Of a DNA stretch of 64,000 bases, positions 1 to 64,000 are shown in pieces. The DNA comes from Devosia sp. ZB163 (GTDB lineage Bacteria > Pseudomonadota > Alphaproteobacteria > Rhizobiales > Devosiaceae), in assembly GCF_028613635.1 (NCBI RefSeq), contig NZ_JAQRMY010000001.1, positions 1,096,331-1,160,330 on the forward strand, read 5' to 3'. The position numbers and the translations under genes were made by a program. Position 1 is the stretch's first letter. Each line of letters begins with the position of its first letter. The notes under the pieces are model-generated. The model was not told the origin of the DNA, did not search any database, and was given only the letters and a program-made list of their open reading frames with translations.

Positions 1-115
1 CCTCACGAAAAGAGCGTCTGGCAAAGAATGCGTTGACCGTGGCGATCAGGCTGCAATTGTCCATGGCGGCGTGGCACATTAGCTATCGACGGGTTGATCC
101 GGTTCGTTCATCGAG
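1..115. other. left-edge stretch, no supported gene
   Basis: No complete gene lies here. On the minus strand an ATG at 64 opens a frame (starting MDNCSLIATV) that runs off the window edge after 21 codons. It could be the 5' end of a divergently transcribed gene, but there is no convincing ribosome binding site and too little protein to identify. Confidence 0.25.
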
Positions 116-121
116 GTGCGC

Positions 122-583
122 ATGGAATTTGGCGGCAAGTACCTGGTCGCAGCCCCCCGGCTGAAGGTCTGGGAGGCGCTCAACGACACCGAGATCCTGC
201 GCGCCACCATTCCCGGCTGCCGCCGCATCGACTGGACCAGCGAGACCGCGCTCGAGATCGAGATCGAGGTCAATCTGGGCCTGATGCAGCCCGTCTTTTC
301 CGGCGATCTCGAACTGCTCAACGTCGTCCCCGCCGAGCGCTACACCCTGGCCGGCCGCGGTCGCGGGGCGCTGCTGGGCAAGGCCGAGGCCGCCGCCGAC
401 ATCTCGCTGCGCGACGAGGGTGCGCACACGCGCCTCGTCTTCACCGCCAACGGCGGCGCCGATGGCGGCATCATGAAGCTGGGCAAGACGCTCGTCGGCT
501 CTTCCGCCCAGAAGGTCATCGACGGCTTTTTCAAGCGCTTCGGTGAGGCCATGGGCGTCGAGGTCACCCCGCTCCCCGGCTGA
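122..583 (+). CDS. CoxG/SRPBCC-fold protein (carbon monoxide dehydrogenase subunit G family)
   Basis: This 153-residue protein looks like the CoxG family, a SRPBCC (START-like) fold with a hydrophobic pocket. It opens with MEFGGKYLVAAP followed by VWEALND, the typical first strand and helix. A central strand segment with LAGRGRGALLG and a C-terminal helix (KVIDGFFKRFGEAMG) complete the fold. I start at ATG 122 because GAGG at 113-116 is well spaced for it; GTG 116 is in frame but overlaps that site. In some bacteria CoxG helps membrane attachment of CO dehydrogenase, but no cox genes are visible here, so the role is unknown. Homologues are often generic pocket proteins. Confidence 0.8.
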   Translation: MEFGGKYLVAAPRLKVWEALNDTEILRATIPGCRRIDWTSETALEIEIEVNLGLMQPVFSGDLELLNVVPAERYTLAGRGRGALLGKAEAAADISLRDEGAHTRLVFTANGGADGGIMKLGKTLVGSSAQKVIDGFFKRFGEAMGVEVTPLPG

Positions 584-677
584 CCGGAACCGGCGCCCTC
601 CGCTCGCCGGGAGCCAGTCGGGTCAACCTTACCGCACGGTTTTTGCCCACTTGGTCAAAAATTGCGTGAAAGCCCCC

Positions 678-706
678 TTGCAGAGCGCGGTTTTGCACGA
701 TTGTAT
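678..706 (+). promoter_or_regulatory. possible promoter of the nucleoside-transport operon
   Basis: TTGCAG (678-683) and TTGTAT (701-706) are separated by 17 bp and lie about 70 bp before the binding-protein gene. The -10 match is poor (3 of 6). The call rests mainly on position, in an AT-richer patch of the 190-bp gap. Confidence 0.25.
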
Positions 707-775
707 TCCGGCCAACGTGCCGGGCTGTCAGGGCGGCGGTTGCCGTTGCCGGTGCGGAACAGGGAGACAACCTCA

Positions 776-1768
776 ATGAACTTCATCAGCAAGCACCTCG
801 GTGCTCTCGCCGCTGGCGTCGCCGCATCGGTGCTCGTCGCCGGCGCTGCCTTCGCCGACCCGGCCGTCATCTATGATCTCGGCGGCAAGTTCGACAAATC
901 CTTCAACGAAGCGGCCTACAACGGCGCCGAGGCCTGGAAGAAGGAAACCGGTGGCACCTTCACCGATCTCGAGCTGCAGAACGACGCGCAGCGCGAGCAG
1001 GCGCTCCGCCGCTTCGCCTCGCAGGGCGCAAACCCGATCGTGATGGCCGGCTTCTCGTGGGGCACTGCGCTCGGCACCGTCGCCGCCGAGTTCCCGGACA
1101 CCCACTTCGTCGTCATCGACGCCGTGGTCGACGCGCCCAACGTGCAGTCGATCATCTTCGACGAGCACACCGGTTCGTTCCTCGTCGGCGCCATCGCCGC
1201 GCTGAAGTCGCAGACCGGCACCGTGGGCTTCGTGGGCGGCATGGACGTGCCGATCATCCACAAGTTCTACTGCGGCTACGCCCAGGGCGCGAAGGCCGCC
1301 AACCCGAACGTCAAGGTCATCGAGAACTACACCGGCACCACGCCGGCCGCCTGGAACGACCCGGTTACCGCCGGTGAGCTGACCAAGGCGCAGTTCGACG
1401 CTGGCGCCGACGTGGTCTTCGCCGCCGCCGGCGGCTCGGGCCTCGGCGTGCTGCAGGCCGCTGCCGACGCGGGCAAGTTCTCGATCGGCGTCGACAGCAA
1501 CCAGAACTACCTGCACCCCGGCTCGGTCCTGACCTCGATGCTGAAGCGCGTCGACGTCGCCGTTCAGAACTCGCTCACCGACGCGAACTTCAAGCCCGGC
1601 CTCACCGTGCTCGGCCTCAAGGAAAACGGCGTCGGCTATGCCCTCGACGAGCACAACCAGGCGCTGATCACCGAGGACATCAAGACCGCGGTCGACAAGT
1701 TCTCGGCAGAGATCCAGTCGGGCGCGATCACCGTCCACGACTACACCGTCGACAACACCTGCCCGTAA
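776..1768 (+). CDS. BMP-family ABC transporter substrate-binding protein
   Basis: This 330-residue periplasmic binding protein belongs to the BMP/PnrA family, which binds nucleosides and delivers them to an inner-membrane ABC permease. A Sec signal peptide covers residues 1-26 and ends AAFA. There is no lipobox cysteine, as expected for a free periplasmic protein. The mature start VIYDLGGKFDKSFNEAAYNG is the characteristic BMP motif. The start is ATG 776 with AGGGAG at 761-766. The open frame extends upstream to 662, but that part has no signal sequence. The gene heads an operon with its ATPase, two permeases and pyrimidine salvage enzymes, so the substrate is inferred to be a (deoxy)nucleoside. 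Confidence 0.93.
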   Translation: MNFISKHLGALAAGVAASVLVAGAAFADPAVIYDLGGKFDKSFNEAAYNGAEAWKKETGGTFTDLELQNDAQREQALRRFASQGANPIVMAGFSWGTALGTVAAEFPDTHFVVIDAVVDAPNVQSIIFDEHTGSFLVGAIAALKSQTGTVGFVGGMDVPIIHKFYCGYAQGAKAANPNVKVIENYTGTTPAAWNDPVTAGELTKAQFDAGADVVFAAAGGSGLGVLQAAADAGKFSIGVDSNQNYLHPGSVLTSMLKRVDVAVQNSLTDANFKPGLTVLGLKENGVGYALDEHNQALITEDIKTAVDKFSAEIQSGAITVHDYTVDNTCP

Positions 1769-1777
1769 GGTCCAAGC

Positions 1778-3415
1778 GTGACCGACCCCGTGCAGAACGG
1801 CGACAATCTCCAGCAGCGGCCCCAAGGGGCCGTTGCATCTTCGGCCGCGGCATCTGATCTTGCCATCGAGCTGATCGGCATCAACAAGCGCTTCGGCGCC
1901 GTGCATGCCAACAAGGACATCGACCTCAAGGTCCGTCGCGGCACGGTGCATGGCATCGTCGGCGAGAACGGCGCTGGCAAGTCGACGCTGATGTCCATCC
2001 TCTATGGCTTCTACACTGCGGACTCGGGCGAAATCCGCGTCGGCGGCACGCCCCACGCCATCACCGATTCCCGCCACGCGCTGGCGCTCGGTATCGGCAT
2101 GGTTCACCAGCACTTCATGCTGGTCGACAATTTCTCCATCCTCGAGAACGTCGTGCTCGGCGCCGAGGATAGCGCCATGCTCGGCCCCAGCCTCGACCGC
2201 GCGCGCAAGGAACTGACCCGCCTAGAGAAGGAATACAATCTCGAGGTCGATCCCGACGCCATCATCGAGGACGTCTCGGTCGGCACCCAGCAGCGCGTCG
2301 AAATCCTGAAGGCGCTCTATCGCGGCGCCGACGTGCTGATCCTCGACGAGCCCACGGGCGTGCTCACCCCGGCAGAGGCCGACGATCTGTTCCGCGTCCT
2401 CCGCGTGCTGCGCGACCAGGGCAAGACCATCATCCTCATCACCCACAAGCTGCGCGAGATCATGGCCATCACCGACTACGTGTCGGTCATGCGCCAGGGC
2501 GCCATGGTGGATACGCTCAAGACCTCCGAGACCAATCCCGAGCAGCTCGCCGAGCTGATGGTCGGCCGCCGCGTGCTGCTGCGCGTCCACAAGACGCCGG
2601 CCAGGCCGGGCGACACGTTCCTCTCGGTCGAGAACCTCGTCGTGAAGGACGATCTTGGCGTCACCCGCGTCAAGGATGTGAGCTTCACCGTGCGCGCCGG
2701 CGAGATCGTCGGCATCGCCGGCGTTGCCGGCAATGGCCAGTCCGAGCTGCTCGAATCCATCTCCGGCATGCGCGACCAGTCGAGTGGCACCGTCCGTTTG
2801 AAGGGCACGCCGCTGTCGCTCGAAGGCGACGACGGAGCCCACCGTGCCCGCAAGGCTGGCCTCGCCCACGTGCCGGAGGACCGGCAGCGCATGGGCCTGA
2901 TCACCGGCTTCGAGGAGTGGGAAAACGCCATGCTCGGCTATGAGGACGACCCGGCCTACGGCAAGGGCGTGATCCTCGATATCCCGGCGGCGCAGGCCCA
3001 GGCCCGCGAGCGCATCAAGAAGTTCGATATCCGCCCGGCCAACGAGCGGCTGAAGACCGCGCTGTTCTCGGGCGGCAACCAGCAGAAGATCGTTCTGGCT
3101 CGCGAGATGGAGCGCAACCCCGACGTGCTGATCGTCGGCCAGCCGACCCGCGGCGTCGACATCGGCGCCATCGAGTTCATCCACAACCAGATCATCAAGA
3201 TGCGCGATGCCGGCAAGGCGATCCTCGTCGTCTCGGTCGAGCTCGACGAAATCCGCTCGCTCGCCGACCGCATCCTCGTGATGTTCGACGGCCACATTGT
3301 TGGTGAGGCAGATCCTGCCACGGCCACCGAACGCGAACTCGGCCTGATGATGGCCGGCGTCACCGACAAGAAGGCACCCCCGGCGCGCGAAGCGGCCGAA
3401 GGAAAGATGCCATGA
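1778..3415 (+). CDS. nucleoside ABC transporter ATP-binding protein (two NBDs, YufO/RbsA-like)
   Basis: This 545-residue protein carries two fused nucleotide-binding domains and powers uptake through the two permeases that follow. NBD1 has a Walker A GENGAGKST at residues 62-70, a divergent signature region (SVGTQQRVEIL) and Walker B LILDEPT. NBD2 is degenerate: its P-loop region reads GVAGNGQSE without the GKS/T, and its Walker B ends VGQPTRG, while its signature FSGGNQQK is intact. This asymmetry is usual for CUT2 and BMP-type importers, so NBD1 probably hydrolyses ATP. The start is GTG 1778, nine bases after the binding-protein gene. The gene overlaps the next by 4 bases, suggesting coupled translation. 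Confidence 0.93.
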   Translation: MTDPVQNGDNLQQRPQGAVASSAAASDLAIELIGINKRFGAVHANKDIDLKVRRGTVHGIVGENGAGKSTLMSILYGFYTADSGEIRVGGTPHAITDSRHALALGIGMVHQHFMLVDNFSILENVVLGAEDSAMLGPSLDRARKELTRLEKEYNLEVDPDAIIEDVSVGTQQRVEILKALYRGADVLILDEPTGVLTPAEADDLFRVLRVLRDQGKTIILITHKLREIMAITDYVSVMRQGAMVDTLKTSETNPEQLAELMVGRRVLLRVHKTPARPGDTFLSVENLVVKDDLGVTRVKDVSFTVRAGEIVGIAGVAGNGQSELLESISGMRDQSSGTVRLKGTPLSLEGDDGAHRARKAGLAHVPEDRQRMGLITGFEEWENAMLGYEDDPAYGKGVILDIPAAQAQARERIKKFDIRPANERLKTALFSGGNQQKIVLAREMERNPDVLIVGQPTRGVDIGAIEFIHNQIIKMRDAGKAILVVSVELDEIRSLADRILVMFDGHIVGEADPATATERELGLMMAGVTDKKAPPAREAAEGKMP

Positions 3416-4548
3416 GCTCCGCCCTCCTCAAGCCGCTGCCGCGCTGGGCCGATGTGGTCCTGTTGCCGTTGCTCAACCTGGCGCTGGCCTTTGTCGTCTC
3501 CGGCCTCGTCGTCCTCGCCATCGGGCAGGATCCGCTGGCGGCGCTGAATGCCATCGTCACCGGCGCCTTCGGCAACGGCTACAACATCGGCTACACGCTT
3601 TATTACTCCACCAATTTCATGTTCACCGGCCTTGCCGTGGCGGTCGCCGCGCATGCCGGGCTGTTCAACATCGGCGGCAACGGCCAGGCCTATATCGCTG
3701 GCCTCGGCGTCATCGCAGTCGCGCTGCCTCTGCAGTTCCTGCCGTGGTGGATCACCTTCCCGATCGCCATCGTGGCCGGAGCCGCGGTAGGCGGGCTCTG
3801 GGGCTTCATCCCGGGCTGGCTGCAGGCCAAGCGCGGTTCGCACGTCGTCATCACCACCATCATGTTCAACTTCATCGCCGCGGCGATCATGGTCTACATG
3901 GTGGTGAACGTGCTGAAGCCAGCCGGCATCCTCGCCCCGGAATCCGCGATGATCGCCCCTGAGGGCCGCATGCCGAAGCTCGGCGCCTTCATCCCCTGGT
4001 TCAAGAACACCGACGTCAACTTCACGCTGATCCTGGCGCTCATCTGCCTCGTCGGCGCCTACTTCCTGATCTGGCACACCCGCTTCGGCTTCGCCATGCG
4101 CGCGCTGGGCCAGAACCCGACCGCCACCCGCTATGCCGGCATGTCCAACAGCAGGATCATCATGATCGTCATGACCATGTCGGGCGCACTCGCCGGCATG
4201 GTGGCGGTCAATCAGGTGTTCGGCGTGCAGTACCGTCTCGTGCTCGATTACGTCGCCGACGCCGGCTTCGTCGGCATCGCCGTGGCGCTGATGGGCCGCA
4301 ACCATCCCGTCGGCATCCTCTTGGCCGCCATCCTGTTCGGCGCGCTCTACCAGGGCGGCAACGAGCTGCAATACGTCATCCCGGGGCTCTCCAAGGAAAT
4401 GGTCGTCGTCATCCAGGCGTTGGTCATTCTCTTCACCGGCGCCATGGAAGGGCTGTTCCGGCCCGGCCTGCAGCGCATCTTCATGGCCCTGTCGCCGCGC
4501 CAGAAGGCCGGCGCCATCGAAGCCAACAGCGTCAAGTCGGGGGGCTGA
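3412..4548 (+). CDS. nucleoside ABC transporter permease 1 (YufP-like)
   Basis: This 378-residue inner-membrane permease has about ten hydrophobic segments. It contains the BPD_transp_2 signature region around ARYAGMSNSRII-like residues (RALGQNPTATRYAGMSNSRI). Its motif HAGLFNIGGNGQ near residue 78 matches the 'FNIG-G-GQ' element shared by the two permeases of BMP-type transporters. The start codon overlaps the ATPase stop (ATGA). With the smaller permease that follows, it should form the heterodimeric channel for the nucleoside released by the binding protein. Confidence 0.92.
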   Translation: MSSALLKPLPRWADVVLLPLLNLALAFVVSGLVVLAIGQDPLAALNAIVTGAFGNGYNIGYTLYYSTNFMFTGLAVAVAAHAGLFNIGGNGQAYIAGLGVIAVALPLQFLPWWITFPIAIVAGAAVGGLWGFIPGWLQAKRGSHVVITTIMFNFIAAAIMVYMVVNVLKPAGILAPESAMIAPEGRMPKLGAFIPWFKNTDVNFTLILALICLVGAYFLIWHTRFGFAMRALGQNPTATRYAGMSNSRIIMIVMTMSGALAGMVAVNQVFGVQYRLVLDYVADAGFVGIAVALMGRNHPVGILLAAILFGALYQGGNELQYVIPGLSKEMVVVIQALVILFTGAMEGLFRPGLQRIFMALSPRQKAGAIEANSVKSGG

Positions 4549-4551
4549 GCC

Positions 4552-5517
4552 ATGGATCTCGGCATCATCCTCTCCACCCTCGACGCAACCCTCCGTCTGT
4601 CGACGCCGCTGCTGCTCGCCTGTCTGGCCGGCCTCTATTCCGAACGTGCCGGCGTGTTCGACATCGGTCTCGAAGGCAAGATGCTGGCCTCGGCCTTCGC
4701 TGCTGCCGCCGTCGCCGCGGTCACTGCCAATGTCTGGCTCGGGCTGCTCGCGGGCGTCGCGGTCTCCATCACCACCGCGAGCCTCCAGGGCGCCGCCGCC
4801 ATCACGCTGCGCGGCAACCAGTTGATCGCCGGTGTCGCCATCAACATGCTGGCGGCCGGCCTCACCACCTTCCTCGGCATCCAGTGGTTCGGGCAGGGCG
4901 GCCGCACCCCGCAGCTCACCACCGACGGACGCTTCCAGAACATCACTTTGCCTTTCGCCAACGAGCTCTCGGGCGTTCCGGTCATCGGCCAGATCTATTC
5001 CGAGCTGATCTCGGGCCACAACATCCTGGTTTACGTCGCCTTCCTCGCCGTGCCGATCACCTGGTGGGTGCTTTATCGCACCCGCTTTGGCCTCCGCCTC
5101 CGCGCCGTCGGCGAGAACCCCAAGGCCGTCGACACCGCCGGCATCTCGGTCACCAAGCTGCGCTACCAGGCCGTGCTGATCACCGGGCTGCTCTGCGGCC
5201 TCGCCGGCGCGTTCTTCTCGATCGCCCAGGGTTCCGGCTTCGGCAACAACATGACCGCCGGCAAGGGCTTCATCGCGCTCGCCGCGCTGATCTTCGCCAA
5301 GTGGAAGCCGGTCCCGGCCATGTTCACCTGCCTGCTGTTCGGCTTCCTCGATGCGCTGCAGATCCGCCTGCAGGGCGCCGAAATCTTCGGCATCGACGTG
5401 CCGGTGCAGGCCATCCAGGCGCTGCCCTACCTGCTGACGGTGATCCTGCTCGCCGGCTTCATCGGCAAGGCCGTCGGCCCCAAGGCCGGTGGCGTGGCGT
5501 ATACCAAGGAGCGGTAG
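4552..5517 (+). CDS. nucleoside ABC transporter permease 2 (YufQ-like)
   Basis: This 321-residue multi-pass permease is the partner of the gene just upstream (3-base gap). It shares the family landmarks: SERAGVFDIGLEGKML near the N-terminus, and RAVGENPKAVDTAGISV, the cytoplasmic coupling loop that contacts the ATPase. The last helix ends with a short charged tail. It is shorter than permease 1, as is normal for this pair. A 150-bp palindromic repeat follows, so cdd may be transcribed by read-through or from its own start. Confidence 0.92.
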   Translation: MDLGIILSTLDATLRLSTPLLLACLAGLYSERAGVFDIGLEGKMLASAFAAAAVAAVTANVWLGLLAGVAVSITTASLQGAAAITLRGNQLIAGVAINMLAAGLTTFLGIQWFGQGGRTPQLTTDGRFQNITLPFANELSGVPVIGQIYSELISGHNILVYVAFLAVPITWWVLYRTRFGLRLRAVGENPKAVDTAGISVTKLRYQAVLITGLLCGLAGAFFSIAQGSGFGNNMTAGKGFIALAALIFAKWKPVPAMFTCLLFGFLDALQIRLQGAEIFGIDVPVQAIQALPYLLTVILLAGFIGKAVGPKAGGVAYTKER

Positions 5518-5546
5518 CTTGGGCTCGATCCAGCAACAAGCACCGG

Positions 5547-5699
5547 CCCCCACCTCCCCCTCGACGGTGGAGGCAAGCGCAGCTTGTGAGCAGAGCGAAC
5601 TAGCGCAGCTCGGAGGGGGTGCACGGCGCCACGGTGCTCACCGCTCACCCCCTCCCAACCTCCCCCGTCGAGGGGGAGGTGCCGCTCCGTGGGGGTGGC
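5547..5699. repeat. dispersed palindromic repeat (CTCCCCC...GGGGGAG type)
   Basis: An imperfect inverted repeat of about 150 bp fills most of the 213-bp gap between the permease and cdd. The left arm is CCCCACCTCCCCCTCGAC, and the right arm contains GTCGAGGGGGAGGT followed by GTGGGGGTGG. RNA from either strand would fold into a long hairpin. It resembles the REP-like intergenic elements common in Rhizobiales. A function as terminator or processing site is possible but not shown. Confidence 0.7.
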
Positions 5700-5729
5700 A
5701 ACATCGAGGCCCGCAGCAGAAGATCGACC

Positions 5730-6137
5730 ATGCCACACCCTAAAGACGCCGAACTCCTCGCCGCCGCCGAAGCCGTGCGCGTCAAGGCCTATGCGCCCTA
5801 CTCGAACTTCCACGTCGGCACGGCCATTCTCGCCGACGACGGCAAGATCTATGTCGGCTGCAACGTCGAGAACGCCGCCTATCCGGTCGGCAATTGCGCC
5901 GAGCCCTCGGCCATCGCCGCCATGCTCGCCGGTGGCGCCCGCCGCATCAAGCGCGTCTACACCACCGGGCCGGGCACCACGCCCGTCACCCCTTGCGGCG
6001 GCTGCCGCCAGCGCATCCGCGAGTTCGCCGACCAGGATGTCGTCGTCGTCTCGCACGGCATCGACGGCACGCCGCTCGAGCAGACCATCGCCCAACTGCT
6101 CCCGCACTCTTTCGGACCCGAGTTTTTGGGCCGATAA
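5730..6137 (+). CDS. cdd: cytidine deaminase
   Basis: This 135-residue zinc enzyme deaminates cytidine and deoxycytidine to uridine and deoxyuridine. The substrate segment YAPYSNFHVGTAI, the CAE motif (NCAEPSA, zinc ligand Cys plus catalytic Glu) and PCGGCRQ (two further zinc cysteines) are all present. The length is right for the small tetrameric class. ATG 5730 is chosen because MPHPKDAELLAAAEAV begins the conserved first helix. The gene feeds the downstream deoA/deoB/deoC steps. The stop overlaps an ATG at 6137, but the next gene more likely starts at 6194. Confidence 0.95.
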   Translation: MPHPKDAELLAAAEAVRVKAYAPYSNFHVGTAILADDGKIYVGCNVENAAYPVGNCAEPSAIAAMLAGGARRIKRVYTTGPGTTPVTPCGGCRQRIREFADQDVVVVSHGIDGTPLEQTIAQLLPHSFGPEFLGR

Positions 6138-6193
6138 TGGCAGTCGACAAAGTGCCGCAAAAACCGCCTAACGGGAGGCGGCAAGGAGGCCAT

Positions 6194-7228
6194 ATGGAAC
6201 TGCGAGTCGTCGATCAACCTGCAGGGGGCAAGCCTGCCGTCGTCAAGGCGCAGGAGCCCGCTGCTTCGGCCGCTGCCTCACATCGCCGCAATCCCGGCTT
6301 CCCGCTCGATCTCGATTGGGTCGAACGCGTCCGCATGAACCGCTCGGCGCTCGAACGCCGCGCCGCGACGCTGCCTGCCCGCCGTACCGTGAAGAAGGAT
6401 TGGCAGGCCGCCTGGCTGCTCAAGGCCATCACCCTGATGGACCTGACGACGCTCAATTCCGACGACACCCCCGGCCGCGTCGAGCGCCTCTGCGCCAAGG
6501 CCCGCCACCCGGTGCGCCAGGATATCCTCGAAGGTCTCGGCGCCACCGAGCTCGACATCAAGCCCGCTGCCGTCTGCGTCTACCACTCCTTCGTCAAGAC
6601 TGCCGTCGATGCGCTGAAGGGCACCGGCATCAACGTCGCTGCGGTGTCGACCGGCTTCCCCCACGGCCTCGCGCCGCTCTCGACCCGCCTTGCCGAGATC
6701 GAAGCCTCGGTCGCCGATGGCGCCAACGAGATCGACATCGTCATCGAGCGCGGCATGGTGCTGCGCGGCGACTGGCAGGCGCTCTATGACGAAGTCCGCG
6801 CCATGCGGAAGGCCTGCGGCGACGCCCACATCAAGACCATCCTCGGCACAGGCGAGTTGGCCACCCAGACCAATGTCGCCAAGGCCTCGCTGGTCTGCAT
6901 GCTGGCCGGCGCCGACTTCATCAAGACCTCGACCGGCAAGGAAAAGGTCAACGCCAACCTCCAGACCTCGCTGGCGATGGTCCGCATGATCCGCTGGTTC
7001 CACGAGGAAACCGGCATCGAAATCGGCTACAAGCCCGCCGGCGGCATCGCCACGGCCAAGCTCTCGCTCGACTACATGGCGCTGATGAAGGAAGAGCTCG
7101 GCACCCACTGGCTCCAGCCGCACCTGTTCCGCTTCGGCGCGAGCTCGCTGCTCACCGACATCGAGCGCCAGCTGGAGCACACGCTGACCGGGCACTACGC
7201 GGCGGACTACCGGATGCCGATGGTGTAG
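6194..7228 (+). CDS. deoC: deoxyribose-phosphate aldolase
   Basis: DeoC (344 aa) splits 2-deoxyribose-5-phosphate into glyceraldehyde-3-phosphate and acetaldehyde. The Schiff-base lysine lies in DFIKTSTGK (Lys244) and the second active-site lysine in GYKPAGGI (Lys280). NEIDIVI near 180 holds the conserved aspartate. The protein is about 90 residues longer at its N-terminus than E. coli DeoC, resembling the longer DERA-type aldolases. The first 30 residues are Ala/Pro-rich. The start is ATG 6194, with AAGGAGG ending five bases before it; the in-frame ATG 6137, overlapping the cdd stop, lacks such a site. The acetaldehyde product explains the aldehyde dehydrogenase downstream. Confidence 0.95.
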   Translation: MELRVVDQPAGGKPAVVKAQEPAASAAASHRRNPGFPLDLDWVERVRMNRSALERRAATLPARRTVKKDWQAAWLLKAITLMDLTTLNSDDTPGRVERLCAKARHPVRQDILEGLGATELDIKPAAVCVYHSFVKTAVDALKGTGINVAAVSTGFPHGLAPLSTRLAEIEASVADGANEIDIVIERGMVLRGDWQALYDEVRAMRKACGDAHIKTILGTGELATQTNVAKASLVCMLAGADFIKTSTGKEKVNANLQTSLAMVRMIRWFHEETGIEIGYKPAGGIATAKLSLDYMALMKEELGTHWLQPHLFRFGASSLLTDIERQLEHTLTGHYAADYRMPMV

Positions 7229-7235
7229 GGGCAGC

Positions 7236-7367
7236 GCCCCTCATCCGGCGCTACGCGCCACCTTCTCCCCGACGGGGAGAAGAACAGAGCGCCGACTGCG
7301 CAGTCGGGTATTCCTCTCCCCGTCGGGGAGAGGGTGGATCGGCCGAAGGCCGAGACGGGTGAGGGGC
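7236..7367. repeat. dispersed palindromic repeat (CCCCTCATCCGGCGC type)
   Basis: A ~130-bp imperfect palindrome lies between deoC and the aldehyde dehydrogenase. Its outer arms are GCGCCCCTCA and TGAGGGGC. Inner hairpins are built from TTCTCCCCGACGGGGAGAA and CTCTCCCCGTCGGGGAGAG. Its left half shares CCCCTCATCCGGCGCT.CGCGCCACCTTCTCCC with the repeat upstream of fmt. Confidence 0.75.
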
Positions 7368-7396
7368 TGGGCCCCGATCCATCGAAGGAGGAACCC

Positions 7397-9769
7397 ATGA
7401 ACAAAATCGCCGAAATCTTCACCTCCCTCGACTACGGCCCGGCACCCGAGTCCGCCGATGTGGCGCTGGCATGGCTCGCCGCGCACGACAACACCTTCGG
7501 CCATTTCATCAACGGCGCCTGGACCAAGCCCGGCAAGACCTTCCCCAGCGAGAACCCCGCCAACGGCAAGGTCCTCGCCCAGGTCACCAATGGCACCGCC
7601 GCCGACGTCGATGCCGCGGTGAAGGCCGCCCGCGCCGCCGCAAAACCCTGGGCTGCCCTCTCGGGTTACCAGCGCGGCAAGTACCTCTATGCCATCGCCC
7701 GCCTGATCCAGAAGCACTCCCGCCTGTTCGCCGTGCTCGAGACGATGGACAATGGCAAGCCGATCCGCGAGAGCCGCGACGTCGATATCCCGCTGGTCAT
7801 CAGGCATTTCTACCACCACGCCGGCTGGGCCCAGCACCTCGAGCGCGAGTTCCCCGACCACGTGCCCTACGGCGTCTGCGGCCAGATCATCCCGTGGAAT
7901 TTTCCACTGCTGATGCTGGCCTGGAAGATCGCCCCGGCCCTCGCCGCCGGTAACACCGTGGTGCTGAAGCCGGCCGAGTTCACCTCGCTCACCGCGCTGC
8001 TCTTCGCTGAAATCTGCGAGAAGGCGCACCTGCCCAAGGGCGTCGTCAACATCGTCACCGGCGAGGGCGACACCGGCGCCGCCATCACCAACCACCCCGA
8101 TATCGACAAGATCGCCTTCACCGGCTCGACCGAGGTGGGAAAGATCATCCGCCGTGCCACCGCCGGCACCGGCAAGGGCCTGTCGCTCGAGCTCGGCGGC
8201 AAGTCGCCCTACATCGTCTTCGACGACGCCGACATGGACTCGGCCATCGAAGGCCTCGTCGACGCCATCTGGTTCAACCAGGGCCAGGTCTGCTGCGCCG
8301 GCTCGCGCCTCCTCGTCCAGGAATCGATCGAGGAACGCTTCCTCGAAAAGCTGAAGAAGCGCATGTCGACCCTCCGCGTCGGCGATCCCTTGGACAAGGC
8401 GGTGGATATAGGCGCCCTCGTCGCCCCGGTGCAGGTCGAGCGCGTCAAGGATCTGGTCAAGAAGGGCGTCGCCGAGGGCGGCCAGCTCTACGAGCCCGAT
8501 ATCGATATCCCGGGCGGCGGCTGCTTCTTGAAGCCGACGCTGATCACCGGCGTCTCGACCGCCAACACTGTCGCCAACGAAGAGATCTTCGGGCCGGTGC
8601 TGGTCGAAATGAGCTTCCGCACCCCCGAGGAAGCGGTGGCGCTCGCCAACAACACCCGCTACGGCCTCGCCGCCACCGTGTGGAGCGAGAACCTCAACCT
8701 CGCGCTGGACATCGCGCCCAAGCTGAAAGCCGGCGTCGTGTGGATCAACTCCACCAACAACTTCGACGCCGCCGTCGGCTTCGGCGGCTATAAGGAGAGC
8801 GGTTTCGGCCGCGAAGGCGGCAAGGAAGGCATGGCGAGCTACCTCAAGCCGAAGTGGGAGAAGGAGCTAAAACCCTTCGTCGCCGCGACGGCCAAGGCAG
8901 CCAAGTCAGCAAACCCGCTCGATGACGCCGGCGGCATCGACCAGACCGCCAAGATGTACATTGGCGGCAAGCAGGCCCGCCCGGACTCCGGCTATTCCCG
9001 CCCGGTCTACGGCCCCACCGGTACGCTCGTCGGCGAAGTCGGCGACGGCAACCGCAAGGACATCCGCAACGCCGTCGAAGCCGCCCGCGCCGCCCTCGGC
9101 TGGGCCACCACCTCGGCCCACAACCGCGCGCAGATCCTCTACTTCCTCGCCGAGAACCTCGAATACCGCGCCGACGAGTTCGCCGCCCGCATCAAGGCGC
9201 AGACCGGCGAGGACGGCGCCGCCGAAGTCGCAGCCTCCGTCGAGCGCCTCTTCGCCTTCGCCGGCTGGGCCGACAAGTACGATGGCGCCGTGCACAACCC
9301 GCCGCAGCGCATGATCGCGACCGCCATGGTCGAGGCCATCGGCGCGATGGCCATCCTCGCCCCGCCGTCGCGCCCGCTGCTCGGCTCCATCGCGCTGATC
9401 GCCCCGGCCCTCGCCATGGGCAACACCGTGGTGCTGGTGCCGTCCGAAAAGTCGCCGCTGTCGATGACCGATTTCTACCAGGTCCTCGAAACCTCCGACG
9501 TGCCCTCCGGTGTCCTCAACATCGTCACCGGCGAGAGCAAGGTCCTGGCCAAGACCCTCGCCGAACACGACGGCATCGACGCCATCTGGTTCGCCGGCGA
9601 CGCCGAAACCTCCGCCATGGTCGAGAAAGCCTCCGCCGGCAACGTCAAGCAAACCTGGACCAGCCGCGGCCTCTACTACGACCTCGCCGACAAGGCGAAG
9701 TTCGAAGGCGACTACTTCCTCCGCCGCGCCACGCAGGTCAAAAACGTCTGGATTCCCTACGGAGCTTGA
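7397..9769 (+). CDS. double-domain aldehyde dehydrogenase (ALDH16-like)
   Basis: This 790-residue protein has two ALDH modules. The first (residues ~35-500) is complete: PWNFP near 167, the NAD site FTGST near 241, the general base in LELGGKSP (Glu265) and the nucleophile in GQVCCAG (Cys299). The second (~515-790) repeats the N-terminal NAD-fold portion (MYIGGKQ..., then IALIAPALAMGNTVVLVPSE) but stops before any catalytic cysteine. This matches ALDH16, where the second domain is a non-catalytic pseudo-ALDH. The start is ATG 7397 with AAGGAGG just upstream. As the gene after deoC, it probably oxidises the acetaldehyde made by DeoC to acetate; that is inference. Confidence 0.9.
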   Translation: MNKIAEIFTSLDYGPAPESADVALAWLAAHDNTFGHFINGAWTKPGKTFPSENPANGKVLAQVTNGTAADVDAAVKAARAAAKPWAALSGYQRGKYLYAIARLIQKHSRLFAVLETMDNGKPIRESRDVDIPLVIRHFYHHAGWAQHLEREFPDHVPYGVCGQIIPWNFPLLMLAWKIAPALAAGNTVVLKPAEFTSLTALLFAEICEKAHLPKGVVNIVTGEGDTGAAITNHPDIDKIAFTGSTEVGKIIRRATAGTGKGLSLELGGKSPYIVFDDADMDSAIEGLVDAIWFNQGQVCCAGSRLLVQESIEERFLEKLKKRMSTLRVGDPLDKAVDIGALVAPVQVERVKDLVKKGVAEGGQLYEPDIDIPGGGCFLKPTLITGVSTANTVANEEIFGPVLVEMSFRTPEEAVALANNTRYGLAATVWSENLNLALDIAPKLKAGVVWINSTNNFDAAVGFGGYKESGFGREGGKEGMASYLKPKWEKELKPFVAATAKAAKSANPLDDAGGIDQTAKMYIGGKQARPDSGYSRPVYGPTGTLVGEVGDGNRKDIRNAVEAARAALGWATTSAHNRAQILYFLAENLEYRADEFAARIKAQTGEDGAAEVAASVERLFAFAGWADKYDGAVHNPPQRMIATAMVEAIGAMAILAPPSRPLLGSIALIAPALAMGNTVVLVPSEKSPLSMTDFYQVLETSDVPSGVLNIVTGESKVLAKTLAEHDGIDAIWFAGDAETSAMVEKASAGNVKQTWTSRGLYYDLADKAKFEGDYFLRRATQVKNVWIPYGA

Positions 9770-9817
9770 GTCGCGGCTGTAGCGAATTCCTTGGCGCCGG
9801 CGTTCGTGTGAGGGTCT

Positions 9818-9842
9818 CCCTCCCCCATTCTTAGGGGGAGGG
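9818..9842. terminator. hairpin between convergent genes
   Basis: A 9-bp perfect stem (CCCTCCCCC/GGGGGAGGG) with a 7-base loop sits between the ends of the aldehyde dehydrogenase and the FUSC-type gene. It is symmetric and could stop transcription from both sides, although a clear T-run is lacking. Confidence 0.5.
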
Positions 9843-9856
9843 GACAGAGGGCGGGC

Positions 9857-10894
9857 TCAGGCTGCACCGGCAGGAGCCGCGGTGATCCCCTTGCGCGGAA
9901 TGAAGATCGCCTCCAGCAGTGCCAGCAGCGCAATCGCGCCGACCATCGCCCCACTGGTCAGCACCACGCGCTGCACTACCACTTCGAACGCATCGCGCGC
10001 CCCGAACGTCGAGGACAGCAGCATCACCAGCGCCACCGAGCAGATGTACTGGTAGTAGAGCGGCCGACTGGCCCCGGTCGTCTTCTTTTCGATGAGGAAG
10101 AAGGTGATGATCGCGATCAGCGCGACGAGCACCGGGAACTGCGGCACCACGTAGTAGACCGCCATGGCCGCTACCGCCACCGCCGCGCCGACGATGGTGC
10201 CGCCGCCACGGTCGATCAGCTGCTGCAGCCGCCCGCCGCGATCCGGCTCGGCGCAGATGAAGGCCAGCATGATGGGCACGATCAAGAGGTTCATGTCGCC
10301 CGTCGCATAGGTCGCGAGCATGATCGGTACATAGACGGCGAGCCGGATCAGCAGCTCGGCAATTGGGCTCTCGGTCTCCAGCGGCCTCGTCTGCTCGAAA
10401 TGCACCCGCTTGGTCTGCGGCGGGAACAGGATGTTGAGCACCACCGCGGTCCCGCCGACGATCAGCCCGCCCATCGCCATGCTGTCGCGGATCGCCACCA
10501 GCGCCTGGTCGCTGTAGAGCACCGACATCGACATCATGGCGGGAAACACCGTCAGCATGATGCCCATGCGCGAGCCCCTGAACAGCATCAGCGCGATGCC
10601 CGCCGCCGCCAGCACCACGTTGACGGTCACGAACAGCATCGGCTCGCTCACCGTTGCGGCGGCCAGCCAGCTGAACACGAACGCCATCACCGGCAGCATG
10701 ATCGGGCCCATGAACGAGCGCACGTTGAGCGCGCCGCGCTGGTTCGACATCAGGCTCATCCCCAGCACCACCGGCATCATCGGCTGCGTGACGCCCAGCG
10801 GATCGGCAAGGATCACGCAGAGCGCCACAGACAACGCCGTGCGGAGCGCCAGGTAGGGGTCTTCATTTGGGTCGACTCGGGTGAGCTCTTCCAT
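9857..10894 (-). CDS. FUSC/DUF2955-family inner-membrane transport protein
   Basis: This 345-residue protein has two blocks of hydrophobic helices (residues ~15-165 and ~190-330) around a short cytoplasmic stretch. That is the layout of FUSC/aromatic-acid exporter (AaeB-like) and DUF2955 proteins. It begins MEELTRVDPNEDPYLALRTAL, and AGGAG lies upstream of the ATG. It follows the HlyD-type gene by only 12 bases. The pair therefore probably makes a PET-family efflux pump, with this protein as the inner-membrane pore. The substrate is unknown; aromatic or phenolic compounds would be typical. Confidence 0.8.
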   Translation of the reverse strand: MEELTRVDPNEDPYLALRTALSVALCVILADPLGVTQPMMPVVLGMSLMSNQRGALNVRSFMGPIMLPVMAFVFSWLAAATVSEPMLFVTVNVVLAAAGIALMLFRGSRMGIMLTVFPAMMSMSVLYSDQALVAIRDSMAMGGLIVGGTAVVLNILFPPQTKRVHFEQTRPLETESPIAELLIRLAVYVPIMLATYATGDMNLLIVPIMLAFICAEPDRGGRLQQLIDRGGGTIVGAAVAVAAMAVYYVVPQFPVLVALIAIITFFLIEKKTTGASRPLYYQYICSVALVMLLSSTFGARDAFEVVVQRVVLTSGAMVGAIALLALLEAIFIPRKGITAAPAGAA

Positions 10895-10906
10895 GCGATG
10901 GCGCTC

Positions 10907-12172
10907 CTAGTTGAAGCCCGACAGCAGCCCGCCGACGCTTATCAGGCCGCGCGCGATCGCCGGCACGATCCCGTCCTTGGGCACGATCAGCACGCTTGCT
11001 TCCGAGCCGAGCCGCACGTTGGCCGGCAGGGCGCTCATGTCGTCGATGGTGACGCGCACCGGGATCTTGCGCGCCGGCGGGAACCAGCGGGTGTCGTTGG
11101 ACGACTGCGCGAGGCCATTGGCCGTGGTGCGGCCGCTATTGATGCCCCAGGCGATGCTGTCGACGGTCGCCTCGAACTTCTTGCCAGGAGCGGCTTCGAA
11201 CATCACCAGGGCCTTGTCACCGGCTTTGACGTTGACCAGCTGGTTCTCGCGCAGGTCGGCGATCACCATCTGCGTCGCCGGGTTGATGAAGGTCAGCGCG
11301 GGCGTGCCGGCGGCAACGAACTGCCCCTCGGCCAGCGACAGGTTCGAGACATAGCCGTCGGCAGGCGCCACCACCGTGGTGTTGGCGAGCGCGAACTCGG
11401 CCTTGTCGACCGCCGCCTGCGCCGCACGCACATTGGGGTTGCTGGCGTCAGCGGTGCTGGCCGAGGCCTTTACGCGCTTGACCTCGGCCTTGGCGGCTTC
11501 GACGTTGAGCTCTGCGGTCTGTGCGTTGGCATTGGCGGTGTCGAGCTTCGCCTTTGACAGCAGGCCCTTGGCCTGCAGCTGCGTCGAGCGGTCGAGCTCC
11601 TGCTTTGCGTTGGTCAGCGCCACCTCGGCCTGCGCCAGCTTGGCTTCCGCAGCGGGAATGGCCGCAACACCGGATGTTACGTTGTTGAGCGCCTGGTCGA
11701 GCTGCCCCTTGGCCTGCGCGACGTCCATGTGGAACGTCGTGTCGTCGATCTCGAACAGTGGCTGCCCGGCTTTCACCGCGGCATTGTCTGATATCAGCAC
11801 GCGCTTCACCGGCCCGGCGACGCGCGGCGCCACCTGGGCCACCTCGGCGGTGATCGAGCCGCCCGATGCGAACGGCGCATAATGGTCCGACAGTGGATAC
11901 CACGCCACCATCGCGCCCAGCGCCACCAGCAGGCCTATGCCGAAGAGCTTTGCCTTCTTGCGGCTCTTGTTCGGCTTCTCGGCCGCCTCCGAGACGACAC
12001 TCGTGTCCGCTTCGAGCGTTGCAGGCGCGGGAGCAGGCGCCGGCTCCGCGACGCGATCCACCGGAATGCTCACGACTTTGGACTCGTGCGCAGCGCGCCC
12101 GATCGCGGGCAATGCGGTCCTGTCCGCGCTCGCCTCGTCTTTCTCGTCCATCGTTGCCTGTGCCTGTGCCAT
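10907..12172 (-). CDS. HlyD-family membrane fusion (periplasmic adaptor) protein
   Basis: This 421-residue periplasmic adaptor links the FUSC pore to an outer-membrane channel. A long charged, Ala/Pro-rich cytoplasmic N-terminus (~75 aa) precedes one transmembrane helix (LFGIGLLVALGAMVAWY). Next come a biotinyl-lipoyl half (VAPRVAGPVKRVLI...VKAGQPLFEID), an Ala-rich coiled-coil hairpin, and the second lipoyl/beta-barrel half (APADGYVSNLSLAEGQFV). I start at ATG 12172, which has GGAG eight bases upstream. In-frame starts at 12184, 12193 and 12226 are possible, but 12226 abuts the putative operator. The gene is divergent from marR, which probably controls it. Confidence 0.88.
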   Translation of the reverse strand: MAQAQATMDEKDEASADRTALPAIGRAAHESKVVSIPVDRVAEPAPAPAPATLEADTSVVSEAAEKPNKSRKKAKLFGIGLLVALGAMVAWYPLSDHYAPFASGGSITAEVAQVAPRVAGPVKRVLISDNAAVKAGQPLFEIDDTTFHMDVAQAKGQLDQALNNVTSGVAAIPAAEAKLAQAEVALTNAKQELDRSTQLQAKGLLSKAKLDTANANAQTAELNVEAAKAEVKRVKASASTADASNPNVRAAQAAVDKAEFALANTTVVAPADGYVSNLSLAEGQFVAAGTPALTFINPATQMVIADLRENQLVNVKAGDKALVMFEAAPGKKFEATVDSIAWGINSGRTTANGLAQSSNDTRWFPPARKIPVRVTIDDMSALPANVRLGSEASVLIVPKDGIVPAIARGLISVGGLLSGFN

Positions 12173-12229
12173 AGTCCGCTCCATTGGCTGCATCCGTTTG
12201 ATCACATCTAGGATAGCCCATTTCACTTT

Positions 12230-12250
12230 GCAACAAAGATACTATGTTGC
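12230..12250. promoter_or_regulatory. inverted repeat, likely MarR operator
   Basis: GCAACA-N9-TGTTGC is a perfect inverted repeat in the AT-rich gap between the divergent efflux pair and marR. The position and symmetry fit a dimeric MarR-family operator covering both promoters. Confidence 0.55.
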
Positions 12251-12279
12251 ATAGCTAGATTGCGCGTGAGGAATGAGAC

Positions 12280-12774
12280 GTGGAACGAACTGCCCAGATG
12301 GATGAGCTGCTGCGGGACCTGACCTCCGAGGTCACCCATGTCTATCGGTGGCTCGCCGAGCGGGCCGGCATCAATCACACCGATCTGATGTGCCTGTTCT
12401 ACGTGCGCTCGGCCGACGGCAAGGCCACGCCCAAGGCCATCTCGCAGCATCTGGGGCTCACCACCGGCGCCACCGCCATCATGCTCAACCGCCTCGAGGC
12501 CGCTCGCTTCATCGAGCGTCACCCGCACCCCACCGACCGGCGCGGCGTGCTGATCACCCTCGGACCGGCCACTCAGGAAACGGGCCTCCTGCAGCTGCGC
12601 GACTACGTGATGCGCATGAACCGCAGCGTCATCGCCACCTACTCGGATGAAGAGCTGGCGATCGTCCGCCGCTTTATCGGCGACATGCTGTCCAACACTC
12701 GCGATACGCTGCGCCAGGCCCGGCACGACAAGGGCGCGTTGCTCCCCGCCGATACTGGTGAAGAGACAGCGTAA
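12280..12774 (+). CDS. MarR-family transcriptional regulator
   Basis: This 164-residue winged-helix repressor has dimerisation helices at both ends and a helix-turn-helix around residues 48-75 (TPKAISQHLGLTTGATAIMLNRLEAARFIER). The wing follows (HPTDRRGVLITL, with the typical D-R-R). The start is GTG 12280, preceded by GAGGAATGAGA. It is divergent from the HlyD/FUSC efflux pair with an inverted repeat between them. It is therefore probably a local, ligand-released repressor of that pump and of itself. Confidence 0.88.
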   Translation: MERTAQMDELLRDLTSEVTHVYRWLAERAGINHTDLMCLFYVRSADGKATPKAISQHLGLTTGATAIMLNRLEAARFIERHPHPTDRRGVLITLGPATQETGLLQLRDYVMRMNRSVIATYSDEELAIVRRFIGDMLSNTRDTLRQARHDKGALLPADTGEETA

Positions 12775-12828
12775 CCCGCCGGACTGCCCGGGCGTTGAAC
12801 GCGTCGCGCAGCAGCTCGTCGGGCCCGA

Positions 12829-13668
12829 TCAAGTCGCCCTTGCCAGCTGCTCGAGCCGCTCGCTCAGCGCTTTGAGCTCCCAGTCGCGCGCCAGCGCCGC
12901 CGCCCGGCCCCAGGTCGGCGGCGTATCCGGCACCTCGCCCAGCGGGGCGTCCGCCACCATGGTAGCGATGCGCTTGTAGAGCCTCAGGTCCTCGGCCTGC
13001 AGCTCGAACTTGCCGTCGCCCAGCATAGCCTCCAGGTCGGGATAGCGTTTCAACAGGCTCGCCGCCGTCGTCGCCCCCACGCCCCTGGCGCCGGGGATCT
13101 TGTCCGACGGGTCACCACGCAGCGCGATGAAGTCCGGCACCTGCGCGGGCTCCACGCCATAGCGCTCCCGCACCTCTGCCGGTCCGATCCGCGCGATCTC
13201 CCCGGCCTTCACCGGCTGGAGGATCGTCGTGCGCTCCGAGGCGAGCTGGAACGCGTCACGGTCGCCCGTCGCCACCAGCGCCGTACCGCCGCGCGCCTCC
13301 TCGAGCCGCACTGCCGTTGCGAGGAAGTCGTCCGCCTCGAACCTTGCGCCCTTGCCGACGATGAACCCGCAGGCCTCGACGAACTCGGGCAGGATGCTCA
13401 ACTGGTCGACGATCTCGTCGTCGAACTCCCGTCCGCCCTGGTAGCCTTCGAGCTCGAGCGCCCGCCAGTTGGGCACCTCGAGCGTATCCCAGCCCACCAC
13501 CACCGCGCGCGGCTGCGCGTCGGCGTAGAGCCGCAACATGTAGTTGGCGAAGCCGACGATCGCGCCACCCCCCTTGTCGCCCTTGCGCCGGATGGTCTTG
13601 GGCAGGCCGTGATAGGCGCGGTGGGCAAACGAGTCGCCGTCGATGACGAGCAGGGGACGATCGGACAT
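12829..13668 (-). CDS. 5'-3' exonuclease (PolA N-terminal / flap endonuclease-like)
   Basis: This 279-residue protein is a stand-alone FEN-type nuclease related to the 5' nuclease domain of DNA polymerase I. Metal-binding acidic residues are visible in LLVIDGDSFAHRAYHG near the start, FEADDFLAT near 112 and ATGDRDAFQL near 132. The helix-hairpin-helix DNA-binding element IALRGDPSDKIPGARGVGATTAASLLKRYP lies in the C-terminal half (about residues 180-210). GAGGTCAC precedes the ATG. It lies between the marR gene and deoA and has no clear functional link to either. Confidence 0.9.
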   Translation of the reverse strand: MSDRPLLVIDGDSFAHRAYHGLPKTIRRKGDKGGGAIVGFANYMLRLYADAQPRAVVVGWDTLEVPNWRALELEGYQGGREFDDEIVDQLSILPEFVEACGFIVGKGARFEADDFLATAVRLEEARGGTALVATGDRDAFQLASERTTILQPVKAGEIARIGPAEVRERYGVEPAQVPDFIALRGDPSDKIPGARGVGATTAASLLKRYPDLEAMLGDGKFELQAEDLRLYKRIATMVADAPLGEVPDTPPTWGRAAALARDWELKALSERLEQLARAT

Positions 13669-13804
13669 GTGACCTCGGGAAGCTTGGCGTCGTGCAACTT
13701 GCCAGTCTTGCCCCCCTTGGCGTCAAGTGCCCGACAGTAACGCTGCAGCCGCGCATCCCCCTCGAAAACTTGAGTTTCTTCGCCTGAGGGCGCAAAAAGA
13801 CGCC

Positions 13805-15118
13805 ATGAGTTTTCTTCCCCAGGAAGTCATCGCCAACAAGCGCGATGGCCTTGCCCTCACCGCCGGTGAAATCTCGGCCTTCATCAACGGACTCGCCAAG
13901 GGTACGGTCAGTCATGCGCAGGCTGCTGCCTTCGCCATGGCCGTGTTCTTCCGCGACATGGATAACACCGAGCGCGTCGCGCTCACCGAGGCCATGCGCG
14001 ACAGCGGCACCGTGCTCGATTGGTCCGATCTCGATGGTCCGGTTGCCGACAAGCACTCGACCGGCGGGGTAGGGGACAACACCTCGCTCATGCTGGCGCC
14101 GATCCTTGCCGCCTGTGGCGTCTACGTGCCCATGATCTCGGGCCGCGGCCTCGGGCATACCGGTGGCACGCTCGACAAGTTCGACTCCATCCCCGGCTAC
14201 ACCACCAGCCCGGACAACGCCTTGTTCCGCAAGGTCGTGAAGGAGGCGGGCTGCGCCATCATCGGCCAGACCGCCGATCTCGCGCCCGCGGACAAGGTGC
14301 TCTACGCCATCCGCGACGTCACCGGCACGGTCGAGTCCATTCCGCTGATCACCGCGTCCATTCTCAGCAAGAAGCTCGCTGCCGGCCTCGGTGCCCTGAT
14401 CCTCGACGTCAAGACCGGGTCAGGTGCCTTCATGCCGACGCGCGAGAAGTCGCGGGCTCTGGCCGATAGCCTCGTCTCGGTCGCCAACGGCGCCCGGCTC
14501 AAGACGGCCGCCCTCATCACCGACATGAACGAGCCGCTGGCCTCGGCCGCCGGCAACGCCCTCGAGATCCGCAACGCCGTCGATTTTCTCACCGGCCGTC
14601 ATCAGGACGCACGACTGCGCGAAGTGACCCTGTCGCTCGCCGCCGCCGCGCTCGAACTGACCGGTCACGAGGGCAACGCGCGCGCCGTTGTGGACCATGC
14701 CCTCGACAGTGGCCGCGCCACGGAGCACTTCTCGCGCATGGTCGCGGGCCTCGGCGGGCCGACCGATTTCGTCTCCCGCATGGACGATCATTTGTCCCCG
14801 GCTCCGATCGTGCGGGATATTCTCGCGCCTGCCACGGGCTACATCACTGCCATCGACACCCGCGAAGTCGGCATGGGCGTCGTCGCCCTCGGCGGCGGCC
14901 GACGCCTCCCCACGGACAACATCGATCATGCGGTCGGATTCGACCAATTGCTCGGACTTGGGGCCAAAACCGACGTTCAGACTGTGTTGTGCCGCGTTCA
15001 TGCACGCACGGAAGAAATGGCAGCGGATGCGACCGATCGGCTGCTCGCCGCCTACACCATCGGGGACCAGCCGGCCCCGTCTCACCCTCTCATTGCCGAC
15101 CGGATCGGAGCCCCCTGA
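13805..15118 (+). CDS. deoA: thymidine phosphorylase
   Basis: This 437-residue enzyme cleaves thymidine or deoxyuridine with phosphate, giving the base and 2-deoxyribose-1-phosphate. The family signature with the phosphate-binding loop is [10 protein letters not shown] near residue 80, followed by [14 protein letters not shown] and, further on, VKTGSGAFM. The length is as in E. coli. ATG 13805 is chosen because [15 protein letters not shown] matches the normal N-terminus; a GTG at 13727 is in frame but less likely. The stop overlaps the deoB start (TGATG), so the two are coupled. It supplies deoB with substrate and upp with uracil. Confidence 0.95.
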
Positions 15119-16296
15119 TGCCCCGTGCCATCCTCTGCATCCTCGACAGCTTCGGCATCGGCGGCGCGCCGGATGCGGCCGACTATGGCGACGAGGGCGC
15201 CAATACGCTCGGCCACATCGCCGCCAACTATCAGATTTCACTGCCGAATCTGGATGCGCTTGGCCTCGGCGCTGCAGCGAGGCTCTCCACCGGTGAAGTG
15301 CCGCGTGGTCTCTCCGAGGTGCCGCAGGGCGGCCGCTTCGGCGTCGGCCGCGAGGTCTCCAAGGGCAAGGACACCCCATCCGGCCACTGGGAGATCGCGG
15401 GTGTCCCGGTCCCGTTCGACTGGGGTTACTTCCCCCAGACCGAGCCCACCTTCCCGCCCGATCTCATCGCGCATCTCATTGAAAGATCAGGCATTCCTGG
15501 CATTCTCGGCGACAGGCACGCCTCCGGCACGACCATCACCGCCGAGCTTGGCGAGGAGTCGATCAGGACCGGCAAGCCCATCTGCTACACCTCGATCGAC
15601 AGCGTCTTCCAGATCGCGGCGCACGAGACCCATTTCGGCCTCGAGCGGCTCTACCACCTGTGCGAAACCGCCTTCGAACTTACCGCGCCGCTGCGCATCG
15701 GCCGCGTCATCGCCCGCCCGTTCGTCGGCGAAAATGCCAGCAATTTCAAGCGCACAGGCAACCGCCGCGACTTCGCTATCCCCCCTCCCGAGCCGACCTT
15801 GCTCGACCGTGCCAACACCGCCGGCCGGCAGGTCTATGCCCTGGGCAAGATCTCCGACATCTACGCGGGCCACGGCGTCACCCACAAGATGAAGGCCACC
15901 GGCAACATGGCCCTGTTCGACCGTACGCTCGAGGCCATGGAAATGGCCGCCGACGGCGCCTTCATCATGGTCAACTTCGTCGATTTCGACCAGGAATACG
16001 GCCACCGCCGGGACATCCCCGGATACGCCCAGGCCCTCGAGACGTTCGACGCGCGCATCCCCGAACTGATCAGCAGGCTACGGCCCGACGACCTCGTGAT
16101 CTTCACCGCCGACCACGGCAACGATCCATCGTGGCGCGGCTCCGACCACACGCGCGAGCAGGTGCCGATTCTGGCCTTTTCCCCAACGCTCGGCCCCGGA
16201 ACCATTGGCATCCGCCCGACCTTTGCGGATATAGGAGAAAGCATAGCCCGCTGGCTCGGCCTCGCGCCCGGCAAGCACGGCAAGTCCTTCCTCTAG
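15118..16296 (+). CDS. deoB: phosphopentomutase
   Basis: DeoB (392 aa) converts (deoxy)ribose-1-phosphate to the 5-phosphate for DeoC or central metabolism. It belongs to the alkaline-phosphatase superfamily and needs two Mn2+ ions. The first metal aspartate lies in [17 protein letters not shown], the [12 protein letters not shown] motif follows near residue 85, and ADHGNDPSW...SDHTREQVP near 335 holds further metal ligands. Its start codon overlaps the deoA stop by one base, and upp follows 16 bases later. Confidence 0.95.
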
Positions 16297-16312
16297 CTCC
16301 GGGGTTCCCCTC

Positions 16313-16942
16313 ATGCGCGGCGTAACGGTGATCGACCACCCGATGGTGCAGCACAAGCTCACCATCATGCGCGACAAGGATACCTCCATCGCCGGATTTC
16401 GCAGGCTTTTGAGGGAGATAGCGCACCTCATGTGCTACGAGGTGACGCGCGACCTCGAGCTCGAGATGATCCCCATCGAGACGCCGATGACGGTCATGGA
16501 GGCCCCGACCATCAAGGGCAAGAAGCTGGTCTTCGCGTCGATCCTGCGCGCCGGAAACGGCTTGCTTGACGGCATGCTCGACCTCGTCCCGGCCGCCCGT
16601 GTCGCCCATATCGGCATCTACCGCGACCACGAGACGCTGCAGCCGGTGGAGTACTATTTCAAGGCGCCGTCCGAGCTGGACAACCGGCTGATCATCGTCG
16701 TCGACCCGATGCTGGCGACGGCGAATTCCTCAATTGCGGCAGTGGATAAGCTCAAGGAACGCGGTGCCAACAACATCCGCTTCCTCTGCCTGCTCGCCGC
16801 TCCCGAGGGCATCGAGAAGTTCATTTCCGCGCATCCGGACGTGCCGATCTTCACTGCGGCCATCGACAGCCATCTGAACGAGAAGGGCTATATCATCCCC
16901 GGCCTCGGCGATGCCGGCGACCGGATGTACGGGACGAAATAG
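16313..16942 (+). CDS. upp: uracil phosphoribosyltransferase
   Basis: Upp (209 aa) joins uracil to PRPP to make UMP, recovering the base freed by Deo[13 protein letters not shown] near residue 80 and the C-terminal uracil-binding region ([27 protein letters not shown]) are clear. The PRPP loop reads [11 protein letters not shown], where the usual sequence is VDPMLATGGS; this is noted as unusual but may be lineage-specific. It is the last gene of the deoA-deoB-upp operon. The length matches the family. Confidence 0.93.
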
Positions 16943-17051
16943 GCCATCGGACCGCGCTGGAACTCGGCCCCAAGCGTTGCCATTGTTGGTGCTCAGGACC
17001 GACGGAATTCCATGAACTTCTGCCGGCGCGGCGGCCCGGCCCGATTTTGCG

Positions 17052-17669
17052 CTACTTCTTGAGCGGCAGACCGAGCCCGATCAGCTCCTTGCGGAGCGAT
17101 TTGGGGTCGGTGAAATGGATGGCGTTCATGCCGAACTTGCGCGCCGAGATCACGTTCGGCTCGCTGTCGTCGATGAACACGCACATCTCCGGCGCCAGCG
17201 CGTAGCGCTCGCAGAACACGCGGTAGAGCCGCGGGTCGGGCTTTACCAGCCCTTCGAGCCCCGACACCACCACGCCGTCGAACTTTTCGAGGAACGGCCA
17301 TTCGCCGAGGCAGCTCGTCCATTTCTCCCACGAGAAGTTCGTGATGGCGAAGGTGGGGATGTCCTGCGCGATCAGCTCGTCATGAATGTCCGACGTGCCG
17401 GTGATGAACTCGCCCACCGTTTCCTTCCACCTCAGGTCGAAGGCCTGGATCTCGCGCCAGTAGCGCGGATACCGGGTGATCAGCTTGGCCACGCCCTCGG
17501 CGAAGATGTCGCCGGCGTCGAACTCGAGGTTCCAGTCCTTGGTGCAGATATTGTCCCAGAACCACTGCGCCTCCTCTTCCGTCTCGAAGAGCTTGCGGAA
17601 CAGGTACATCGGGTTCCAGTCGACGAATACGCCGCCGAGATCGAAGACTGGGATCAGGGTGTCGTGCAT
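17052..17669 (-). CDS. HAD-superfamily hydrolase (subfamily IA)
   Basis: This 205-residue HAD phosphatase has motif I FDLGGVFVDW, where the second acidic residue of DxD is replaced by Gly, as in the YihX-like branch. Motif II threonine/serine lies in ITNFS, the motif III lysine in GLVKPDP, and motif IV is FIDDSEPN. An alpha-helical cap (residues ~15-90) follows motif I. The substrate cannot be read from sequence; small sugar phosphates are typical. It stands alone between upp and the Tad pilus genes. Confidence 0.85.
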   Translation of the reverse strand: MHDTLIPVFDLGGVFVDWNPMYLFRKLFETEEEAQWFWDNICTKDWNLEFDAGDIFAEGVAKLITRYPRYWREIQAFDLRWKETVGEFITGTSDIHDELIAQDIPTFAITNFSWEKWTSCLGEWPFLEKFDGVVVSGLEGLVKPDPRLYRVFCERYALAPEMCVFIDDSEPNVISARKFGMNAIHFTDPKSLRKELIGLGLPLKK

Positions 17670-17732
17670 GAAGCTGGCCTCGTCGGGGGAAGGGAGCCCG
17701 GCCTATGCCATGCCGGCCCCAAGGCCACAAGC

Positions 17733-18311
17733 TCAGGTCCCGGTGTTGAGCACGATCTCTTCCTGGAAGCGCGGCAGGAAGTACTCGGTGTGACGGATGT
17801 CGAGCGTTTCCTTGATGATGTAGCCGACAAGCGGCTGATACGGATAGGTCACCTCGGCGGCAACTATCCAGCCATTGGCGTTGCGGGCCAACTGGCTCAT
17901 CTCCGTGGTCGCGGCGAGCGGAAAGGGGCTGTTTGCCACGCGCGGCACCCCCGATCCGTTGGCGGAACTCCAGCGGACAGTGGCCACACCGTCGTCGTTG
18001 ACTTGTATGAAGGTAACGACCTGCCCAAGCCCGGCGGCGGAAAACGGCTGGATGATGTTCGCGGCTGCCATGAAGTAGTCGTCGAGCCTGGATTGATCGA
18101 TCTCACCCCGTTCGCGGGAGACCAGGTCCGCCATCGAACTTGCGATCACCGCCACCTTGCGGTCGGCGGTGAAGATCTGCGTGCCTTCCACCGATCCCAG
18201 GTACAGTGCGAGGAGCAACGGGACCACGAGGGCAAACTCCACTGCCGCGACGGCGCCGTCGTCGCGCGCGAAAGTCCCGATACGGCAGTGTTTCAGGAGC
18301 AATCGCTGCAT
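17733..18311 (-). CDS. TadG/TadE-like pseudopilin of the Tad system
   Basis: This 192-residue protein starts at ATG 18311. A short positively charged leader ending RDDGAVAAVEFALVVPLLLALYLG is followed by a hydrophobic helix and a ~150-residue periplasmic domain. The motif G-A-V-A-A-V-E-F resembles a TadE/TadG pseudopilin leader, cleaved after Gly, with Glu at +6. It is much shorter than classical TadG, which carries a von Willebrand-type domain, so it is better called TadE-like. Its start overlaps the preceding tadE by 19 bases. It probably takes part in priming or anchoring Flp pili. Confidence 0.75.
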   Translation of the reverse strand: MQRLLLKHCRIGTFARDDGAVAAVEFALVVPLLLALYLGSVEGTQIFTADRKVAVIASSMADLVSRERGEIDQSRLDDYFMAAANIIQPFSAAGLGQVVTFIQVNDDGVATVRWSSANGSGVPRVANSPFPLAATTEMSQLARNANGWIVAAEVTYPYQPLVGYIIKETLDIRHTEYFLPRFQEEIVLNTGT

Positions 18312-18901
18312 CCGAAGGGCTCGTTCCTGAAGACGCGCGAGGCACCAAGGAGGCGGTCGCCGCCCGCCAGGGTTGCGAAGTTGATGCCGAAGAAGTCGGC
18401 GATGGTCGGCCACTTGTAGAATGCGCGGACCAGCACGACGTCCGCGCCGGTGCCGGGCACGTAGTCGCTGCTGATTTTCCAGTCGCACCCATCCTCGCCG
18501 CATTCGTCCCCGATCTCGAGCGGATAGCCGACCGTTGCAGCGCTGAAATCGGTCACGACGGCGACGCTGACGCGCAGGCGCTCGTTGGCTCCGTTGCTGC
18601 AGTCGAAAAGTCCATAAAGACCCTCGCAGATTGCACCCCGGAAGTTGTCGCCGTTCCATTCCAGCGTCTGGGCCTGACCGGTACGGACCAGGCGGGCGGA
18701 GTCGTTGACCGCACTGTCGAGGATTTGGCCGGCCAGGAAAATCAGTGCGGTCTCCAGAATGGCCACGATGACCATGAAGAAGGGAATGGCGAGGAAACCG
18801 AATTCGATGAGAGTGGCGCCTCGCTCATCGCGACAGAAGGCTCGGCCGCGGCGAACCGTGGTCTGCATGAACCCTTTCAGTCCTGTCGCGCGCTTGCGCA
18901 T
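18293..18901 (-). CDS. TadE-family pseudopilin
   Basis: This 202-residue protein has the Tad pseudopilin leader RDERGATLIEFGFLAIPFFMVIVAILET at residues ~29-56: Gly before the cleavage point, Glu near +5 and one hydrophobic helix. A Cys-containing periplasmic domain follows. ATG 18901 is preferred over TTG 18919; the internal Met at residue 12 is also possible. It lies just upstream of, and overlaps, the second TadE-like gene. Both are transcribed away from the main pilus operon. Confidence 0.82.
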   Translation of the reverse strand: MRKRATGLKGFMQTTVRRGRAFCRDERGATLIEFGFLAIPFFMVIVAILETALIFLAGQILDSAVNDSARLVRTGQAQTLEWNGDNFRGAICEGLYGLFDCSNGANERLRVSVAVVTDFSAATVGYPLEIGDECGEDGCDWKISSDYVPGTGADVVLVRAFYKWPTIADFFGINFATLAGGDRLLGASRVFRNEPFGCSDCS

Positions 18902-19002
18902 CGAGCCCCGCAAAAGCAAGCAATTGCCCGGGGCACGCTAGCGCAAAGCACCTATCGAATGGTTAGTGCGAAGTCGCCATTTGTGCCGTTTGGTACGCGT
19001 GC

Positions 19003-19017
19003 TTAACGGCGGGTTAG
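19003..19017. promoter_or_regulatory. CtrA-like box (TTAA-N7-TTAG)
   Basis: TTAACGGCGGGTTAG matches the CtrA consensus TTAA-N7-TTAA with one mismatch. It lies at the 3' end of the CpaC-N-like gene, about 100 bp upstream of tadE on the minus strand. CtrA control is inference. Confidence 0.35.
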
Positions 19018-19454
19018 CGAGCGGCGGACTCGATGGATTTCGAGGCGCCGATGGTATCGCTCGAGTATGCCGCGTCGTCGCCCAGCATGATGATCGGCTG
19101 GCATACCGGTTCACACGCAAGGCTGGTACGGCTTGTCCCCATGTAGACGGTAACGAGACCCGCCTGGTCCTGCACCACCTCGACCATCGTGTCGGCGATC
19201 GGGCTGCCCGCGCCGTCAAGGACGATGAGGTTGGTCTGGCCGTAGCTCTTGCCGGTGAGAACGAGCGTCTGCGGATCCTGGATCGTGACGTCGGCGATGC
19301 CGGGGTTTCCAATGATAACCGTCGCTGCCGGCGCACTTATCCTGAGGATGCGCGCCATGTTGACGTTGACGCTCACGGGAGCCGTCTCGGCCAGCGCCGG
19401 GGTGGCCATGAGGAGCGAGACGGCGATTGCGGCTAGTCTGGCATTGAGCGGCAT
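19014..19454 (-). CDS. stand-alone CpaC N-terminal domain protein (pilus assembly)
   Basis: This 146-residue exported protein has a signal peptide at residues 1-23 (MPLNARLAAIAVSLLMATPALA). The mature part aligns with the N-terminal ring domain of the secretin CpaC encoded downstream. Here it reads ATVIIGNPGIADVTIQDPQTLVLTGKSYGQTNLIVLD; CpaC has KEVIVSQPGVANAIL...GAGESNIFFMD. The secretin channel domain is absent. ATG 19454 is chosen over GTG 19484 because the signal peptide then begins properly. It may be an accessory to the outer-membrane secretin or a periplasmic partner of the pilus. It is divergent from the pilin gene. Confidence 0.78.
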   Translation of the reverse strand: MPLNARLAAIAVSLLMATPALAETAPVSVNVNMARILRISAPAATVIIGNPGIADVTIQDPQTLVLTGKSYGQTNLIVLDGAGSPIADTMVEVVQDQAGLVTVYMGTSRTSLACEPVCQPIIMLGDDAAYSSDTIGASKSIESAAR

Positions 19455-19641
19455 GGCGACCTTGAACGCGTACTCTATCACCAAGAGAGTGTTGCGTGGA
19501 TTGGTGAATAATTCGCAAACGCCACCTCAGATCGCCATGGCCTCAGGGTGCTGGTTAGTCTTGGAGTGGGTGACGGGGGGTGAATACTTGAAGTCAGCAG
19601 TGTATCAATTTTACGGACCGCATTAACGGTCTGCTCAGCAT

Positions 19642-19673
19642 GCCGAAAGCCCTTGTAAACCGGGGCTTTCGGC
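19642..19673. other. strong hairpin upstream of pilin gene
   Basis: GCCGAAAGCCC and GGGCTTTCGGC form a perfect 11-bp stem with a 10-base loop. No T-run follows on either strand, so it is not a classical terminator. It may act in the pilin mRNA leader or as a terminator of an unseen small RNA. Confidence 0.5.
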
Positions 19674-19683
19674 CGAATTCTCA

Positions 19684-19698
19684 TTAACTCAATTTCAA
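19684..19698. promoter_or_regulatory. CtrA-like box (TTAA-N7-TCAA)
   Basis: TTAACTCAATTTCAA has one mismatch to TTAA-N7-TTAA and lies 107-121 bp upstream of the Flp pilin start, where a CtrA site would be expected in alphaproteobacteria. Confidence 0.35.
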
Positions 19699-19804
19699 GA
19701 GGTCACGACTAGCGTTCGGCTCATGTTCGATGTGTGACGTGTCGAACGGTGCCGACGCATCAAGAGATGCGCCACAGAATGACGTGTGCAAGGAGCCAAC
19801 AAGA

Positions 19805-20002
19805 ATGAACACTCTCGCTCGTTTCGCGAATGACGAGTCTGGTGCCACCGCCATCGAGTACGGCCTGATTGCCGCGCTCATCGCCGTCGGCATCATCGCA
19901 GCAGCAACCCTTCTCGGCGACAGCCTGTCGGGGCTGTTCACCGGTATCTCGAGCCGCATCGGCGAAGTCGAAATCCCGGAAGCCGCTGCCACCACGCCGT
20001 AA
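19805..20002 (+). CDS. Flp-family type IVb pilin
   Basis: This 65-residue pilin is the main subunit of the Tad pilus. The leader MNTLARFANDESG is cut by the prepilin peptidase before ATAIEYGLIAALIAVGIIAA, with the invariant Glu at +5 and adjacent Tyr. A short C-terminal tail follows. AAGGAG at 19790-19795 gives strong initiation at ATG 19805. A strong hairpin just after the stop would raise pilin mRNA over the downstream genes. Confidence 0.95.
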   Translation: MNTLARFANDESGATAIEYGLIAALIAVGIIAAATLLGDSLSGLFTGISSRIGEVEIPEAAATTP

Positions 20003-20028
20003 TAGTCCCAAGGGGCTCGCAAGTTTCG

Positions 20029-20052
20029 GAGGGGACCCGCAAGGGTCCCCTC
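20029..20052 (+). terminator. hairpin after pilin gene (partial terminator)
   Basis: GAGGGGACCC/GGGTCCCCTC forms a perfect 10-bp stem with a GCAA tetraloop, followed by TCTCATTTGGGC. The T-run is weak, so some read-through to cpaA is likely. Confidence 0.7.
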
Positions 20053-20128
20053 TCTCATTTGGGCTTTGTTAACCGTAGATGGTCAGACTGAGCACTGCCG
20101 GGCAGCCGGCTTTTCGCACAGGCCCGCC

Positions 20129-20641
20129 ATGCCCTCTTTCATCCCGATCGCAGCGCTTTTCATCTTTCCGATGCTGATGGCTTTCGCCGGAGCCTCAGAT
20201 CTGTTGACCATGCGCATCACGAACAAGCTCGTGCTTCTCGTGGCAATCGGCTTCTTCCCCGTCGCCCTCGTCGCCGGGTTGCCGCTTGAAACCATCGGGG
20301 TCCACGTTGCGACAGCCCTGGTTGTTCTCGCCGTCACAATCGGCTTCTTCGCCCTCGGCTGGATAGGCGGAGGCGACGCCAAGCTGATTGCCGCGACCAC
20401 TCTGTGGTTCGGACTGACCGGCCTGCTGCCCTATCTGCTCTACGCTTCGCTGCTCGGCGGCGCTCTGACACTGGTCCTCCTCGCCGTCCGCAGTAGGCCC
20501 TTGCCGCTTCTGCTCAAGCAGGTGACCTGGATCGATCGGCTGCACGACACCAAGACCGGCGTGCCCTATGGCATTGCACTGGCGGCGGCCGCCATCCTGC
20601 TTTATCCCGGCAGCATCGTCTTTCAACGACTGGTCGGCTGA
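20129..20641 (+). CDS. cpaA: prepilin peptidase CpaA (A24 family)
   Basis: This 170-residue membrane aspartic protease cleaves Flp pilin and the TadE-like leaders. The two catalytic aspartates are in GASDLLTMRI (first loop) and the GGGDAKL motif near residue 87. About six hydrophobic helices are seen. ATG 20129 is chosen because MPSFIPIAALF begins the first helix. It is a short CpaA-type enzyme without the N-methylase domain. It follows the pilin hairpin and precedes cpaB. Confidence 0.92.
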   Translation: MPSFIPIAALFIFPMLMAFAGASDLLTMRITNKLVLLVAIGFFPVALVAGLPLETIGVHVATALVVLAVTIGFFALGWIGGGDAKLIAATTLWFGLTGLLPYLLYASLLGGALTLVLLAVRSRPLPLLLKQVTWIDRLHDTKTGVPYGIALAAAAILLYPGSIVFQRLVG

Positions 20642-20651
20642 AAGTCTTACG

Positions 20652-20667
20652 TTTACTTGACGTTAAC
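20652..20667. promoter_or_regulatory. CtrA-like box (TTTA-N7-TTAAC)
   Basis: TTTACTTGACGTTAAC differs from TTAA-N7-TTAAC at one position. It lies about 110 bp upstream of cpaB. Confidence 0.35.
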
Positions 20668-20686
20668 CGTCACAGACAAGCATCGA

Positions 20687-20701
20687 TTAACCAAACTTTG
20701 A
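20687..20701. promoter_or_regulatory. CtrA-like box (TTAA-N7-TTGA)
   Basis: TTAACCAAACTTTGA is a second one-mismatch match to TTAA-N7-TTAA in the same cpaA-cpaB gap, 20 bases after the end of the first. Confidence 0.35.
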
Positions 20702-20774
20702 CCCTTTGCCGCGATAGTCGAAGGCAAGTGTAACCGGGGCTCGTTACGGGCTCGTTGGGTCTGGAGTCTGGGCG

Positions 20775-21758
20775 ATGAATGCCTCGCGTATCATCCTGCT
20801 GGTTGTTGCGTTGGTGGCCGGCGGACTTGCGGCGTTCCTTGCCATACGCGGCAGCGCCCCGCAGCAAGTGGTGGTCGAAGGCCCAACGCAGGTTGTCGAG
20901 GAGCAAAAGGCCAAGGTCCTCGTGGCGCAGAGACCCATCGGTGTGGGGCAGCGCCTCGCTCCCGCAACCATACAGTGGCAGGATTGGCCCGAACTCGCAG
21001 TCCGCCCGGAGTACATCACCGAAGCGGCGTTTCCCGATGCAGTGACCCAGATGCAAGGGGCGGTCGCACGCTTCGAGATATTTGCCGGCGAACCGATCTC
21101 AGAGCAGAAGCTCGTTCGCTCCGACCAGGGCTATCTCTCGGCCGTGCTGACCAAGGGTATGCGCGGGGTGTCCGTGCCGGTGAGCGCCGATGCCGCAGCC
21201 GGCGGCTTCGTGGTACCCAACGACCGCGTCGACGTCGTGATGACGCGTGGCGGCGTCAGTCAAACGATCCTCACCAACGTGAAGGTGCTGGCGATCGGCA
21301 CCCGCCTCGGCCAGGTCAACGAGAAGGCCAAGAAGGAAGGCGAGCAGCCTGGACCGGTCGACAACAGCACCTTCCAGGGCGGAACCATCGCGACCCTGGA
21401 GCTGACACCCGCCCAGGGCGAGCTCATCATCAACTCCAGCCGCATGGGCGCGCTTTCGGTCGTGCTGCGTTCGATCGCGGACTTCGCCCAGGCGCCCGGC
21501 GATGCTGTTCGCAACGAAACCAGCCGTGCCGTCAAGATGATCCGCTTCGGTGTCGGCGCAACCGTGATGCCGTCGGACCCCGGCTCCGCGGCAACGGTTG
21601 CCGACGCCGCCTACACCGAGGTGTCCACGACCAGCGACGTTGCTGATGGCGACGGTGCCGGAGCGGCGTCCGCCGGCGAGTCCACCGTCACCGATGAAGC
21701 AGAGATCGATCGCCGGCTGGCAGCCGGAGAGACCGGCTCAGAAGAGCAGGCCCAATGA
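20775..21758 (+). CDS. cpaB: Flp pilus assembly protein CpaB
   Basis: CpaB (327 aa) is a periplasmic protein of the Tad system, anchored by an N-terminal helix (residues 5-25). A SAF-type beta-clip domain follows (VLVAQRPIGVGQRL...), and then the RcpC/CpaB domain with MRGVSVPVSADAAAGGFVVPNDRVDVV. The C-terminus is acidic and low-complexity (residues ~285-327). It may stabilise the CpaC secretin. Its stop overlaps the cpaC start, so the two are translationally coupled. Confidence 0.93.
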   Translation: MNASRIILLVVALVAGGLAAFLAIRGSAPQQVVVEGPTQVVEEQKAKVLVAQRPIGVGQRLAPATIQWQDWPELAVRPEYITEAAFPDAVTQMQGAVARFEIFAGEPISEQKLVRSDQGYLSAVLTKGMRGVSVPVSADAAAGGFVVPNDRVDVVMTRGGVSQTILTNVKVLAIGTRLGQVNEKAKKEGEQPGPVDNSTFQGGTIATLELTPAQGELIINSSRMGALSVVLRSIADFAQAPGDAVRNETSRAVKMIRFGVGATVMPSDPGSAATVADAAYTEVSTTSDVADGDGAGAASAGESTVTDEAEIDRRLAAGETGSEEQAQ

Positions 21759-23257
21759 TGCGTGAGGATTACGTGATGAACCCGGTGAGTGCCCACAAGC
21801 CGATGCGCGGCCTCCTTTCGCAAACAGTGCAGCTCACGCTGGCGGCTGCAATCATGGGGACTTTGCTGAGCCTCGCGCCGCTGGGCTTCCAGCATGCCTA
21901 CGGTGCCGAGCAGACCCACCTGCGCGTGTCCTCGTTAGGGACGACCCAGGTGGTCAGCCTCGACGTCAACAAGTCGATGCTGATCGACCTGCCGGTCGAC
22001 GTGAAGGAAGTCATCGTCTCCCAGCCGGGCGTCGCCAACGCGATCCTGCGCAACAAGCGGCGGGCCATTGTCCAGGCCGTCGGGGCAGGTGAGAGCAACA
22101 TCTTCTTCATGGACGCCAACGGTCGCACCATCGTGGTGCTCGACGTCAGCACCAAGGGCTCGAACATCCAGAGTGCGAACATCGCAGCAGTGCTGCGCGA
22201 CACCTTCGCCAAGGTCATCCCCAAGGCCAAGATCGACGTCGAAGCCGTCGCGGTGACAGGCGTCGATGGCGCGATCCTCAACCGCATCGTGCTTTCGGGC
22301 GACGCCAACAGCGCCGACGAGGCCCACAAGGCCATGGCGATCGCGGCCCAGTTCGCCGGTGGCCCGGACAATGTGACCAGTGTCCTCAACATCGAGGGCT
22401 CCCAGCAGGTCATGCTGAAGGTCACCGTCGCCGAGGTGAACCGCAGCCTCGCCAAGCAGTTCGGCATCGACCTCTCCGGCAGCTTCTCGAGCGGCGGGTT
22501 GACGACGTCGTTCGTCAGCGATCAGCCCCTTGGCGGTGCCTCCAACCTCTTTTCCAACAGCAGGATCGGCGGTTCCGTGACGGCCGGGCCGTTCACCATA
22601 GATGCCCAACTGCGCGCCATGGAGCAGCGCGGCGCCTCTCGCACGCTTGCCGAGCCCGTGCTTACGGCCATCTCCGGTCAACCCGCAACTTTCACCGCAG
22701 GCGGGCAATTCCCTGTGCCTACGGGCGTGAAGGACGACACCGTGTCGTTCGCGTACCAGGATTTTGGTGTGACCCTCGCGTTCACCCCCACGATCAAGTC
22801 AGACGGCATGATCGGCCTGGAGGTGGATACCGCGAGCAGCGAACTCAGCCCCGAGGGCAGCATCACCGTCGGCGCCATCACGCTGCCGGGCATCAAGAAG
22901 CGCGAGGCCAAGACCTCAGTCGAGATCCGCGCTGGCGAAACCCTCGCCATTGGCGGCCTGATCCAGGATACGACGCGTGCCCAGGTGCACCGTCTGCCGG
23001 GTCTCGGCGACATACCGATCCTGGGCACCCTGTTCCGCTCGCGCGATTTCATCCGCTCGCAGACCGAGATGGTGATTCTCGTGACTCCCTACCTCGCCCA
23101 GGCGACGAGGGAAGTTCCCGAGCTTCCTACGGATCGGATGGTATTTGCTAACGATGCCGAGGCTATTTTCCTCGGGCGCATCGAGACGATGTACGGTGTC
23201 GGCCCCGCCGGCACGCGCGGGAGCTACGACGGTGCCGTCGGCTTCGTGCTGGATTGA
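21755..23257 (+). CDS. cpaC: Flp pilus outer-membrane secretin CpaC
   Basis: CpaC (500 aa from ATG 21755) forms the outer-membrane channel for the pilus. A signal peptide lies within residues ~18-50. The N-terminal ring domain follows (VDVKEVIVSQPGVANAIL), then a BON-like region and the secretin core with AMEQRGASRTLAEPVLTAISGQPATFTAGGQFPVPTG. The C-terminal part has the GETLAIGGLI and PILGTLFRS motifs typical of secretins. An internal ATG at 21776 has the better ribosome site (GAGGA) and may be the true start. No CpaD pilotin-like gene follows; cpaE begins 15 bases later. Confidence 0.93.
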   Translation: MMREDYVMNPVSAHKPMRGLLSQTVQLTLAAAIMGTLLSLAPLGFQHAYGAEQTHLRVSSLGTTQVVSLDVNKSMLIDLPVDVKEVIVSQPGVANAILRNKRRAIVQAVGAGESNIFFMDANGRTIVVLDVSTKGSNIQSANIAAVLRDTFAKVIPKAKIDVEAVAVTGVDGAILNRIVLSGDANSADEAHKAMAIAAQFAGGPDNVTSVLNIEGSQQVMLKVTVAEVNRSLAKQFGIDLSGSFSSGGLTTSFVSDQPLGGASNLFSNSRIGGSVTAGPFTIDAQLRAMEQRGASRTLAEPVLTAISGQPATFTAGGQFPVPTGVKDDTVSFAYQDFGVTLAFTPTIKSDGMIGLEVDTASSELSPEGSITVGAITLPGIKKREAKTSVEIRAGETLAIGGLIQDTTRAQVHRLPGLGDIPILGTLFRSRDFIRSQTEMVILVTPYLAQATREVPELPTDRMVFANDAEAIFLGRIETMYGVGPAGTRGSYDGAVGFVLD

Positions 23258-23272
23258 TGGAGTGAGTTTGTC

Positions 23273-24553
23273 ATGAGTCTGCTCTCTCGGGATGGTGGCA
23301 AGTCCACCGAGGAACCCGCCCTCGACATCGTGGCTGGTGCCCGCCTGCTCCCGCGCATTACCATCCAGGCTTTCTGCGAGCACAGCCAGACCGCGCAGCT
23401 GGTGGAATCCGCGGTGCATGACCGGCGCATGTCCAAGGTCGCGCTCACCACGCACAATGGCGGGCTCGACGGGGCGATCGAGACCTATCGGTCCAATCCC
23501 ACGCCGAACCTGATCATTGTCGAGACCTCCCTCAGCCCCGAGGAGATCCCGTCCGCGCTCGAGCGTCTCGCCGCGGTCTGCGACGCCGCCACGAGGCTGA
23601 TCGTCCTCGGGCATGTCAACGACGTGCTGCTCTACCGCGAGCTCATCCGCTCCGGCGTCTCCGAGTATATCGTGCTGCCGGCCGCGGCGCTGACCATCGT
23701 CGACGCCATCAGCGAGCTGTTCGCCGCCGAGGGCGCCGCCCCGATCGGTCGCACCATCGGCTTCATTTCCGCCAAGGGCGGTTCGGGCGGGTCCACCGTC
23801 GCCCACAATGTCGCCTGGGCGATCAGCCAGCACCTGCGCCAGGACACGCTGATCCTCGACCTCGACTTCGCCTTCGGCACCGCCGGTCTCAACTACAACC
23901 AGGATCCGCCCCACGGCATCGCCGACGCCATCGGCAACAGCCAGAAGATGGACCAGACGATGCTCGACCGCCTGATGAGCAAGGCGGCCAACCATGTGAG
24001 CCTGTTGACCGCCCCCGTGGTCCTCGACCGCCCCTTCGATTTCGAGGAGCGCGAGTTCGAGCAGGTGATCGAGCTGAGCCAGAAGTCGATGCCGATCGTG
24101 GTGCTCGACATCCCGCACGTCTGGAGCAGCTGGGTTCGCTACACCATCGGCACGATCGACGAGATCATCATCGTCGCCGAGCCGGACCTGGCGAACCTGC
24201 GCAACGCCAAGAACCTGTCGGACACCATCAAGGCGCTGCGCCCGACCGAGAGCGAGCCGCTGCTGGTGATCAACAAGGTCGGCATGCCGCGTCGTCCGGA
24301 AATCGCCCCGAACGAGTTCGCCACCTCGGTGGAATGTCGCCTGATCGGCCAGCTCGGCTTCGACGCGGCGACCTTCGGCACGGCCGCCAACAACGGCCAG
24401 ATGATCGCCGAGGTCTCGGCCAACAACAAGTCGAACGAGGCATTCCGCGCCATCGGCATGCATGTGACGGGCCGCAATGCTCCCGAGCGCAGCAGCTCGC
24501 GCATGCCGAGCCTCAAGCTGCCCTCGTTCATGATGAAGCGGAAGCGCGCCTGA
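23273..24553 (+). CDS. cpaE: Tad pilus localisation ATPase CpaE (MinD/ParA-like)
   Basis: CpaE (426 aa) has an N-terminal receiver-like domain (~residues 28-155) without obvious phosphorylation residues. A MinD-type ATPase follows with the deviant Walker A SAKGGSGGST at ~166-175 and LILDLDFAFGTAG after it. The C-terminus is basic (PSFMMKRKRA). In Caulobacter CpaE places the pilus machine at the pole. It follows cpaC directly and precedes cpaF by 14 bases. Confidence 0.92.
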   Translation: MSLLSRDGGKSTEEPALDIVAGARLLPRITIQAFCEHSQTAQLVESAVHDRRMSKVALTTHNGGLDGAIETYRSNPTPNLIIVETSLSPEEIPSALERLAAVCDAATRLIVLGHVNDVLLYRELIRSGVSEYIVLPAAALTIVDAISELFAAEGAAPIGRTIGFISAKGGSGGSTVAHNVAWAISQHLRQDTLILDLDFAFGTAGLNYNQDPPHGIADAIGNSQKMDQTMLDRLMSKAANHVSLLTAPVVLDRPFDFEEREFEQVIELSQKSMPIVVLDIPHVWSSWVRYTIGTIDEIIIVAEPDLANLRNAKNLSDTIKALRPTESEPLLVINKVGMPRRPEIAPNEFATSVECRLIGQLGFDAATFGTAANNGQMIAEVSANNKSNEAFRAIGMHVTGRNAPERSSSRMPSLKLPSFMMKRKRA

Positions 24554-24567
24554 AAGGCTAGTCCTCG

Positions 24568-26040
24568 ATGTTCGGCAAGCGTACCAGTTTCGGCGGCAAC
24601 ACTCCGGGCGCCGCACCCGCTCCGCGGCCCACCGTCGCCCCGGTGGCCGCCGCTGCTCGGCCTGAACCCTCACGCGCGCTCGATACGGCCAAGCGCCCCG
24701 ACGAAGTCGTCGATGTGCGCAGCCCGGAAGCGGCAACGCGCGACAAGGAATACTTCCAGACCAAGTCGGCGATCTTCAACGCCCTGATCGACTCGATCGA
24801 CCTGAGCCAGCTCGCGACGATGGAGCAGGAGACGGCGCGCGAGGAAATCCGCGACATCGTCGCCGAGATCATCGCGCTCAAGTCGATCATCATGTCGATC
24901 TCCGAGCAGGAAGACCTGCTCGAGGACATCTGCAACGACGTGCTCGGCTACGGCCCGCTCGAGCCGCTGCTGGCCCGCGACGACATCGCCGACATCATGG
25001 TGAACGGGTCGCAGAAATGCTACATCGAGGTGGGCGGCAAGGTGCGGCTGACGAACGTCCGCTTCCGCGACGATGCGCACCTGATGAACGTCTGCCAGCG
25101 CATCGTGAGCCAGGTCGGCCGCCGCGTCGATGAAAGCTCACCGATCTGCGACGCGCGCCTTCCCGACGGTTCGCGCGTCAACGTGATCGCCCCGCCGCTC
25201 TCCATCGACGGCGCCGCACTCACCATTCGTAAGTTCAAGAAGGACAAGCTGACCCTCGCGCAGCTGGTCAAGTACAACTCGATTTCGCCCGAAGGCGCCG
25301 AGGTGCTGCGCATCCTCGGCCGCGTGCGCGCCAACATCCTGATCTCCGGCGGTACCGGCTCGGGCAAGACGACGCTGCTCAACTGTCTCACCGGCTTCAT
25401 CGAGAAGGACGAGCGCGTCATCACCTGCGAGGACTCGGCGGAACTGCAGCTGCAGCAGCCGCACGTGGTGCGCCTCGAAACCCGTCCGCCCAACCTCGAG
25501 GGCGAAGGCGAGATCACCATGCGCGATCTCGTCAAGAACTGCCTGCGTATGCGCCCCGAGCGCATCATCGTGGGCGAAGTGCGCGGACCGGAGGCATTCG
25601 ACCTCCTGCAGGCGATGAACACCGGCCACGACGGCTCGATGGGCACGCTCCACGCCAACTCGCCGCGCGAGGCGCTCAGCCGTCTCGAGTCGATGATCAC
25701 CATGGGCGGCTACTCGCTGCCCAGCCGCACCATCCGCGAGATGATCGTGTCCTCGATCGACGTGGTGGTCCAGGCCGCCCGTCTCCGCGACGGTTCGCGC
25801 CGCATCACCCACATCTCCGAGGTGCTGGGCATGGAAGGCGACGTGATCGTCACCCAGGACGTGTTCCTCTACGACATCGTCGGCGAGGACGCGAACGGCA
25901 ACCTGCTCGGCCGGCACCGCTCCACCGGTATCACCAAGCCGAACTTCACCGAGCGCGCCCGTTACTACAACGAGGAAGCCAACCTCGTTGACGCGCTGGA
26001 GCGCTCGAACATCGAGCACCACGAGATCCTCAGTGCATAA
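24568..26040 (+). CDS. cpaF: Tad pilus assembly ATPase CpaF (TadA)
   Basis: CpaF (490 aa) is the secretion-type hexameric ATPase that drives pilus extension and probably retraction. A low-complexity Ala/Pro N-terminus (~35 aa) precedes the N-terminal domain. The motor domain has Walker A GGTGSGKTT at 261-269, the Asp box in ERVITCEDSAELQLQ, Walker B RIIVGEVRGPEA, and the His box TGHDGSMGTLHANSPREAL. It lies between cpaE and tadB with short gaps (14 and 9 bases), consistent with one operon. Confidence 0.95.
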   Translation: MFGKRTSFGGNTPGAAPAPRPTVAPVAAAARPEPSRALDTAKRPDEVVDVRSPEAATRDKEYFQTKSAIFNALIDSIDLSQLATMEQETAREEIRDIVAEIIALKSIIMSISEQEDLLEDICNDVLGYGPLEPLLARDDIADIMVNGSQKCYIEVGGKVRLTNVRFRDDAHLMNVCQRIVSQVGRRVDESSPICDARLPDGSRVNVIAPPLSIDGAALTIRKFKKDKLTLAQLVKYNSISPEGAEVLRILGRVRANILISGGTGSGKTTLLNCLTGFIEKDERVITCEDSAELQLQQPHVVRLETRPPNLEGEGEITMRDLVKNCLRMRPERIIVGEVRGPEAFDLLQAMNTGHDGSMGTLHANSPREALSRLESMITMGGYSLPSRTIREMIVSSIDVVVQAARLRDGSRRITHISEVLGMEGDVIVTQDVFLYDIVGEDANGNLLGRHRSTGITKPNFTERARYYNEEANLVDALERSNIEHHEILSA

Positions 26041-26049
26041 GGGGCGCGC

Positions 26050-27030
26050 ATGAATCCGCTCATTCTCGCGATCCTCGCGGCGGTCTGTGTCGCCGCCGCC
26101 GGCTTCGCGCTGGTGCCCTCGATCCTGGGCAACAGCGCCCGTGCCGACAAGCGCATCAAGGCCATGCACGGCGACGTCCGCGCCAATCGCGCGACCGCCG
26201 AAGTGGCCCGCACGCGCGATACGCGCCGCAAGGAACTGCAGCAGACGCTGAAGGCGCAGACCGCGGCGATCGAGAAAAAGAAGAAGAGCATCCCGCTCGG
26301 CGACCGGCTCTACCAGGCGGGGATGAAGCTGAAGCCCGCGGGCTTCATTCGCAACTCGATCATCCTTGGCGCGGGGGTGTTCGTTGTCACGTTCATCCTC
26401 CAGCTCGAGCTCATCTACTGCCTCGTCTTCGCCATTGCCGGTGGTTACCTGCTGCCGCGCATGTATGTCGGCCGGCGGCGCAAGAAGTACCAGAACGCCT
26501 TCCTCGACGAGCTGCCCAACGCCGTAGAGGCCATCGTGCGCGGCGTGAAGTCGGGTCTGCCGCTCAACGACTCGATGCGCCTCGTGGCGCGCGAGGCCAA
26601 GGAGCCGATCAAGTCGGACTTCCAGCGCGTGCTCGACCAGCAGTCGGTCGGCAAGACCATCCAGGAGGCGGTGGTCACGCTCTATGATCGCGTGCCGGTA
26701 CCTGAAGTGAACTTCTTCGTCGTGGTCATTACCGTGCAGGCCCAGTCCGGCGGCAACCTCTCCGAGGCGCTGGGCAACCTCGCCCGCGTGCTGCGCAACC
26801 GCAAGAAGATGAAGGAGAAGGTGAAAGCCATGTCCTCGGAAGCCAAGGCCTCCGCGGGCATCATCGGCTCGCTCCCGATCATCGTTGCCATCCTCGTCTC
26901 GCTGACGACACCGACCTACCTGCTGCCGATGATCGAGACACCGATCGGCAACCTGCTGCTTGGTGTCGCGGCGATCCTGATGTTCATGGGCGGGTTCATC
27001 ATGAACCGCATGGTCCAGTTCGAAGTGTAG
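26050..27030 (+). CDS. tadB: Tad inner-membrane platform protein TadB (T2SSF domain)
   Basis: TadB (326 aa) has one N-terminal helix, a basic stretch with a KKKKS cluster, two central helices near residues 100-135, a cytoplasmic GspF domain (LDELPNAVEAIVRGVKSGLPLNDSMRLVARE) and two C-terminal helices. It pairs with TadC to form the inner-membrane base on which CpaF acts. It lies 9 bases after cpaF and 9 bases before tadC. Confidence 0.93.
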   Translation: MNPLILAILAAVCVAAAGFALVPSILGNSARADKRIKAMHGDVRANRATAEVARTRDTRRKELQQTLKAQTAAIEKKKKSIPLGDRLYQAGMKLKPAGFIRNSIILGAGVFVVTFILQLELIYCLVFAIAGGYLLPRMYVGRRRKKYQNAFLDELPNAVEAIVRGVKSGLPLNDSMRLVAREAKEPIKSDFQRVLDQQSVGKTIQEAVVTLYDRVPVPEVNFFVVVITVQAQSGGNLSEALGNLARVLRNRKKMKEKVKAMSSEAKASAGIIGSLPIIVAILVSLTTPTYLLPMIETPIGNLLLGVAAILMFMGGFIMNRMVQFEV

Positions 27031-27039
27031 GGGCGCGCA

Positions 27040-28044
27040 GTGGATCTCGTAGCAACCCTCACCAACACACAGTTCCTCGTCGCGGTCCTCGCCGCGGTCT
27101 CTGCCGCGGCTGTCGTCTTCTCGATCGGCGCCACCTTCTTTTCCGGCGGATCAAAGGTACGCCAGCGCATCAGGCGTGTGGCGCTCGAGCGCGAGAAGAT
27201 GCGGGCCCAGGAAATGGCGCGCCTGCGCGGCAGTGGGGACCCCGACCAGCCGACGCGGAGCATCCGCCAGGCGGCCGGCAAGGACTACATGAAGAACGTC
27301 GTCGAGAAGTTCTCGCTCGAGAAGGCGTTCGTCGACGACAAGACCGCCGAGACGCTGGCCCGCGCCGGCTATCGCGGCCAGTCCGCCATGACGACCTGGC
27401 TGTTCGTCCGGTTCGTCACGCCCTTCGCGCTGTTCTTTCTCGGCTTCGCCTACATGAGCCTGACGGTGTTTGCCGACAAGCCGCTGTGGCTGAATGCCAT
27501 CTACGCGCTGCTCGTCGGCCTCATCGGCGCCTACCTGCCGATCGTCCTGCTCAAGAACCAGACGGTGAAGCGCCAGGCCTCGATCCGCCGCGCCTGGCCG
27601 GACGCGCTGGATCTCATACTGCTCTGCGTCGAATCCGGCATGTCGGTCGAGCACGCGTTGAAGCGTGTCGCCAAGGAAATGGGCTCCCAGAGCGCGGAAC
27701 TCGCCGAGGAGATGACCCTCACGACGGCCGAGCTCAGCTTCCTCGAGGACCGGACCCGCGCCTACGACAACTTCGGCCGCCGTACGGGCCTCGACAACGT
27801 CAAGGCCGTGATGCAGGCGCTGATCCAGGCCGAGCGGCACGGTACCTCCGTGGGTACTTCGCTGCGCGTGATGGCCGAAGAAGGTCGCGAGCAGCGCATG
27901 ATGGACGCCGAAAAGAAGGCGGCCGCGCTGCCGCCCAAGCTCACCGTCCCGCTGATCGTGTTCTTCCTGCCGGTGCTGTTCATCGTGATTATCTCCCCGG
28001 CGATGATCAGGGTGTTCGCGAACGGGATGATGGGCGGCGGCTGA
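27040..28044 (+). CDS. tadC: Tad inner-membrane platform protein TadC (T2SSF domain)
   Basis: TadC (334 aa; GTG start) repeats the TadB plan: N-terminal helix, linker, paired helices (~110-165), GspF domain with WPDALDLILLCVESGMSVEHALKRVAKEMG, and a C-terminal helix. It is the last gene of the plus-strand Tad operon and is followed by a clear terminator hairpin. Together with TadB it forms the platform for Flp pilin insertion. Confidence 0.93.
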   Translation: MDLVATLTNTQFLVAVLAAVSAAAVVFSIGATFFSGGSKVRQRIRRVALEREKMRAQEMARLRGSGDPDQPTRSIRQAAGKDYMKNVVEKFSLEKAFVDDKTAETLARAGYRGQSAMTTWLFVRFVTPFALFFLGFAYMSLTVFADKPLWLNAIYALLVGLIGAYLPIVLLKNQTVKRQASIRRAWPDALDLILLCVESGMSVEHALKRVAKEMGSQSAELAEEMTLTTAELSFLEDRTRAYDNFGRRTGLDNVKAVMQALIQAERHGTSVGTSLRVMAEEGREQRMMDAEKKAAALPPKLTVPLIVFFLPVLFIVIISPAMIRVFANGMMGGG

Positions 28045-28076
28045 GCCAGGCCCGCCGCTCCGAGCCAGTAAAGAAG

Positions 28077-28100
28077 AGGGCGCCTCGCGGGGCGCCCTTC
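28077..28100 (+). terminator. Rho-independent terminator of the Tad operon
   Basis: AGGGCGCC/GGCGCCCT forms a perfect 8-bp stem with a 5-base loop, followed by TCCTGTATT. It sits 33 bases after the tadC stop. Confidence 0.7.
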
Positions 28101-28132
28101 CTGTATTCGGGATAAGCGGGGTAGGGCGCGCG

Positions 28133-28921
28133 CTAGCCCTGCTTCTTCACCAGGTCCCAGCGGTTCTGCTGGGTGAGGAGCGAGCGGATATAGGCCATGT
28201 TGGCCTCGACGCCGTCGGCGGGCAGCTCGGCCGCGAACAGGGTGCGGCTTTCGTCGAAGCGGCCCTGCAGCCCCACGATCAGCGCCAGGTTCTGGCGGAT
28301 CTGGCTGTTGGCGCCGCGCATGGAGACGGCCGCACGCAGTTCCTTCTCCGCCTTGTCCAGCTCGTTGGTCATGGCATAGGACAGCCCCAGGTTGGCGCGG
28401 ATACCCGCCTGGTCCGGTGCGATCTTCTGCGCCTGGGCGTAGAACGTCCGTGCTTCCTTGTTGCGCCCGCTCTGGTCGAGGATGGCGCCTTTCACCATCA
28501 GCTCGTTCCAGCCCGGCGTCGCCGGGTCGATGGCGCGATCGATGACGTTGAGTGCCCGGTCGAACTGCCCCGACGCCGACAGCGCCTTGGCGAAGGCGAC
28601 CAGCATCTCGCGGTCGTTCTTGAACTTCATCACGCCGTTCTCGAGCACGGCGACGGCCTGCGCACTCTGGCCGTTCGCCCTGAGCGCCGAGGCGTAATAG
28701 AAGATGGTCGACCGGTCGCCCGGGTTCTTCTTGTAGTGCTGTTCGAGCTTGGCGAGCGCGGCGGCCTGCTTGTTGGCCGGCATCGCGGACGCACCGGTAT
28801 CGCCGATGCTTCCCGTCGTCATCGGGCTGGTGGCACAGGCCGAGAGTGCGAGGGATGCGGCGCCGGCGAGGAGCAGCGCCCGCAATGGCTTGAGGTCTGA
28901 TTGAAAGAGGCGAGAGAACAC
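28133..28921 (-). CDS. tadD: TadD-like TPR lipoprotein
   Basis: This 262-residue outer-membrane lipoprotein begins at GTG 28921, with AGGA eight bases upstream; a TTG at 28966 would extend it. The signal sequence ends with the lipobox LSAC (ALSACATSP). About four or five tetratricopeptide repeats follow, with motifs such as AKALSASGQFDRALNVIDRA and ANLGLSYAMTNELDKAEKELRAA. TadD is thought to act as pilotin or scaffold for the CpaC secretin. It converges on tadC and is divergent from the aminopeptidase. Confidence 0.9.
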   Translation of the reverse strand: MFSRLFQSDLKPLRALLLAGAASLALSACATSPMTTGSIGDTGASAMPANKQAAALAKLEQHYKKNPGDRSTIFYYASALRANGQSAQAVAVLENGVMKFKNDREMLVAFAKALSASGQFDRALNVIDRAIDPATPGWNELMVKGAILDQSGRNKEARTFYAQAQKIAPDQAGIRANLGLSYAMTNELDKAEKELRAAVSMRGANSQIRQNLALIVGLQGRFDESRTLFAAELPADGVEANMAYIRSLLTQQNRWDLVKKQG

Positions 28922-29074
28922 TTTGGTCGTCCTGCGAAGCGGATTGCCGAGCCCGGTAACCAGCAATAATTGATTAACCCTAACAGCGCGTTAAGTAGCT
29001 CTGCGGAGGGCGTTGTCACTTCTACGAGTGGGGCGTACACCTTGGCTGAAGCTCCTCACTCGCAGAGTTCTCTG

Positions 29075-30418
29075 ATGGCCAAATCCGCCCCGCTCCCCCT
29101 GATCGCAGTCGAGGAGGGGAAGGTGCCTTCGACGCTGTCTCCAGGCGCCGCGCGGTGGGCCGCTTCGCACGCCTTTTCCGGCCAGCGCGGCAGGCTCCTG
29201 GCGCTGCCGGGGGAGGACGGATCGCTCGAGGGATACCTCTTTGGCCTCGGCGCGGCCGAGGGGCGATCGCCGCTGCTTCTCGGCACCGCCGCTGCCGCGC
29301 TCGAGCCCGGCAGCTACCGGCTGTCCGGTGCTTTCGGTGATCCGACACTGGCGGAGCTGGGCTTCCGCCTTGGCGCCTATCGCTTCGACCGTTACCGCAA
29401 GGCGCGCGAACCCGTGCTGCTCGACGCGGTCGATGGCGCTGATGCCGCCGAAGTGGCGCGCCTCGCCGACGCGGCCTATCTCGCCCGCGATCTCATCAAC
29501 ACCCCGGCCAACGACCTCGGCCCCGAGGCTTTCGAGCAGGAAATCCGCGCCTTCTGCAATCGGCACAAGCTCGACATCAAGGTGATCGCCGGCGACGAGC
29601 TGCTGAAGCAGAACTTCCCGATGATCCACGCCGTCGGCCGCGCCGCTGCCGAGGCGCCGCGGCTGGTCGAGTTCAGTTGGGGCAAGGCCGGGGACCCCAA
29701 GGTCACCCTCGTCGGCAAGGGCGTTACCTTCGACACCGGCGGGCTCGACATCAAGCCGTCCTCCGGCATGCTGCTGATGAAGAAGGACATGGGAGGCGCC
29801 GCGAATGTCCTCGGGCTCGCCCATGCCATCATCGATGCTGGCCTGCGGGTGCGGCTCCGCGTGCTGATCCCGATCGTCGAGAACGCCATCTCCGGTCCGG
29901 CCTTCCGCCCGGGCGATATCCTGCGGGCCCGCAACGGCACCACGGTCGAGATCGGCAACACCGACGCCGAGGGCCGGCTGATCCTCGGCGATGCGCTGGC
30001 GCTGGCCGATGAGGAAAGCCCCGAACTGATCGTCGACATGGCAACGCTCACCGGCGCCGCCCGCTCGGCGCTGGGGCCGGACCTGCCGCCGCTCTATTCG
30101 ACCGACGATGCGCTTGCGCGCGACCTGATGGCGGCCGGCGCCGTGTCCGACGACCCGCTCTGGCACATGCCGCTCTGGCCGGCCTATGACACGATGCTCA
30201 ACTCGAAAATCGCCGATGTGAACAACGCGGGATCGACGCCGTTTGCCGGCTCGATCACCGCGGCGCTGTTCCTCAAGCGGTTCGTCAAGCAGGCCAAGGC
30301 CTGGGTGCATCTCGATATCTATGGCTGGGCCCCGGAGGCGAAGCCGGGCCGCACGTTCGGTGGCACCGACCAGGGCATTCGCGCCATCTATGGGTACCTG
30401 AAGCAACGATATCGTTGA
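29075..30418 (+). CDS. leucyl aminopeptidase family protein (M17)
   Basis: This 447-residue cytosolic metallopeptidase has the M17 signature NTDAEGRLILGDAL near residue 290. The metal site and active-site lysine lie in LVGKGVTFDTGGLDIKPSSGM near 213. The N-terminal domain is shorter and divergent compared with PepA, as in the PepB-like relatives of alphaproteobacteria. I start at ATG 29075. A TTG at 29042 is in frame, and the open frame reaches back to 28970. Its last codons overlap an operator-like palindrome for the next gene. Confidence 0.88.
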   Translation: MAKSAPLPLIAVEEGKVPSTLSPGAARWAASHAFSGQRGRLLALPGEDGSLEGYLFGLGAAEGRSPLLLGTAAAALEPGSYRLSGAFGDPTLAELGFRLGAYRFDRYRKAREPVLLDAVDGADAAEVARLADAAYLARDLINTPANDLGPEAFEQEIRAFCNRHKLDIKVIAGDELLKQNFPMIHAVGRAAAEAPRLVEFSWGKAGDPKVTLVGKGVTFDTGGLDIKPSSGMLLMKKDMGGAANVLGLAHAIIDAGLRVRLRVLIPIVENAISGPAFRPGDILRARNGTTVEIGNTDAEGRLILGDALALADEESPELIVDMATLTGAARSALGPDLPPLYSTDDALARDLMAAGAVSDDPLWHMPLWPAYDTMLNSKIADVNNAGSTPFAGSITAALFLKRFVKQAKAWVHLDIYGWAPEAKPGRTFGGTDQGIRAIYGYLKQRYR

Positions 30419-30435
30419 CAAGATCAACGATATCG
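30404..30435. promoter_or_regulatory. tandem palindromic operator upstream of marR-GNAT gene
   Basis: CAACGATATCGTTG (30404-30417) is a perfect 14-bp palindrome covering the aminopeptidase stop codon. CAACGATATCG recurs at 30425-30435, with its centre 21 bp away (two helical turns). TTGACA at 30415-30420 could be a -35 element between them, although no good -10 follows. The arrangement fits two dimers of the MarR-type regulator encoded 19 bp downstream. Confidence 0.6.
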
Positions 30436-30453
30436 GCGCCAATCTCATCCATC

Positions 30454-31368
30454 ATGGATGAGACCCAGATTGCCGAGATTCGTCGCTTCAACCGCGCCTT
30501 CGCGCGCTGGCTGGGGCTGTTCGACGAGCATTACTCGAAGACCGAGCGCAGTCCGGCCGAAAGCCGGCTGTTCTACGAACTGTCGAAAGCCGGTCACTCG
30601 AGCGGCGCCGATCTCGCGCGGGCGATGGGGGTAGATCCAGCCTATCTCAGCCGCATGCTGCAGAAGCTCGTCGCCGAGGGGCTGGTTTCCGTATCGCCGG
30701 GGGTCGCGGACCGTCGCCGCAGCCAGCTCGCGCTCACTTCCGACGGCGACAAGGCGGCGGCGAAGGTCGAGGCTGCCGCCGACCGGGCCATCGCCGATCT
30801 CATCGCGCCGCTGTCACAGACCGAGCGGCGCGAACTGGTCTCCGCCATGCAGACCATCGCCCGTATTCTCGATGGCGGCGACCAGGCGGCCTCGATCGTT
30901 CTCAGGCCGCATCACATCGGCGACGTCGCCCACGTCGTAGCCCGGCAATCGCGGCTCTATGCCGATGAGTTCGGCTGGGACGGCAGCTACGAGGCGCTGG
31001 CAGCCGAGATCGGCGGCAAGTTCCTCGAGGCGTTCGACCCGGCGACCGACAGCTGCTGGATCGCCGAACGCGACGGCAGGGTGATCGGCTCGGTATTCGT
31101 CGTCGATGCGGGGCAGGGGGTCGCGCAGCTGCGCCTGCTCTATGTCGAGCCCGAGGCACGCGGCCTCGGGGTGGGCAAGCTCCTGGTCGACCAGGTCGTC
31201 CGCTTCGCCCGCGAGAAGCGCTACGGCAAGGTGCGGCTCTGGACCCAGGCGAGCCTGGTTGCCGCCCGCAAGCTCTACGCCGCCGCGGGGTTCGTCCTCA
31301 CCGAGAGCAAGCCGCACCGCAGCTTCGGCAAGGACCTCGTGGGCGAGTATTGGGAACTGAAGCTCTAG
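30454..31368 (+). CDS. MarR-GNAT fusion protein (regulator plus acetyltransferase)
   Basis: This 304-residue protein has two domains. Residues 1-145 form a MarR winged helix with HTH SGADLARAMGVDPAYLSRMLQKLVAEGLV and wing VADRRRSQLALT. Residues ~150-304 form a GNAT acetyltransferase with the acetyl-CoA loop VEPEARGLGVGKLLVDQVV. Such fusions are known in proteobacteria; the acetylated substrate is usually unknown. ATG 30454 fits the normal MarR N-terminus. Two palindromes just upstream suggest autoregulation. Confidence 0.9.
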   Translation: MDETQIAEIRRFNRAFARWLGLFDEHYSKTERSPAESRLFYELSKAGHSSGADLARAMGVDPAYLSRMLQKLVAEGLVSVSPGVADRRRSQLALTSDGDKAAAKVEAAADRAIADLIAPLSQTERRELVSAMQTIARILDGGDQAASIVLRPHHIGDVAHVVARQSRLYADEFGWDGSYEALAAEIGGKFLEAFDPATDSCWIAERDGRVIGSVFVVDAGQGVAQLRLLYVEPEARGLGVGKLLVDQVVRFAREKRYGKVRLWTQASLVAARKLYAAAGFVLTESKPHRSFGKDLVGEYWELKL

Positions 31369-31413
31369 GGGCGCAGGCCGGAGCGCGTGGGGTGGGGCAG
31401 CGCGCTCGACGCC

Positions 31414-32361
31414 CTAGTAGCCCCGCCCGAAGTCGATCACGTTGGGCAGCGGCTGGCCGGCCGCGTGGTCGCGGATCACCTTGGAGAAGTACGCAACGCC
31501 CGTGCGCTCGCTCGAGGCGGCGGCGATGTGCGGGGTGATGTAGACATTGTCCATGGCCCAGAGGGGGCTCTGCTGCGGCAGCGGCTCGACTTCGAACACG
31601 TCGAGGCTCGCCGCCTTGAGCGTGCCGTCCTCGAGCGCCCGGACGATGTCCGCTTCCTTCTGGTGCCCGCCGCGACCGGCATTGACGATCACCGGTCCTT
31701 CGCCGTCGAGGCCGCCGCGCCGGAGCCGGGCGAAGGTCTCGTAGTTGAGGATGCCCTGCGTCTCGGGCGTGAGCGGCAGCAGGTTCACGAGGATATCCGT
31801 GCCGTTGAGGAAGGCTTCGAACTGCTCGGTGCCGGTGAACACCTCGACGCCCTCGATCTGCTTGGCCGAGCGGCTCCAGCCGCGCAGCTTGTAGCCGAAC
31901 ACCTTGAGGTGCTTGATGGCATCGAGGCCGAGCTGGCCAAGGCCCATGATGCCCACGCTCGCGTCCCAGGCGGGAGCCGGATAGAGCTGCGACCAGCGGC
32001 GCGCCTGCTGGTCGCGCCTGAAGCGCGTGATGAGGCGCTGGTGCATGGTGACCTGCGCGACGACATAGTCGCTCATGCGCTGCTGCAGGTCCTCATCCAT
32101 GAAGCGGACGATCGGCACGTCGACAGGGCGCGAGGGATTGCGCAGCAGGGCATCGACGCCGGCGCCCAGCGACAGGATGGCCTTGAGGTTTTTGAGGCCG
32201 GCGAACGCATCCGGCTTGGGCTTCCAGATGAAGATGTAGTCGATCTCGTCGGGATCGTACTGGTCGGCCCGCGTCACCACGCGGTGGCCGGGCAGGGCGG
32301 CGGCGAAGCCAGCGGCCCAGCGGCGCTCGTTGAAATCGGCAAGATGCAGCAGCAGGGTCAC
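31414..32361 (-). CDS. glyoxylate/hydroxypyruvate reductase A-like dehydrogenase
   Basis: This 315-residue D-2-hydroxyacid dehydrogenase resembles GhrA and reduces glyoxylate or hydroxypyruvate with NAD(P)H. The Rossmann motif is GIMGLGQLGLDAIKHL near 140. The catalytic Arg is in NAGRGGHQ, the Glu in DVFEVEPLP, and the His in ITPHIAA. GTG 32361 with GGGGGAG upstream gives the usual family length; the ATG at 32397 would add 12 unlike residues. It converges on the MarR-GNAT gene. Confidence 0.88.
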   Translation of the reverse strand: MTLLLHLADFNERRWAAGFAAALPGHRVVTRADQYDPDEIDYIFIWKPKPDAFAGLKNLKAILSLGAGVDALLRNPSRPVDVPIVRFMDEDLQQRMSDYVVAQVTMHQRLITRFRRDQQARRWSQLYPAPAWDASVGIMGLGQLGLDAIKHLKVFGYKLRGWSRSAKQIEGVEVFTGTEQFEAFLNGTDILVNLLPLTPETQGILNYETFARLRRGGLDGEGPVIVNAGRGGHQKEADIVRALEDGTLKAASLDVFEVEPLPQQSPLWAMDNVYITPHIAAASSERTGVAYFSKVIRDHAAGQPLPNVIDFGRGY

Positions 32362-32433
32362 GGTGGCTTCTCCCCCAAAAAGAACGAGCCGCACCATAGG
32401 CGCGGCTCTGAAATCAGTCGGCTGTGAAAGCCC

Positions 32434-33108
32434 TCAGTGCGAGGCCGGTGCGGCCGGCGCTTCTGCCGGTGCTTCGGCTGGCGCCGCGGCGCCACCCTCG
32501 TCCGGAGCAGCTTCGCCAGCGGCCGGCGCGGCGCCTTCGGCCGGAGCCGCATCGGCGGCCGGGAACGGCACGGGCGAGGGCGACAGCGTCGCGAGGTAGG
32601 CGAGGATGTTGGCGCGCTCGACCGGATCCTTGATGCCGCCGAAGTTCATCTTCGTGCCCGGCGTGTAGGTCTTGGGCGAGGTGAGGAACGCGTCGAGGTT
32701 CTCGTACGACCAGACGTCGCCGTTCTTCTGATGCTCGAGCATGCCGTCCGAATAGGCGAAGCCAGGATGGCTGCCTTCGACGCGGCCGACCACGCCATAG
32801 AGCTCGGGGCCCTGCTTGTTGCCGGCGCCTTCCTCGAAGTTGTGGCAGCTGGTGCACTTGCGCGCCGCAGCCTGGCCGGCTGCCGGGTCGGCGCTGGCGA
32901 GCAGCACACCGATCGGCACAGCGGGAGCCTCGGCCTCGGCGGCCGCGCCGCCATGGCCGTCGCCCGCTTCCGCCTCGGCGAGCGCATAGCCCGGGCCGCG
33001 ACCTTCGATTGGGCTGTAGATGGCCTCGGCCAGGAACCCCACGCCCATGACGAACAGGAGGGTACCGAGAACGGCGCCAATGATCTTATTGAGTTCGAAC
33101 GAATCCAT
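32434..33108 (-). CDS. membrane-anchored cytochrome c (CycM-like)
   Basis: This 224-residue protein begins MDSFELNKIIGAVLGTLLFVMGVGFLAEAIY, an uncleaved N-terminal anchor very like rhizobial CycM. An Ala/Glu-rich linker leads to a class I cytochrome c domain with haem site CTSCH near residue 85 and a likely Met ligand in GTKMNFGGI. A low-complexity Ala/Pro/Glu tail (~45 residues) follows. CycM carries electrons from the bc1 complex to the aa3 oxidase. The tail is longer than usual and of unknown role. Confidence 0.92.
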   Translation of the reverse strand: MDSFELNKIIGAVLGTLLFVMGVGFLAEAIYSPIEGRGPGYALAEAEAGDGHGGAAAEAEAPAVPIGVLLASADPAAGQAAARKCTSCHNFEEGAGNKQGPELYGVVGRVEGSHPGFAYSDGMLEHQKNGDVWSYENLDAFLTSPKTYTPGTKMNFGGIKDPVERANILAYLATLSPSPVPFPAADAAPAEGAAPAAGEAAPDEGGAAAPAEAPAEAPAAPASH

Positions 33109-33353
33109 CGCGGGTATCTTAGCCTTTGACGCCGGAATGATGAACGGCGGAACGATGCGAGGCCATACATAGCCTGCCCCGGCGCTTCAAGCCCCAGTCC
33201 CGACGCGCGCGAAAGATAGTCGGTCGCCGGGAGGGGTGCAACGGGGTTCGCATCCGCTGCGACATAGTGGAAACAGGAGTGTATTCCTCAACATTGACTT
33301 GGGCCGGCGCCGGTTCCATTAAGGCGCCCGCCAGCTGTGGGGAGTTCCAGTCC

Positions 33354-34193
33354 ATGACCAGAAAGATCGCGTTCCAGGGTGAGCCGGGGGCGTTCAGCCA
33401 TGCCGCGACCCATGCGCTCTTTCCCGACGACGAAGCGCTGCCCTGCACGACCTTCGAGGACACCATCGCCGCCGTGCAGAACGGCGACGCCGAGTATGGC
33501 GTGGTACCGGTGGAAAACTCGCTCTACGGGCGCATCACCGACATCTACCACCTGCTGCCCGAGAGCGGCCTGTTCATCACCGGCGAGCATTTCCTGCGCA
33601 TCGAGATGAACCTGCTCGGCCTTCCGGGCACCAGGCTCGAGGACATCAAGGCGGTGCAGTCCCTGTCGGTAGCGCTCGGCCAGTGCCGCAAGTTCATCAA
33701 CAAGCACAAGCTGAGGACGATCAACGGCGTCGACACCGCCGGCTCGGCTCGCGAGATCGCGCAGAAGGGCGACAGGACGGTGGGCGCCATCGCCTCGCGC
33801 TTTGCCGCCGAGGTCTACGGCCTCGACGTGGTGGCGGGCAATATCGAGGACGCCGCCCACAACACCACCCGTTTCCTCGTCATCTCGAAGAAGGCCGAGG
33901 AGCCCAAGCCGGGCAGCGCCAAGGTGAAGACCACGTTCGTGTTCCGCGTCCGCAACGTGCCGGCGGCGCTCTACAAGGCGATGGGCGGCTTTGCCACCAA
34001 TGGCGTGAACATGACCAAGCTCGAGAGCTACATGCTCGATGGCTCGTTCACCGCCACGCAGTTCTATGCCGATATCGAGGGGCACCCGTCCGATCGGGCC
34101 GTGCAGCTCGCCTTCGAGGAGCTGAGCTTCTTCACCGACCACTTCCACGTGCTCGGCGTCTACCCGGCGGCTTCGCCGGACGGCGCTCAGTAG
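33354..34193 (+). CDS. pheA: prephenate dehydratase
   Basis: This 279-residue enzyme converts prephenate to phenylpyruvate for phenylalanine synthesis. It begins MTRKIAFQGEPGAFSHAA, and the active-site threonine/arginine/phenylalanine triplet is in NTTRFLVIS near 175. A C-terminal ACT domain (residues ~192-275) with the Phe-binding TKLESYMLDG provides feedback control. There is no chorismate mutase domain. ATG 33354 has GGGGAG upstream. Its last seven bases overlap the end of a small minus-strand gene. Confidence 0.94.
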   Translation: MTRKIAFQGEPGAFSHAATHALFPDDEALPCTTFEDTIAAVQNGDAEYGVVPVENSLYGRITDIYHLLPESGLFITGEHFLRIEMNLLGLPGTRLEDIKAVQSLSVALGQCRKFINKHKLRTINGVDTAGSAREIAQKGDRTVGAIASRFAAEVYGLDVVAGNIEDAAHNTTRFLVISKKAEEPKPGSAKVKTTFVFRVRNVPAALYKAMGGFATNGVNMTKLESYMLDGSFTATQFYADIEGHPSDRAVQLAFEELSFFTDHFHVLGVYPAASPDGAQ

Positions 34194-34405
34194 AAGTCGT
34201 CGTCCTCGTCGGCCCCGATCGTGAGGCCGCCGGCTTCCGCGCCCCAGTCGAGGTCGTCGGTCGGCTCGTCGCGCCGCGCGTCGGCCTCGAGGATCTGGTG
34301 CTCGAACGCCGGCAGGTAGAGCGGGGCGCCGACTTCGCGGACGGCGGCACGCTGCATCTGGCTCAGCGCGATGAGTTCATGGGGAACGCGGACGGTCTTC
34401 AACAT
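34187..34405 (-). CDS. small acidic protein of unknown function
   Basis: This 72-residue protein starts MLKTVRVPHELIALSQMQRAA, contains EVGAPLYLPAFEHQILEA, and ends in an acidic DEDDDFY tail. I do not recognise the family. A near-ideal ribosome site (AAAGGAGG, six bases before ATG 34405) argues strongly that it is translated. It has no signal peptide or membrane helix. It converges on pheA with a seven-base overlap. Confidence 0.65.
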   Translation of the reverse strand: MLKTVRVPHELIALSQMQRAAVREVGAPLYLPAFEHQILEADARRDEPTDDLDWGAEAGGLTIGADEDDDFY

Positions 34406-34493
34406 GACAAGCCTCCTTTGGGGCTCGTGATGTTGATTAGAATGCGCCCGACTTTGTTAACAAGGCCTGAGGGATACGTTCAGGGTTCACCGA

Positions 34494-34889
34494 CTAGGCG
34501 CCCAGTCCCGCATCGCGCTTGAGCGCTCCGAGCAGGTATTTCAGCCCGGCGATGTCGTGGTTCGCCTCGATGCGCGGCACCATGCGGTCGACCGATATGC
34601 CGACGCTGGCGCTGAGCGCTTCCAGCGCGGCCGAGACCTGGAACAGGTCGCGACGCAGGTCGTGGCCATGCGGGAGATTCTCGATGAGCCGGTCGGCCAG
34701 CTCGTGTGCCTGCTGGATGGCGCGGCGCGTGCTGTCGGCCTCGTCCAGCAACTCGTCGCTGGCGGTGGCCCGTCCGCGGGCGGCGTTTCGATAGCCGTCC
34801 GCCACATTGTTCCAATGCGCGATCATGCCCTGCCAATGGGCGATGTAGCGGCCAGCTTCCTGTTCGTCCTGGCTCCCTCTGGCGATCAT
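34494..34889 (-). CDS. hypothetical helical protein
   Basis: This 131-residue, mostly alpha-helical soluble protein starts at ATG 34889 with GGAG upstream. It has heptad-like helices (YIAHWQGMIAHWNNVADGYRNAARG; DELLDEADSTRRAIQQAHELADRLIENL) and the segment VSAALEALSASVGISVDRMVPRI. I do not recognise it. It has no signal or membrane segments. It is divergent from the SRP RNA/dnaX group. Confidence 0.6.
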   Translation of the reverse strand: MIARGSQDEQEAGRYIAHWQGMIAHWNNVADGYRNAARGRATASDELLDEADSTRRAIQQAHELADRLIENLPHGHDLRRDLFQVSAALEALSASVGISVDRMVPRIEANHDIAGLKYLLGALKRDAGLGA

Positions 34890-34987
34890 TGCCGGGCTCC
34901 GTTTACGCAGAACTGGGCGAATCAACGGCAGGACTGGGGCAAAGGTTGCATCTTGCCTTCGCCGCAATGAGCAGCCATATACCGGAC

Positions 34988-35083
34988 CGGGAGGTTGGCG
35001 CGGACGTGTTCCTCGCCAACCGGGTCAGGACCGGAAGGTAGCAGCCCCAACGAGACCTTCACGGGTCGTTGCCAGCCTCCTAC
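34988..35083 (+). ncRNA. ffs: signal recognition particle 4.5S RNA (small bacterial type)
   Basis: The SRP RNA core is clear: GGTCAGGACCGGAAGGTAGCAGCC at 35023-35046 contains the GGAA tetraloop and the symmetric/asymmetric loops that bind Ffh. The outer ends pair: GGAGGTTGGC (34990-34999) with GCCAGCCTCC (35071-35080), with one G-U pair. The total is about 96 nt. Its position immediately before dnaX is common in alphaproteobacteria. The exact ends are estimated from pairing. Confidence 0.92.
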
Positions 35084-35167
35084 TTCCCCACATCTTTATC
35101 GGTCGGGCCGTCATGTCGCGGGCATGATCTTTTGCGATCCGTGCCTGCGCTCGCTATATGCTCTGCC

Positions 35168-36946
35168 ATGGCTGAAGGAATGTTCCCCGACGATATGCTG
35201 CCGCCCGCCACCTCGCCGGCGTCGTCGCCCTATCTCGTGCTCGCCCGCAAGTACCGGCCGCTGAGCTTCGATTCCCTGATCGGCCAGGACGCGATGGTGC
35301 AGACGCTGCGCAACGCGTTCAAATCCGGCCGTATCCACCACGCCTTCATCCTCACCGGCGTGCGCGGGGTGGGCAAGACCACTACTGCGCGCATCCTCGC
35401 GCGTGCCTTCAACTACGAGGACGAGACCGGCCGCCGCCCGACGCTGGATTTCACCAAGGAAGGCATCCACGACCGCGCCATCATCGAAGGCCGCCATGTC
35501 GACGTGGTCGAGATGGACGCTGCCTCGAACACCGGCATCAACGATATCCGCGAGATCATCGACTCGGTGAAGTACGGGCCCGTCTCGGCGCCCTACAAGG
35601 TCTACATCATCGACGAAGTGCACATGCTCTCGACGGCGGCCTTCAACGGGCTGCTGAAGACGCTCGAAGAGCCGCCGCCCTATGTGAAGTTCATCTTCGC
35701 CACCACCGAGATCAGGAAGGTCCCGGTGACGATCCTGTCGCGTTGCATGCGCTTCGACCTGCGCCGCGTGCCGCCCGACGTGATGAACGCCCATCTCATC
35801 GACCTGCTCGGACGCGAGAAGATCGAATACGAGCCCGAGGCGCTGGCCATGATCGTGCGCGCCGGCGAAGGCAGCGTGCGCGACAACCAGTCCCTGCTCG
35901 ACCAGGCCATCAGCCATGGCGACGGCAAGGTCACGGCGGCGACGGTGAAGGCGATGCTCGGGCTGGGCGACCGCGCCCGCACCATCGACCTGTTCGAGGC
36001 GCTGATGGCCGGGCGCATCGGCGACGCGCTGACGAACCTGCGCGAACTCTACGATGCCGGCGCCGACCCGCTGACGATCATCGCCGACCTCTGCGACTTC
36101 ACCCACCTCGTCACCCGCATCAAGGTCGTGCCGGCCGCGGCCGACGACGTGTCGCTGACGCCCGACGAGCGGGCGCGCGGGGCCCAGATGGCCCAGAAGC
36201 TCGGCATGCGCGTACTGAGCCGCACCTGGCAGATCCTGTTCAAGGGCTTCGACGAAGTGCAGCAGGCGGGCAACGGCCTGCAGGCAGCCGAAATGGTGCT
36301 GGTCCGCCTCGCCTATGCCGCCGACCTGCCGACCCCAGACGAGCTGATCGCCAAGCTCGGCAACTTGCCGCCTCCGGCCGCGCCGCAGATGGCGCCGTTG
36401 GCGCGCGGCAATGGCGGTGGCGGTGGTCCCGCGGCGGCACGCCAGCTACAGCCGCAGGTTGCGCCGCAGTTCGAGGCCGCGCCCGCGCCCGCAATTGCAA
36501 CGCCGGCGCCGCAGGCCTTCGCCAATCCGCGCAGCTATGCCGACCTCGTGGCGCTCGCCGGCGAGAAACGCGACCTGATCGTCAAGCATGCGCTCGAGAG
36601 CTCGCTCCGTCCGGTTTCGATCGGCGACGGGCGGCTCGAGGTGGCGCTCGTCCCCAATGCCGACCCGGGGATCATCCAGACCCTCAGCGCCAAGCTGAAG
36701 CTGTGGACCAACCGGCAGTGGATGATCACCCTCAAGAATGACGCACAGCACGTGCCCACCATGCGCGAACAGCGCGAGGAACGGCAGGAAGCGGTGCGCC
36801 AGGAGGCCCACCAGGATCCGCTGGTGCAAGCCATCATCGAGAAGTTCCCCGGCGCCACGGTGCGCGTCACCGTCAAGCAGGAACAGATACCGATCGAAGC
36901 CTACGCGGATGCCATCCGCGACAGCGATGAGGAAGACGACGAATGA
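35168..36946 (+). CDS. dnaX: DNA polymerase III subunit gamma/tau
   Basis: DnaX (592 aa) is the clamp-loader ATPase and replisome organiser. The AAA+ domain has Walker A GVRGVGKTT at 64-72, Walker B VYIIDEVHML, and the SRC motif in LSRCMRFDLRR (arginine finger). The zinc module usually placed between Walker A and Walker B has lost its cysteines here; that segment reads FTKEGIHDRAIIEGRHVDV. Domain III and a Pro/Ala-rich linker (~400-460) lead to the tau-specific C-terminus. ATG 35168 is used; the SRP RNA ends about 85 bases before. The stop overlaps the ybaB start. Confidence 0.94.
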   Translation: MAEGMFPDDMLPPATSPASSPYLVLARKYRPLSFDSLIGQDAMVQTLRNAFKSGRIHHAFILTGVRGVGKTTTARILARAFNYEDETGRRPTLDFTKEGIHDRAIIEGRHVDVVEMDAASNTGINDIREIIDSVKYGPVSAPYKVYIIDEVHMLSTAAFNGLLKTLEEPPPYVKFIFATTEIRKVPVTILSRCMRFDLRRVPPDVMNAHLIDLLGREKIEYEPEALAMIVRAGEGSVRDNQSLLDQAISHGDGKVTAATVKAMLGLGDRARTIDLFEALMAGRIGDALTNLRELYDAGADPLTIIADLCDFTHLVTRIKVVPAAADDVSLTPDERARGAQMAQKLGMRVLSRTWQILFKGFDEVQQAGNGLQAAEMVLVRLAYAADLPTPDELIAKLGNLPPPAAPQMAPLARGNGGGGGPAAARQLQPQVAPQFEAAPAPAIATPAPQAFANPRSYADLVALAGEKRDLIVKHALESSLRPVSIGDGRLEVALVPNADPGIIQTLSAKLKLWTNRQWMITLKNDAQHVPTMREQREERQEAVRQEAHQDPLVQAIIEKFPGATVRVTVKQEQIPIEAYADAIRDSDEEDDE

Positions 36947-37263
36947 AAGACCTGATGGGAATGATGAAGGCCGCCCAGGAGATGAAGGGGCGGATGGAGG
37001 AGTTCCAGAACAAGGTCGCCGAGATGACCGTCGAGGGCCGCTCCGGCGGCGGCCTCGTGGTGGTGACGCTTAACGGCAAGGGCGAGATGAAGGGCCTGAA
37101 GATCGACCCCAGCCTCGTCTCCGACGACGTTTCGGTGCTCGAAGACCTCATCCTCGCGGCCCACAATGACGCCAAGGGCAAGGCCGAGTACGAGATGAAT
37201 GCCAAGATGCAGGAGATGACAGCGGGCCTGCCGCTGCCTCCGGGCATGAAGTTCCCGTTCTGA
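36943..37263 (+). CDS. ybaB: YbaB/EbfC nucleoid-associated protein
   Basis: This 106-residue protein of the YbaB/EbfC family is a dimeric, tweezer-shaped DNA-binding protein usually found between dnaX and recR. Met/Lys-rich N-terminal helix (MKDLMGMMKAAQEMKGRMEEFQ), a beta sheet with SGGGLVVVTLNGKGEMKGLKIDP, and a C-terminal helix match the family. The start overlaps the dnaX stop by 4 bases. Confidence 0.94.
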   Translation: MKDLMGMMKAAQEMKGRMEEFQNKVAEMTVEGRSGGGLVVVTLNGKGEMKGLKIDPSLVSDDVSVLEDLILAAHNDAKGKAEYEMNAKMQEMTAGLPLPPGMKFPF

Positions 37264-37296
37264 CGTCTACCGGGGTGTTTCCCCGGACACCGGCTT

Positions 37297-37482
37297 GCCT
37301 TCTCCCCGTGTGGGCAGCGGACGAGGGCCTAGCCCTCGCCGCGAGGTGGCGCGAAGCGCCGGATGAGGGGTCCCGCGACGCGCGAGTGTCGCGCGATCCG
37401 AGTGTAGCGAGGAGCGGTCCCGACTCGCGGAGAGAACCCCTCATCCGCCCTTTCGGGCACCTTCTCCCACAAGGGGAGAAGG
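37297..37482. repeat. dispersed ~185-bp palindromic element, copy 1
   Basis: The element fills the gap between ybaB and recR. It begins CCTTCTCCCC and ends CTTCTCCCACAAGGGGAGAAGG. It contains GGCGCGAAGCGCCGGATGAGGGG, a central GCGCGATCCGAGTGTAGCGAGGAGC, and CCCCTCATCCGCCCTTTCGGGC. The reverse complement of the element upstream of fmt matches it over nearly its whole length. It ends 15 bases before the recR start. Confidence 0.85.
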
Positions 37483-37497
37483 TAGACCGGAGAGACC

Positions 37498-38094
37498 ATG
37501 GCCAACGGCGGACCCGAAATCGAACAGCTGATCCAGCTCCTCGCGCGCCTGCCCGGGCTCGGGCCGCGCTCGGCGCGGCGGGCTGTGCTGCAGCTGATCA
37601 AGAAGAAAGAGCAGTTGATGATCCCGCTGTCGGCGGCGCTCGATCGCGCCGTCGAGGCGGTGACCGTGTGCGAGACCTGCGGTAATATCGATACGCGCTC
37701 GCCCTGCCACATCTGCGTCGACCCGCGCCGCGGCGAGAGCGGTATCCTCATCGTCGTCGAGGATGTCGCCGACCTCTGGGCGCTGGAGCGCGCCGGGGTA
37801 GGGGCGGTGAAGTACCATGTGCTGGGCGGCGTGCTGTCGCCGCTCGATGGAGTCGGGCCGGACGACCTCTCGATCGATGCGCTGCTGAAGCGGGCGCCCG
37901 AGTTCAACGAGATCGTGCTGGCGGTCAATGCCACGGTCGAGGGCCAGACCACGGCGCACTACATCACCGACCGGCTTGCGCCGAGCGGGGTGAAGATCAC
38001 GCGGCTTGCGCATGGCGTGCCGGTGGGCGGCGAGCTGGACTATCTCGACGAGGGCACGCTCAGCCAGGCGCTCAAGGCGCGGACGGCGTTCTAA
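37498..38094 (+). CDS. recR: recombination protein RecR
   Basis: RecR (198 aa) works with RecO and RecF to load RecA at gaps. The N-terminal helix-hairpin-helix is [24 protein letters not shown]. The four zinc cysteines are in VCETCGN...SPCHICVDP (residues ~59-76). The TOPRIM domain follows ([29 protein letters not shown]). GGAGAGACC lies right before the ATG, next to the palindromic element. It forms the conserved dnaX-ybaB-recR cluster. Confidence 0.95.
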
Positions 38095-38127
38095 CGTCTA
38101 TCCTTCGAAGTGCCACACCCCATGGTG

Positions 38128-38234
38128 GTCCCTCATCACCGGGCTTGTCCCCGGTGATCCAGCTGCCGCGCGTCGGCGCGGCGAAAGCGGACGCTGCGTA
38201 GCTGGATGGCCGGGACAAGCCCGACCATGAGGGA
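38128..38234. repeat. dispersed GTCCCTCATCACCGGGCTTG element, copy 1
   Basis: An imperfect palindrome of ~107 bp lies after recR. The left arm GTCCCTCATCACCGGGCTTG and right arm CGGGACAAGCCCGACCATGAGGGAC pair outside. GGTGATCCAGCTGCCGCGCGTCGGCGCGGCG lies inside. A second copy in the same orientation lies between fmt and truA. Confidence 0.8.
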
Positions 38235-38267
38235 CAAACTGGAGAAATCGACGGTGGGGCGGCCGAG

Positions 38268-38744
38268 TCAGCCGTCTTCGTCCTCGACTTCGTCGCGATC
38301 GAGCCCGTCGCCGTCGAGCCATTCACGCTCGTCGACGGCCTCCTCCTCGTCCTCGGTCAGCGAGGCTTCGTCAGCTTCCTCGATGGCTTCGAGCTCGTCG
38401 GAATCGGGGGCCAGCGTCTCGCGATGCGCGGAAGGGTCGTGGTCGATCGAGGTCGGATCCATGCCTTCCCCATCAAGACCGGTCAGCCTGGCGATGGCTT
38501 CGTCGATGGAGCGGACCAGCACCAGCGGATCCTCGTCGCCGAAGTCCGTCGCTTCGAGATCGGCGAGTTCCTCGCGCATCTCGCGCAGCCGCGCCAGCCG
38601 GTCCTCGATGGGCCAGTCGTCGCCGTAGAGCAGCTCTTCGATCTCAGTCTGGGTCACCGGCTGGGCGAAACCGGGCAGGTCACCATCGTTTCCCGCCGGG
38701 GTGTCTTCGGCGATCAGGTTTCGGAAACGATGGTTCGTGCTCAT
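38268..38744 (-). CDS. acidic hypothetical protein
   Basis: This 158-residue, very acidic protein has a strong ribosome site (GAGGAG seven bases before ATG 38744). It begins MSTNHRFRNLIAEDTPAGND. A central helical part (IEDRLARLREMREELADLEATDFGDEDPLVLVRSIDEAIARL) precedes a Glu/Asp-rich, probably disordered tail. I do not recognise a family. It stands alone between the recR repeat and the dienelactone hydrolase gene. Confidence 0.7.
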   Translation of the reverse strand: MSTNHRFRNLIAEDTPAGNDGDLPGFAQPVTQTEIEELLYGDDWPIEDRLARLREMREELADLEATDFGDEDPLVLVRSIDEAIARLTGLDGEGMDPTSIDHDPSAHRETLAPDSDELEAIEEADEASLTEDEEEAVDEREWLDGDGLDRDEVEDEDG

Positions 38745-38808
38745 GGCGTTCTCCTCGAAGGATCAACGCGCCGGGATGTCGGCCAGTTCATGGCCGGCCG
38801 ACATGTGA

Positions 38809-39696
38809 TCAGCTTAGCACTTCCTTGAACAGGCCGACAGTGCGCGACCACGCGAGGTCCGCCGCTGCCTTGTCGTAGCGCGCCGCCGACGTGTCGTTGT
38901 TGAAGGCGTGGTTGGCGCCCTCGTAGACGAAGATCTGGTAGTCCGTTCCCGCTGCCTTCAGCGCTGCCTCGAACTCCGGGATGCCGGCATTGATGCGCTC
39001 GTCGAGCCCGCCATAGTGCGCGAGGACCCTGGCCTTGATGGCGGCCACGGCCTCGGGGTTGGGCTGGCCGCCGTAATAGGCGACAGCGGCGAGGAGATCC
39101 GGGGCCTGCGTGGCGAGATTGTTGACGGTGCCGCCGCCCCAGCAGAAGCCCATCGCGCCGACCTTGCCGTTCGATTTCTCGTGCTGCTTGAGCCAGGCGA
39201 TGGTCGCGATGCCGTTGGCGACGACGTCGGTCTGGCTCAGCTGCTGGAACAGCGGGCGCGCGGCTTCCTCGTCGGCCGGCGTGCCGCCGAGATCGGACAG
39301 GAAGTCGGGCGCGATGACAAGGAAGCCCTCGAGCGCCATGCGCCGCGCCACGTCCTTGATGTGCGCGTTGAGGCCGCGGTTCTCGTGCACGACGATCACC
39401 GCGCCGAACGGGCCGCCTTCCGACGGATAGGCGAGGTAGCCTTTCATCTCGCCCTTGGCGCCGGGATAGGTCACGTCTGCCGTCGTAAGCCGCGCGTCGT
39501 CCTCGGCAACGAGCCCCTGCGCTTTGACGCTGGGCGCCATCATTGCCGCGACGATCGTCGCGGCGCCCATCGAGCCCGTGAGCTTGGCGAGGTTGTCCAT
39601 GAACCTGCGGCGATCGAGGCTCAGGTGCGTGTAGTCGTCGAAGAGATTGATCATCTCCTGGGTGATCTTGGGAGCAGTCCTGCTGGTATCGTCCAC
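38809..39696 (-). CDS. dienelactone hydrolase family protein, probably exported
   Basis: This 295-residue alpha/beta hydrolase has the DLH triad: Cys in GFCWGGG near 168, Asp in YGGLDERIN and His in GANHAFNND. A twin-arginine-like element LDRRRFMDNLAKLTGSMGAATIVAAMMA sits at residues ~20-50, after a soluble stretch of about 20 residues, suggesting Tat export. GTG 39696 has GGAGGG upstream and is preferred to the ATG at 39807. The family includes carboxymethylenebutenolidase; the actual ester substrate is unknown. Confidence 0.85.
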   Translation of the reverse strand: MDDTSRTAPKITQEMINLFDDYTHLSLDRRRFMDNLAKLTGSMGAATIVAAMMAPSVKAQGLVAEDDARLTTADVTYPGAKGEMKGYLAYPSEGGPFGAVIVVHENRGLNAHIKDVARRMALEGFLVIAPDFLSDLGGTPADEEAARPLFQQLSQTDVVANGIATIAWLKQHEKSNGKVGAMGFCWGGGTVNNLATQAPDLLAAVAYYGGQPNPEAVAAIKARVLAHYGGLDERINAGIPEFEAALKAAGTDYQIFVYEGANHAFNNDTSAARYDKAAADLAWSRTVGLFKEVLS

Positions 39697-39934
39697 TTTA
39701 TGGCCCTCCACTCTTTGAACAACGCAGAGGCTAACCCATCGATCGGCGGGGCGGGGTGGCGGTCGCGAAAATGTCAGATTGCGTGAGGCGCTCGCCGGCG
39801 GCCCCATTAAGCGGGCGTTTACGGCGTCGGCGAAAGTGAGCGCCTAAGTACAGTCAGTTGCACGGCCGGCAAGACTCCCTTCACCAGCCTCGGACACAGC
39901 TGGGGGCGGTTGGCTCCAGAAGGACGCGGGCATC

Positions 39935-42337
39935 GTGCAGTCAGTGATTTCAACAGTGTTCGAGCAGCATGACCTTCGCCTCGTGGCCCTCGCGGCCCTG
40001 GTCTGTTCGCTCTCGGCGTTTGCCGGCATTACCCTGCTCATCCATGCCCGCCGGACCGAAGGCCCGATGAAGAAGGTCTGGCTCGCTGTTGCCGCCGTTT
40101 CGGTGGGCTTCGGCATCTGGGCGACGCACTTCGTCGCGATGCTGGCTTTCCACGCCGGCATGCCGGTCGGCTACGACCTGCCGGTCACCGTCCTGTCGCT
40201 CGCCATCGCCATCGCGATCGTTGGTGGCGGCCTGTGGTTCGCCGCGATTGGCCCGCGCCCCATGGACGCGGTGCTCGGCGGCGCCGTGGTGGGGATCGGC
40301 ATCGCCTCGATGCATTACACCGGCATGGCCGCGCTGCTCATCGGCGGCGGCATCGTCTGGCACTCGCCGCTTGTCGCCGCTTCCGTGCTGTTCGGCATGG
40401 CCTTCGGCGCCGGCGCGCTCTATTTCGCCGTGCGCGGCCACACGCTGCGCCGCCGCCTCCGCGCCACGGTACTGCTGACGCTGGCCATCTGCGCCATGCA
40501 CTTCACCGCCATGGGCGCGGCAGGCCTCGAGAACTGTTTCCCCGTGGTTGCCGCCAATGACGCGACGCCGCAGTGGCTGTCGATCGTCGTCGCGCTGGTC
40601 TCGGTGATGATCCTGCTGTTTGCCGTGGGCGGCACCTATCTCGACATGCTCGACCGCCGCCGCACCGCTGCCGAGGGCGACCGCATGCGCGGTCTCGCCG
40701 ACGCCGCAGTGGAAGGGCTGGTCGTCGCGAAGAACGGCATCATCGTTACCGCCAACCAGAGCTTCCTCAAGCTGATCGAAGCGCCGGAGGCCGACGTGCA
40801 GGGCCGGCCGCTTGCCGACTTCCTCGGCACCGCGGTGTGCAACGCTCTCGATGAGCGGCCCAACGCGCCGATCGAAACCGACCTCAGGGCCGCCTTCGGT
40901 GTCGTGCCGGCGGAGGTCATCCTGCGGCATGTCGATTTTGCGGGTGCCCCGCACCAGGCCATCGCGGTGCGCGATCTTTCGGCGCGCAAGCAGGCCGAGC
41001 AGCACATCCGTTTCCTCGCCCACCATGACGCCCTCACCGGGCTCCCCAATCGCGTGAGCTTCGCGCGCAAGCTGGCTGACGAGATCGCCCATGCCCGCCG
41101 TCACGAGCAGACCTTCGCGGTCATGTGTCTCGACCTCGATCGCTTCAAGGAAGTGAACGACCTGTTCGGCCATGCCGCCGGCGATACGCTGCTGCAGCGT
41201 GTCGGGCAGGCGCTGCTCGGCACGATCGAAGGCGTCGGTTACGCCGCGCGCCTCAGCGGCGACGAGTTCGCGGTGCTGCTTCCCGATATCGGCACACCCG
41301 CGCGCGCCGGCCGTGTCGCCGAGCAGATCCTCGATGCCTTCCGCCGCGACAACGACATGTCGACGAGCGGCGCCATGATCTCCGGCTCGATCGGCATCGC
41401 GCTTTTTCCGGACAATGCCGACACCGACGAACAGCTGATGACCCATGCCGACACGGCCCTCTATCGCGCCAAGCAGGATGGTCGCGGCATCTATCGCTTC
41501 TTCGAAAGTGCCATGGGCGCCGAAGTGCGCGACCGCCGCATGCTCGAGCACGATCTGCGCCACGCCGTGTCGCGCAACCAGCTGCGGCTCGTCTACCAGC
41601 CGCAGGTCGATATCCAGTCGGACGAGGTCACCGGCTTCGAGGCGCTGGTGCGCTGGACCCATCCCGAGCGTGGCGAGATCTCGCCGGGGGTGTTCGTGCC
41701 GGTGGCCGAGGAGAGCGGGCTGATCCTGCAGATCGGCGAATGGGTGCTGCGCACCGCCTGCGCCGAGGCGGCCAGGTGGAAGGTGCCGCTCAGCGTCGCC
41801 GTAAACGTCTCCGCCGTGCAGATCCACTCGCCCACCTTCGCGCAGACGGTGCACGAGGTGCTGCTGCAGACCGGGCTCGACCCGACGCGGCTCGAGGTCG
41901 AGATCACCGAGTCGGCGCTGATCCGCGACATGGCGCGCGCCATCACCACCCTGCGCCAGATCCGGGCGCTCGGCGTTCGCATCGCCATGGATGATTTCGG
42001 CACGGGCTACTCGTCGCTCGCCAACCTGCGTGCCTTCCCGTTCTCGAAGATCAAGGTCGACCAGTCGTTCATCCGCTCGGTGGACAACAACATGCAGTCG
42101 GCCGCCATCGTGCGTGCCGTGCTGGGGTTGGGCAGCGGGCTGAACGTACCGGTTGTCGCCGAAGGCGTGGAGCGGCCCGAGGAACTCGAGTTCCTCAGGG
42201 GCGAGGTCTGCCAGACGGCGCAGGGCTACCTGCTCAGCAAGCCCAAGGACATTCGGCACTTCGAGTCGCTGACCGAGGGCAAGACGCGAACACTGGATGC
42301 CGCAGCGCAGTCCGTGCCCATGAAGGCAGTCGGCTGA
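39935..42337 (+). CDS. MHYT-PAS-GGDEF-EAL signalling protein
   Basis: This 800-residue protein (GTG start) has seven N-terminal membrane helices with the MHYT sensor motifs ATHFVAM (63-69), SMHYTGM (125-131) and AMHFTAM (187-193). MHYT is thought to bind metal and sense O2, CO or NO. A PAS-like region (~250-350), a GGDEF domain and an EAL domain follow. The cyclase motif is SGDEF (441-445) rather than GGDEF, and no RxxD inhibitory site is seen nine residues upstream. EAL is intact (569-571, with ITESAL and DDFGTGYSSL). It therefore probably acts mainly as a c-di-GMP phosphodiesterase. Its stop adjoins the stop of convergent rmuC. Confidence 0.92.
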   Translation: MQSVISTVFEQHDLRLVALAALVCSLSAFAGITLLIHARRTEGPMKKVWLAVAAVSVGFGIWATHFVAMLAFHAGMPVGYDLPVTVLSLAIAIAIVGGGLWFAAIGPRPMDAVLGGAVVGIGIASMHYTGMAALLIGGGIVWHSPLVAASVLFGMAFGAGALYFAVRGHTLRRRLRATVLLTLAICAMHFTAMGAAGLENCFPVVAANDATPQWLSIVVALVSVMILLFAVGGTYLDMLDRRRTAAEGDRMRGLADAAVEGLVVAKNGIIVTANQSFLKLIEAPEADVQGRPLADFLGTAVCNALDERPNAPIETDLRAAFGVVPAEVILRHVDFAGAPHQAIAVRDLSARKQAEQHIRFLAHHDALTGLPNRVSFARKLADEIAHARRHEQTFAVMCLDLDRFKEVNDLFGHAAGDTLLQRVGQALLGTIEGVGYAARLSGDEFAVLLPDIGTPARAGRVAEQILDAFRRDNDMSTSGAMISGSIGIALFPDNADTDEQLMTHADTALYRAKQDGRGIYRFFESAMGAEVRDRRMLEHDLRHAVSRNQLRLVYQPQVDIQSDEVTGFEALVRWTHPERGEISPGVFVPVAEESGLILQIGEWVLRTACAEAARWKVPLSVAVNVSAVQIHSPTFAQTVHEVLLQTGLDPTRLEVEITESALIRDMARAITTLRQIRALGVRIAMDDFGTGYSSLANLRAFPFSKIKVDQSFIRSVDNNMQSAAIVRAVLGLGSGLNVPVVAEGVERPEELEFLRGEVCQTAQGYLLSKPKDIRHFESLTEGKTRTLDAAAQSVPMKAVG

Positions 42338-43513
42338 TCACTCCCCGGCGAGGCGCTGCTCGGGCCGCGCCTCTTCGAACTCCATCGCCTCGATCCGCTC
42401 GCCGCGCCGGAGCACCTTGCCCGACGAGGTGAGGATGTCGCCGATATCGTTGCTGGCCTGGGTGAAGTGGGTCTGGAGCTTGCGCACGCGCTCGTCGAGC
42501 CGGCCGACATCGAGCAGCAGTTCGCGCACCTCGCGCTGGATCTTGTGCGCTTCCTCGCGCATCCTCACGTCGCGCAGCAGCGCCTGCACCACCTGGATCG
42601 ACAGCATCAGGATCGAGGGCGAGACGATCACCACCCGCGCCTTGAGTGCGCGCTGCACGACGTCCTCGAACTTTTCGTGCAGGTCCGCAAAGATCGACTC
42701 CGAAGGCACGAACAGGAAGGCCGTGTCCGCCGTCTCGCCGGGGATCAGGTACTTCTCCGAGATCGCCTTGATGTGGACGCCCATATCGTTACGGAAGCCG
42801 TTTGCGGCGAAGCGGGTCTCTTCCTGCGCCTGCGCATCGCCCAGCCGCTGCCAGCTCTCGAGCGGGAACTTGGCGTCGATGACCAGCGAGGGGGCGTTGT
42901 TGGGCATGTACACCAGCGCATCGGGCCGGCTGCCGTTCGAGAGCGTTGCCTGAAAGGCGTAGGAGTTGGGCGCGAGCCCGTCCCCGATGATCGTCTCCAT
43001 GCGCCCCTGGCCGAAGGCGCCGCGCGTCTGCTTGTTGGCGAGGATCGACTGCAGGCCGACCACGTCCTGCGAAAGCTGGGTGATGTTCGACTGCGCCCGG
43101 TCGATGACCGCCAGCCGCTCCTGGAGCTTGGCGAGGCTCTCGTTGGTCTTGGTATTGCCCTCCTGCATGGCCGCGCCGAGGCGCTGGCCCTGGCTGTCGA
43201 GCCGGTCGTTGACGAGCCGTGCGAGGTCCGACGTGCGCGAGCCGAAAATCTCGCTCATCGTCTGCATGCGGCCGGTCATCTCGGACTGGATGCGCATCAT
43301 GTCGGCGAGGTGCCGCTCGGTCTCGGTGGACTTCAGCCGCAGCGCTTCCGCCTCCGCGGCCCGCTGCTGCGCCTCCTCGGTCCGTGCCTTGGCCTGCCGG
43401 ATCGCGACGACGAGCAGCGCGATCAGGAGGGCAGCGAACAGCCCGGCGGCTGCAAGCGCGGCCATTTCGAGCGTGACGGGAAAGTCGGCGACGACGAAGA
43501 GGATGCGGTCCAT
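42338..43513 (-). CDS. rmuC: DNA recombination protein RmuC
   Basis: RmuC (391 aa) has an N-terminal membrane helix (residues ~15-38), a long coiled coil (~40-140), and the RmuC nuclease-like domain with PDALVYMPNNAPSLVIDAKFPLESW. That domain contains the D-x-K element of the PD-(D/E)XK fold. SEKYLIPGETADTAFLFVPSE lies further on. It limits DNA inversions between short repeats in E. coli. It converges on the MHYT gene with no bases between the stop codons. Confidence 0.93.
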   Translation of the reverse strand: MDRILFVVADFPVTLEMAALAAAGLFAALLIALLVVAIRQAKARTEEAQQRAAEAEALRLKSTETERHLADMMRIQSEMTGRMQTMSEIFGSRTSDLARLVNDRLDSQGQRLGAAMQEGNTKTNESLAKLQERLAVIDRAQSNITQLSQDVVGLQSILANKQTRGAFGQGRMETIIGDGLAPNSYAFQATLSNGSRPDALVYMPNNAPSLVIDAKFPLESWQRLGDAQAQEETRFAANGFRNDMGVHIKAISEKYLIPGETADTAFLFVPSESIFADLHEKFEDVVQRALKARVVIVSPSILMLSIQVVQALLRDVRMREEAHKIQREVRELLLDVGRLDERVRKLQTHFTQASNDIGDILTSSGKVLRRGERIEAMEFEEARPEQRLAGE

Positions 43514-43665
43514 CGCGGCAGCCTACACGATTCGGCGTAGCAATGTTCTGGCATTGTTCACGTCCGCCGCAATTATCCTTGCGAACCGGTAAACCGGCTT
43601 GCCGTTGACCCGGGGCGGGGAAATACCATATTCAGCGGCAACCCCCGATGAAGGACTGAACGTTC

Positions 43666-44187
43666 ATGGCCAAGCGCCCCATCCTTATCCTTCCCGACGA
43701 GCGCCTGCGCGCCATTGCAGAGCCGATCGAGAAGATCGACGATGAGGTGAAGCAACTCGCCAAGGACATGCTCGAGACCATGTACGATGCGCCCGGCATC
43801 GGCTTGGCCGCGCCGCAGATCGGCGAACTCCGCCGCATCGTGGTGATGGACCTCGCCAAGGAAGGCGACGCACCTGATCCGATCGTGATGGTGAACCCCG
43901 AGATCCTCAAGTACTCGGACGAGACCGTCGTCACCGAGGAAGGGTGCCTGTCGATCCCCGAGCTCTACTACGATGTGGAGCGTCCGGCCGAGGTCACCGT
44001 CCGCTACACCGATCTCGACGGCAAGGTGGTCGAGCGCGACGCCGCCGACCGGCTCGCCATCTGCATCCAGCATGAGATCGATCACCTCGATGGCGTGCTC
44101 TACATCGACTACCTGAGCCGCCTGAAGCGCGACCGCGTGCTGAAGAAGTTCCAGAAGGCCGACCGGCTGTCCAAGAAGGCGAGCTGA
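43666..44187 (+). CDS. def: peptide deformylase
   Basis: Def (173 aa) removes the formyl group from new proteins. All three metal-enzyme motifs are present: GIGLAAPQIG (~44), EGCLSIPE (~92, metal Cys) and QHEIDHLDG (~133, metal His pair and catalytic Glu). The N-terminus MAKRPILILPDERLR is typical. It is followed by the palindromic element and fmt, its usual functional neighbour. Confidence 0.95.
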   Translation: MAKRPILILPDERLRAIAEPIEKIDDEVKQLAKDMLETMYDAPGIGLAAPQIGELRRIVVMDLAKEGDAPDPIVMVNPEILKYSDETVVTEEGCLSIPELYYDVERPAEVTVRYTDLDGKVVERDAADRLAICIQHEIDHLDGVLYIDYLSRLKRDRVLKKFQKADRLSKKAS

Positions 44188-44210
44188 GTCAACCGCATCA
44201 GCTGTGAGCG

Positions 44211-44366
44211 CCTTCTCCCCTTGTGGGAGAAGGTGCCCGAAGGGCGGATGAGGGGTATCTCTCCGCGTACCGGACGCTCCTCGCTTCACTCGGATCGCGC
44301 TACACTTCGTTTCGCGGGACCCCTCATCCGGCGCTGCGCGCCACCTTCTCCCACAAGGGGAGAAGG
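44211..44366. repeat. dispersed palindromic element, copy 2 (inverted)
   Basis: This ~156-bp element lies between def and fmt. The arms CCTTCTCCCCTTGTGGGAGAAGG and CCTTCTCCCACAAGGGGAGAAGG are nearly perfect hairpins. Its reverse complement aligns with the element upstream of recR, including the central GCGCGATCCGAGTG..GCGAGGAGC. The 3' end lies 25 bases before fmt. Confidence 0.85.
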
Positions 44367-44390
44367 CGACCATCGAGAGACCGGGGACTT

Positions 44391-45311
44391 ATGAAAATCA
44401 TCTTCATGGGCACGCCCGAGTTCGCGGTGCCCACTCTCACCGAGATCGTCTCGACCGGACACGAGGTCGTCGCCGTCTATTCGCGCGCGCCAAAACCGGC
44501 TGGGCGCGGGCAGGTGGAGCGGAAGTCGCCCGTGCACGAGGCGGCTGAGGGCTTCGGCATCCCGGTCTTCACGCCGCGCTCGCTGAAGCAGGACGCCGAG
44601 CAGGAGGTTTTCGCCTCGCTCGATGCCGATGTCGCCATCGTCGTCGCCTATGGCCTGATCCTGCCCAAGCCGATCCTCGAGGCGCCGCGTCTCGGTTGCC
44701 TCAACCTCCACGGTTCGCTCCTGCCGCGCTGGCGCGGCGCGGCTCCCATCCAGCGTGCCGTCATGGCCGGCGACGCCCGCACCGGCGTCATGGTGATGCA
44801 GATGGACGAGGGGCTCGATACCGGCGCTGTCGGCCTCATCGAGGAAATGCCGATCGGTCCGGACATGACGGCCGGCGAACTCCACGACAAGATGATGCTG
44901 GTCGGCGCCGACCTTATGGGCCGGGCCCTCGCCGCACTGGATCGCGGCAGCCTGCACTTCACGCCCCAGGCGGAAGAAGGCGTCACCAACGCCGCCAAGA
45001 TCGACAAGGCCGAGGCGCGGATCGATTGGACGAAGCCCGCCGCCGAGGTGCACAACCAGATCCGCGGGCTGTCGCCGTTCCCCGGTGCCTGGTTCGAGCT
45101 CGAACTCAACGGCAACCCGACGCGCATCAAGGCGCTGCGCTCGACGCTGGTCGCCGGGCAGGGCGCGCCGGGCACGATCCTTTCCGATCTCACCATTGCC
45201 TGCGGCAGCGGCGCCGTGTGGCTGACCGCCGTGCAGCGGGAAGGCAAGGGCGCCATGGATGCGGCCACGTTCCTGCGTGGGGCGGGGTCTCTGCCGGAGA
45301 AGGCTTCGTGA
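44391..45311 (+). CDS. fmt: methionyl-tRNA formyltransferase
   Basis: Fmt (306 aa) formylates initiator Met-tRNA. It begins [16 protein letters not shown]. The catalytic region is [21 protein letters not shown] (~107-127), with the Asn-His pair and the SLLP loop. A C-terminal OB-like domain binds the tRNA. ATG 44391 is fixed by the conserved N-terminus; the frame is open upstream only through the repeat. It pairs with def on the other side of the repeat. Confidence 0.95.
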
Positions 45312-45322
45312 TGCCGCAAGGC

Positions 45323-45376
45323 CCCCTCACCCGGAGCGCTGCGCGCTCCGACCTCTCCCCCAAGGGAGAGGTGGCG
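45323..45376. repeat. short palindromic repeat after fmt
   Basis: Two hairpins in a row lie just downstream of fmt: CGGAGCGC...GCGCTCCG and ACCTCTCCCCCAAGGGAGAGGT. They resemble the CCCCTCACCC...-type elements elsewhere in the window. The second may act as a terminator for fmt. Confidence 0.6.
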
Positions 45377-45436
45377 ATGTGGCGCGATCGTGCTGCCGGA
45401 CCGGGCGGGATGAGTAGCCCCTCGGCGCTTACCTGT

Positions 45437-45560
45437 GTCCCTCATCACCGGGCTTGTCCCGGTGATCCAGCCGCCGCGCGTCGGCGCGGCGAGAGAAGTC
45501 TTCTCACGCGGCAGACGCCGCGTGGCTGGATGGCCGGGACAAGCCCGGCCATGAGGGGGA
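45437..45560. repeat. dispersed GTCCCTCATCACCGGGCTTG element, copy 2
   Basis: This ~124-bp element lies between fmt and truA. It shares GTCCCTCATCACCGGGCTTG, GGTGATCCAGC.GCCGCGCGTCGGCGCGGCG and GCTGGATGGCCGGGACAAGCCCG with the copy after recR. It is in the same orientation, with about 17 extra bases in the centre. Confidence 0.8.
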
Positions 45561-45600
45561 TAATCGAGGCAGGGATGCCGGGTCGCGAGGTCCGTTCCTG

Positions 45601-46338
45601 ATGCCCCGCTACCGCCTCAGCATCGAATATGACGGCCGCCCCTTCTGCGGCTGGCAGCGGCAGGCTGGCGATCTCTCGGTGCAGCAACTGCTCGAGGAGG
45701 CGATCGAGCGTTTTTCCGGCGAGAGCGTGGTCACGCAGGCCGCCGGCCGCACCGATGCCGGTGTGCATGCGCTGGGGCAGGTGGTGCATTTCGACCTCGA
45801 GCGGGAGTGGGATCCGTTCAAGGTGCGCGAGGCGCTGAACTATCACACCAAGCCGCACCCGGTGGCGATCCTGACCGCGGATCGGGTCGACGAGAGTTTC
45901 GAGGCGCGCTTTTCGGCGATTGCCCGTTACTACGAGTATCGCATCCTCAATCGGCGCGCCCGGGCGGGTCTCGATGCCGGCCGGGTCTGGCATGTGCCGG
46001 TCGTGCTCGATGCCGACGCTATGCATGCCGCGGCGCAGCTGATCCTCGGCAAGCACGACTTCACCACCTTCCGTGCGTCCGAATGCCAGGCCAAGTCGCC
46101 CCAGCGCACGCTCGATATCTTCAGCGTGTCGCGGCAGGCCGAGATGATCGTCGTCGCCGCCAGGGCGCGGAGCTTCCTCCATTCGCAGGTGCGCTCGATG
46201 GTGGGTTCGCTCAAGCTGGTGGGCGAGGGCAAGTGGACCCCGCGCGACTTCCGCGCCGCGCTCGACGCGCGCGATCGCAGCCGCTGCGGCCCGCTGGCGC
46301 CGCCGGACGGATTGTACCTGACGAAGGTCGACTACTAG
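45601..46338 (+). CDS. truA: tRNA pseudouridine(38-40) synthase TruA
   Basis: TruA (245 aa) modifies U38-U40 in the anticodon arm. It starts [21 protein letters not shown]. The catalytic aspartate is in [19 protein letters not shown] (~residue 53). The C-terminal part has [19 protein letters not shown]. The stop shares the bases CTAG with the stop of the convergent membrane gene. Confidence 0.95.
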
Positions 46339-46913
46339 CGCGCGCTGCTTGCCGCGGCGATCTCGGCCAGCTGCTCCGGCGTCGGCGGGAACAGCAGCAC
46401 GATCAGGATCAGTGCCAGGATCAGCCCCACCGCCTGCGCGAGGATCAGCAGCACGATCTGCACCGGCTTCAGCGTCATCACCAGCCGGGCGATGTTGATC
46501 GACAGCACGATGCCGACGATGAGGAAGACGAGGACGAGGAAGCCGAGCCCCAGCATCAGGGTCACGAGCATGATCATCGACAGGATCGCGTTCGACCAGT
46601 TGACCGTGACGACGAACGGCACGAGCGCATCCCACCGGCCGATCTGCCGCAGGTAGAGCGCCGAGGCGCCCAGCGTCGCGCCATAGATGATCACGGACTG
46701 CACGAGCGACGCGAGCATGCTGCCCGAGCCGACGGCTGCGGTGAGCACCAGCTGGATCCCCGTGACAATCAGCACCGCGATGAAGCTGCTGACGAGGCCC
46801 GTCTCGGTGAACAGGAAATGGCGCGAGGCACCGCGGTCGCCCATCACGAGGGCGAACACGCCGCGCGCTGCGGCGCGCGCCTCATCGAGGAAGTTGCTGT
46901 TCGGTGCTGGCAC
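46335..46913 (-). CDS. Yip1-like multi-pass membrane protein (third of three)
   Basis: This 192-residue protein starts at GTG 46913, which overlaps the previous gene's TAG stop by one base. A soluble ~40-residue N-terminus with [22 protein letters not shown] leads into about five hydrophobic helices. The last stretches ([27 protein letters not shown] and [22 protein letters not shown]) are very hydrophobic. The layout recalls Yip1-domain proteins. The F-x-x-T-x-x-GLV start of the first helix also occurs in the gene just upstream, suggesting paralogy. The function is unknown. Confidence 0.72.
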
Positions 46914-47452
46914 TAAAAGGGTCCGAGAATGCTGGTGACGAGCATGTAGAGCCCCGGGGGGATGGCGGCAAGCAGGGCAGTGCAAAGAATGGCAAATGCC
47001 GTGGAAACGCCGAACCCGAGTTGTCCCATTTCGCGCGCCGCCCGGAAGAACATCAGCACCCGCAGCGCCATGACGAAAGCCAGTGCGCCGGGGCCCGCGA
47101 AATAGGCCACGATCCACGAAGTGCCGAGCAGCAGGCCCATGGCGTAGGTGACGGGCACCGCGATCGCGAGGGCGGGCGCCTTCAGCAGCCGTGCGGTGGC
47201 CCAGGTGACGAACAGCGCCGCGCCGAGATAGAGGCCGTTGACCAGGAGGCTCAGCACGACCTGGAGCCAGCCAGGAAATCTCGTGAGCGCTGATTCGATC
47301 GCGATGATCAGCAGCACCATGGCGAAGTAGAAGCCCGCGGCATTGACGAGGCCGGCGCGGGTGAGGGTGAATTTCTCGCGCGCCTTCGGGCGGGCAAGCA
47401 GCAGTTCGAACCATCCGGTGATGGCCCGCCACAGCTCGCCGAAGGCGTTCAT
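46913..47452 (-). CDS. multi-pass membrane protein (second of three)
   Basis: This 179-residue protein starts at ATG 47452, overlapping the previous stop by 4 bases (ATGA). A short soluble N-terminus (WRAITGWFELLLARPKAREKF) precedes TLTRAGLVNAAGFYFAMVLLII and four more helices. I do not recognise the family with certainty; a Yip1-like fold is possible. It belongs to a run of three coupled membrane genes after dapE. Confidence 0.7.
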   Translation of the reverse strand: MNAFGELWRAITGWFELLLARPKAREKFTLTRAGLVNAAGFYFAMVLLIIAIESALTRFPGWLQVVLSLLVNGLYLGAALFVTWATARLLKAPALAIAVPVTYAMGLLLGTSWIVAYFAGPGALAFVMALRVLMFFRAAREMGQLGFGVSTAFAILCTALLAAIPPGLYMLVTSILGPF

Positions 47453-47997
47453 TGCGCCCCCAGCATTGCCTGTCCCGTTGGCAGCGCGAGGATCAGGGAT
47501 TGCGCCGCGAACATTGCCAGCGCCACGACCGCCCCGATAAGGATCGCACTGCCCCAGCCGACCCTCAGTAGGCTTTTCGTCGCCCGGGCGGAGAAGTATC
47601 CGACGAGGCCAACTAGCGCGGAGCCCGCCGAACCGACACCGAACGCACCGAGTGCCAGCAACGCGATCTGGCTGATCGCAAGAACAAGCGCCATGAACAA
47701 ATAGATCGCCGGGAGCTGCTCGCGCTTCAAAAGCACTGCGGCAGCGCCGAGCACGACGAAGGGCGCCGCCAGCGTCACGATGGCAACTGTGCCGAAATCG
47801 ACGCTGACCCTGAGCGCCTCTAGCGGCATGCTGGAGACGGACCAGACGATGATCGCCGCCTGCAGGATTGCCAGCACCACGATGCCGGTGACGGCATGCG
47901 TCCAGGTGACGGTCACGGGCGGGGCATCCGCCTTGGGCGGCAGACCCATGGCCGCGCGGCTGGCCGCGCCGACGGCGCTGTAGAAACCGTCGGCCAT
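47449..47997 (-). CDS. multi-pass membrane protein (first of three)
   Basis: This 182-residue protein starts at ATG 47997, overlapping the dapE stop by one base (TGATG). About 40 soluble residues (MADGFYSAVGAASRAAMGLPPKADAPPV) are followed by five hydrophobic helices. I cannot assign a function. Overlaps on both sides indicate translation coupled to dapE and to the next two membrane genes. Confidence 0.7.
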   Translation of the reverse strand: MADGFYSAVGAASRAAMGLPPKADAPPVTVTWTHAVTGIVVLAILQAAIIVWSVSSMPLEALRVSVDFGTVAIVTLAAPFVVLGAAAVLLKREQLPAIYLFMALVLAISQIALLALGAFGVGSAGSALVGLVGYFSARATKSLLRVGWGSAILIGAVVALAMFAAQSLILALPTGQAMLGAQ

Positions 47998-49151
47998 CAC
48001 TTCGTCCCCAGGTAGTCCGCGATGAACGTGGCATAGAGTGCGGTCAGTTCCTCGACGTCGCTGACGCGCACGTTCTCGTCGACCTTGTGCATGGTCGGGC
48101 CGGGGAGGCCGCACTCCACCACCGGGCAGTACTCGGCGATGAAGCGCGCATCCGACGTGCCGCCGCCGGTCGAGAGCTCCGGTGGTATGCCGGTGCGGCG
48201 CGCGATGGTCTCGACCAGCGTCTCGACGCCGCCGCCGAGCGGCGACAGGAACGAGCGCGATGGCCGGCCCACCACGGTGAACTCGACCTGCGTGCCCCGC
48301 AGGTCCTCGGTACCGATGACGTCATTGACCGCATCGGCGAGCGTCTCCGGCGTCCAGCGGTCATTGTAGCGGACGTTGAAGCGCAGCAGCGCCGAGGCCG
48401 GGATGACATTGGTCGTCGCGTTGCCGACGTCGATCGAGGTGAACTCGAGGTTCGAGGGCGGGAAGTGATCCGTGCCGTCATCGATCTTGCCCGAGAGGGC
48501 GAGCACCAGCGCGGCGGCCACGGGCAGCGGATTGTTGGCCCTGTCGGGATAGGCGACGTGCCCCTGCGTGCCCGTCACCCGGATCTGGCCGTTGAGCGAG
48601 CCACGCCGCCCGATCTTGATGCTGTCGCCCACGCGCGCGGTGGCGCTGGGCTCGCCGACGATGGCGAAGTCGAAGCTGTGTCCCTGCGCCCTGGCCCAGG
48701 CCATCAGCTTGTCGGTGCCGTTGACCGAGTCCGCTTCCTCGTCATTGGTGATGGCGAGCGAGATGGTGCCGTTCGGGTTGATCCGCGAGATGGCGGCGAC
48801 GAACGCCGCGATCCCCGACTTCATGTCGGCCGCGCCGCGCCCATAGATCGTGCCGTCGACGATCTCCGCCGCAAAGGGCGGATGCGTCCACGCCGCGACG
48901 TCGCCGGGCGGCACCACATCGGTGTGACCGGCAAACAGCAGGTGCCTGCCGCCATTCCCGCGCGTCGCGAACAGGTTGTCGACCGGATACGAGCCGTCCC
49001 CCTCGAAGCGCACCCGCTGGCACGTGAACCCGAGCGGGATCAGAGCGGCTTCGAGCACGTCGAATGCGCCGTGCAGTTCGGGGGTGACCGAAGGCTGGCG
49101 GATCAGGTCGGCGAGGAGTTGGACGGGATCGATCCCGGGTGGTGTGGGCAT
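47997..49151 (-). CDS. dapE: succinyl-diaminopimelate desuccinylase
   Basis: DapE (384 aa) removes succinate from N-succinyl-LL-DAP in lysine and peptidoglycan synthesis. The dizinc M20 motifs are FAGHTDVVPPGD (~72), GRGAADMKSG (~105) and the catalytic glutamates in ITNDEEADS (~138). STGGGTSDARF and GPTMHKVDENV complete the site. It lies downstream of dapD on the same strand, with the DUF805 gene and fragment between. Confidence 0.95.
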   Translation of the reverse strand: MPTPPGIDPVQLLADLIRQPSVTPELHGAFDVLEAALIPLGFTCQRVRFEGDGSYPVDNLFATRGNGGRHLLFAGHTDVVPPGDVAAWTHPPFAAEIVDGTIYGRGAADMKSGIAAFVAAISRINPNGTISLAITNDEEADSVNGTDKLMAWARAQGHSFDFAIVGEPSATARVGDSIKIGRRGSLNGQIRVTGTQGHVAYPDRANNPLPVAAALVLALSGKIDDGTDHFPPSNLEFTSIDVGNATTNVIPASALLRFNVRYNDRWTPETLADAVNDVIGTEDLRGTQVEFTVVGRPSRSFLSPLGGGVETLVETIARRTGIPPELSTGGGTSDARFIAEYCPVVECGLPGPTMHKVDENVRVSDVEELTALYATFIADYLGTK

Positions 49152-49170
49152 GTCCCGTCCGTTCTTCTGG

Positions 49171-49728
49171 TTACGCGGTAGCGGCCGCGCCGCCGGTCAG
49201 CGGATCGGGGCCGTAGTCATTGGTGCCGTTGGTGCCCTTGAGGAAACCGAGGACGACCAGCATGTAGAGGCCGAGAACACCGACCGCGAAGCCGATTACC
49301 GAGAACAGCACGTTCGGCGTCGGCACCTGCACGCCCTGCACATCGGTCACGGTGAAGCCGAACCCCAGCGCCTGGACCAGCAGCGTCACCACGATCGCCG
49401 CGAAGTAGATCAGGATGTCCCTGCCGTTGTTGTTCTTGTCGTGCCGGCGCTTCACCGACAGGCAGTAGGCCGGATAGGCGAAGATCAGGAACACCACGAG
49501 GCTCCCCCAGGCCGAAGCCTGGATGATGCCGCCCGCGATCGCCGCGACCTGCACCGGATCGGTATTGTTCGCCATGATCGCCGCCATGTTCGGGCCCCCC
49601 AGCCCGACCAGCGGCAGAATGAGAAACGAGATGATGAGGTTGGCCACCAGCAGCACGATGGCCCCGATCCACCACGTCTTGCGCGAGATGCGCCCGTCGG
49701 TTCTCAGGTAGAGATACTGAAAGTCCAT
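49171..49728 (-). CDS. DUF805 membrane protein
   Basis: This 185-residue DUF805 protein starts at ATG 49728 with GAGGGAAGA upstream. It begins MDFQYLYLRTDGRISRKTWWIG. The R-I-S-R-x-x-W-W motif and four hydrophobic helices define the family. Its tail LGFLKGTNGTNDYGPDPL is repeated in a gene fragment just upstream. Function is unknown. It sits between dapD and dapE. Confidence 0.88.
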   Translation of the reverse strand: MDFQYLYLRTDGRISRKTWWIGAIVLLVANLIISFLILPLVGLGGPNMAAIMANNTDPVQVAAIAGGIIQASAWGSLVVFLIFAYPAYCLSVKRRHDKNNNGRDILIYFAAIVVTLLVQALGFGFTVTDVQGVQVPTPNVLFSVIGFAVGVLGLYMLVVLGFLKGTNGTNDYGPDPLTGGAAATA

Positions 49729-49810
49729 TCTTCCCTCTATGGCTTTCCGCGGCGCCCTCATGCCGCGCGCGAAGCCTAGTAGAGTCGCCGCCATCCCACC
49801 AGCCGCACCG

Positions 49811-49885
49811 CTAGATCGCGGGAACCGGCGGGCGGAGGGGATCGGGGCCAAAGCGGTTCGGCCCGTTGGTGCCCTTCAGGAACCC
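49811..49885 (-). pseudogene. C-terminal fragment of a second DUF805 gene
   Basis: The minus strand here reads GFLKGTNGPNRFGPDPLRPP and then VPAI, followed by a TAG stop. This is almost the same tail as the intact DUF805 gene next door. There is no start codon or body; dapD ends 14 bases upstream. It looks like the remnant of a duplicated DUF805 gene lost by deletion. Confidence 0.7.
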
Positions 49886-49899
49886 GAACTGGAGGCTCA

Positions 49900-50739
<840 letters not shown>

Positions 50740-50854
50740 GGACGTGCTTTCAATAGGAAACTCAGGCGCGCCGGACATTATCCGGCCCGGTCCTGCTGTC
50801 AACGATCCTTAACCCCGGCCATGGGAAGCTCGGGACCTGTTTCGGAGACGTAGA

Positions 50855-51706
50855 ATGGCCAGACGCGCCCACACCCCGCTTCGCACCTCGGTCGAGGACC
50901 TGGATGCGGCCAAACGCGCGCCCTCGACCCCGCAGACGGAATCGGCTGCGTTCCGCCTCGCCTTCTCCGACGAAGAGTTCATGACCAGCGAGGATACCCG
51001 CGGGATCCGTTTCCAGCTGGAGTATCTCAAGCCCGAGTTCCGCCTGCGCGAACACGGCATCCGCTCGACCGTGGTGCTGTTCGGTGGCGCCCGCATCCCC
51101 GAGCCGGGCAAGCCCGCCTGGGCGGCGCGCAACGAGACGCAGAAGCGCAATCTCGAGGCCGCCTCGCTCTACTATGACGAGGCGCGTCGCTTCGCCCAGT
51201 ATGCCTCGCTCACCTCGCGCGCGCTCGACTTCCGCGACTATGTGGTGGTTACCGGCGGCGGCCCCGGCGTGATGGAAGCCGGCAATCGAGGGGCGGCCGA
51301 TGTCGGTGCGCCCACCATCGGGCTCAATATCGTGCTGCCGCATGAGCAGGCGCCCAACGCCTACATCACGCCCGACCTCTGCTTCAATTTCCACTATTTC
51401 GCGACCCGCAAGATCCACTTCCTGCTGCGCGCCCGCGCGGTGGCGATCTTCCCCGGCGGCTTCGGCACGCTCGACGAGTTCTTCGAGACGCTCACCCTGA
51501 TCCAGACCGGCCGCATGGAGCGCGTCCCGCTGCTGCTGTTCGGCAAGCAGTTCTGGAACAGGGTCATCAACTTCGAGGCCCTCGCCGAGGCCGGCACCAT
51601 CGCCCCGGACGACCCGCACCTGTTCACTGTGGTGGACAGCGCCGAGGACGGCTGGAACGTCATTCGCGAGCACTACAACCTGCCGGAAGTGACGCTGGTG
51701 AGCTGA
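50855..51706 (+). CDS. LOG-family Rossmann-fold protein
   Basis: This 283-residue protein has the nucleotide motifs of the LOG/lysine-decarboxylase-like family: VVTGGGPGVMEAGNRGA near 132 and PGGFGTLDEFFETL near 207. Members cleave nucleoside 5'-monophosphates to a base and ribose-5-phosphate; some make cytokinins. An N-terminal extension of about 60 residues places it in the longer branch. GGAG lies eight bases before the ATG. It overlaps the end of the convergent reductase gene by 34 bases. Confidence 0.87.
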   Translation: MARRAHTPLRTSVEDLDAAKRAPSTPQTESAAFRLAFSDEEFMTSEDTRGIRFQLEYLKPEFRLREHGIRSTVVLFGGARIPEPGKPAWAARNETQKRNLEAASLYYDEARRFAQYASLTSRALDFRDYVVVTGGGPGVMEAGNRGAADVGAPTIGLNIVLPHEQAPNAYITPDLCFNFHYFATRKIHFLLRARAVAIFPGGFGTLDEFFETLTLIQTGRMERVPLLLFGKQFWNRVINFEALAEAGTIAPDDPHLFTVVDSAEDGWNVIREHYNLPEVTLVS

Positions 51707-52317
51707 GGGGCGGCCGCGCCCTTGAACTGGGCGAACCGCTGCTCGACCTTCTGCGCGAACTTTTCCCGCGCCTCCGGCGAGATGTCGTAGACGGAGTGCT
51801 GCGCGAGATAGAGGTGCTTCACGCCGGGGCCGCCGCAGGTGGCCTTCAGTCCGCGCAACAGCACCTTTCTCGCCGGATCCTGCATCAACAGCCTGTTGTA
51901 GAACCAGGGTGCGCCGCAGGTGGTGACCACACCCATCCGGGTGAGGTTCTTGAGAGCCGGCTTGATGAGACCTCCGTCCAGCGGCTGCTCAAATGCAACG
52001 CCCGGACGCCATACGCGATCGAAATAACCCTTGAGGATCGCCGGCATGCCCAGCCACCAGGTGGGAAAGCAGAATACGCAGGCGTCGGACCATGTCAGCG
52101 CGTCGACATAGACCTTCAGGTCCTGCGGCGGCGGCCGCGTTGGCTCTTCGTGCCCGCGCCACTCCTCCTCCCCCATCGTCGGGTCGAACTTCATCGCGTA
52201 GAGGTCGAAGTCGATGACCTCGTCGCCCCTGGCGTTGAGTGTCCGCAGGATCCGCTGGTGCAGCGACGCGTGGTAGCTGTCGGCTGCCGGATGCGCATAG
52301 ACGACGTTGACCTTCAT
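51673..52317 (-). CDS. flavodoxin-fold NAD(P)H quinone reductase-like protein
   Basis: This 214-residue protein of the Flavodoxin_2 family (MdaB/KefF/NQO1-like) binds FMN or FAD and transfers two electrons to quinones. The N-terminal strand is MKVNVVYAHPAADSYHASLH. FPTWWLGMPAILKGYFDRVW near 81-100 is the hallmark. ATG 52317 is preferred to the upstream 52341. It converges on the LOG gene and lies just downstream of the nucleotidase gene on the same strand. Confidence 0.87.
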   Translation of the reverse strand: MKVNVVYAHPAADSYHASLHQRILRTLNARGDEVIDFDLYAMKFDPTMGEEEWRGHEEPTRPPPQDLKVYVDALTWSDACVFCFPTWWLGMPAILKGYFDRVWRPGVAFEQPLDGGLIKPALKNLTRMGVVTTCGAPWFYNRLLMQDPARKVLLRGLKATCGGPGVKHLYLAQHSVYDISPEAREKFAQKVEQRFAQFKGAAAPQLTSVTSGRL

Positions 52318-52345
52318 CGCGAGCGCCCCCCTTGCGCCCATCCGA

Positions 52346-53050
52346 CTACGGCAGCTTGCGCAAAAACCCAGCCAGATCCGCCGTCATGTGGTGCACATGC
52401 GCGCCGCCGGTACGTTCGAGCTCCCAGGCTTCCACCTGTTCATGCACGAACGCCTCGCCGGCGATCACCTGCACGGTGGCCATGCCGGTGTCGTGCGGAA
52501 CCATGAGGTTCTTTTCGAGATCGTCGAACATCGCGGCCCGCCGGGCGTCGATGCCGTGCTTTTGGAAGAACGCGTCATACGCCTCGGCCAGCGGCTTCGG
52601 CCTGTAGCTCATGGCGCGGATGTCGAAGATGTCCTCGAACAGCCCGTCGGCATTGCCGAGCCGGTTCAGCACCGACTGCGCATGTCCGACATCGCCGTTG
52701 GTGAGGATGAACTTGCGGCCGGGCAGGGCGCGGATCGCGTCCACCAGGTCGGGGTGCGCCACGACAGGCGAATAGTCGATCGCATGCACGGTGGTGAGGA
52801 AATGGTCCGGATCGACCTCGTGCAGCTGCATCAGGCCGTTCAGCGTCGTTCCGTAGTCGCGGTAATACGCCTTCTGCAGCGCCCGCGCCTCCTGGTACGG
52901 CAGCCGGGTGACGTTCACCATGTAGTCCGAGATCAGCAGGTCAATCTGCGCGAACAGGTTGCACTCGCGCGGATAGAGCGTGTTGTCGAGGTCGAACACC
53001 CAGTCGGTGACGTGGGAGAAAGAGCGCGGCGATGGGGTCAGGTCGTTCAT
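52346..53050 (-). CDS. pyrimidine 5'-nucleotidase (HAD superfamily)
   Basis: This 234-residue HAD protein of the Sdt1/pyrimidine nucleotidase branch has motif I VFDLDNTLYP, motif II ILTNGD, the motif III lysine in RPKPLAEAY and motif IV MFDDLEKNL. It should hydrolyse UMP/CMP-type nucleotides. In related Rhizobiales this gene lies between argB and dapD, and here it falls in the same interval. ATG 53050 fits the family start. Confidence 0.88.
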   Translation of the reverse strand: MNDLTPSPRSFSHVTDWVFDLDNTLYPRECNLFAQIDLLISDYMVNVTRLPYQEARALQKAYYRDYGTTLNGLMQLHEVDPDHFLTTVHAIDYSPVVAHPDLVDAIRALPGRKFILTNGDVGHAQSVLNRLGNADGLFEDIFDIRAMSYRPKPLAEAYDAFFQKHGIDARRAAMFDDLEKNLMVPHDTGMATVQVIAGEAFVHEQVEAWELERTGGAHVHHMTADLAGFLRKLP

Positions 53051-53133
53051 CCCACCACTATGGCAGGTATCGCCCGAAGTTTCATCCCGCGGCTTGCGCA
53101 AGGCAGTGGAGCGATCCGGCGCATTTTGATCAA

Positions 53134-53149
53134 TCAATCACTTGATTGA
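53134..53149. promoter_or_regulatory. inverted repeat, likely TetR operator
   Basis: TCAATCA-CT-TGATTGA is a perfect 16-bp inverted repeat in the AT-rich region 45 bp upstream of the tetR-type gene. It is probably the self-operator controlling the regulator and the MFS pump. Confidence 0.6.
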
Positions 53150-53193
53150 GATGCGGCGATGGTGCATGAAGCGCCCTCCAGAAAGGATCGCGC

Positions 53194-53808
53194 ATGTCGC
53201 TCACCACCTCCGCCACGAAGCGTGAATCCACCGACGGCCGCCGCCGTGCCATTGCCTCGGCGGCGCGCGGACTGATCGCCGAGAAGGGCTTCGAGGGCCT
53301 GAGGACCCGCGATATCGCGGCCCGCGTCGGCATCAACGTCGCGACGCTGCACTATCACGTGCCCACCAAGGAGGCGCTGATCGGGCTCGTCGCCGACGCG
53401 ATGCGCGACGACTTCCGGGCCCAGTCGCTGGCGCGGCCGCGCGCCCACCTGTCGCCGCTGGAACGGCTCGAGCACGAGTTCTTCGACTTCAGCGAGATGT
53501 TCTATGAGCAGCGCGACACCCTCGCGGTCCTGTCCGAGCTGATGGAACGGGCGCGCCGCGACGCGGTCATCCACGCAGCCATCCAGCCCATCCTCATCAG
53601 GTGGCACGAACTCGTCGGCGATATCCTCCGTGATGGCGTCGCCGACGGCACCTTCAGGTCCGATCTCGATCCCGAGGCCGCGGCCAGCATGGTCATCGGG
53701 GCGTTCACCGGCTTCGCTCGCGGTCCCGATACCGCACCACCATATTTCGAACGCCTGTGCGCCGAGCTGCGCCGCGCCGTTCGCAACCAGGTACCGACCA
53801 GGAACTAG
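53194..53808 (+). CDS. TetR-family transcriptional regulator
   Basis: This 204-residue repressor has an N-terminal HTH (residues ~15-60: RAIASAARGLIAEKGFEGLRTRDIAARVGINVATLHYHVPTKEAL) and a helical ligand domain. AAGGATCG precedes the ATG. It ends three bases before the MFS gene, so both form one operon. An inverted repeat upstream suggests autorepression relieved by a pump substrate. Confidence 0.92.
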   Translation: MSLTTSATKRESTDGRRRAIASAARGLIAEKGFEGLRTRDIAARVGINVATLHYHVPTKEALIGLVADAMRDDFRAQSLARPRAHLSPLERLEHEFFDFSEMFYEQRDTLAVLSELMERARRDAVIHAAIQPILIRWHELVGDILRDGVADGTFRSDLDPEAAASMVIGAFTGFARGPDTAPPYFERLCAELRRAVRNQVPTRN

Positions 53809-53811
53809 TCC

Positions 53812-55308
53812 ATGTCTTCGCATTTCCATGTGCCGCAGTCCAAGGCGGACGCCGATCCGCGCCGCTGGGTGGCGCTCGCCGTGCTGCTGCTCGCCAGCTT
53901 CATGAATCTCATCGACGTCACCATCGTCAACGTCGCGCTCCCCAGCCTGCAGCAGAACCTGGGGGCCGATGCGAGCCATATTGAATGGGTCATCGCCGCC
54001 TATGTTCTCGCCTTCGCACTCGGCCTGCTGCCCTTCGGCCGGCTCGGCGACATCGTCGGGCGCACCCGCATGTTCCTCATCGGCGTCGCCGCCTTCACGC
54101 TGGCCTCCGCCTTCTGCGGCCTCGCGCCCTCGATCGAGTGGCTGATCATCGCCCGCGTGCTGCAGGGCCTCGCCGGCGCCGCCATGACCCCGCAGGTCCT
54201 CGCCATCGCCCAGGTCACCTTCCCGCCCGAGGAAAAGGGCCAGGCCTTCTCGCTGTTCGGCTTGAGCTCCGGCCTTGCCGCCGTCGCCGGCCCGATCGTG
54301 GGTGGCCTGCTGATCGGCGCGAACCTCTGGGGCCTCGACTGGCGTCCGATCTTCCTCGTCAATATCCCGTTCGGCATCCTCGCCGTGGTCGCCGGCTGGT
54401 ATCTCATTCCGCGCACCCCCGGCCATCCCACGCTGAAGAACGATTTCGTCGGCATCGGCCTGTTCGTCACGGCCATCGTCGCCCTCGTCTTTCCGCTGGT
54501 CGAAGGCCACGCCCTGGGCTGGCCGACCTGGCTCTGGGCCGTGATGGCGGTGGGCCTGCTGCTTGCCGGCCTGTTCGTCATCTGGGAGCGCCACCGCGCC
54601 CGCATCAACGAGCCGCAGTTGTTGAACTTCAGCCTGATCAGCAATCCGAACTACCTGCTCGGCCTGCTCATCACCACGATCTTCGCCTCGGGCGTGCCGG
54701 CCATGTTCATGGTCATCTCGCTGATGCTGCAGTCGGGCTACGGCTTCACACCGCTCGAGTCGGGGCTGGTGAACACGCCGTTCTCGATCGGCGTGCTCGC
54801 CGTCTCGCTGTTCATCGGCCGGCTCGGCCAGCGCTATCTCCGCACCCGGCTGGCGCTCGGCGCCGCAACGCTCGTGGTCGGCATCACCTGGCTTGATCTG
54901 ATCATCCGCGGGCTCGGCGACAGCGTCGACCACTGGACCCTGCTGCCGCCGCTGCTGATTGCGGGCCTCGGTCTCGGCCTCGGCTTCTCGGGCCTGTTCC
55001 AGTCGGTGCTGGCGGGCGTGCCGCCGCGCGATGCCGGCGCCGGTTCGGGTGCGCTGCAGGCCTTCCAGCAGGTCGGTGGAGCGATCGGCGTGGCACTGGT
55101 GGGGCAGATCTTCTTCACCCAGCTCGCGGCCGGGTTTGCGGCCGGCGAGGCCCCGCATGTCGCCTTCGCCGAGGCGGCGGCGCCGGCCATCGTCTACCAG
55201 ATCATCTCGTTCAGCCTGGTGGTGATCCTGGTGCCGTTCCTCAAGATCAGGCCGCCCAGCGAGGGCGCCGGGGCACCGGCCTCGCTACCGGACGTCGCCG
55301 AGGCATGA
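53812..55308 (+). CDS. MFS drug transporter, DHA2 (14-TM, EmrB/QacA-like)
   Basis: This 498-residue proton antiporter has about 14 hydrophobic helices. DHA2 motifs include NVALPSLQQNLGAD after helix 1 and LGLLPFGRLGDIVGRTRMFLIG (motif A). FGLSSGLAAVAGPIVGGLLIG near 150 is antiporter motif C. It likely exports a toxic compound. No HlyD-type adaptor is adjacent. It is co-transcribed with tetR and followed by a strong terminator. Confidence 0.92.
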   Translation: MSSHFHVPQSKADADPRRWVALAVLLLASFMNLIDVTIVNVALPSLQQNLGADASHIEWVIAAYVLAFALGLLPFGRLGDIVGRTRMFLIGVAAFTLASAFCGLAPSIEWLIIARVLQGLAGAAMTPQVLAIAQVTFPPEEKGQAFSLFGLSSGLAAVAGPIVGGLLIGANLWGLDWRPIFLVNIPFGILAVVAGWYLIPRTPGHPTLKNDFVGIGLFVTAIVALVFPLVEGHALGWPTWLWAVMAVGLLLAGLFVIWERHRARINEPQLLNFSLISNPNYLLGLLITTIFASGVPAMFMVISLMLQSGYGFTPLESGLVNTPFSIGVLAVSLFIGRLGQRYLRTRLALGAATLVVGITWLDLIIRGLGDSVDHWTLLPPLLIAGLGLGLGFSGLFQSVLAGVPPRDAGAGSGALQAFQQVGGAIGVALVGQIFFTQLAAGFAAGEAPHVAFAEAAAPAIVYQIISFSLVVILVPFLKIRPPSEGAGAPASLPDVAEA

Positions 55309-55310
55309 TG

Positions 55311-55341
55311 CAAAGGGCGTCTGCGGGCGCCCTTTGTTTTT
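55311..55341 (+). terminator. Rho-independent terminator after MFS gene
   Basis: CAAAGGGCG/CGCCCTTTG forms a perfect 9-bp stem with an 8-base loop, followed by TTTTT. Confidence 0.88.
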
Positions 55342-55490
55342 GGCATCCCGGCCGGCTCTGGTGCCGGGCGGCAACACGTTGGCAATTGGCTAACCATTGC
55401 TGACGACTTTCCGTAAAATGCCACATGTCGGTCGCCGTGCCGGCCAAGTCCGGCTCCATCTCGCGTCCCACCAACGCAACAGGAGCCATC

Positions 55491-55637
55491 GTGAACAGCC
55501 TCGCCATCTTCGGCATCACCGCCGCCGTCCTCTTCGGGTTCGCCACGATTCTCGCGGGTAGCGTCCAGGCTGCCGACGCCTGCCTGGACGTCGACGCCAT
55601 CGCCTGGTGCGTCAGTGCCCCGTGGCCGAAGCAGTGA
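55491..55637 (+). CDS. small exported peptide (48 aa)
   Basis: A GTG at 55491 with AGGAG five bases upstream opens a 48-residue protein. Residues 1-29 look like a signal peptide or membrane anchor (IFGITAAVLFGFATILAG then SVQA). The mature part is about 19 residues with two cysteines (ADACLDVDAIAWCVSAPWPKQ). I do not recognise it. The ribosome site and signal make translation plausible. Confidence 0.5.
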   Translation: MNSLAIFGITAAVLFGFATILAGSVQAADACLDVDAIAWCVSAPWPKQ

Positions 55638-55885
55638 GGGCAGGTCGATGCACGAGAGAGCGACGACGCGCAGCCTTCCCCACACCAGCCGTCAGCCGCG
55701 CGAGAGCCGGAATCCGCGCCGGGCAGGGCAGGACCTGACGGCAAGGTCGGAAAGGCCGAGCGACTGGATGGGTTTGAATATCGTCGGGCGGTGAAACGCG
55801 GTCACCCCCACCTGCCAACCGTCATCCCTGCGAAAGCCGGGATGACGCTCAGTGGTTGGAGCCAGACCGCCGGGCGCTCGCGCTG
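55638..55885. other. gap between small peptide and argB
   Basis: No gene was found in this 248-bp gap. It contains a dispersed palindrome at 55820-55847 and otherwise nothing recognisable. Confidence 0.5.
55820..55847. repeat. CGTCATCCC...GGGATGACG palindrome
   Basis: CGTCATCCC and GGGATGACG flank TGCGAAAGCC. This small palindrome is of a type widespread in alphaproteobacterial intergenic DNA. It lies 39 bases after the argB stop (minus strand) and could act as an argB terminator. Confidence 0.6.
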
Positions 55886-56794
55886 TTAGCGGACGATCAG
55901 CGTGCCAGCGCCATGCGCGGTGAACAGCTCGACCAGCACCACGTGCGGGGTCTTGCCGTTGAGGATCACCACGCCCTCGACGCCGTTGTCGAGCGCTTCG
56001 AGGCAGGTCTCGACCTTGGGGATCATGCCGCCATTGATGGTGCCGTCGGCGATCAGCGCGCGGGCGTCGCGGGCCGAGAGCTCGGGGATGAGCTTCTTGT
56101 TCGCGTCCAGAACGCCATCGACGTCGGTGAGGAACAAGAGCCGCTTGGCGCCGAGCGAGCCGGCGATGGCGCCGGCGAAGGTGTCGGCGTTGATGTTGTA
56201 GGTCTGGCCGTCGCGGCCGGGCGCCACCGGGGCGATCACCGGGATCATTTCGGAGCGCGCCAACAGGTCGAGCAGCGTGCGGTCGACTTCAATCGGCTCG
56301 CCGACGAAGCCGAGATCGAGTTCGCGCTCGATGTTCGAGCCGGGGTCCTTGACGGTCTTGGTGGCCTTCTTGGCGAACACCATGTTGCCGTCCTTGCCGC
56401 ACAGGCCGATGGCCCACTCGCCCTCGGCATTGATCAGCGCGACGATCTCTTTGTTGATCGAGCCGGCGAGCACCATCTCGACGACTTCCATCGTCCGCTT
56501 GTCGGTGACGCGCAGCCCGCCCTCGAACTTCGATTCGATGCCGAGGTTCTTCAGCATCGAGGCGATCTGGGGCCCGCCGCCATGCACGACGATCGGATTG
56601 ACCTTGGATTGCTTGAGGAGCGCGATGTCGCGCGCGAAGGCCTGGCCCAGCTCGACGTCGCCCATGGCATGGCCGCCGTACTTCACGACGACGGTCTTGC
56701 CCTCGTAGCGCTGCATGTAGGGAAGCGCCTGCGAAAGGACCGCGGCGTCACGGGAAAAACTTTCGATGTCGGGCATAGCGCGCTGAGTATCCAT
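55886..56794 (-). CDS. argB: acetylglutamate kinase
   Basis: ArgB (302 aa) phosphorylates N-acetylglutamate in arginine synthesis. Motifs are [12 protein letters not shown] (~32), [15 protein letters not shown] with the substrate loop (~70), and the C-terminal [16 protein letters not shown], with the [13 protein letters not shown] segment before it. ATG 56794 has AGGACGG upstream; a Met at 56776 is possible. It follows engB and yidC in many relatives; here six other genes intervene before engB. Confidence 0.94.
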
Positions 56795-56933
56795 TGTGTC
56801 CGTCCTATAGCGCATTCCATTGGAGTCGAAAGCGCTTTTGCGTCCCGGGTCGTGGCTTCAATAGAACAATCACGATGATTTCGTGACGCGCCGGGGATAG
56901 GCATACGCATGGGCTTTGGCTAGGTTCCCGTCC

Positions 56934-57482
56934 ATGACCAGCAGCGCCAGCCTGGAGATCGCCGAGCTCATTGCCCGCACCGCGTTGCGTGATCGCGCGG
57001 CTTTCCGCGACCTCTACGCCCGCACCAGCGCGAAACTTTTCGGCGTGACGCTGCGTATCCTAAAGGACAGGTCTGAAGCCGAAGAGGCGCTGCAGGAGGT
57101 GTACGTCAAGATCTGGCAACGCGCCGACCGCTACGTCGCCGGCGCCTACAGCCCGATCAGCTGGCTTGTCGCCGTGGCGCGCAACCATGCCCTCGATATC
57201 CTCAGGGCGCGCCGGCCGGTGAGCGACGACATCGAGGTCGCGGCCGAAGTCGCCGACGCCGGGCCTGACCCCGAGCAGTCGAGCATCTATCGCTCGGAGC
57301 GCGCCCGGATCGACGGCTGCCTCGATACGCTCGAGGCCGACAAGGCCGACTGCGTGCGCGGCGCCTATCTCGACGGCTACAGCTACGAAGAACTGGCGAC
57401 GCGCCAAGGCGTGCCGCTCAACACGATGCGAACCTGGCTCCGGCGGAGCCTCATCAAACTCAGGGAATGCCTCTCGGCATGA
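56934..57482 (+). CDS. ECF RNA polymerase sigma factor (SigK-like)
   Basis: This 182-residue sigma factor has region 2 (FRDLYARTSAKLFGVTLRILKDRSEAEEALQEVYVKIWQRADRY...PISWLVAVARNHALDILRARR) and region 4 with HTH YSYEELATRQGVPLNTMRTWLRRSLIKLRECL. The linker is short and there is no extra domain. It is coupled by ATGA overlap to an RskA-type anti-sigma gene. This pair resembles the SigK/RskA type. Confidence 0.92.
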   Translation: MTSSASLEIAELIARTALRDRAAFRDLYARTSAKLFGVTLRILKDRSEAEEALQEVYVKIWQRADRYVAGAYSPISWLVAVARNHALDILRARRPVSDDIEVAAEVADAGPDPEQSSIYRSERARIDGCLDTLEADKADCVRGAYLDGYSYEELATRQGVPLNTMRTWLRRSLIKLRECLSA

Positions 57483-58195
57483 GCACGGAAGGACATGGCA
57501 GAAGCGGCGAAGACGACCAGGTCCTGGTCGCCGAGTACGCGCTTGGCCTGCTCGAGGGCGGCGAACGCGCGGCTTTCGCGCGCCGCCTCGCCACCGAGCC
57601 CGCGCTTGCCGCCGAGCTGAAACTCTGGCGCAGCCGGCTGTCGACGCTCGACCGCGAGTTCGCCGAGGAACCCGCGCCCGCCCATGTCCTCGAGCGCATC
57701 GAGCGGCGCCTGTTCGGCGATGCCGCCCCGGCGCGGGCGGGCTGGTGGAACTCGCTGCCGCTTTGGCGTGGCCTGACCGCGACAGCCGCCGCAGTGGCGG
57801 TGCTGGCGATCGGCTTCAACCTCATGCAGCCCCGGATCGATCCGGCCCAGCTCGCGACGCAACTGGTGGCGGCCATCGAGTCTCAGGAAGGCTTCGGGGT
57901 CGAGTTCATCGCCGTCTACGACGAGGCGCTGGGTCAGGTCCGCGTGACGTCCCTGCGCGGCGATGCCGTGCCCGACCGGGACTATGAGCTCTGGTACATC
58001 AAGGGTGATCAGCCCGCCGTCTCCATGGGCGTGCTGCCAATGAACGAGCGCCGCGAAATCCCGCTCGATGCCGATGCCCGCGCCAGTATTGAGCCGGGCA
58101 CGGTTTTCGCCGTCACTCTCGAGCAGAAGGGCGGCTCGCCCACCGGCGTTGCCCAGGGCCCGATCGTCGCTGTCGGTACCGCCAGATCGATCTAG
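57479..58195 (+). CDS. RskA-like anti-sigma factor
   Basis: This 238-residue membrane protein has a cytoplasmic sigma-binding part (YALGLLEGGERAAFARRLATEPALAAELKLWRSRLSTLD), one transmembrane helix at ~100-117 (ATAAAVAVLAIGFNL), and a periplasmic RskA domain with DYELWYIKGDQPAVSMGVL. The start ATG 57479 overlaps the sigma stop. It should hold the sigma factor until an envelope signal leads to its release. Confidence 0.9.
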   Translation: MSTEGHGRSGEDDQVLVAEYALGLLEGGERAAFARRLATEPALAAELKLWRSRLSTLDREFAEEPAPAHVLERIERRLFGDAAPARAGWWNSLPLWRGLTATAAAVAVLAIGFNLMQPRIDPAQLATQLVAAIESQEGFGVEFIAVYDEALGQVRVTSLRGDAVPDRDYELWYIKGDQPAVSMGVLPMNERREIPLDADARASIEPGTVFAVTLEQKGGSPTGVAQGPIVAVGTARSI

Positions 58196-58354
58196 GGTCG
58201 CGCTTACGAAAGCGCGGCCCGCAAAGTTTCACCGATGTGGGCGAATTATCCCGCCAGAACGAAAATGTGATCCGAAACCGACCTGAACGGCAGCTCGTAA
58301 CTCCGTCTGCCTTGTCACCAAGACATCGCGGAACCATTCAGGAAGGAACAGACG

Positions 58355-58918
58355 ATGAAGCTCTCTACCCTGCGCGCAGTTGCCGCCGCCGCCATGCTGT
58401 CGGTCACCGCCATTGCCGGTGTCGCCTATGCCGAGAACCCGATGGTTGGCGGCGCGCCGATGTCGGAGACCAAGGACATCATCGACAACGCCGTGAACTC
58501 GGCCGATCACACCACGCTAGTGGCTGCCGTGACGGCAGCCGGCCTCGTCGATACGCTGAAGGGCGCCGGTCCGTTCACCGTGCTGGCTCCGACCAACGAT
58601 GCCTTCGCGGGCCTGCCGGCCGGCACGGTCGACAACCTGCTGAAGCCCGAGAACAAGGAGCAGCTGGTCAAGATCCTCACCTGCCACGTCGTCCCGGCCA
58701 AGGCGCTCGCCGCCGACATCACCAAGATGGCGATGGACGATGGCGGCACCCACGAGGTCGATACGGTCGGCGGCTGCAAGCTCTGGCTCAAGGCCGATGG
58801 CGGCAAGGTCACCATCACCGATGAAGCCGGCGGCACCGCCAACGTGACCATTGCCGACGTGATCCAGTCGAACGGCGTGATCCACGTCATCGACAAGGTC
58901 CTGCTGCCCAAGACGTGA
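58355..58918 (+). CDS. exported fasciclin-domain protein
   Basis: This 187-residue protein has a signal peptide (residues 1-27, AIAGVAYA) and one FAS1 domain. The H1 region is GPFTVLAPTNDAFAGLPAGTVDNLL and the H2 region is GVIHVIDKVLLP. The ribosome site AGGAAGGAA precedes the ATG. It lies downstream of the sigma/anti-sigma pair, as fasciclin proteins do beside sigK/rskA in mycobacteria, and may be their target. Confidence 0.93.
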   Translation: MKLSTLRAVAAAAMLSVTAIAGVAYAENPMVGGAPMSETKDIIDNAVNSADHTTLVAAVTAAGLVDTLKGAGPFTVLAPTNDAFAGLPAGTVDNLLKPENKEQLVKILTCHVVPAKALAADITKMAMDDGGTHEVDTVGGCKLWLKADGGKVTITDEAGGTANVTIADVIQSNGVIHVIDKVLLPKT

Positions 58919-58959
58919 GTTCGGCGGGAACCTCCGCGACGATCGCATCGACATCCGGC

Positions 58960-58993
58960 CATGTGTCCCGTCCCTGATGGGACACATGCTTTT
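58960..58993 (+). terminator. Rho-independent terminator after fasciclin gene
   Basis: CATGTGTCCC/GGGACACATG forms a perfect 10-bp stem with a 9-base loop, followed by CTTTTGT. Confidence 0.8.
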
Positions 58994-59053
58994 GTACTGC
59001 CGCTCCGGTCCCGCCCGGATTAGACTGGACCAGCCTCAGAAGGGGACGATCCC

Positions 59054-59563
59054 ATGCCGACCAACCGTCTCAATCGTCGCTTCGTTCTGCTCGGCGGTAC
59101 GGCAGTCGCCGCGCTCGGCGCAGCTGCCCTGCTGCGGCCCATGGGGGCCAGCACCGCTGCCGAAGGCACGTTCGAGTTCACCCTCACCGACGAGGAGTGG
59201 AAGAAGCGCCTTTCCCCGCTCGCCTACCAGGTGCTGCGGCATGAATACACCGAGCACCCCGGCACCTCCGAGCTGCTCAACGAGCACCGGACCGGCACCT
59301 TCGCCTGCGCCGGCTGCGACCTGCCACTGTTCGATTCCAAGACCAAGTATGACAGCCACACGGGCTGGCCCAGCTTCTACCAGCCGCTGGACAACGCCGT
59401 GGGCGAGGCGACGGACACCAAGCTCGGCTACCCACGCACAGAAGTGCACTGCCGCCGCTGCGGTGGCCACCTCGGGCACGTCTTCAACGATGGCCCCGAG
59501 CCGACCGGGCTGCGCTACTGCATGAACGGCGTGTCGCTGGTGTTTCACCCCGCCGAAGGGTGA
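59054..59563 (+). CDS. msrB: exported peptide-methionine (R)-S-oxide reductase
   Basis: This 169-residue MsrB domain protein repairs methionine-R-sulfoxide. A twin-arginine-type signal (NRRFVLLGGTAVAALGAAALL) directs it to the periplasm. Zinc cysteines are in CAGC (~78) and CRRCGG (~134), the catalytic Cys in GLRYCMNGVSL (~156). It has no MsrA domain. Next to an ECF sigma group, it fits an envelope oxidative-stress role; this is inference. Confidence 0.92.
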   Translation: MPTNRLNRRFVLLGGTAVAALGAAALLRPMGASTAAEGTFEFTLTDEEWKKRLSPLAYQVLRHEYTEHPGTSELLNEHRTGTFACAGCDLPLFDSKTKYDSHTGWPSFYQPLDNAVGEATDTKLGYPRTEVHCRRCGGHLGHVFNDGPEPTGLRYCMNGVSLVFHPAEG

Positions 59564-59591
59564 GGCGGGCGGGCCGCAGTATCGCATGGGT

Positions 59592-59610
59592 CCCCGGGTC
59601 AAGCCCGGGG
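59592..59610. repeat. CCCCGGG-TCAAG-CCCGGGG palindrome
   Basis: A perfect 7-bp stem with a 5-base loop lies inside GGGTCCCCGGGTCAAGCCCG, a widespread intergenic repeat of the 'GGTCAAGCCCGGGGATGACG' type. It lies 29 bases after msrB and could end its transcript. Confidence 0.6.
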
Positions 59611-59778
59611 ATGACGGTGGTTTGGGGCTTGGCCGGTGCGCGGGGCCGGCGCCAAGCGTTGCTCGTGCCAATAAGCACCGGTCGTGCATGGAGGGCGTCG
59701 GGTGTCGCCACTGCGGGTAGGAGGCATGCGTGCCGCCATCTTGCGTCCGGCTCCGAAGCGGGCCATCTGATTGGCATC

Positions 59779-60483
59779 ATGAAGCTCACCATCATCCAGA
59801 CCGGCGACGTCCCGGCGCCGCTGCGGCCGAAGTTCGGCGCCTATCCCCCGATGTTCCAGCGCATGTTCGACGAGGCCGGCCACGGTTTCGACTACGAGAC
59901 CATCCCGGTCCACGACGGCGCCGCTTTTCCGGACGCCGGCAAGCTCGACGCCATCCTCATCACCGGCTCGGCGGCAGGCGTCTACGATGACTATGCCTGG
60001 CTCGATCCGCTGCGCGCCTTCATCCGCTCGGCCTATGCAGCGGACACGCCTATGCTCGGCATCTGTTTCGGCCACCAGATCATGGCCGACGCACTGGGTG
60101 GCGACGTCCGCAAGTCAGAAAAGGGCTGGGGCCTCGGCCGCCATACCTATGGTGTGAAGGCGCGCCCGGAGTTTCTCGGCACCGACCTGCTTGCGCTCTC
60201 CATCGCCTGCTCGCACCAGGACCAGGTCATTGCGCCGCCCAAGGAGGCGGAGGTCTTCCTCGCCTCCGAGTTCACACCGAACGCCGGGCTCGCTTACCGC
60301 AACGGCAGGGCCCTGAGCCTCCAGCCGCACCCGGAGTTCCACGACGACTACACGCTGGCGCTGGCCGAGCTTCGCCGCGGCAAGGCACCGGACGAAGTGG
60401 TGGAGAAGGCCGTGGCCTCGGTGGCAACGCCCTCGCACAGCAAGGATGTGGCCGGGTGGCTGGGGAGCTTCCTCACGCGGTAG
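59779..60483 (+). CDS. class I glutamine amidotransferase-like protein
   Basis: This 234-residue GATase1 protein resembles GMP synthase amidotransferase and YfeJ-type relatives. The nucleophile is in LGICFGHQIMA (~98), the catalytic His-x-Glu in LQPHPEFH (~183). There is no synthetase domain, so the amidated substrate is unknown. ATG 59779 is chosen by homology of MKLTIIQTGDVP; the frame is open further upstream through the repeat. Confidence 0.87.
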   Translation: MKLTIIQTGDVPAPLRPKFGAYPPMFQRMFDEAGHGFDYETIPVHDGAAFPDAGKLDAILITGSAAGVYDDYAWLDPLRAFIRSAYAADTPMLGICFGHQIMADALGGDVRKSEKGWGLGRHTYGVKARPEFLGTDLLALSIACSHQDQVIAPPKEAEVFLASEFTPNAGLAYRNGRALSLQPHPEFHDDYTLALAELRRGKAPDEVVEKAVASVATPSHSKDVAGWLGSFLTR

Positions 60484-60489
60484 TGCGCG

Positions 60490-60602
60490 CCGCGCCCCTC
60501 ACCCCGGCCCTCTCCCCAGAGGGGCGAGGGGGCGTTGTGGCACGGGCGGTTCAACTCGCGTCCCCTCGCCCCTCTGGGGAGAGGGTTAGGGTGAGGGGCG
60601 CC
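60490..60602. repeat. dispersed palindromic repeat (GCGCCCCTCACCC type)
   Basis: This ~113-bp palindrome lies between the convergent GATase and engB genes. The arms GCCCCTCACCCCGGCCCTCTCCCC... and GGGGAGAGGGTTAGGGTGAGGGGC, with CAGAGGGGCGAGGGG/CCCCTCGCCCCTCTG inside, would form a long hairpin. It could terminate both genes. Confidence 0.75.
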
Positions 60603-60614
60603 AAGCACCGGGAG

Positions 60615-61265
60615 CTACTGCTCCAGCAGCTGCCGGATTTCCGCCCTTAGCTGTTCCATGCCGAACTTGGTCTCGCTCGAGGTGAGGATGAGTTCGGGGT
60701 GCGCGGCGGGGCGCTTCCTGATGGTGTCGCGGGTCTTCTTGATCGCGGCGTCGAGTTCGGCCTTGTTCGGCTTGTCGGCCTTGGTGATGACGACCTGGTA
60801 GCTCACCGCCGCCTTGTCGAGCTCGTTCATCACCGAGATGTCGTTGGCGTTCGGGCCGTGGCGGCCATCGATCAGCACGTAGACGCGCCTGAGGTTCGGC
60901 CGGCCGGTGAGGTACTGGTGGATCAGCCTGGTCCACTGCTTCACCTTGTCCTCGGGCGCCTTGGCGAAGCCGTAGCCCGGCATGTCGACGACCCTGAGAT
61001 CGGCGTGCTGGCTCTCGAAGATGTTCAGTTCCTGCGTCCGGCCCGGCGTATTGGACGTGCGGGCAAGCCCGGTAGTGCCGGTCAGCGCGTTGATCAGCGA
61101 GGACTTGCCCACGTTCGAGCGGCCGGCGAAGGCGATCTCGAGCCGGTCTGACGGCGGCAGGTCGGCGATGCGGACGCACCCCTTGGTGAACAGGAACGGC
61201 CGCGCGAACAGCAGCCGCCCGGCCTCGATCTGGTCTTCGCTGAATTTGGACGGGGTCTCGGACAT
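60615..61265 (-). CDS. engB: ribosome biogenesis GTPase YsxC/EngB
   Basis: EngB (216 aa) is an essential GTPase for 50S subunit assembly. G1 is AGRSNVGKSSLI (~47), switch I/G2 is TSNTPGRTQ, G3 is VVDMPGYG, G4 is TKAD near 146, and G5 SS-(E/T)-T-K near 190 (TSSETKFGM). It begins MSETPSKFSEDQIEAGR. In relatives it follows yidC directly; here a methyltransferase gene lies between. Confidence 0.95.
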   Translation of the reverse strand: MSETPSKFSEDQIEAGRLLFARPFLFTKGCVRIADLPPSDRLEIAFAGRSNVGKSSLINALTGTTGLARTSNTPGRTQELNIFESQHADLRVVDMPGYGFAKAPEDKVKQWTRLIHQYLTGRPNLRRVYVLIDGRHGPNANDISVMNELDKAAVSYQVVITKADKPNKAELDAAIKKTRDTIRKRPAAHPELILTSSETKFGMEQLRAEIRQLLEQ

Positions 61266-61320
61266 GGCCGTTCAATAGGGGAGGGCGGGGCGGATGGGAA
61301 GGGGGCAGCGGGCAACGCCG

Positions 61321-62088
61321 CTACGCCGCGATACTGCCCCAGGTCAGCCTGGAACGCGTGCGAAATGTCAGCTGGCCGCCGTTCGCGTAAGGACTCAGCA
61401 TCTCGCCGAGCTCGGAATCGAAGCGGCTGCTGTGTACTCCCAATCTGGACGGCGCAAAGGTGTCGCGCGAATGCTGGCACGCGATGAAGTCCTCTACGCT
61501 CTGGACAAAGGGGTCACTGACGAAGTCCTCATCGCCCCTTGCGACGATATGTATCCGAAAGGCGTTCCCTTCCCGCTCCCACCGCGCCGGGTCAAGGGAC
61601 TTGCCGGTCAGGAACGGTACCCATCTTCCGAGGAATGCCTGCCAGTCCTTTTCCCAGGGCGGATCAAGTGGCGCATCACCGCTGACCACTGCAAAGACAT
61701 GGTCGGCAGCCGCATGCGCCTGCAGCTTGGGGAACAGCCGGACATGATCCATCCAATGGATGCTGGCGGCCGCAACAGTCAGGTCATAGCGCCCTTCGAG
61801 CGGCGCGTCCTCGGCCAGGCTCTCGAGCCACACGACGTTGCCTCCCGCACCGGGCAGGCTCTTGCCTAGCGCGATCATATTGGCGGAGGGGTCCACCGCT
61901 GTGACGGACGAGAAGACCGGCGAAAGCGCTCGCGAAATCTTCCCGGGTCCACTGCCGATATCGAGCAGTGCGTTGTGCGCTGGCGCGATGGCGACGAGCC
62001 TGTCGAGCAGCGCGCTCGGGTAGGGTGGCCGATGCACGTACGAGGCAACGACCCCCGCCTCTTCGAACGTTTGGCCCTTCCGGGTCAT
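61321..62088 (-). CDS. class I SAM-dependent methyltransferase
   Basis: This 255-residue protein has the SAM motif I LLDIGSGPGKISRAL (~43), motif II AVDPSANMIALG and TVAAASIHWMD (~108). This resembles the Methyltransf_11/25 group. GGGGGAAG precedes the ATG. The substrate is unknown. It sits between yidC and engB, with a yidC terminator hairpin upstream. Confidence 0.87.
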   Translation of the reverse strand: MTRKGQTFEEAGVVASYVHRPPYPSALLDRLVAIAPAHNALLDIGSGPGKISRALSPVFSSVTAVDPSANMIALGKSLPGAGGNVVWLESLAEDAPLEGRYDLTVAAASIHWMDHVRLFPKLQAHAAADHVFAVVSGDAPLDPPWEKDWQAFLGRWVPFLTGKSLDPARWEREGNAFRIHIVARGDEDFVSDPFVQSVEDFIACQHSRDTFAPSRLGVHSSRFDSELGEMLSPYANGGQLTFRTRSRLTWGSIAA

Positions 62089-62101
62089 GAGCTTCCCCCA
62101 A

Positions 62102-62130
62102 AACGAAAACGGCGGGGTGTTGCCCCGCCG
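62102..62130 (-). terminator. Rho-independent terminator of yidC
   Basis: CGGCGGGG/CCCCGCCG is a perfect 8-bp stem with a 5-base loop. On the minus strand it is followed by TTTTCGTTTTG, right after the yidC stop. Confidence 0.85.
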
Positions 62131-62139
62131 CTTGGTACG

Positions 62140-63999
62140 TCAGCTCGCCTTGCCGCCGGCTTCCGCCTTTGGCTTGCGCTTGAAGCTTGCCGCGATGTTG
62201 CCGAGCAGGTCTACCTCGGCGCCGTGGCGCTTCATGATGAACCACTGCTGGGTCACCGAGAGCAGGTTGTTCCAGGCCCAGTAGATCACGAGGCCGGCGG
62301 GGAACGAGCCCAGCATGAAGGTGAAGATCACCGGCATCCAGTTGAAGATCATCGCCTGGGTCGGATCCGGCGGGGGCGGGTTGAGCCGCATCTGCACCCA
62401 CATGGTGACGCCCATGATGAGCGGCCAGATGCCGAGGTGGAGCAGGCCGCCGATGACCGGCACGGCAGTCGGGTTCCACGGGATCAGGCCGAACAGGGTG
62501 AAGATGTTGGTCGGATCGGGCGCCGCGAGGTCGACGATCCAGCCGAAGAAGGGCGCATGCCGCATCTCGAGCGAGATGAAGATGACGGTATAGAGCGAGA
62601 AGAACACCGGGATCTGGATGAGGATCGGCCAGCAGCCCGAGAGCGGGTTGATCTTCTCTTTCTTGTACAGCTCCATCATCGCCTGCTGCTGCTGCACGCG
62701 ATCGTCCTTGAAGCGCTCCTGGATGGCCTTCATTTCCGGCTGCACGCGCCGCATCGCCGCCATCGAGGCGTAGGAGCGGTTGGCGAGCGGGAAGAAGAGC
62801 GCCTTGACGATGACCGTCACCGCGAGGATCGCGAGGCCGAAATTGCCGAGGATTCCGTAGAGGAAGTTCAGCAGCTCGAACATCGGCCGGGTGATGAAGT
62901 GCAGCCAGCCCCAGTCGATCAGCAGTTCCAGCCGGTCGAAGCCGTAGGTCTTGTCGTAGTTGTCGATGACATGCGTCTGCTTGGCACCGGCAAAGGTATA
63001 GGTCTTGTTCTCAGCCGTGCCGCCAGCCGGCACGACGAGCGGGGTGCTCTCGACGAAGCTCGTCTGGAAGACGTCGGTCGTGCCCTGGCGATTGGCCGAG
63101 AAGCGCGCGTTCAGCGGCGCGCCGGGGAACGAGAGAATGGCCGTCGCCCAGTACTTGTCGCCGATGCCGACCCAGCCACCGGTGGCCGAGGTCCAGTTGT
63201 TCTGCCCGTCATGCAGAACGTCGGAGTACTTCTTGGAGACGAGGTTGTTCGTGCCGAGCACGCCCAGCGGGCCTTCGTGCTGGACGAAGAAGTTCTGCAC
63301 ATGCGGCATGCCCTGGCGCACGACGCGCGAGAAGGGGAACAGCATGACGTCGCCGGTGCCGGCGTTCTCGACCGACTGGACCACGGTGAACAGGTAGTGG
63401 TCGTCGACACTGATGGTGCGGCGGAAGACGAGGCCGGCGCCATTGTCCCAGCGCAGCGTCACCGGGGTCGCCTGGGTCAGCGTCTGGTTGTCGCCCTCGA
63501 CAGCCCACGTCGCATCAGGCGGGGTGGCCTGCGCGCCGTCGGCGGTGGCAAAGCCCTGCTCGACATAGTAGCCGCCCGGGCCACCCGCGGGGCTCAGCAG
63601 CGTGATGATCGGCGAGTTGGGGTCGACGGTCTCGTGGTATTCCTTGAGCCTGACGTCATCGATGCGCGCGCCCGTGAGGCTGATCGAGCCGGACAGCGCC
63701 GGGGTGTCGATGGCGACGCGCGGCGAAGCCGCAAGCGCCGCGTCGCGGGTGGCGAAGGTGCCGGGCAGGGTGGCATCGCCCGAGGCCGCTGCAGCGGGGG
63801 CCGCGCCGGGCGCAGCAGTGCCCGCGGGTGTCGCGAGGCCCTGATCGGCAGTCGGCTGCAGTTGGGCGGCGGTCTCGGCCTCGGCACGGCGCTGCGCCTG
63901 CTCGAGTTGCGGCCCGGCCACGAAGAATTGCCATCCGAACAGCACTACGACGCTGAGCACGATCGCAATGATCATGTTGCGGTTGTTTTCGGACTGCAT
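62140..63999 (-). CDS. yidC: membrane protein insertase YidC
   Basis: YidC (619 aa) inserts proteins into the inner membrane. The N-terminal helix is NMIIAIVLSVVVLFGWQFFV. A large periplasmic beta domain follows (residues ~50-350). The conserved insertase core has FFSLYTVIFISLEMRHAPFFGWI and PAGLVIYWAWNNLLSVTQQWF. A Gln-rich coiled stretch sits in the C1 loop (DDRVQQQQAMMELY), and the basic tail ends KRKPKAEAGGKAS. The start ATG is at 63999, one base inside the window edge; it is complete. Confidence 0.95.
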   Translation of the reverse strand: MQSENNRNMIIAIVLSVVVLFGWQFFVAGPQLEQAQRRAEAETAAQLQPTADQGLATPAGTAAPGAAPAAAASGDATLPGTFATRDAALAASPRVAIDTPALSGSISLTGARIDDVRLKEYHETVDPNSPIITLLSPAGGPGGYYVEQGFATADGAQATPPDATWAVEGDNQTLTQATPVTLRWDNGAGLVFRRTISVDDHYLFTVVQSVENAGTGDVMLFPFSRVVRQGMPHVQNFFVQHEGPLGVLGTNNLVSKKYSDVLHDGQNNWTSATGGWVGIGDKYWATAILSFPGAPLNARFSANRQGTTDVFQTSFVESTPLVVPAGGTAENKTYTFAGAKQTHVIDNYDKTYGFDRLELLIDWGWLHFITRPMFELLNFLYGILGNFGLAILAVTVIVKALFFPLANRSYASMAAMRRVQPEMKAIQERFKDDRVQQQQAMMELYKKEKINPLSGCWPILIQIPVFFSLYTVIFISLEMRHAPFFGWIVDLAAPDPTNIFTLFGLIPWNPTAVPVIGGLLHLGIWPLIMGVTMWVQMRLNPPPPDPTQAMIFNWMPVIFTFMLGSFPAGLVIYWAWNNLLSVTQQWFIMKRHGAEVDLLGNIAASFKRKPKAEAGGKAS

Positions 64000-64000
64000 C

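Follow-up and report, generated by a model that had tools for sequence, protein, structure and literature searches.

Conserved TTAA-N7-TTAA words precede the Tad pilus genes of Devosia sp. ZB163 and are highly likely to be CtrA binding sites, which would switch the tad promoters on together. The pilus would very probably be produced at certain stages of the cell cycle only. CtrA times cell division and development in relatives. The strong argument for these predicted sites is their conservation, not their rarity.

The window (the whole stretch of 64 kb that was analysed) has a GC content of 66%. Its Tad pilus locus, recognised by Pfam, spans 17733-28966 (Table 1), and its CpaF shares 89% identity with the Devosia nitrariae protein.

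Table 1. Genes, predicted CtrA boxes and predicted -10-like hexamers of the tad locus, sorted by position
Feature	Coordinates	Strand	Sequence	Basis or remark
Second TadE-like pilin gene (tadG position)	17733-18314	-		Pfam TadE
tadE-like minor pilin gene	18293-18868	-		Pfam TadE
tadE proximal predicted box	18952-18966	-	CTAACCATTCGATAG	three mismatches
tadE distal predicted box	19003-19017	-	CTAACCCGCCGTTAA	one mismatch; overlaps the stop codon of the divergent gene (19014-19481)
Gene of a small secretin N-terminal-domain protein, divergent from flp	19014-19481	-		Pfam T2SS-T3SS_pil_N
Candidate box of the divergent gene	19505-19519	-	TTTGCGAATTATTCA(CC)	two or more mismatches
flp predicted CtrA box	19684-19698	+	TTAACTCAATTTCAA	one mismatch
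flp predicted -10-like hexamer	19710-19715	+	TAGCGT	conserved CTAG.GT block
flp pilin gene	19805-20002	+		Pfam Flp_Fap
cpaA predicted box	20058-20072	+	TTTGGGCTTTGTTAA(CC)	two mismatches
cpaA/tadV prepilin peptidase gene	20129-20641	+		Pfam Peptidase_A24
cpaB distal predicted CtrA box	20652-20666	+		one mismatch; starts 35 bp before the proximal box
cpaB proximal predicted CtrA box	20687-20701	+	TTAACCAAACTTTGA	one mismatch; over the predicted -35 region
cpaB predicted -10-like hexamer	20713-20718	+	GATAGT	similar box distance among promoters, by inspection
cpaB/rcpC	20775-21758	+		Pfam RcpC, SAF
cpaC, cpaE, cpaF, tadB, tadC (close packed)	21755-28044	+		Pfam Secretin, T2SSE, T2SSF (cpaC, cpaF, tadC); names cpaE and tadB given by position
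tadD, TPR protein gene	28133-28966	-		Pfam TPR families; the real start is probably inside this frame
tadD predicted CtrA box	28980-28994	-	TTAACGCGCTGTTAG	one mismatch

Boxes in the tad spacers of Devosia

Words matching TTAA-N7-TTAA with at most one mismatch are found at six places in the window (19003, 19684, 20652, 20687, 28980 and 39807), against a mean of 0.61 and a maximum of 3 over 100 dinucleotide shuffles. Plain TTAA is counted only 13 times over the whole window, with 8 occurrences inside 19003-28991. The four words reported by the first-pass annotation, at 19003, 19684, 20652 and 20687, were all found as given, in or beside the gaps before tadE, flp and cpaB. The boxes at 18952, 19505 and 20058 had been missed because each has two or more mismatches, and the one at 28980 because it lies outside the range covered by that annotation. 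The sixth word (39807-39821) lies beyond the tad locus.

Over the whole genome (4.59 Mb, 10 contigs), the pattern was found at 152 places and the reversed control word at 165. As there is no global enrichment over the control, rarity of the word is an insufficient argument. Of the nine pattern matches in 400 kb sampled from this genome, every one fell in DNA called intergenic; for the control word, 6 of 15 matches did. The objection raised beforehand, that intergenic DNA of this genome might generally be as dense in such words, did not hold: the four tad spacers (731 bp) contain 4 matches, i.e. ~5.5 per kb, ~37-fold above the ~0.15 per kb of the called intergenic DNA of the sample (61.8 kb), the length of which is probably overestimated since the simple codon-usage gene caller used may miss genes. 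Shuffled tad spacers contained 0.18 matches on average, and at least 4 were reached in 1 of 3000 shuffles.

Conservation was assessed in a genus set of 19 loci, consisting of those of 17 of the 18 other genus genomes, L017 and the window. A search with CpaB recovered the gene from each of the 18 genomes; L152 (G011) was left out, being a paralogue-like match only. Counts for flp exclude L141 and L142, where flp was not located, and counts for tadD exclude L135, L136, L141, L146, L147 and L149, in which tadD was not available. Ranks given below are those of 15-mers within a spacer, sorted by alignment-free conservation.

The proximal cpaB box (20687) is present in 19 of 19 loci and ranks first among the 119 15-mers of its spacer. 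The flp box is found in all 17 loci where the gene was located and ranks 8 of 309; ranks 1-7 belong to the leader that immediately precedes the start codon. TTAACC precedes cpaA in 16 of 19 loci, and the cpaA box is rank 1 of 112. At tadE, a one-mismatch box lies at most 160 bp from the gene in 14 of 19 loci, with varying position and sequence; the proximal box was recovered in 17 of 19 with a permissive pattern, and 18952-18966 is rank 1 of 131. The gene divergent from flp has a conserved TTTG-N7-TTCACC element (16 of 19 loci), and the tadD box is kept in 12 of 13. No box was found in the 140 bp before the operon-internal starts of cpaC, cpaE, cpaF and tadC in any locus examined.

The distal cpaB word (20652) is kept in part within the genus: its inner half, TTAACC at 20663, is conserved and its outer half is not. 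At the distal offset, a full box is present in 3 of 19 loci and the TTAA of the inner half in 17 of 19; the full word ranks 99 of 119. The comparison of orthologous promoters finds 19684, 20687 and 28980 strongly kept, 19003 partly kept and 20652 not kept as a full word. The other objection raised beforehand, a lack of conservation, did not hold either, but the treatment of the four sites as equals was rejected because of 20652.

Two other conserved stretches were observed. No part of the flp spacer is more conserved than the leader at 19777-19799 (around GTGTGCAAGGAGCC), which exceeds the CtrA box and could possibly serve translational control. An 18-bp stretch downstream of the tadD box (28962-28979; GGTTAATCAATTATTGCT, minus strand) is near-invariant in 12 loci, a conservation exceeding what a -10 requires.

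The 15-bp box is followed by a -10-like hexamer at ~27-32 from the box start, a distance that is near-constant across promoters (hexamers placed by eye); at cpaB, the conserved ATAG is displaced by one or two bases. With this distance, the box would lie over the predicted -35. In Caulobacter promoters activated by CtrA, the 5′ base of full motifs is reported to lie near -35 (PMC4287350), and the position predicted here matches that of the Caulobacter activator sites described (PMC4287350, PMC11264516).

A matrix was trained on five promoters and used to score the sixth over 127972 window positions and in a background sample. Held-out box-only ranks were 7-19 for five of the six promoters (cpaB, 7; tadD, 10; divergent gene, 13; flp, 18; cpaA, 19) and 111 for the tadE proximal box. 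With the -10 included, ranks were 5 for cpaB, 8 for cpaA, 13 for flp, 16 for the divergent gene, 20 for tadE and 22 for tadD. The positions outranking a held-out site include other tad sites. Per 64 kb of the background sample, the held-out box scores of five promoters were reached 1.4-8.3 times and that of tadE 84 times. Single boxes are thus not unique by score; conservation carries the case.

The tandem pair before cpaB

From 80 alphaproteobacterial CpaF loci, 76 with a cpaB start were retained (L067, L080, L089 and L095 have no cpaB match). At least one one-mismatch box lies within 220 bp of the cpaB start in 66 of the 76, and TTAACC in 64; ten starts have no full box. Coding stretches of equal length, used as control, contain boxes in 0 of 76 loci.

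The wider and genus sets were pooled into 91 loci, 82 with an anchor box and 9 without; L019 and L055 (too near a contig edge) and L144 (duplicate of L018) were dropped. Pooled counts are not independent events, as the loci share ancestry. At an offset of exactly 24 bp upstream from the proximal box, 48 of 82 loci have TTAA, whereas other offsets average 0.34; at exactly 35 bp, 20 of 82 have a full box, the average of other offsets being 0.12. Outside the genus, the corresponding counts are 31 and 17 of 63 loci. The tandem spacing is seen again in loci of Bradyrhizobium, Mesorhizobium, Rhizobium and Agrobacterium. Because these fixed offsets recur, the boxes at 20652 and 20687 are regarded as a pair set in tandem, their starts separated by 35 bp.

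No description of a fixed 35-bp double box at cpaB was found in the literature searched; as far as that literature shows, this double box and the set of tad boxes of Devosia are new in detail. The fixed double box is a specific feature that can be tested. Tentatively, and with doubt slightly outweighing confidence, the phased pair (35 bp between box starts, 24 bp between half-sites), along with one box at each of the remaining tad promoters, may represent an ancestral wiring of Hyphomicrobiales. In this group, CtrA would then directly time the Tad machine as a whole, the basal body as well as the pilin, unlike in Caulobacter, where the basal body comes first under GcrA and the pilin is added afterwards under CtrA.

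A second cpaB paralogue (48% identity) was observed at L153 (G000:C1:688000-702500), with a match spanning one in-frame TGA; the paralogue matches of G001, G002 and G018 likewise include one TGA.

Predicted control of the pilus and competing readings

The genome encodes CtrA (NCBIfam equivalog NF045991, 427.8 bits for a cut-off of 350; 95% to a query sequence) and a ChpT-family protein (HPTransfase). CtrA would be phosphorylated, probably by a CckA-ChpT relay. At flp, cpaA, cpaB, tadE and tadD, CtrA~P would bind the proximal box over the predicted -35, and it would probably do likewise at the small gene divergent from flp. Bound CtrA~P would recruit RNA polymerase, so that pilin, peptidase and assembly machine would be turned on together at high CtrA~P. 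Strength or timing may be tuned by the distal boxes, located 35 bp (cpaB) and ~50 bp (tadE) farther upstream. Support for the cell-cycle control put forward by the first-pass annotation comes from the conserved boxes and from the CtrA and ChpT-family genes of this genome; CtrA binding, its phosphorylation, activation (as opposed to repression) and timing are predictions drawn from the sequence. Pili are phage receptors and attachment organelles, and their timing would therefore affect surface attachment and phage sensitivity.

That the boxes are chance AT-rich words in AT-rich spacers is barely credible: although the word is genome-wide no commoner than its control and the tad spacers are AT-richer than the window (52-62% GC), shuffled spacers hardly ever reach the number of matches seen, and conservation extends over five promoters in up to 19 loci and over most of the wider relatives. 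Another protein with a preference for AT-rich DNA could instead be the main user of the sites, most likely MucR (H-NS-like, with a zinc finger) or SciP; it would silence the pilus, the role of CtrA being secondary or absent. Two MucR-family matches were found in the genome, Caulobacter pilA is reported to be inhibited by SciP and MucR (PMC11264516), and a TTAACAT motif is described in some SciP ChIP peaks (PMC4287350). The fixed 15-bp geometry with two halves, the near-fixed distance to the -10 and the 35-bp phasing nevertheless fit a response-regulator dimer at an activator site better than a protein binding AT-rich DNA in general, and the motif equals the Hyphomonas CtrA ChIP consensus, TTAA-N7-TTAAC (PMC7200025), which makes a silencer as main user improbable.

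Still less probable, if not quite as remote as chance, is that GcrA, along with CcrM methylation of GANTC sites, chiefly sets the timing, the route described in Caulobacter for the assembly genes. Two GcrA-family matches are encoded in the genome, and Caulobacter basal-body and assembly genes are reported as GcrA-induced (PMC11264516). In Devosia, GANTC is not conserved in the tad promoters (flp, 2 of 17; cpaA, 6 of 19; cpaB, 5 of 19; tadE, 4 of 19; tadD, 4 of 13), which speaks against the GcrA route for these genes, and in Brevundimonas subvibrioides cpaB, cpaD, cpaE and cpaF are described as not GcrA-regulated (PMC7987155). Direct binding by CtrA remains the preferred reading of the boxes.

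CtrA control of Tad pili is already known in Caulobacter, Sinorhizobium and Hyphomonas and is here extended, through predicted sites, to Devosia. The Caulobacter pilA precedent invoked by the first-pass annotation agrees with the literature: pilA of Caulobacter crescentus is described with four CtrA sites, Site 1 being over the -35 (PMC11264516). Both systems have a Tad pilin gene with a near-consensus box over the -35 (predicted in Devosia), and extra, more divergent boxes lie upstream in pilA as in Devosia tad promoters. The second pilA site, with an inner spacing of 6 bp, is placed 31 bases farther upstream than Site 1 (PMC11264516); Devosia flp has one strong box, and the double box is instead found at cpaB. 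The cpaA and cpaB promoters of Caulobacter are reported as occupied by CtrA in ChIP (PMC6169604). In Sinorhizobium meliloti, which belongs to the same order as Devosia, pilA1 is a direct positive CtrA target according to ChIP-seq and a lacZ fusion; the published account, as far as consulted, names the pilin gene only, whereas the sites of Devosia also precede assembly and minor-pilin genes (PMC4433202). In Hyphomonas neptunium, 14 pili genes are reported in the direct CtrA regulon (PMC7200025); this evidence is experimental and from another order, whereas the Devosia sites are predicted from sequence. Boxes are thus predicted at assembly, peptidase and minor-pilin genes besides the pilin gene, and the exact bases for mutation are given in Table 1.

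Candidate CtrA targets elsewhere in the genome

Among the perfect-word places listed, sixteen (L001-L016) were read and 10 of their proteins scanned. Perfect words were found before a gene encoding an N6-adenine methylase with a RAMA domain (CcrM type), before fliX/flgI, before the gene of a flagellar rod protein (flgB position; weak FliO match) and before genes of GGDEF proteins, among others; the hemE/maf spacer was also among the places read. CcrM-type adenine methylase, fliX/flgI and flgB are textbook CtrA targets. Within 397 bp, the ctrA promoter contains TTAA nine times and a single perfect TTAA-N6-TTAA, the N6 spacing being that described for Caulobacter ctrA P2 (PMC11264516).

The origin of S. 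meliloti is reported without CtrA motifs (PMC4433202). In Devosia sp. ZB163, the hemE/maf spacer (L002:1318-1743, i.e. G000:C1:337301-337726; 426 bp) contains two perfect and one one-mismatch CtrA words and resembles a CtrA-bound replication origin of the Caulobacter type; DnaA-like words were seen by eye only. GC skew of the sampled stretches is only weakly consistent with an origin at hemE/maf. Of 17 genomes of the genus, 16 have at least one one-mismatch box there, and its distance from hemE is often unchanged.
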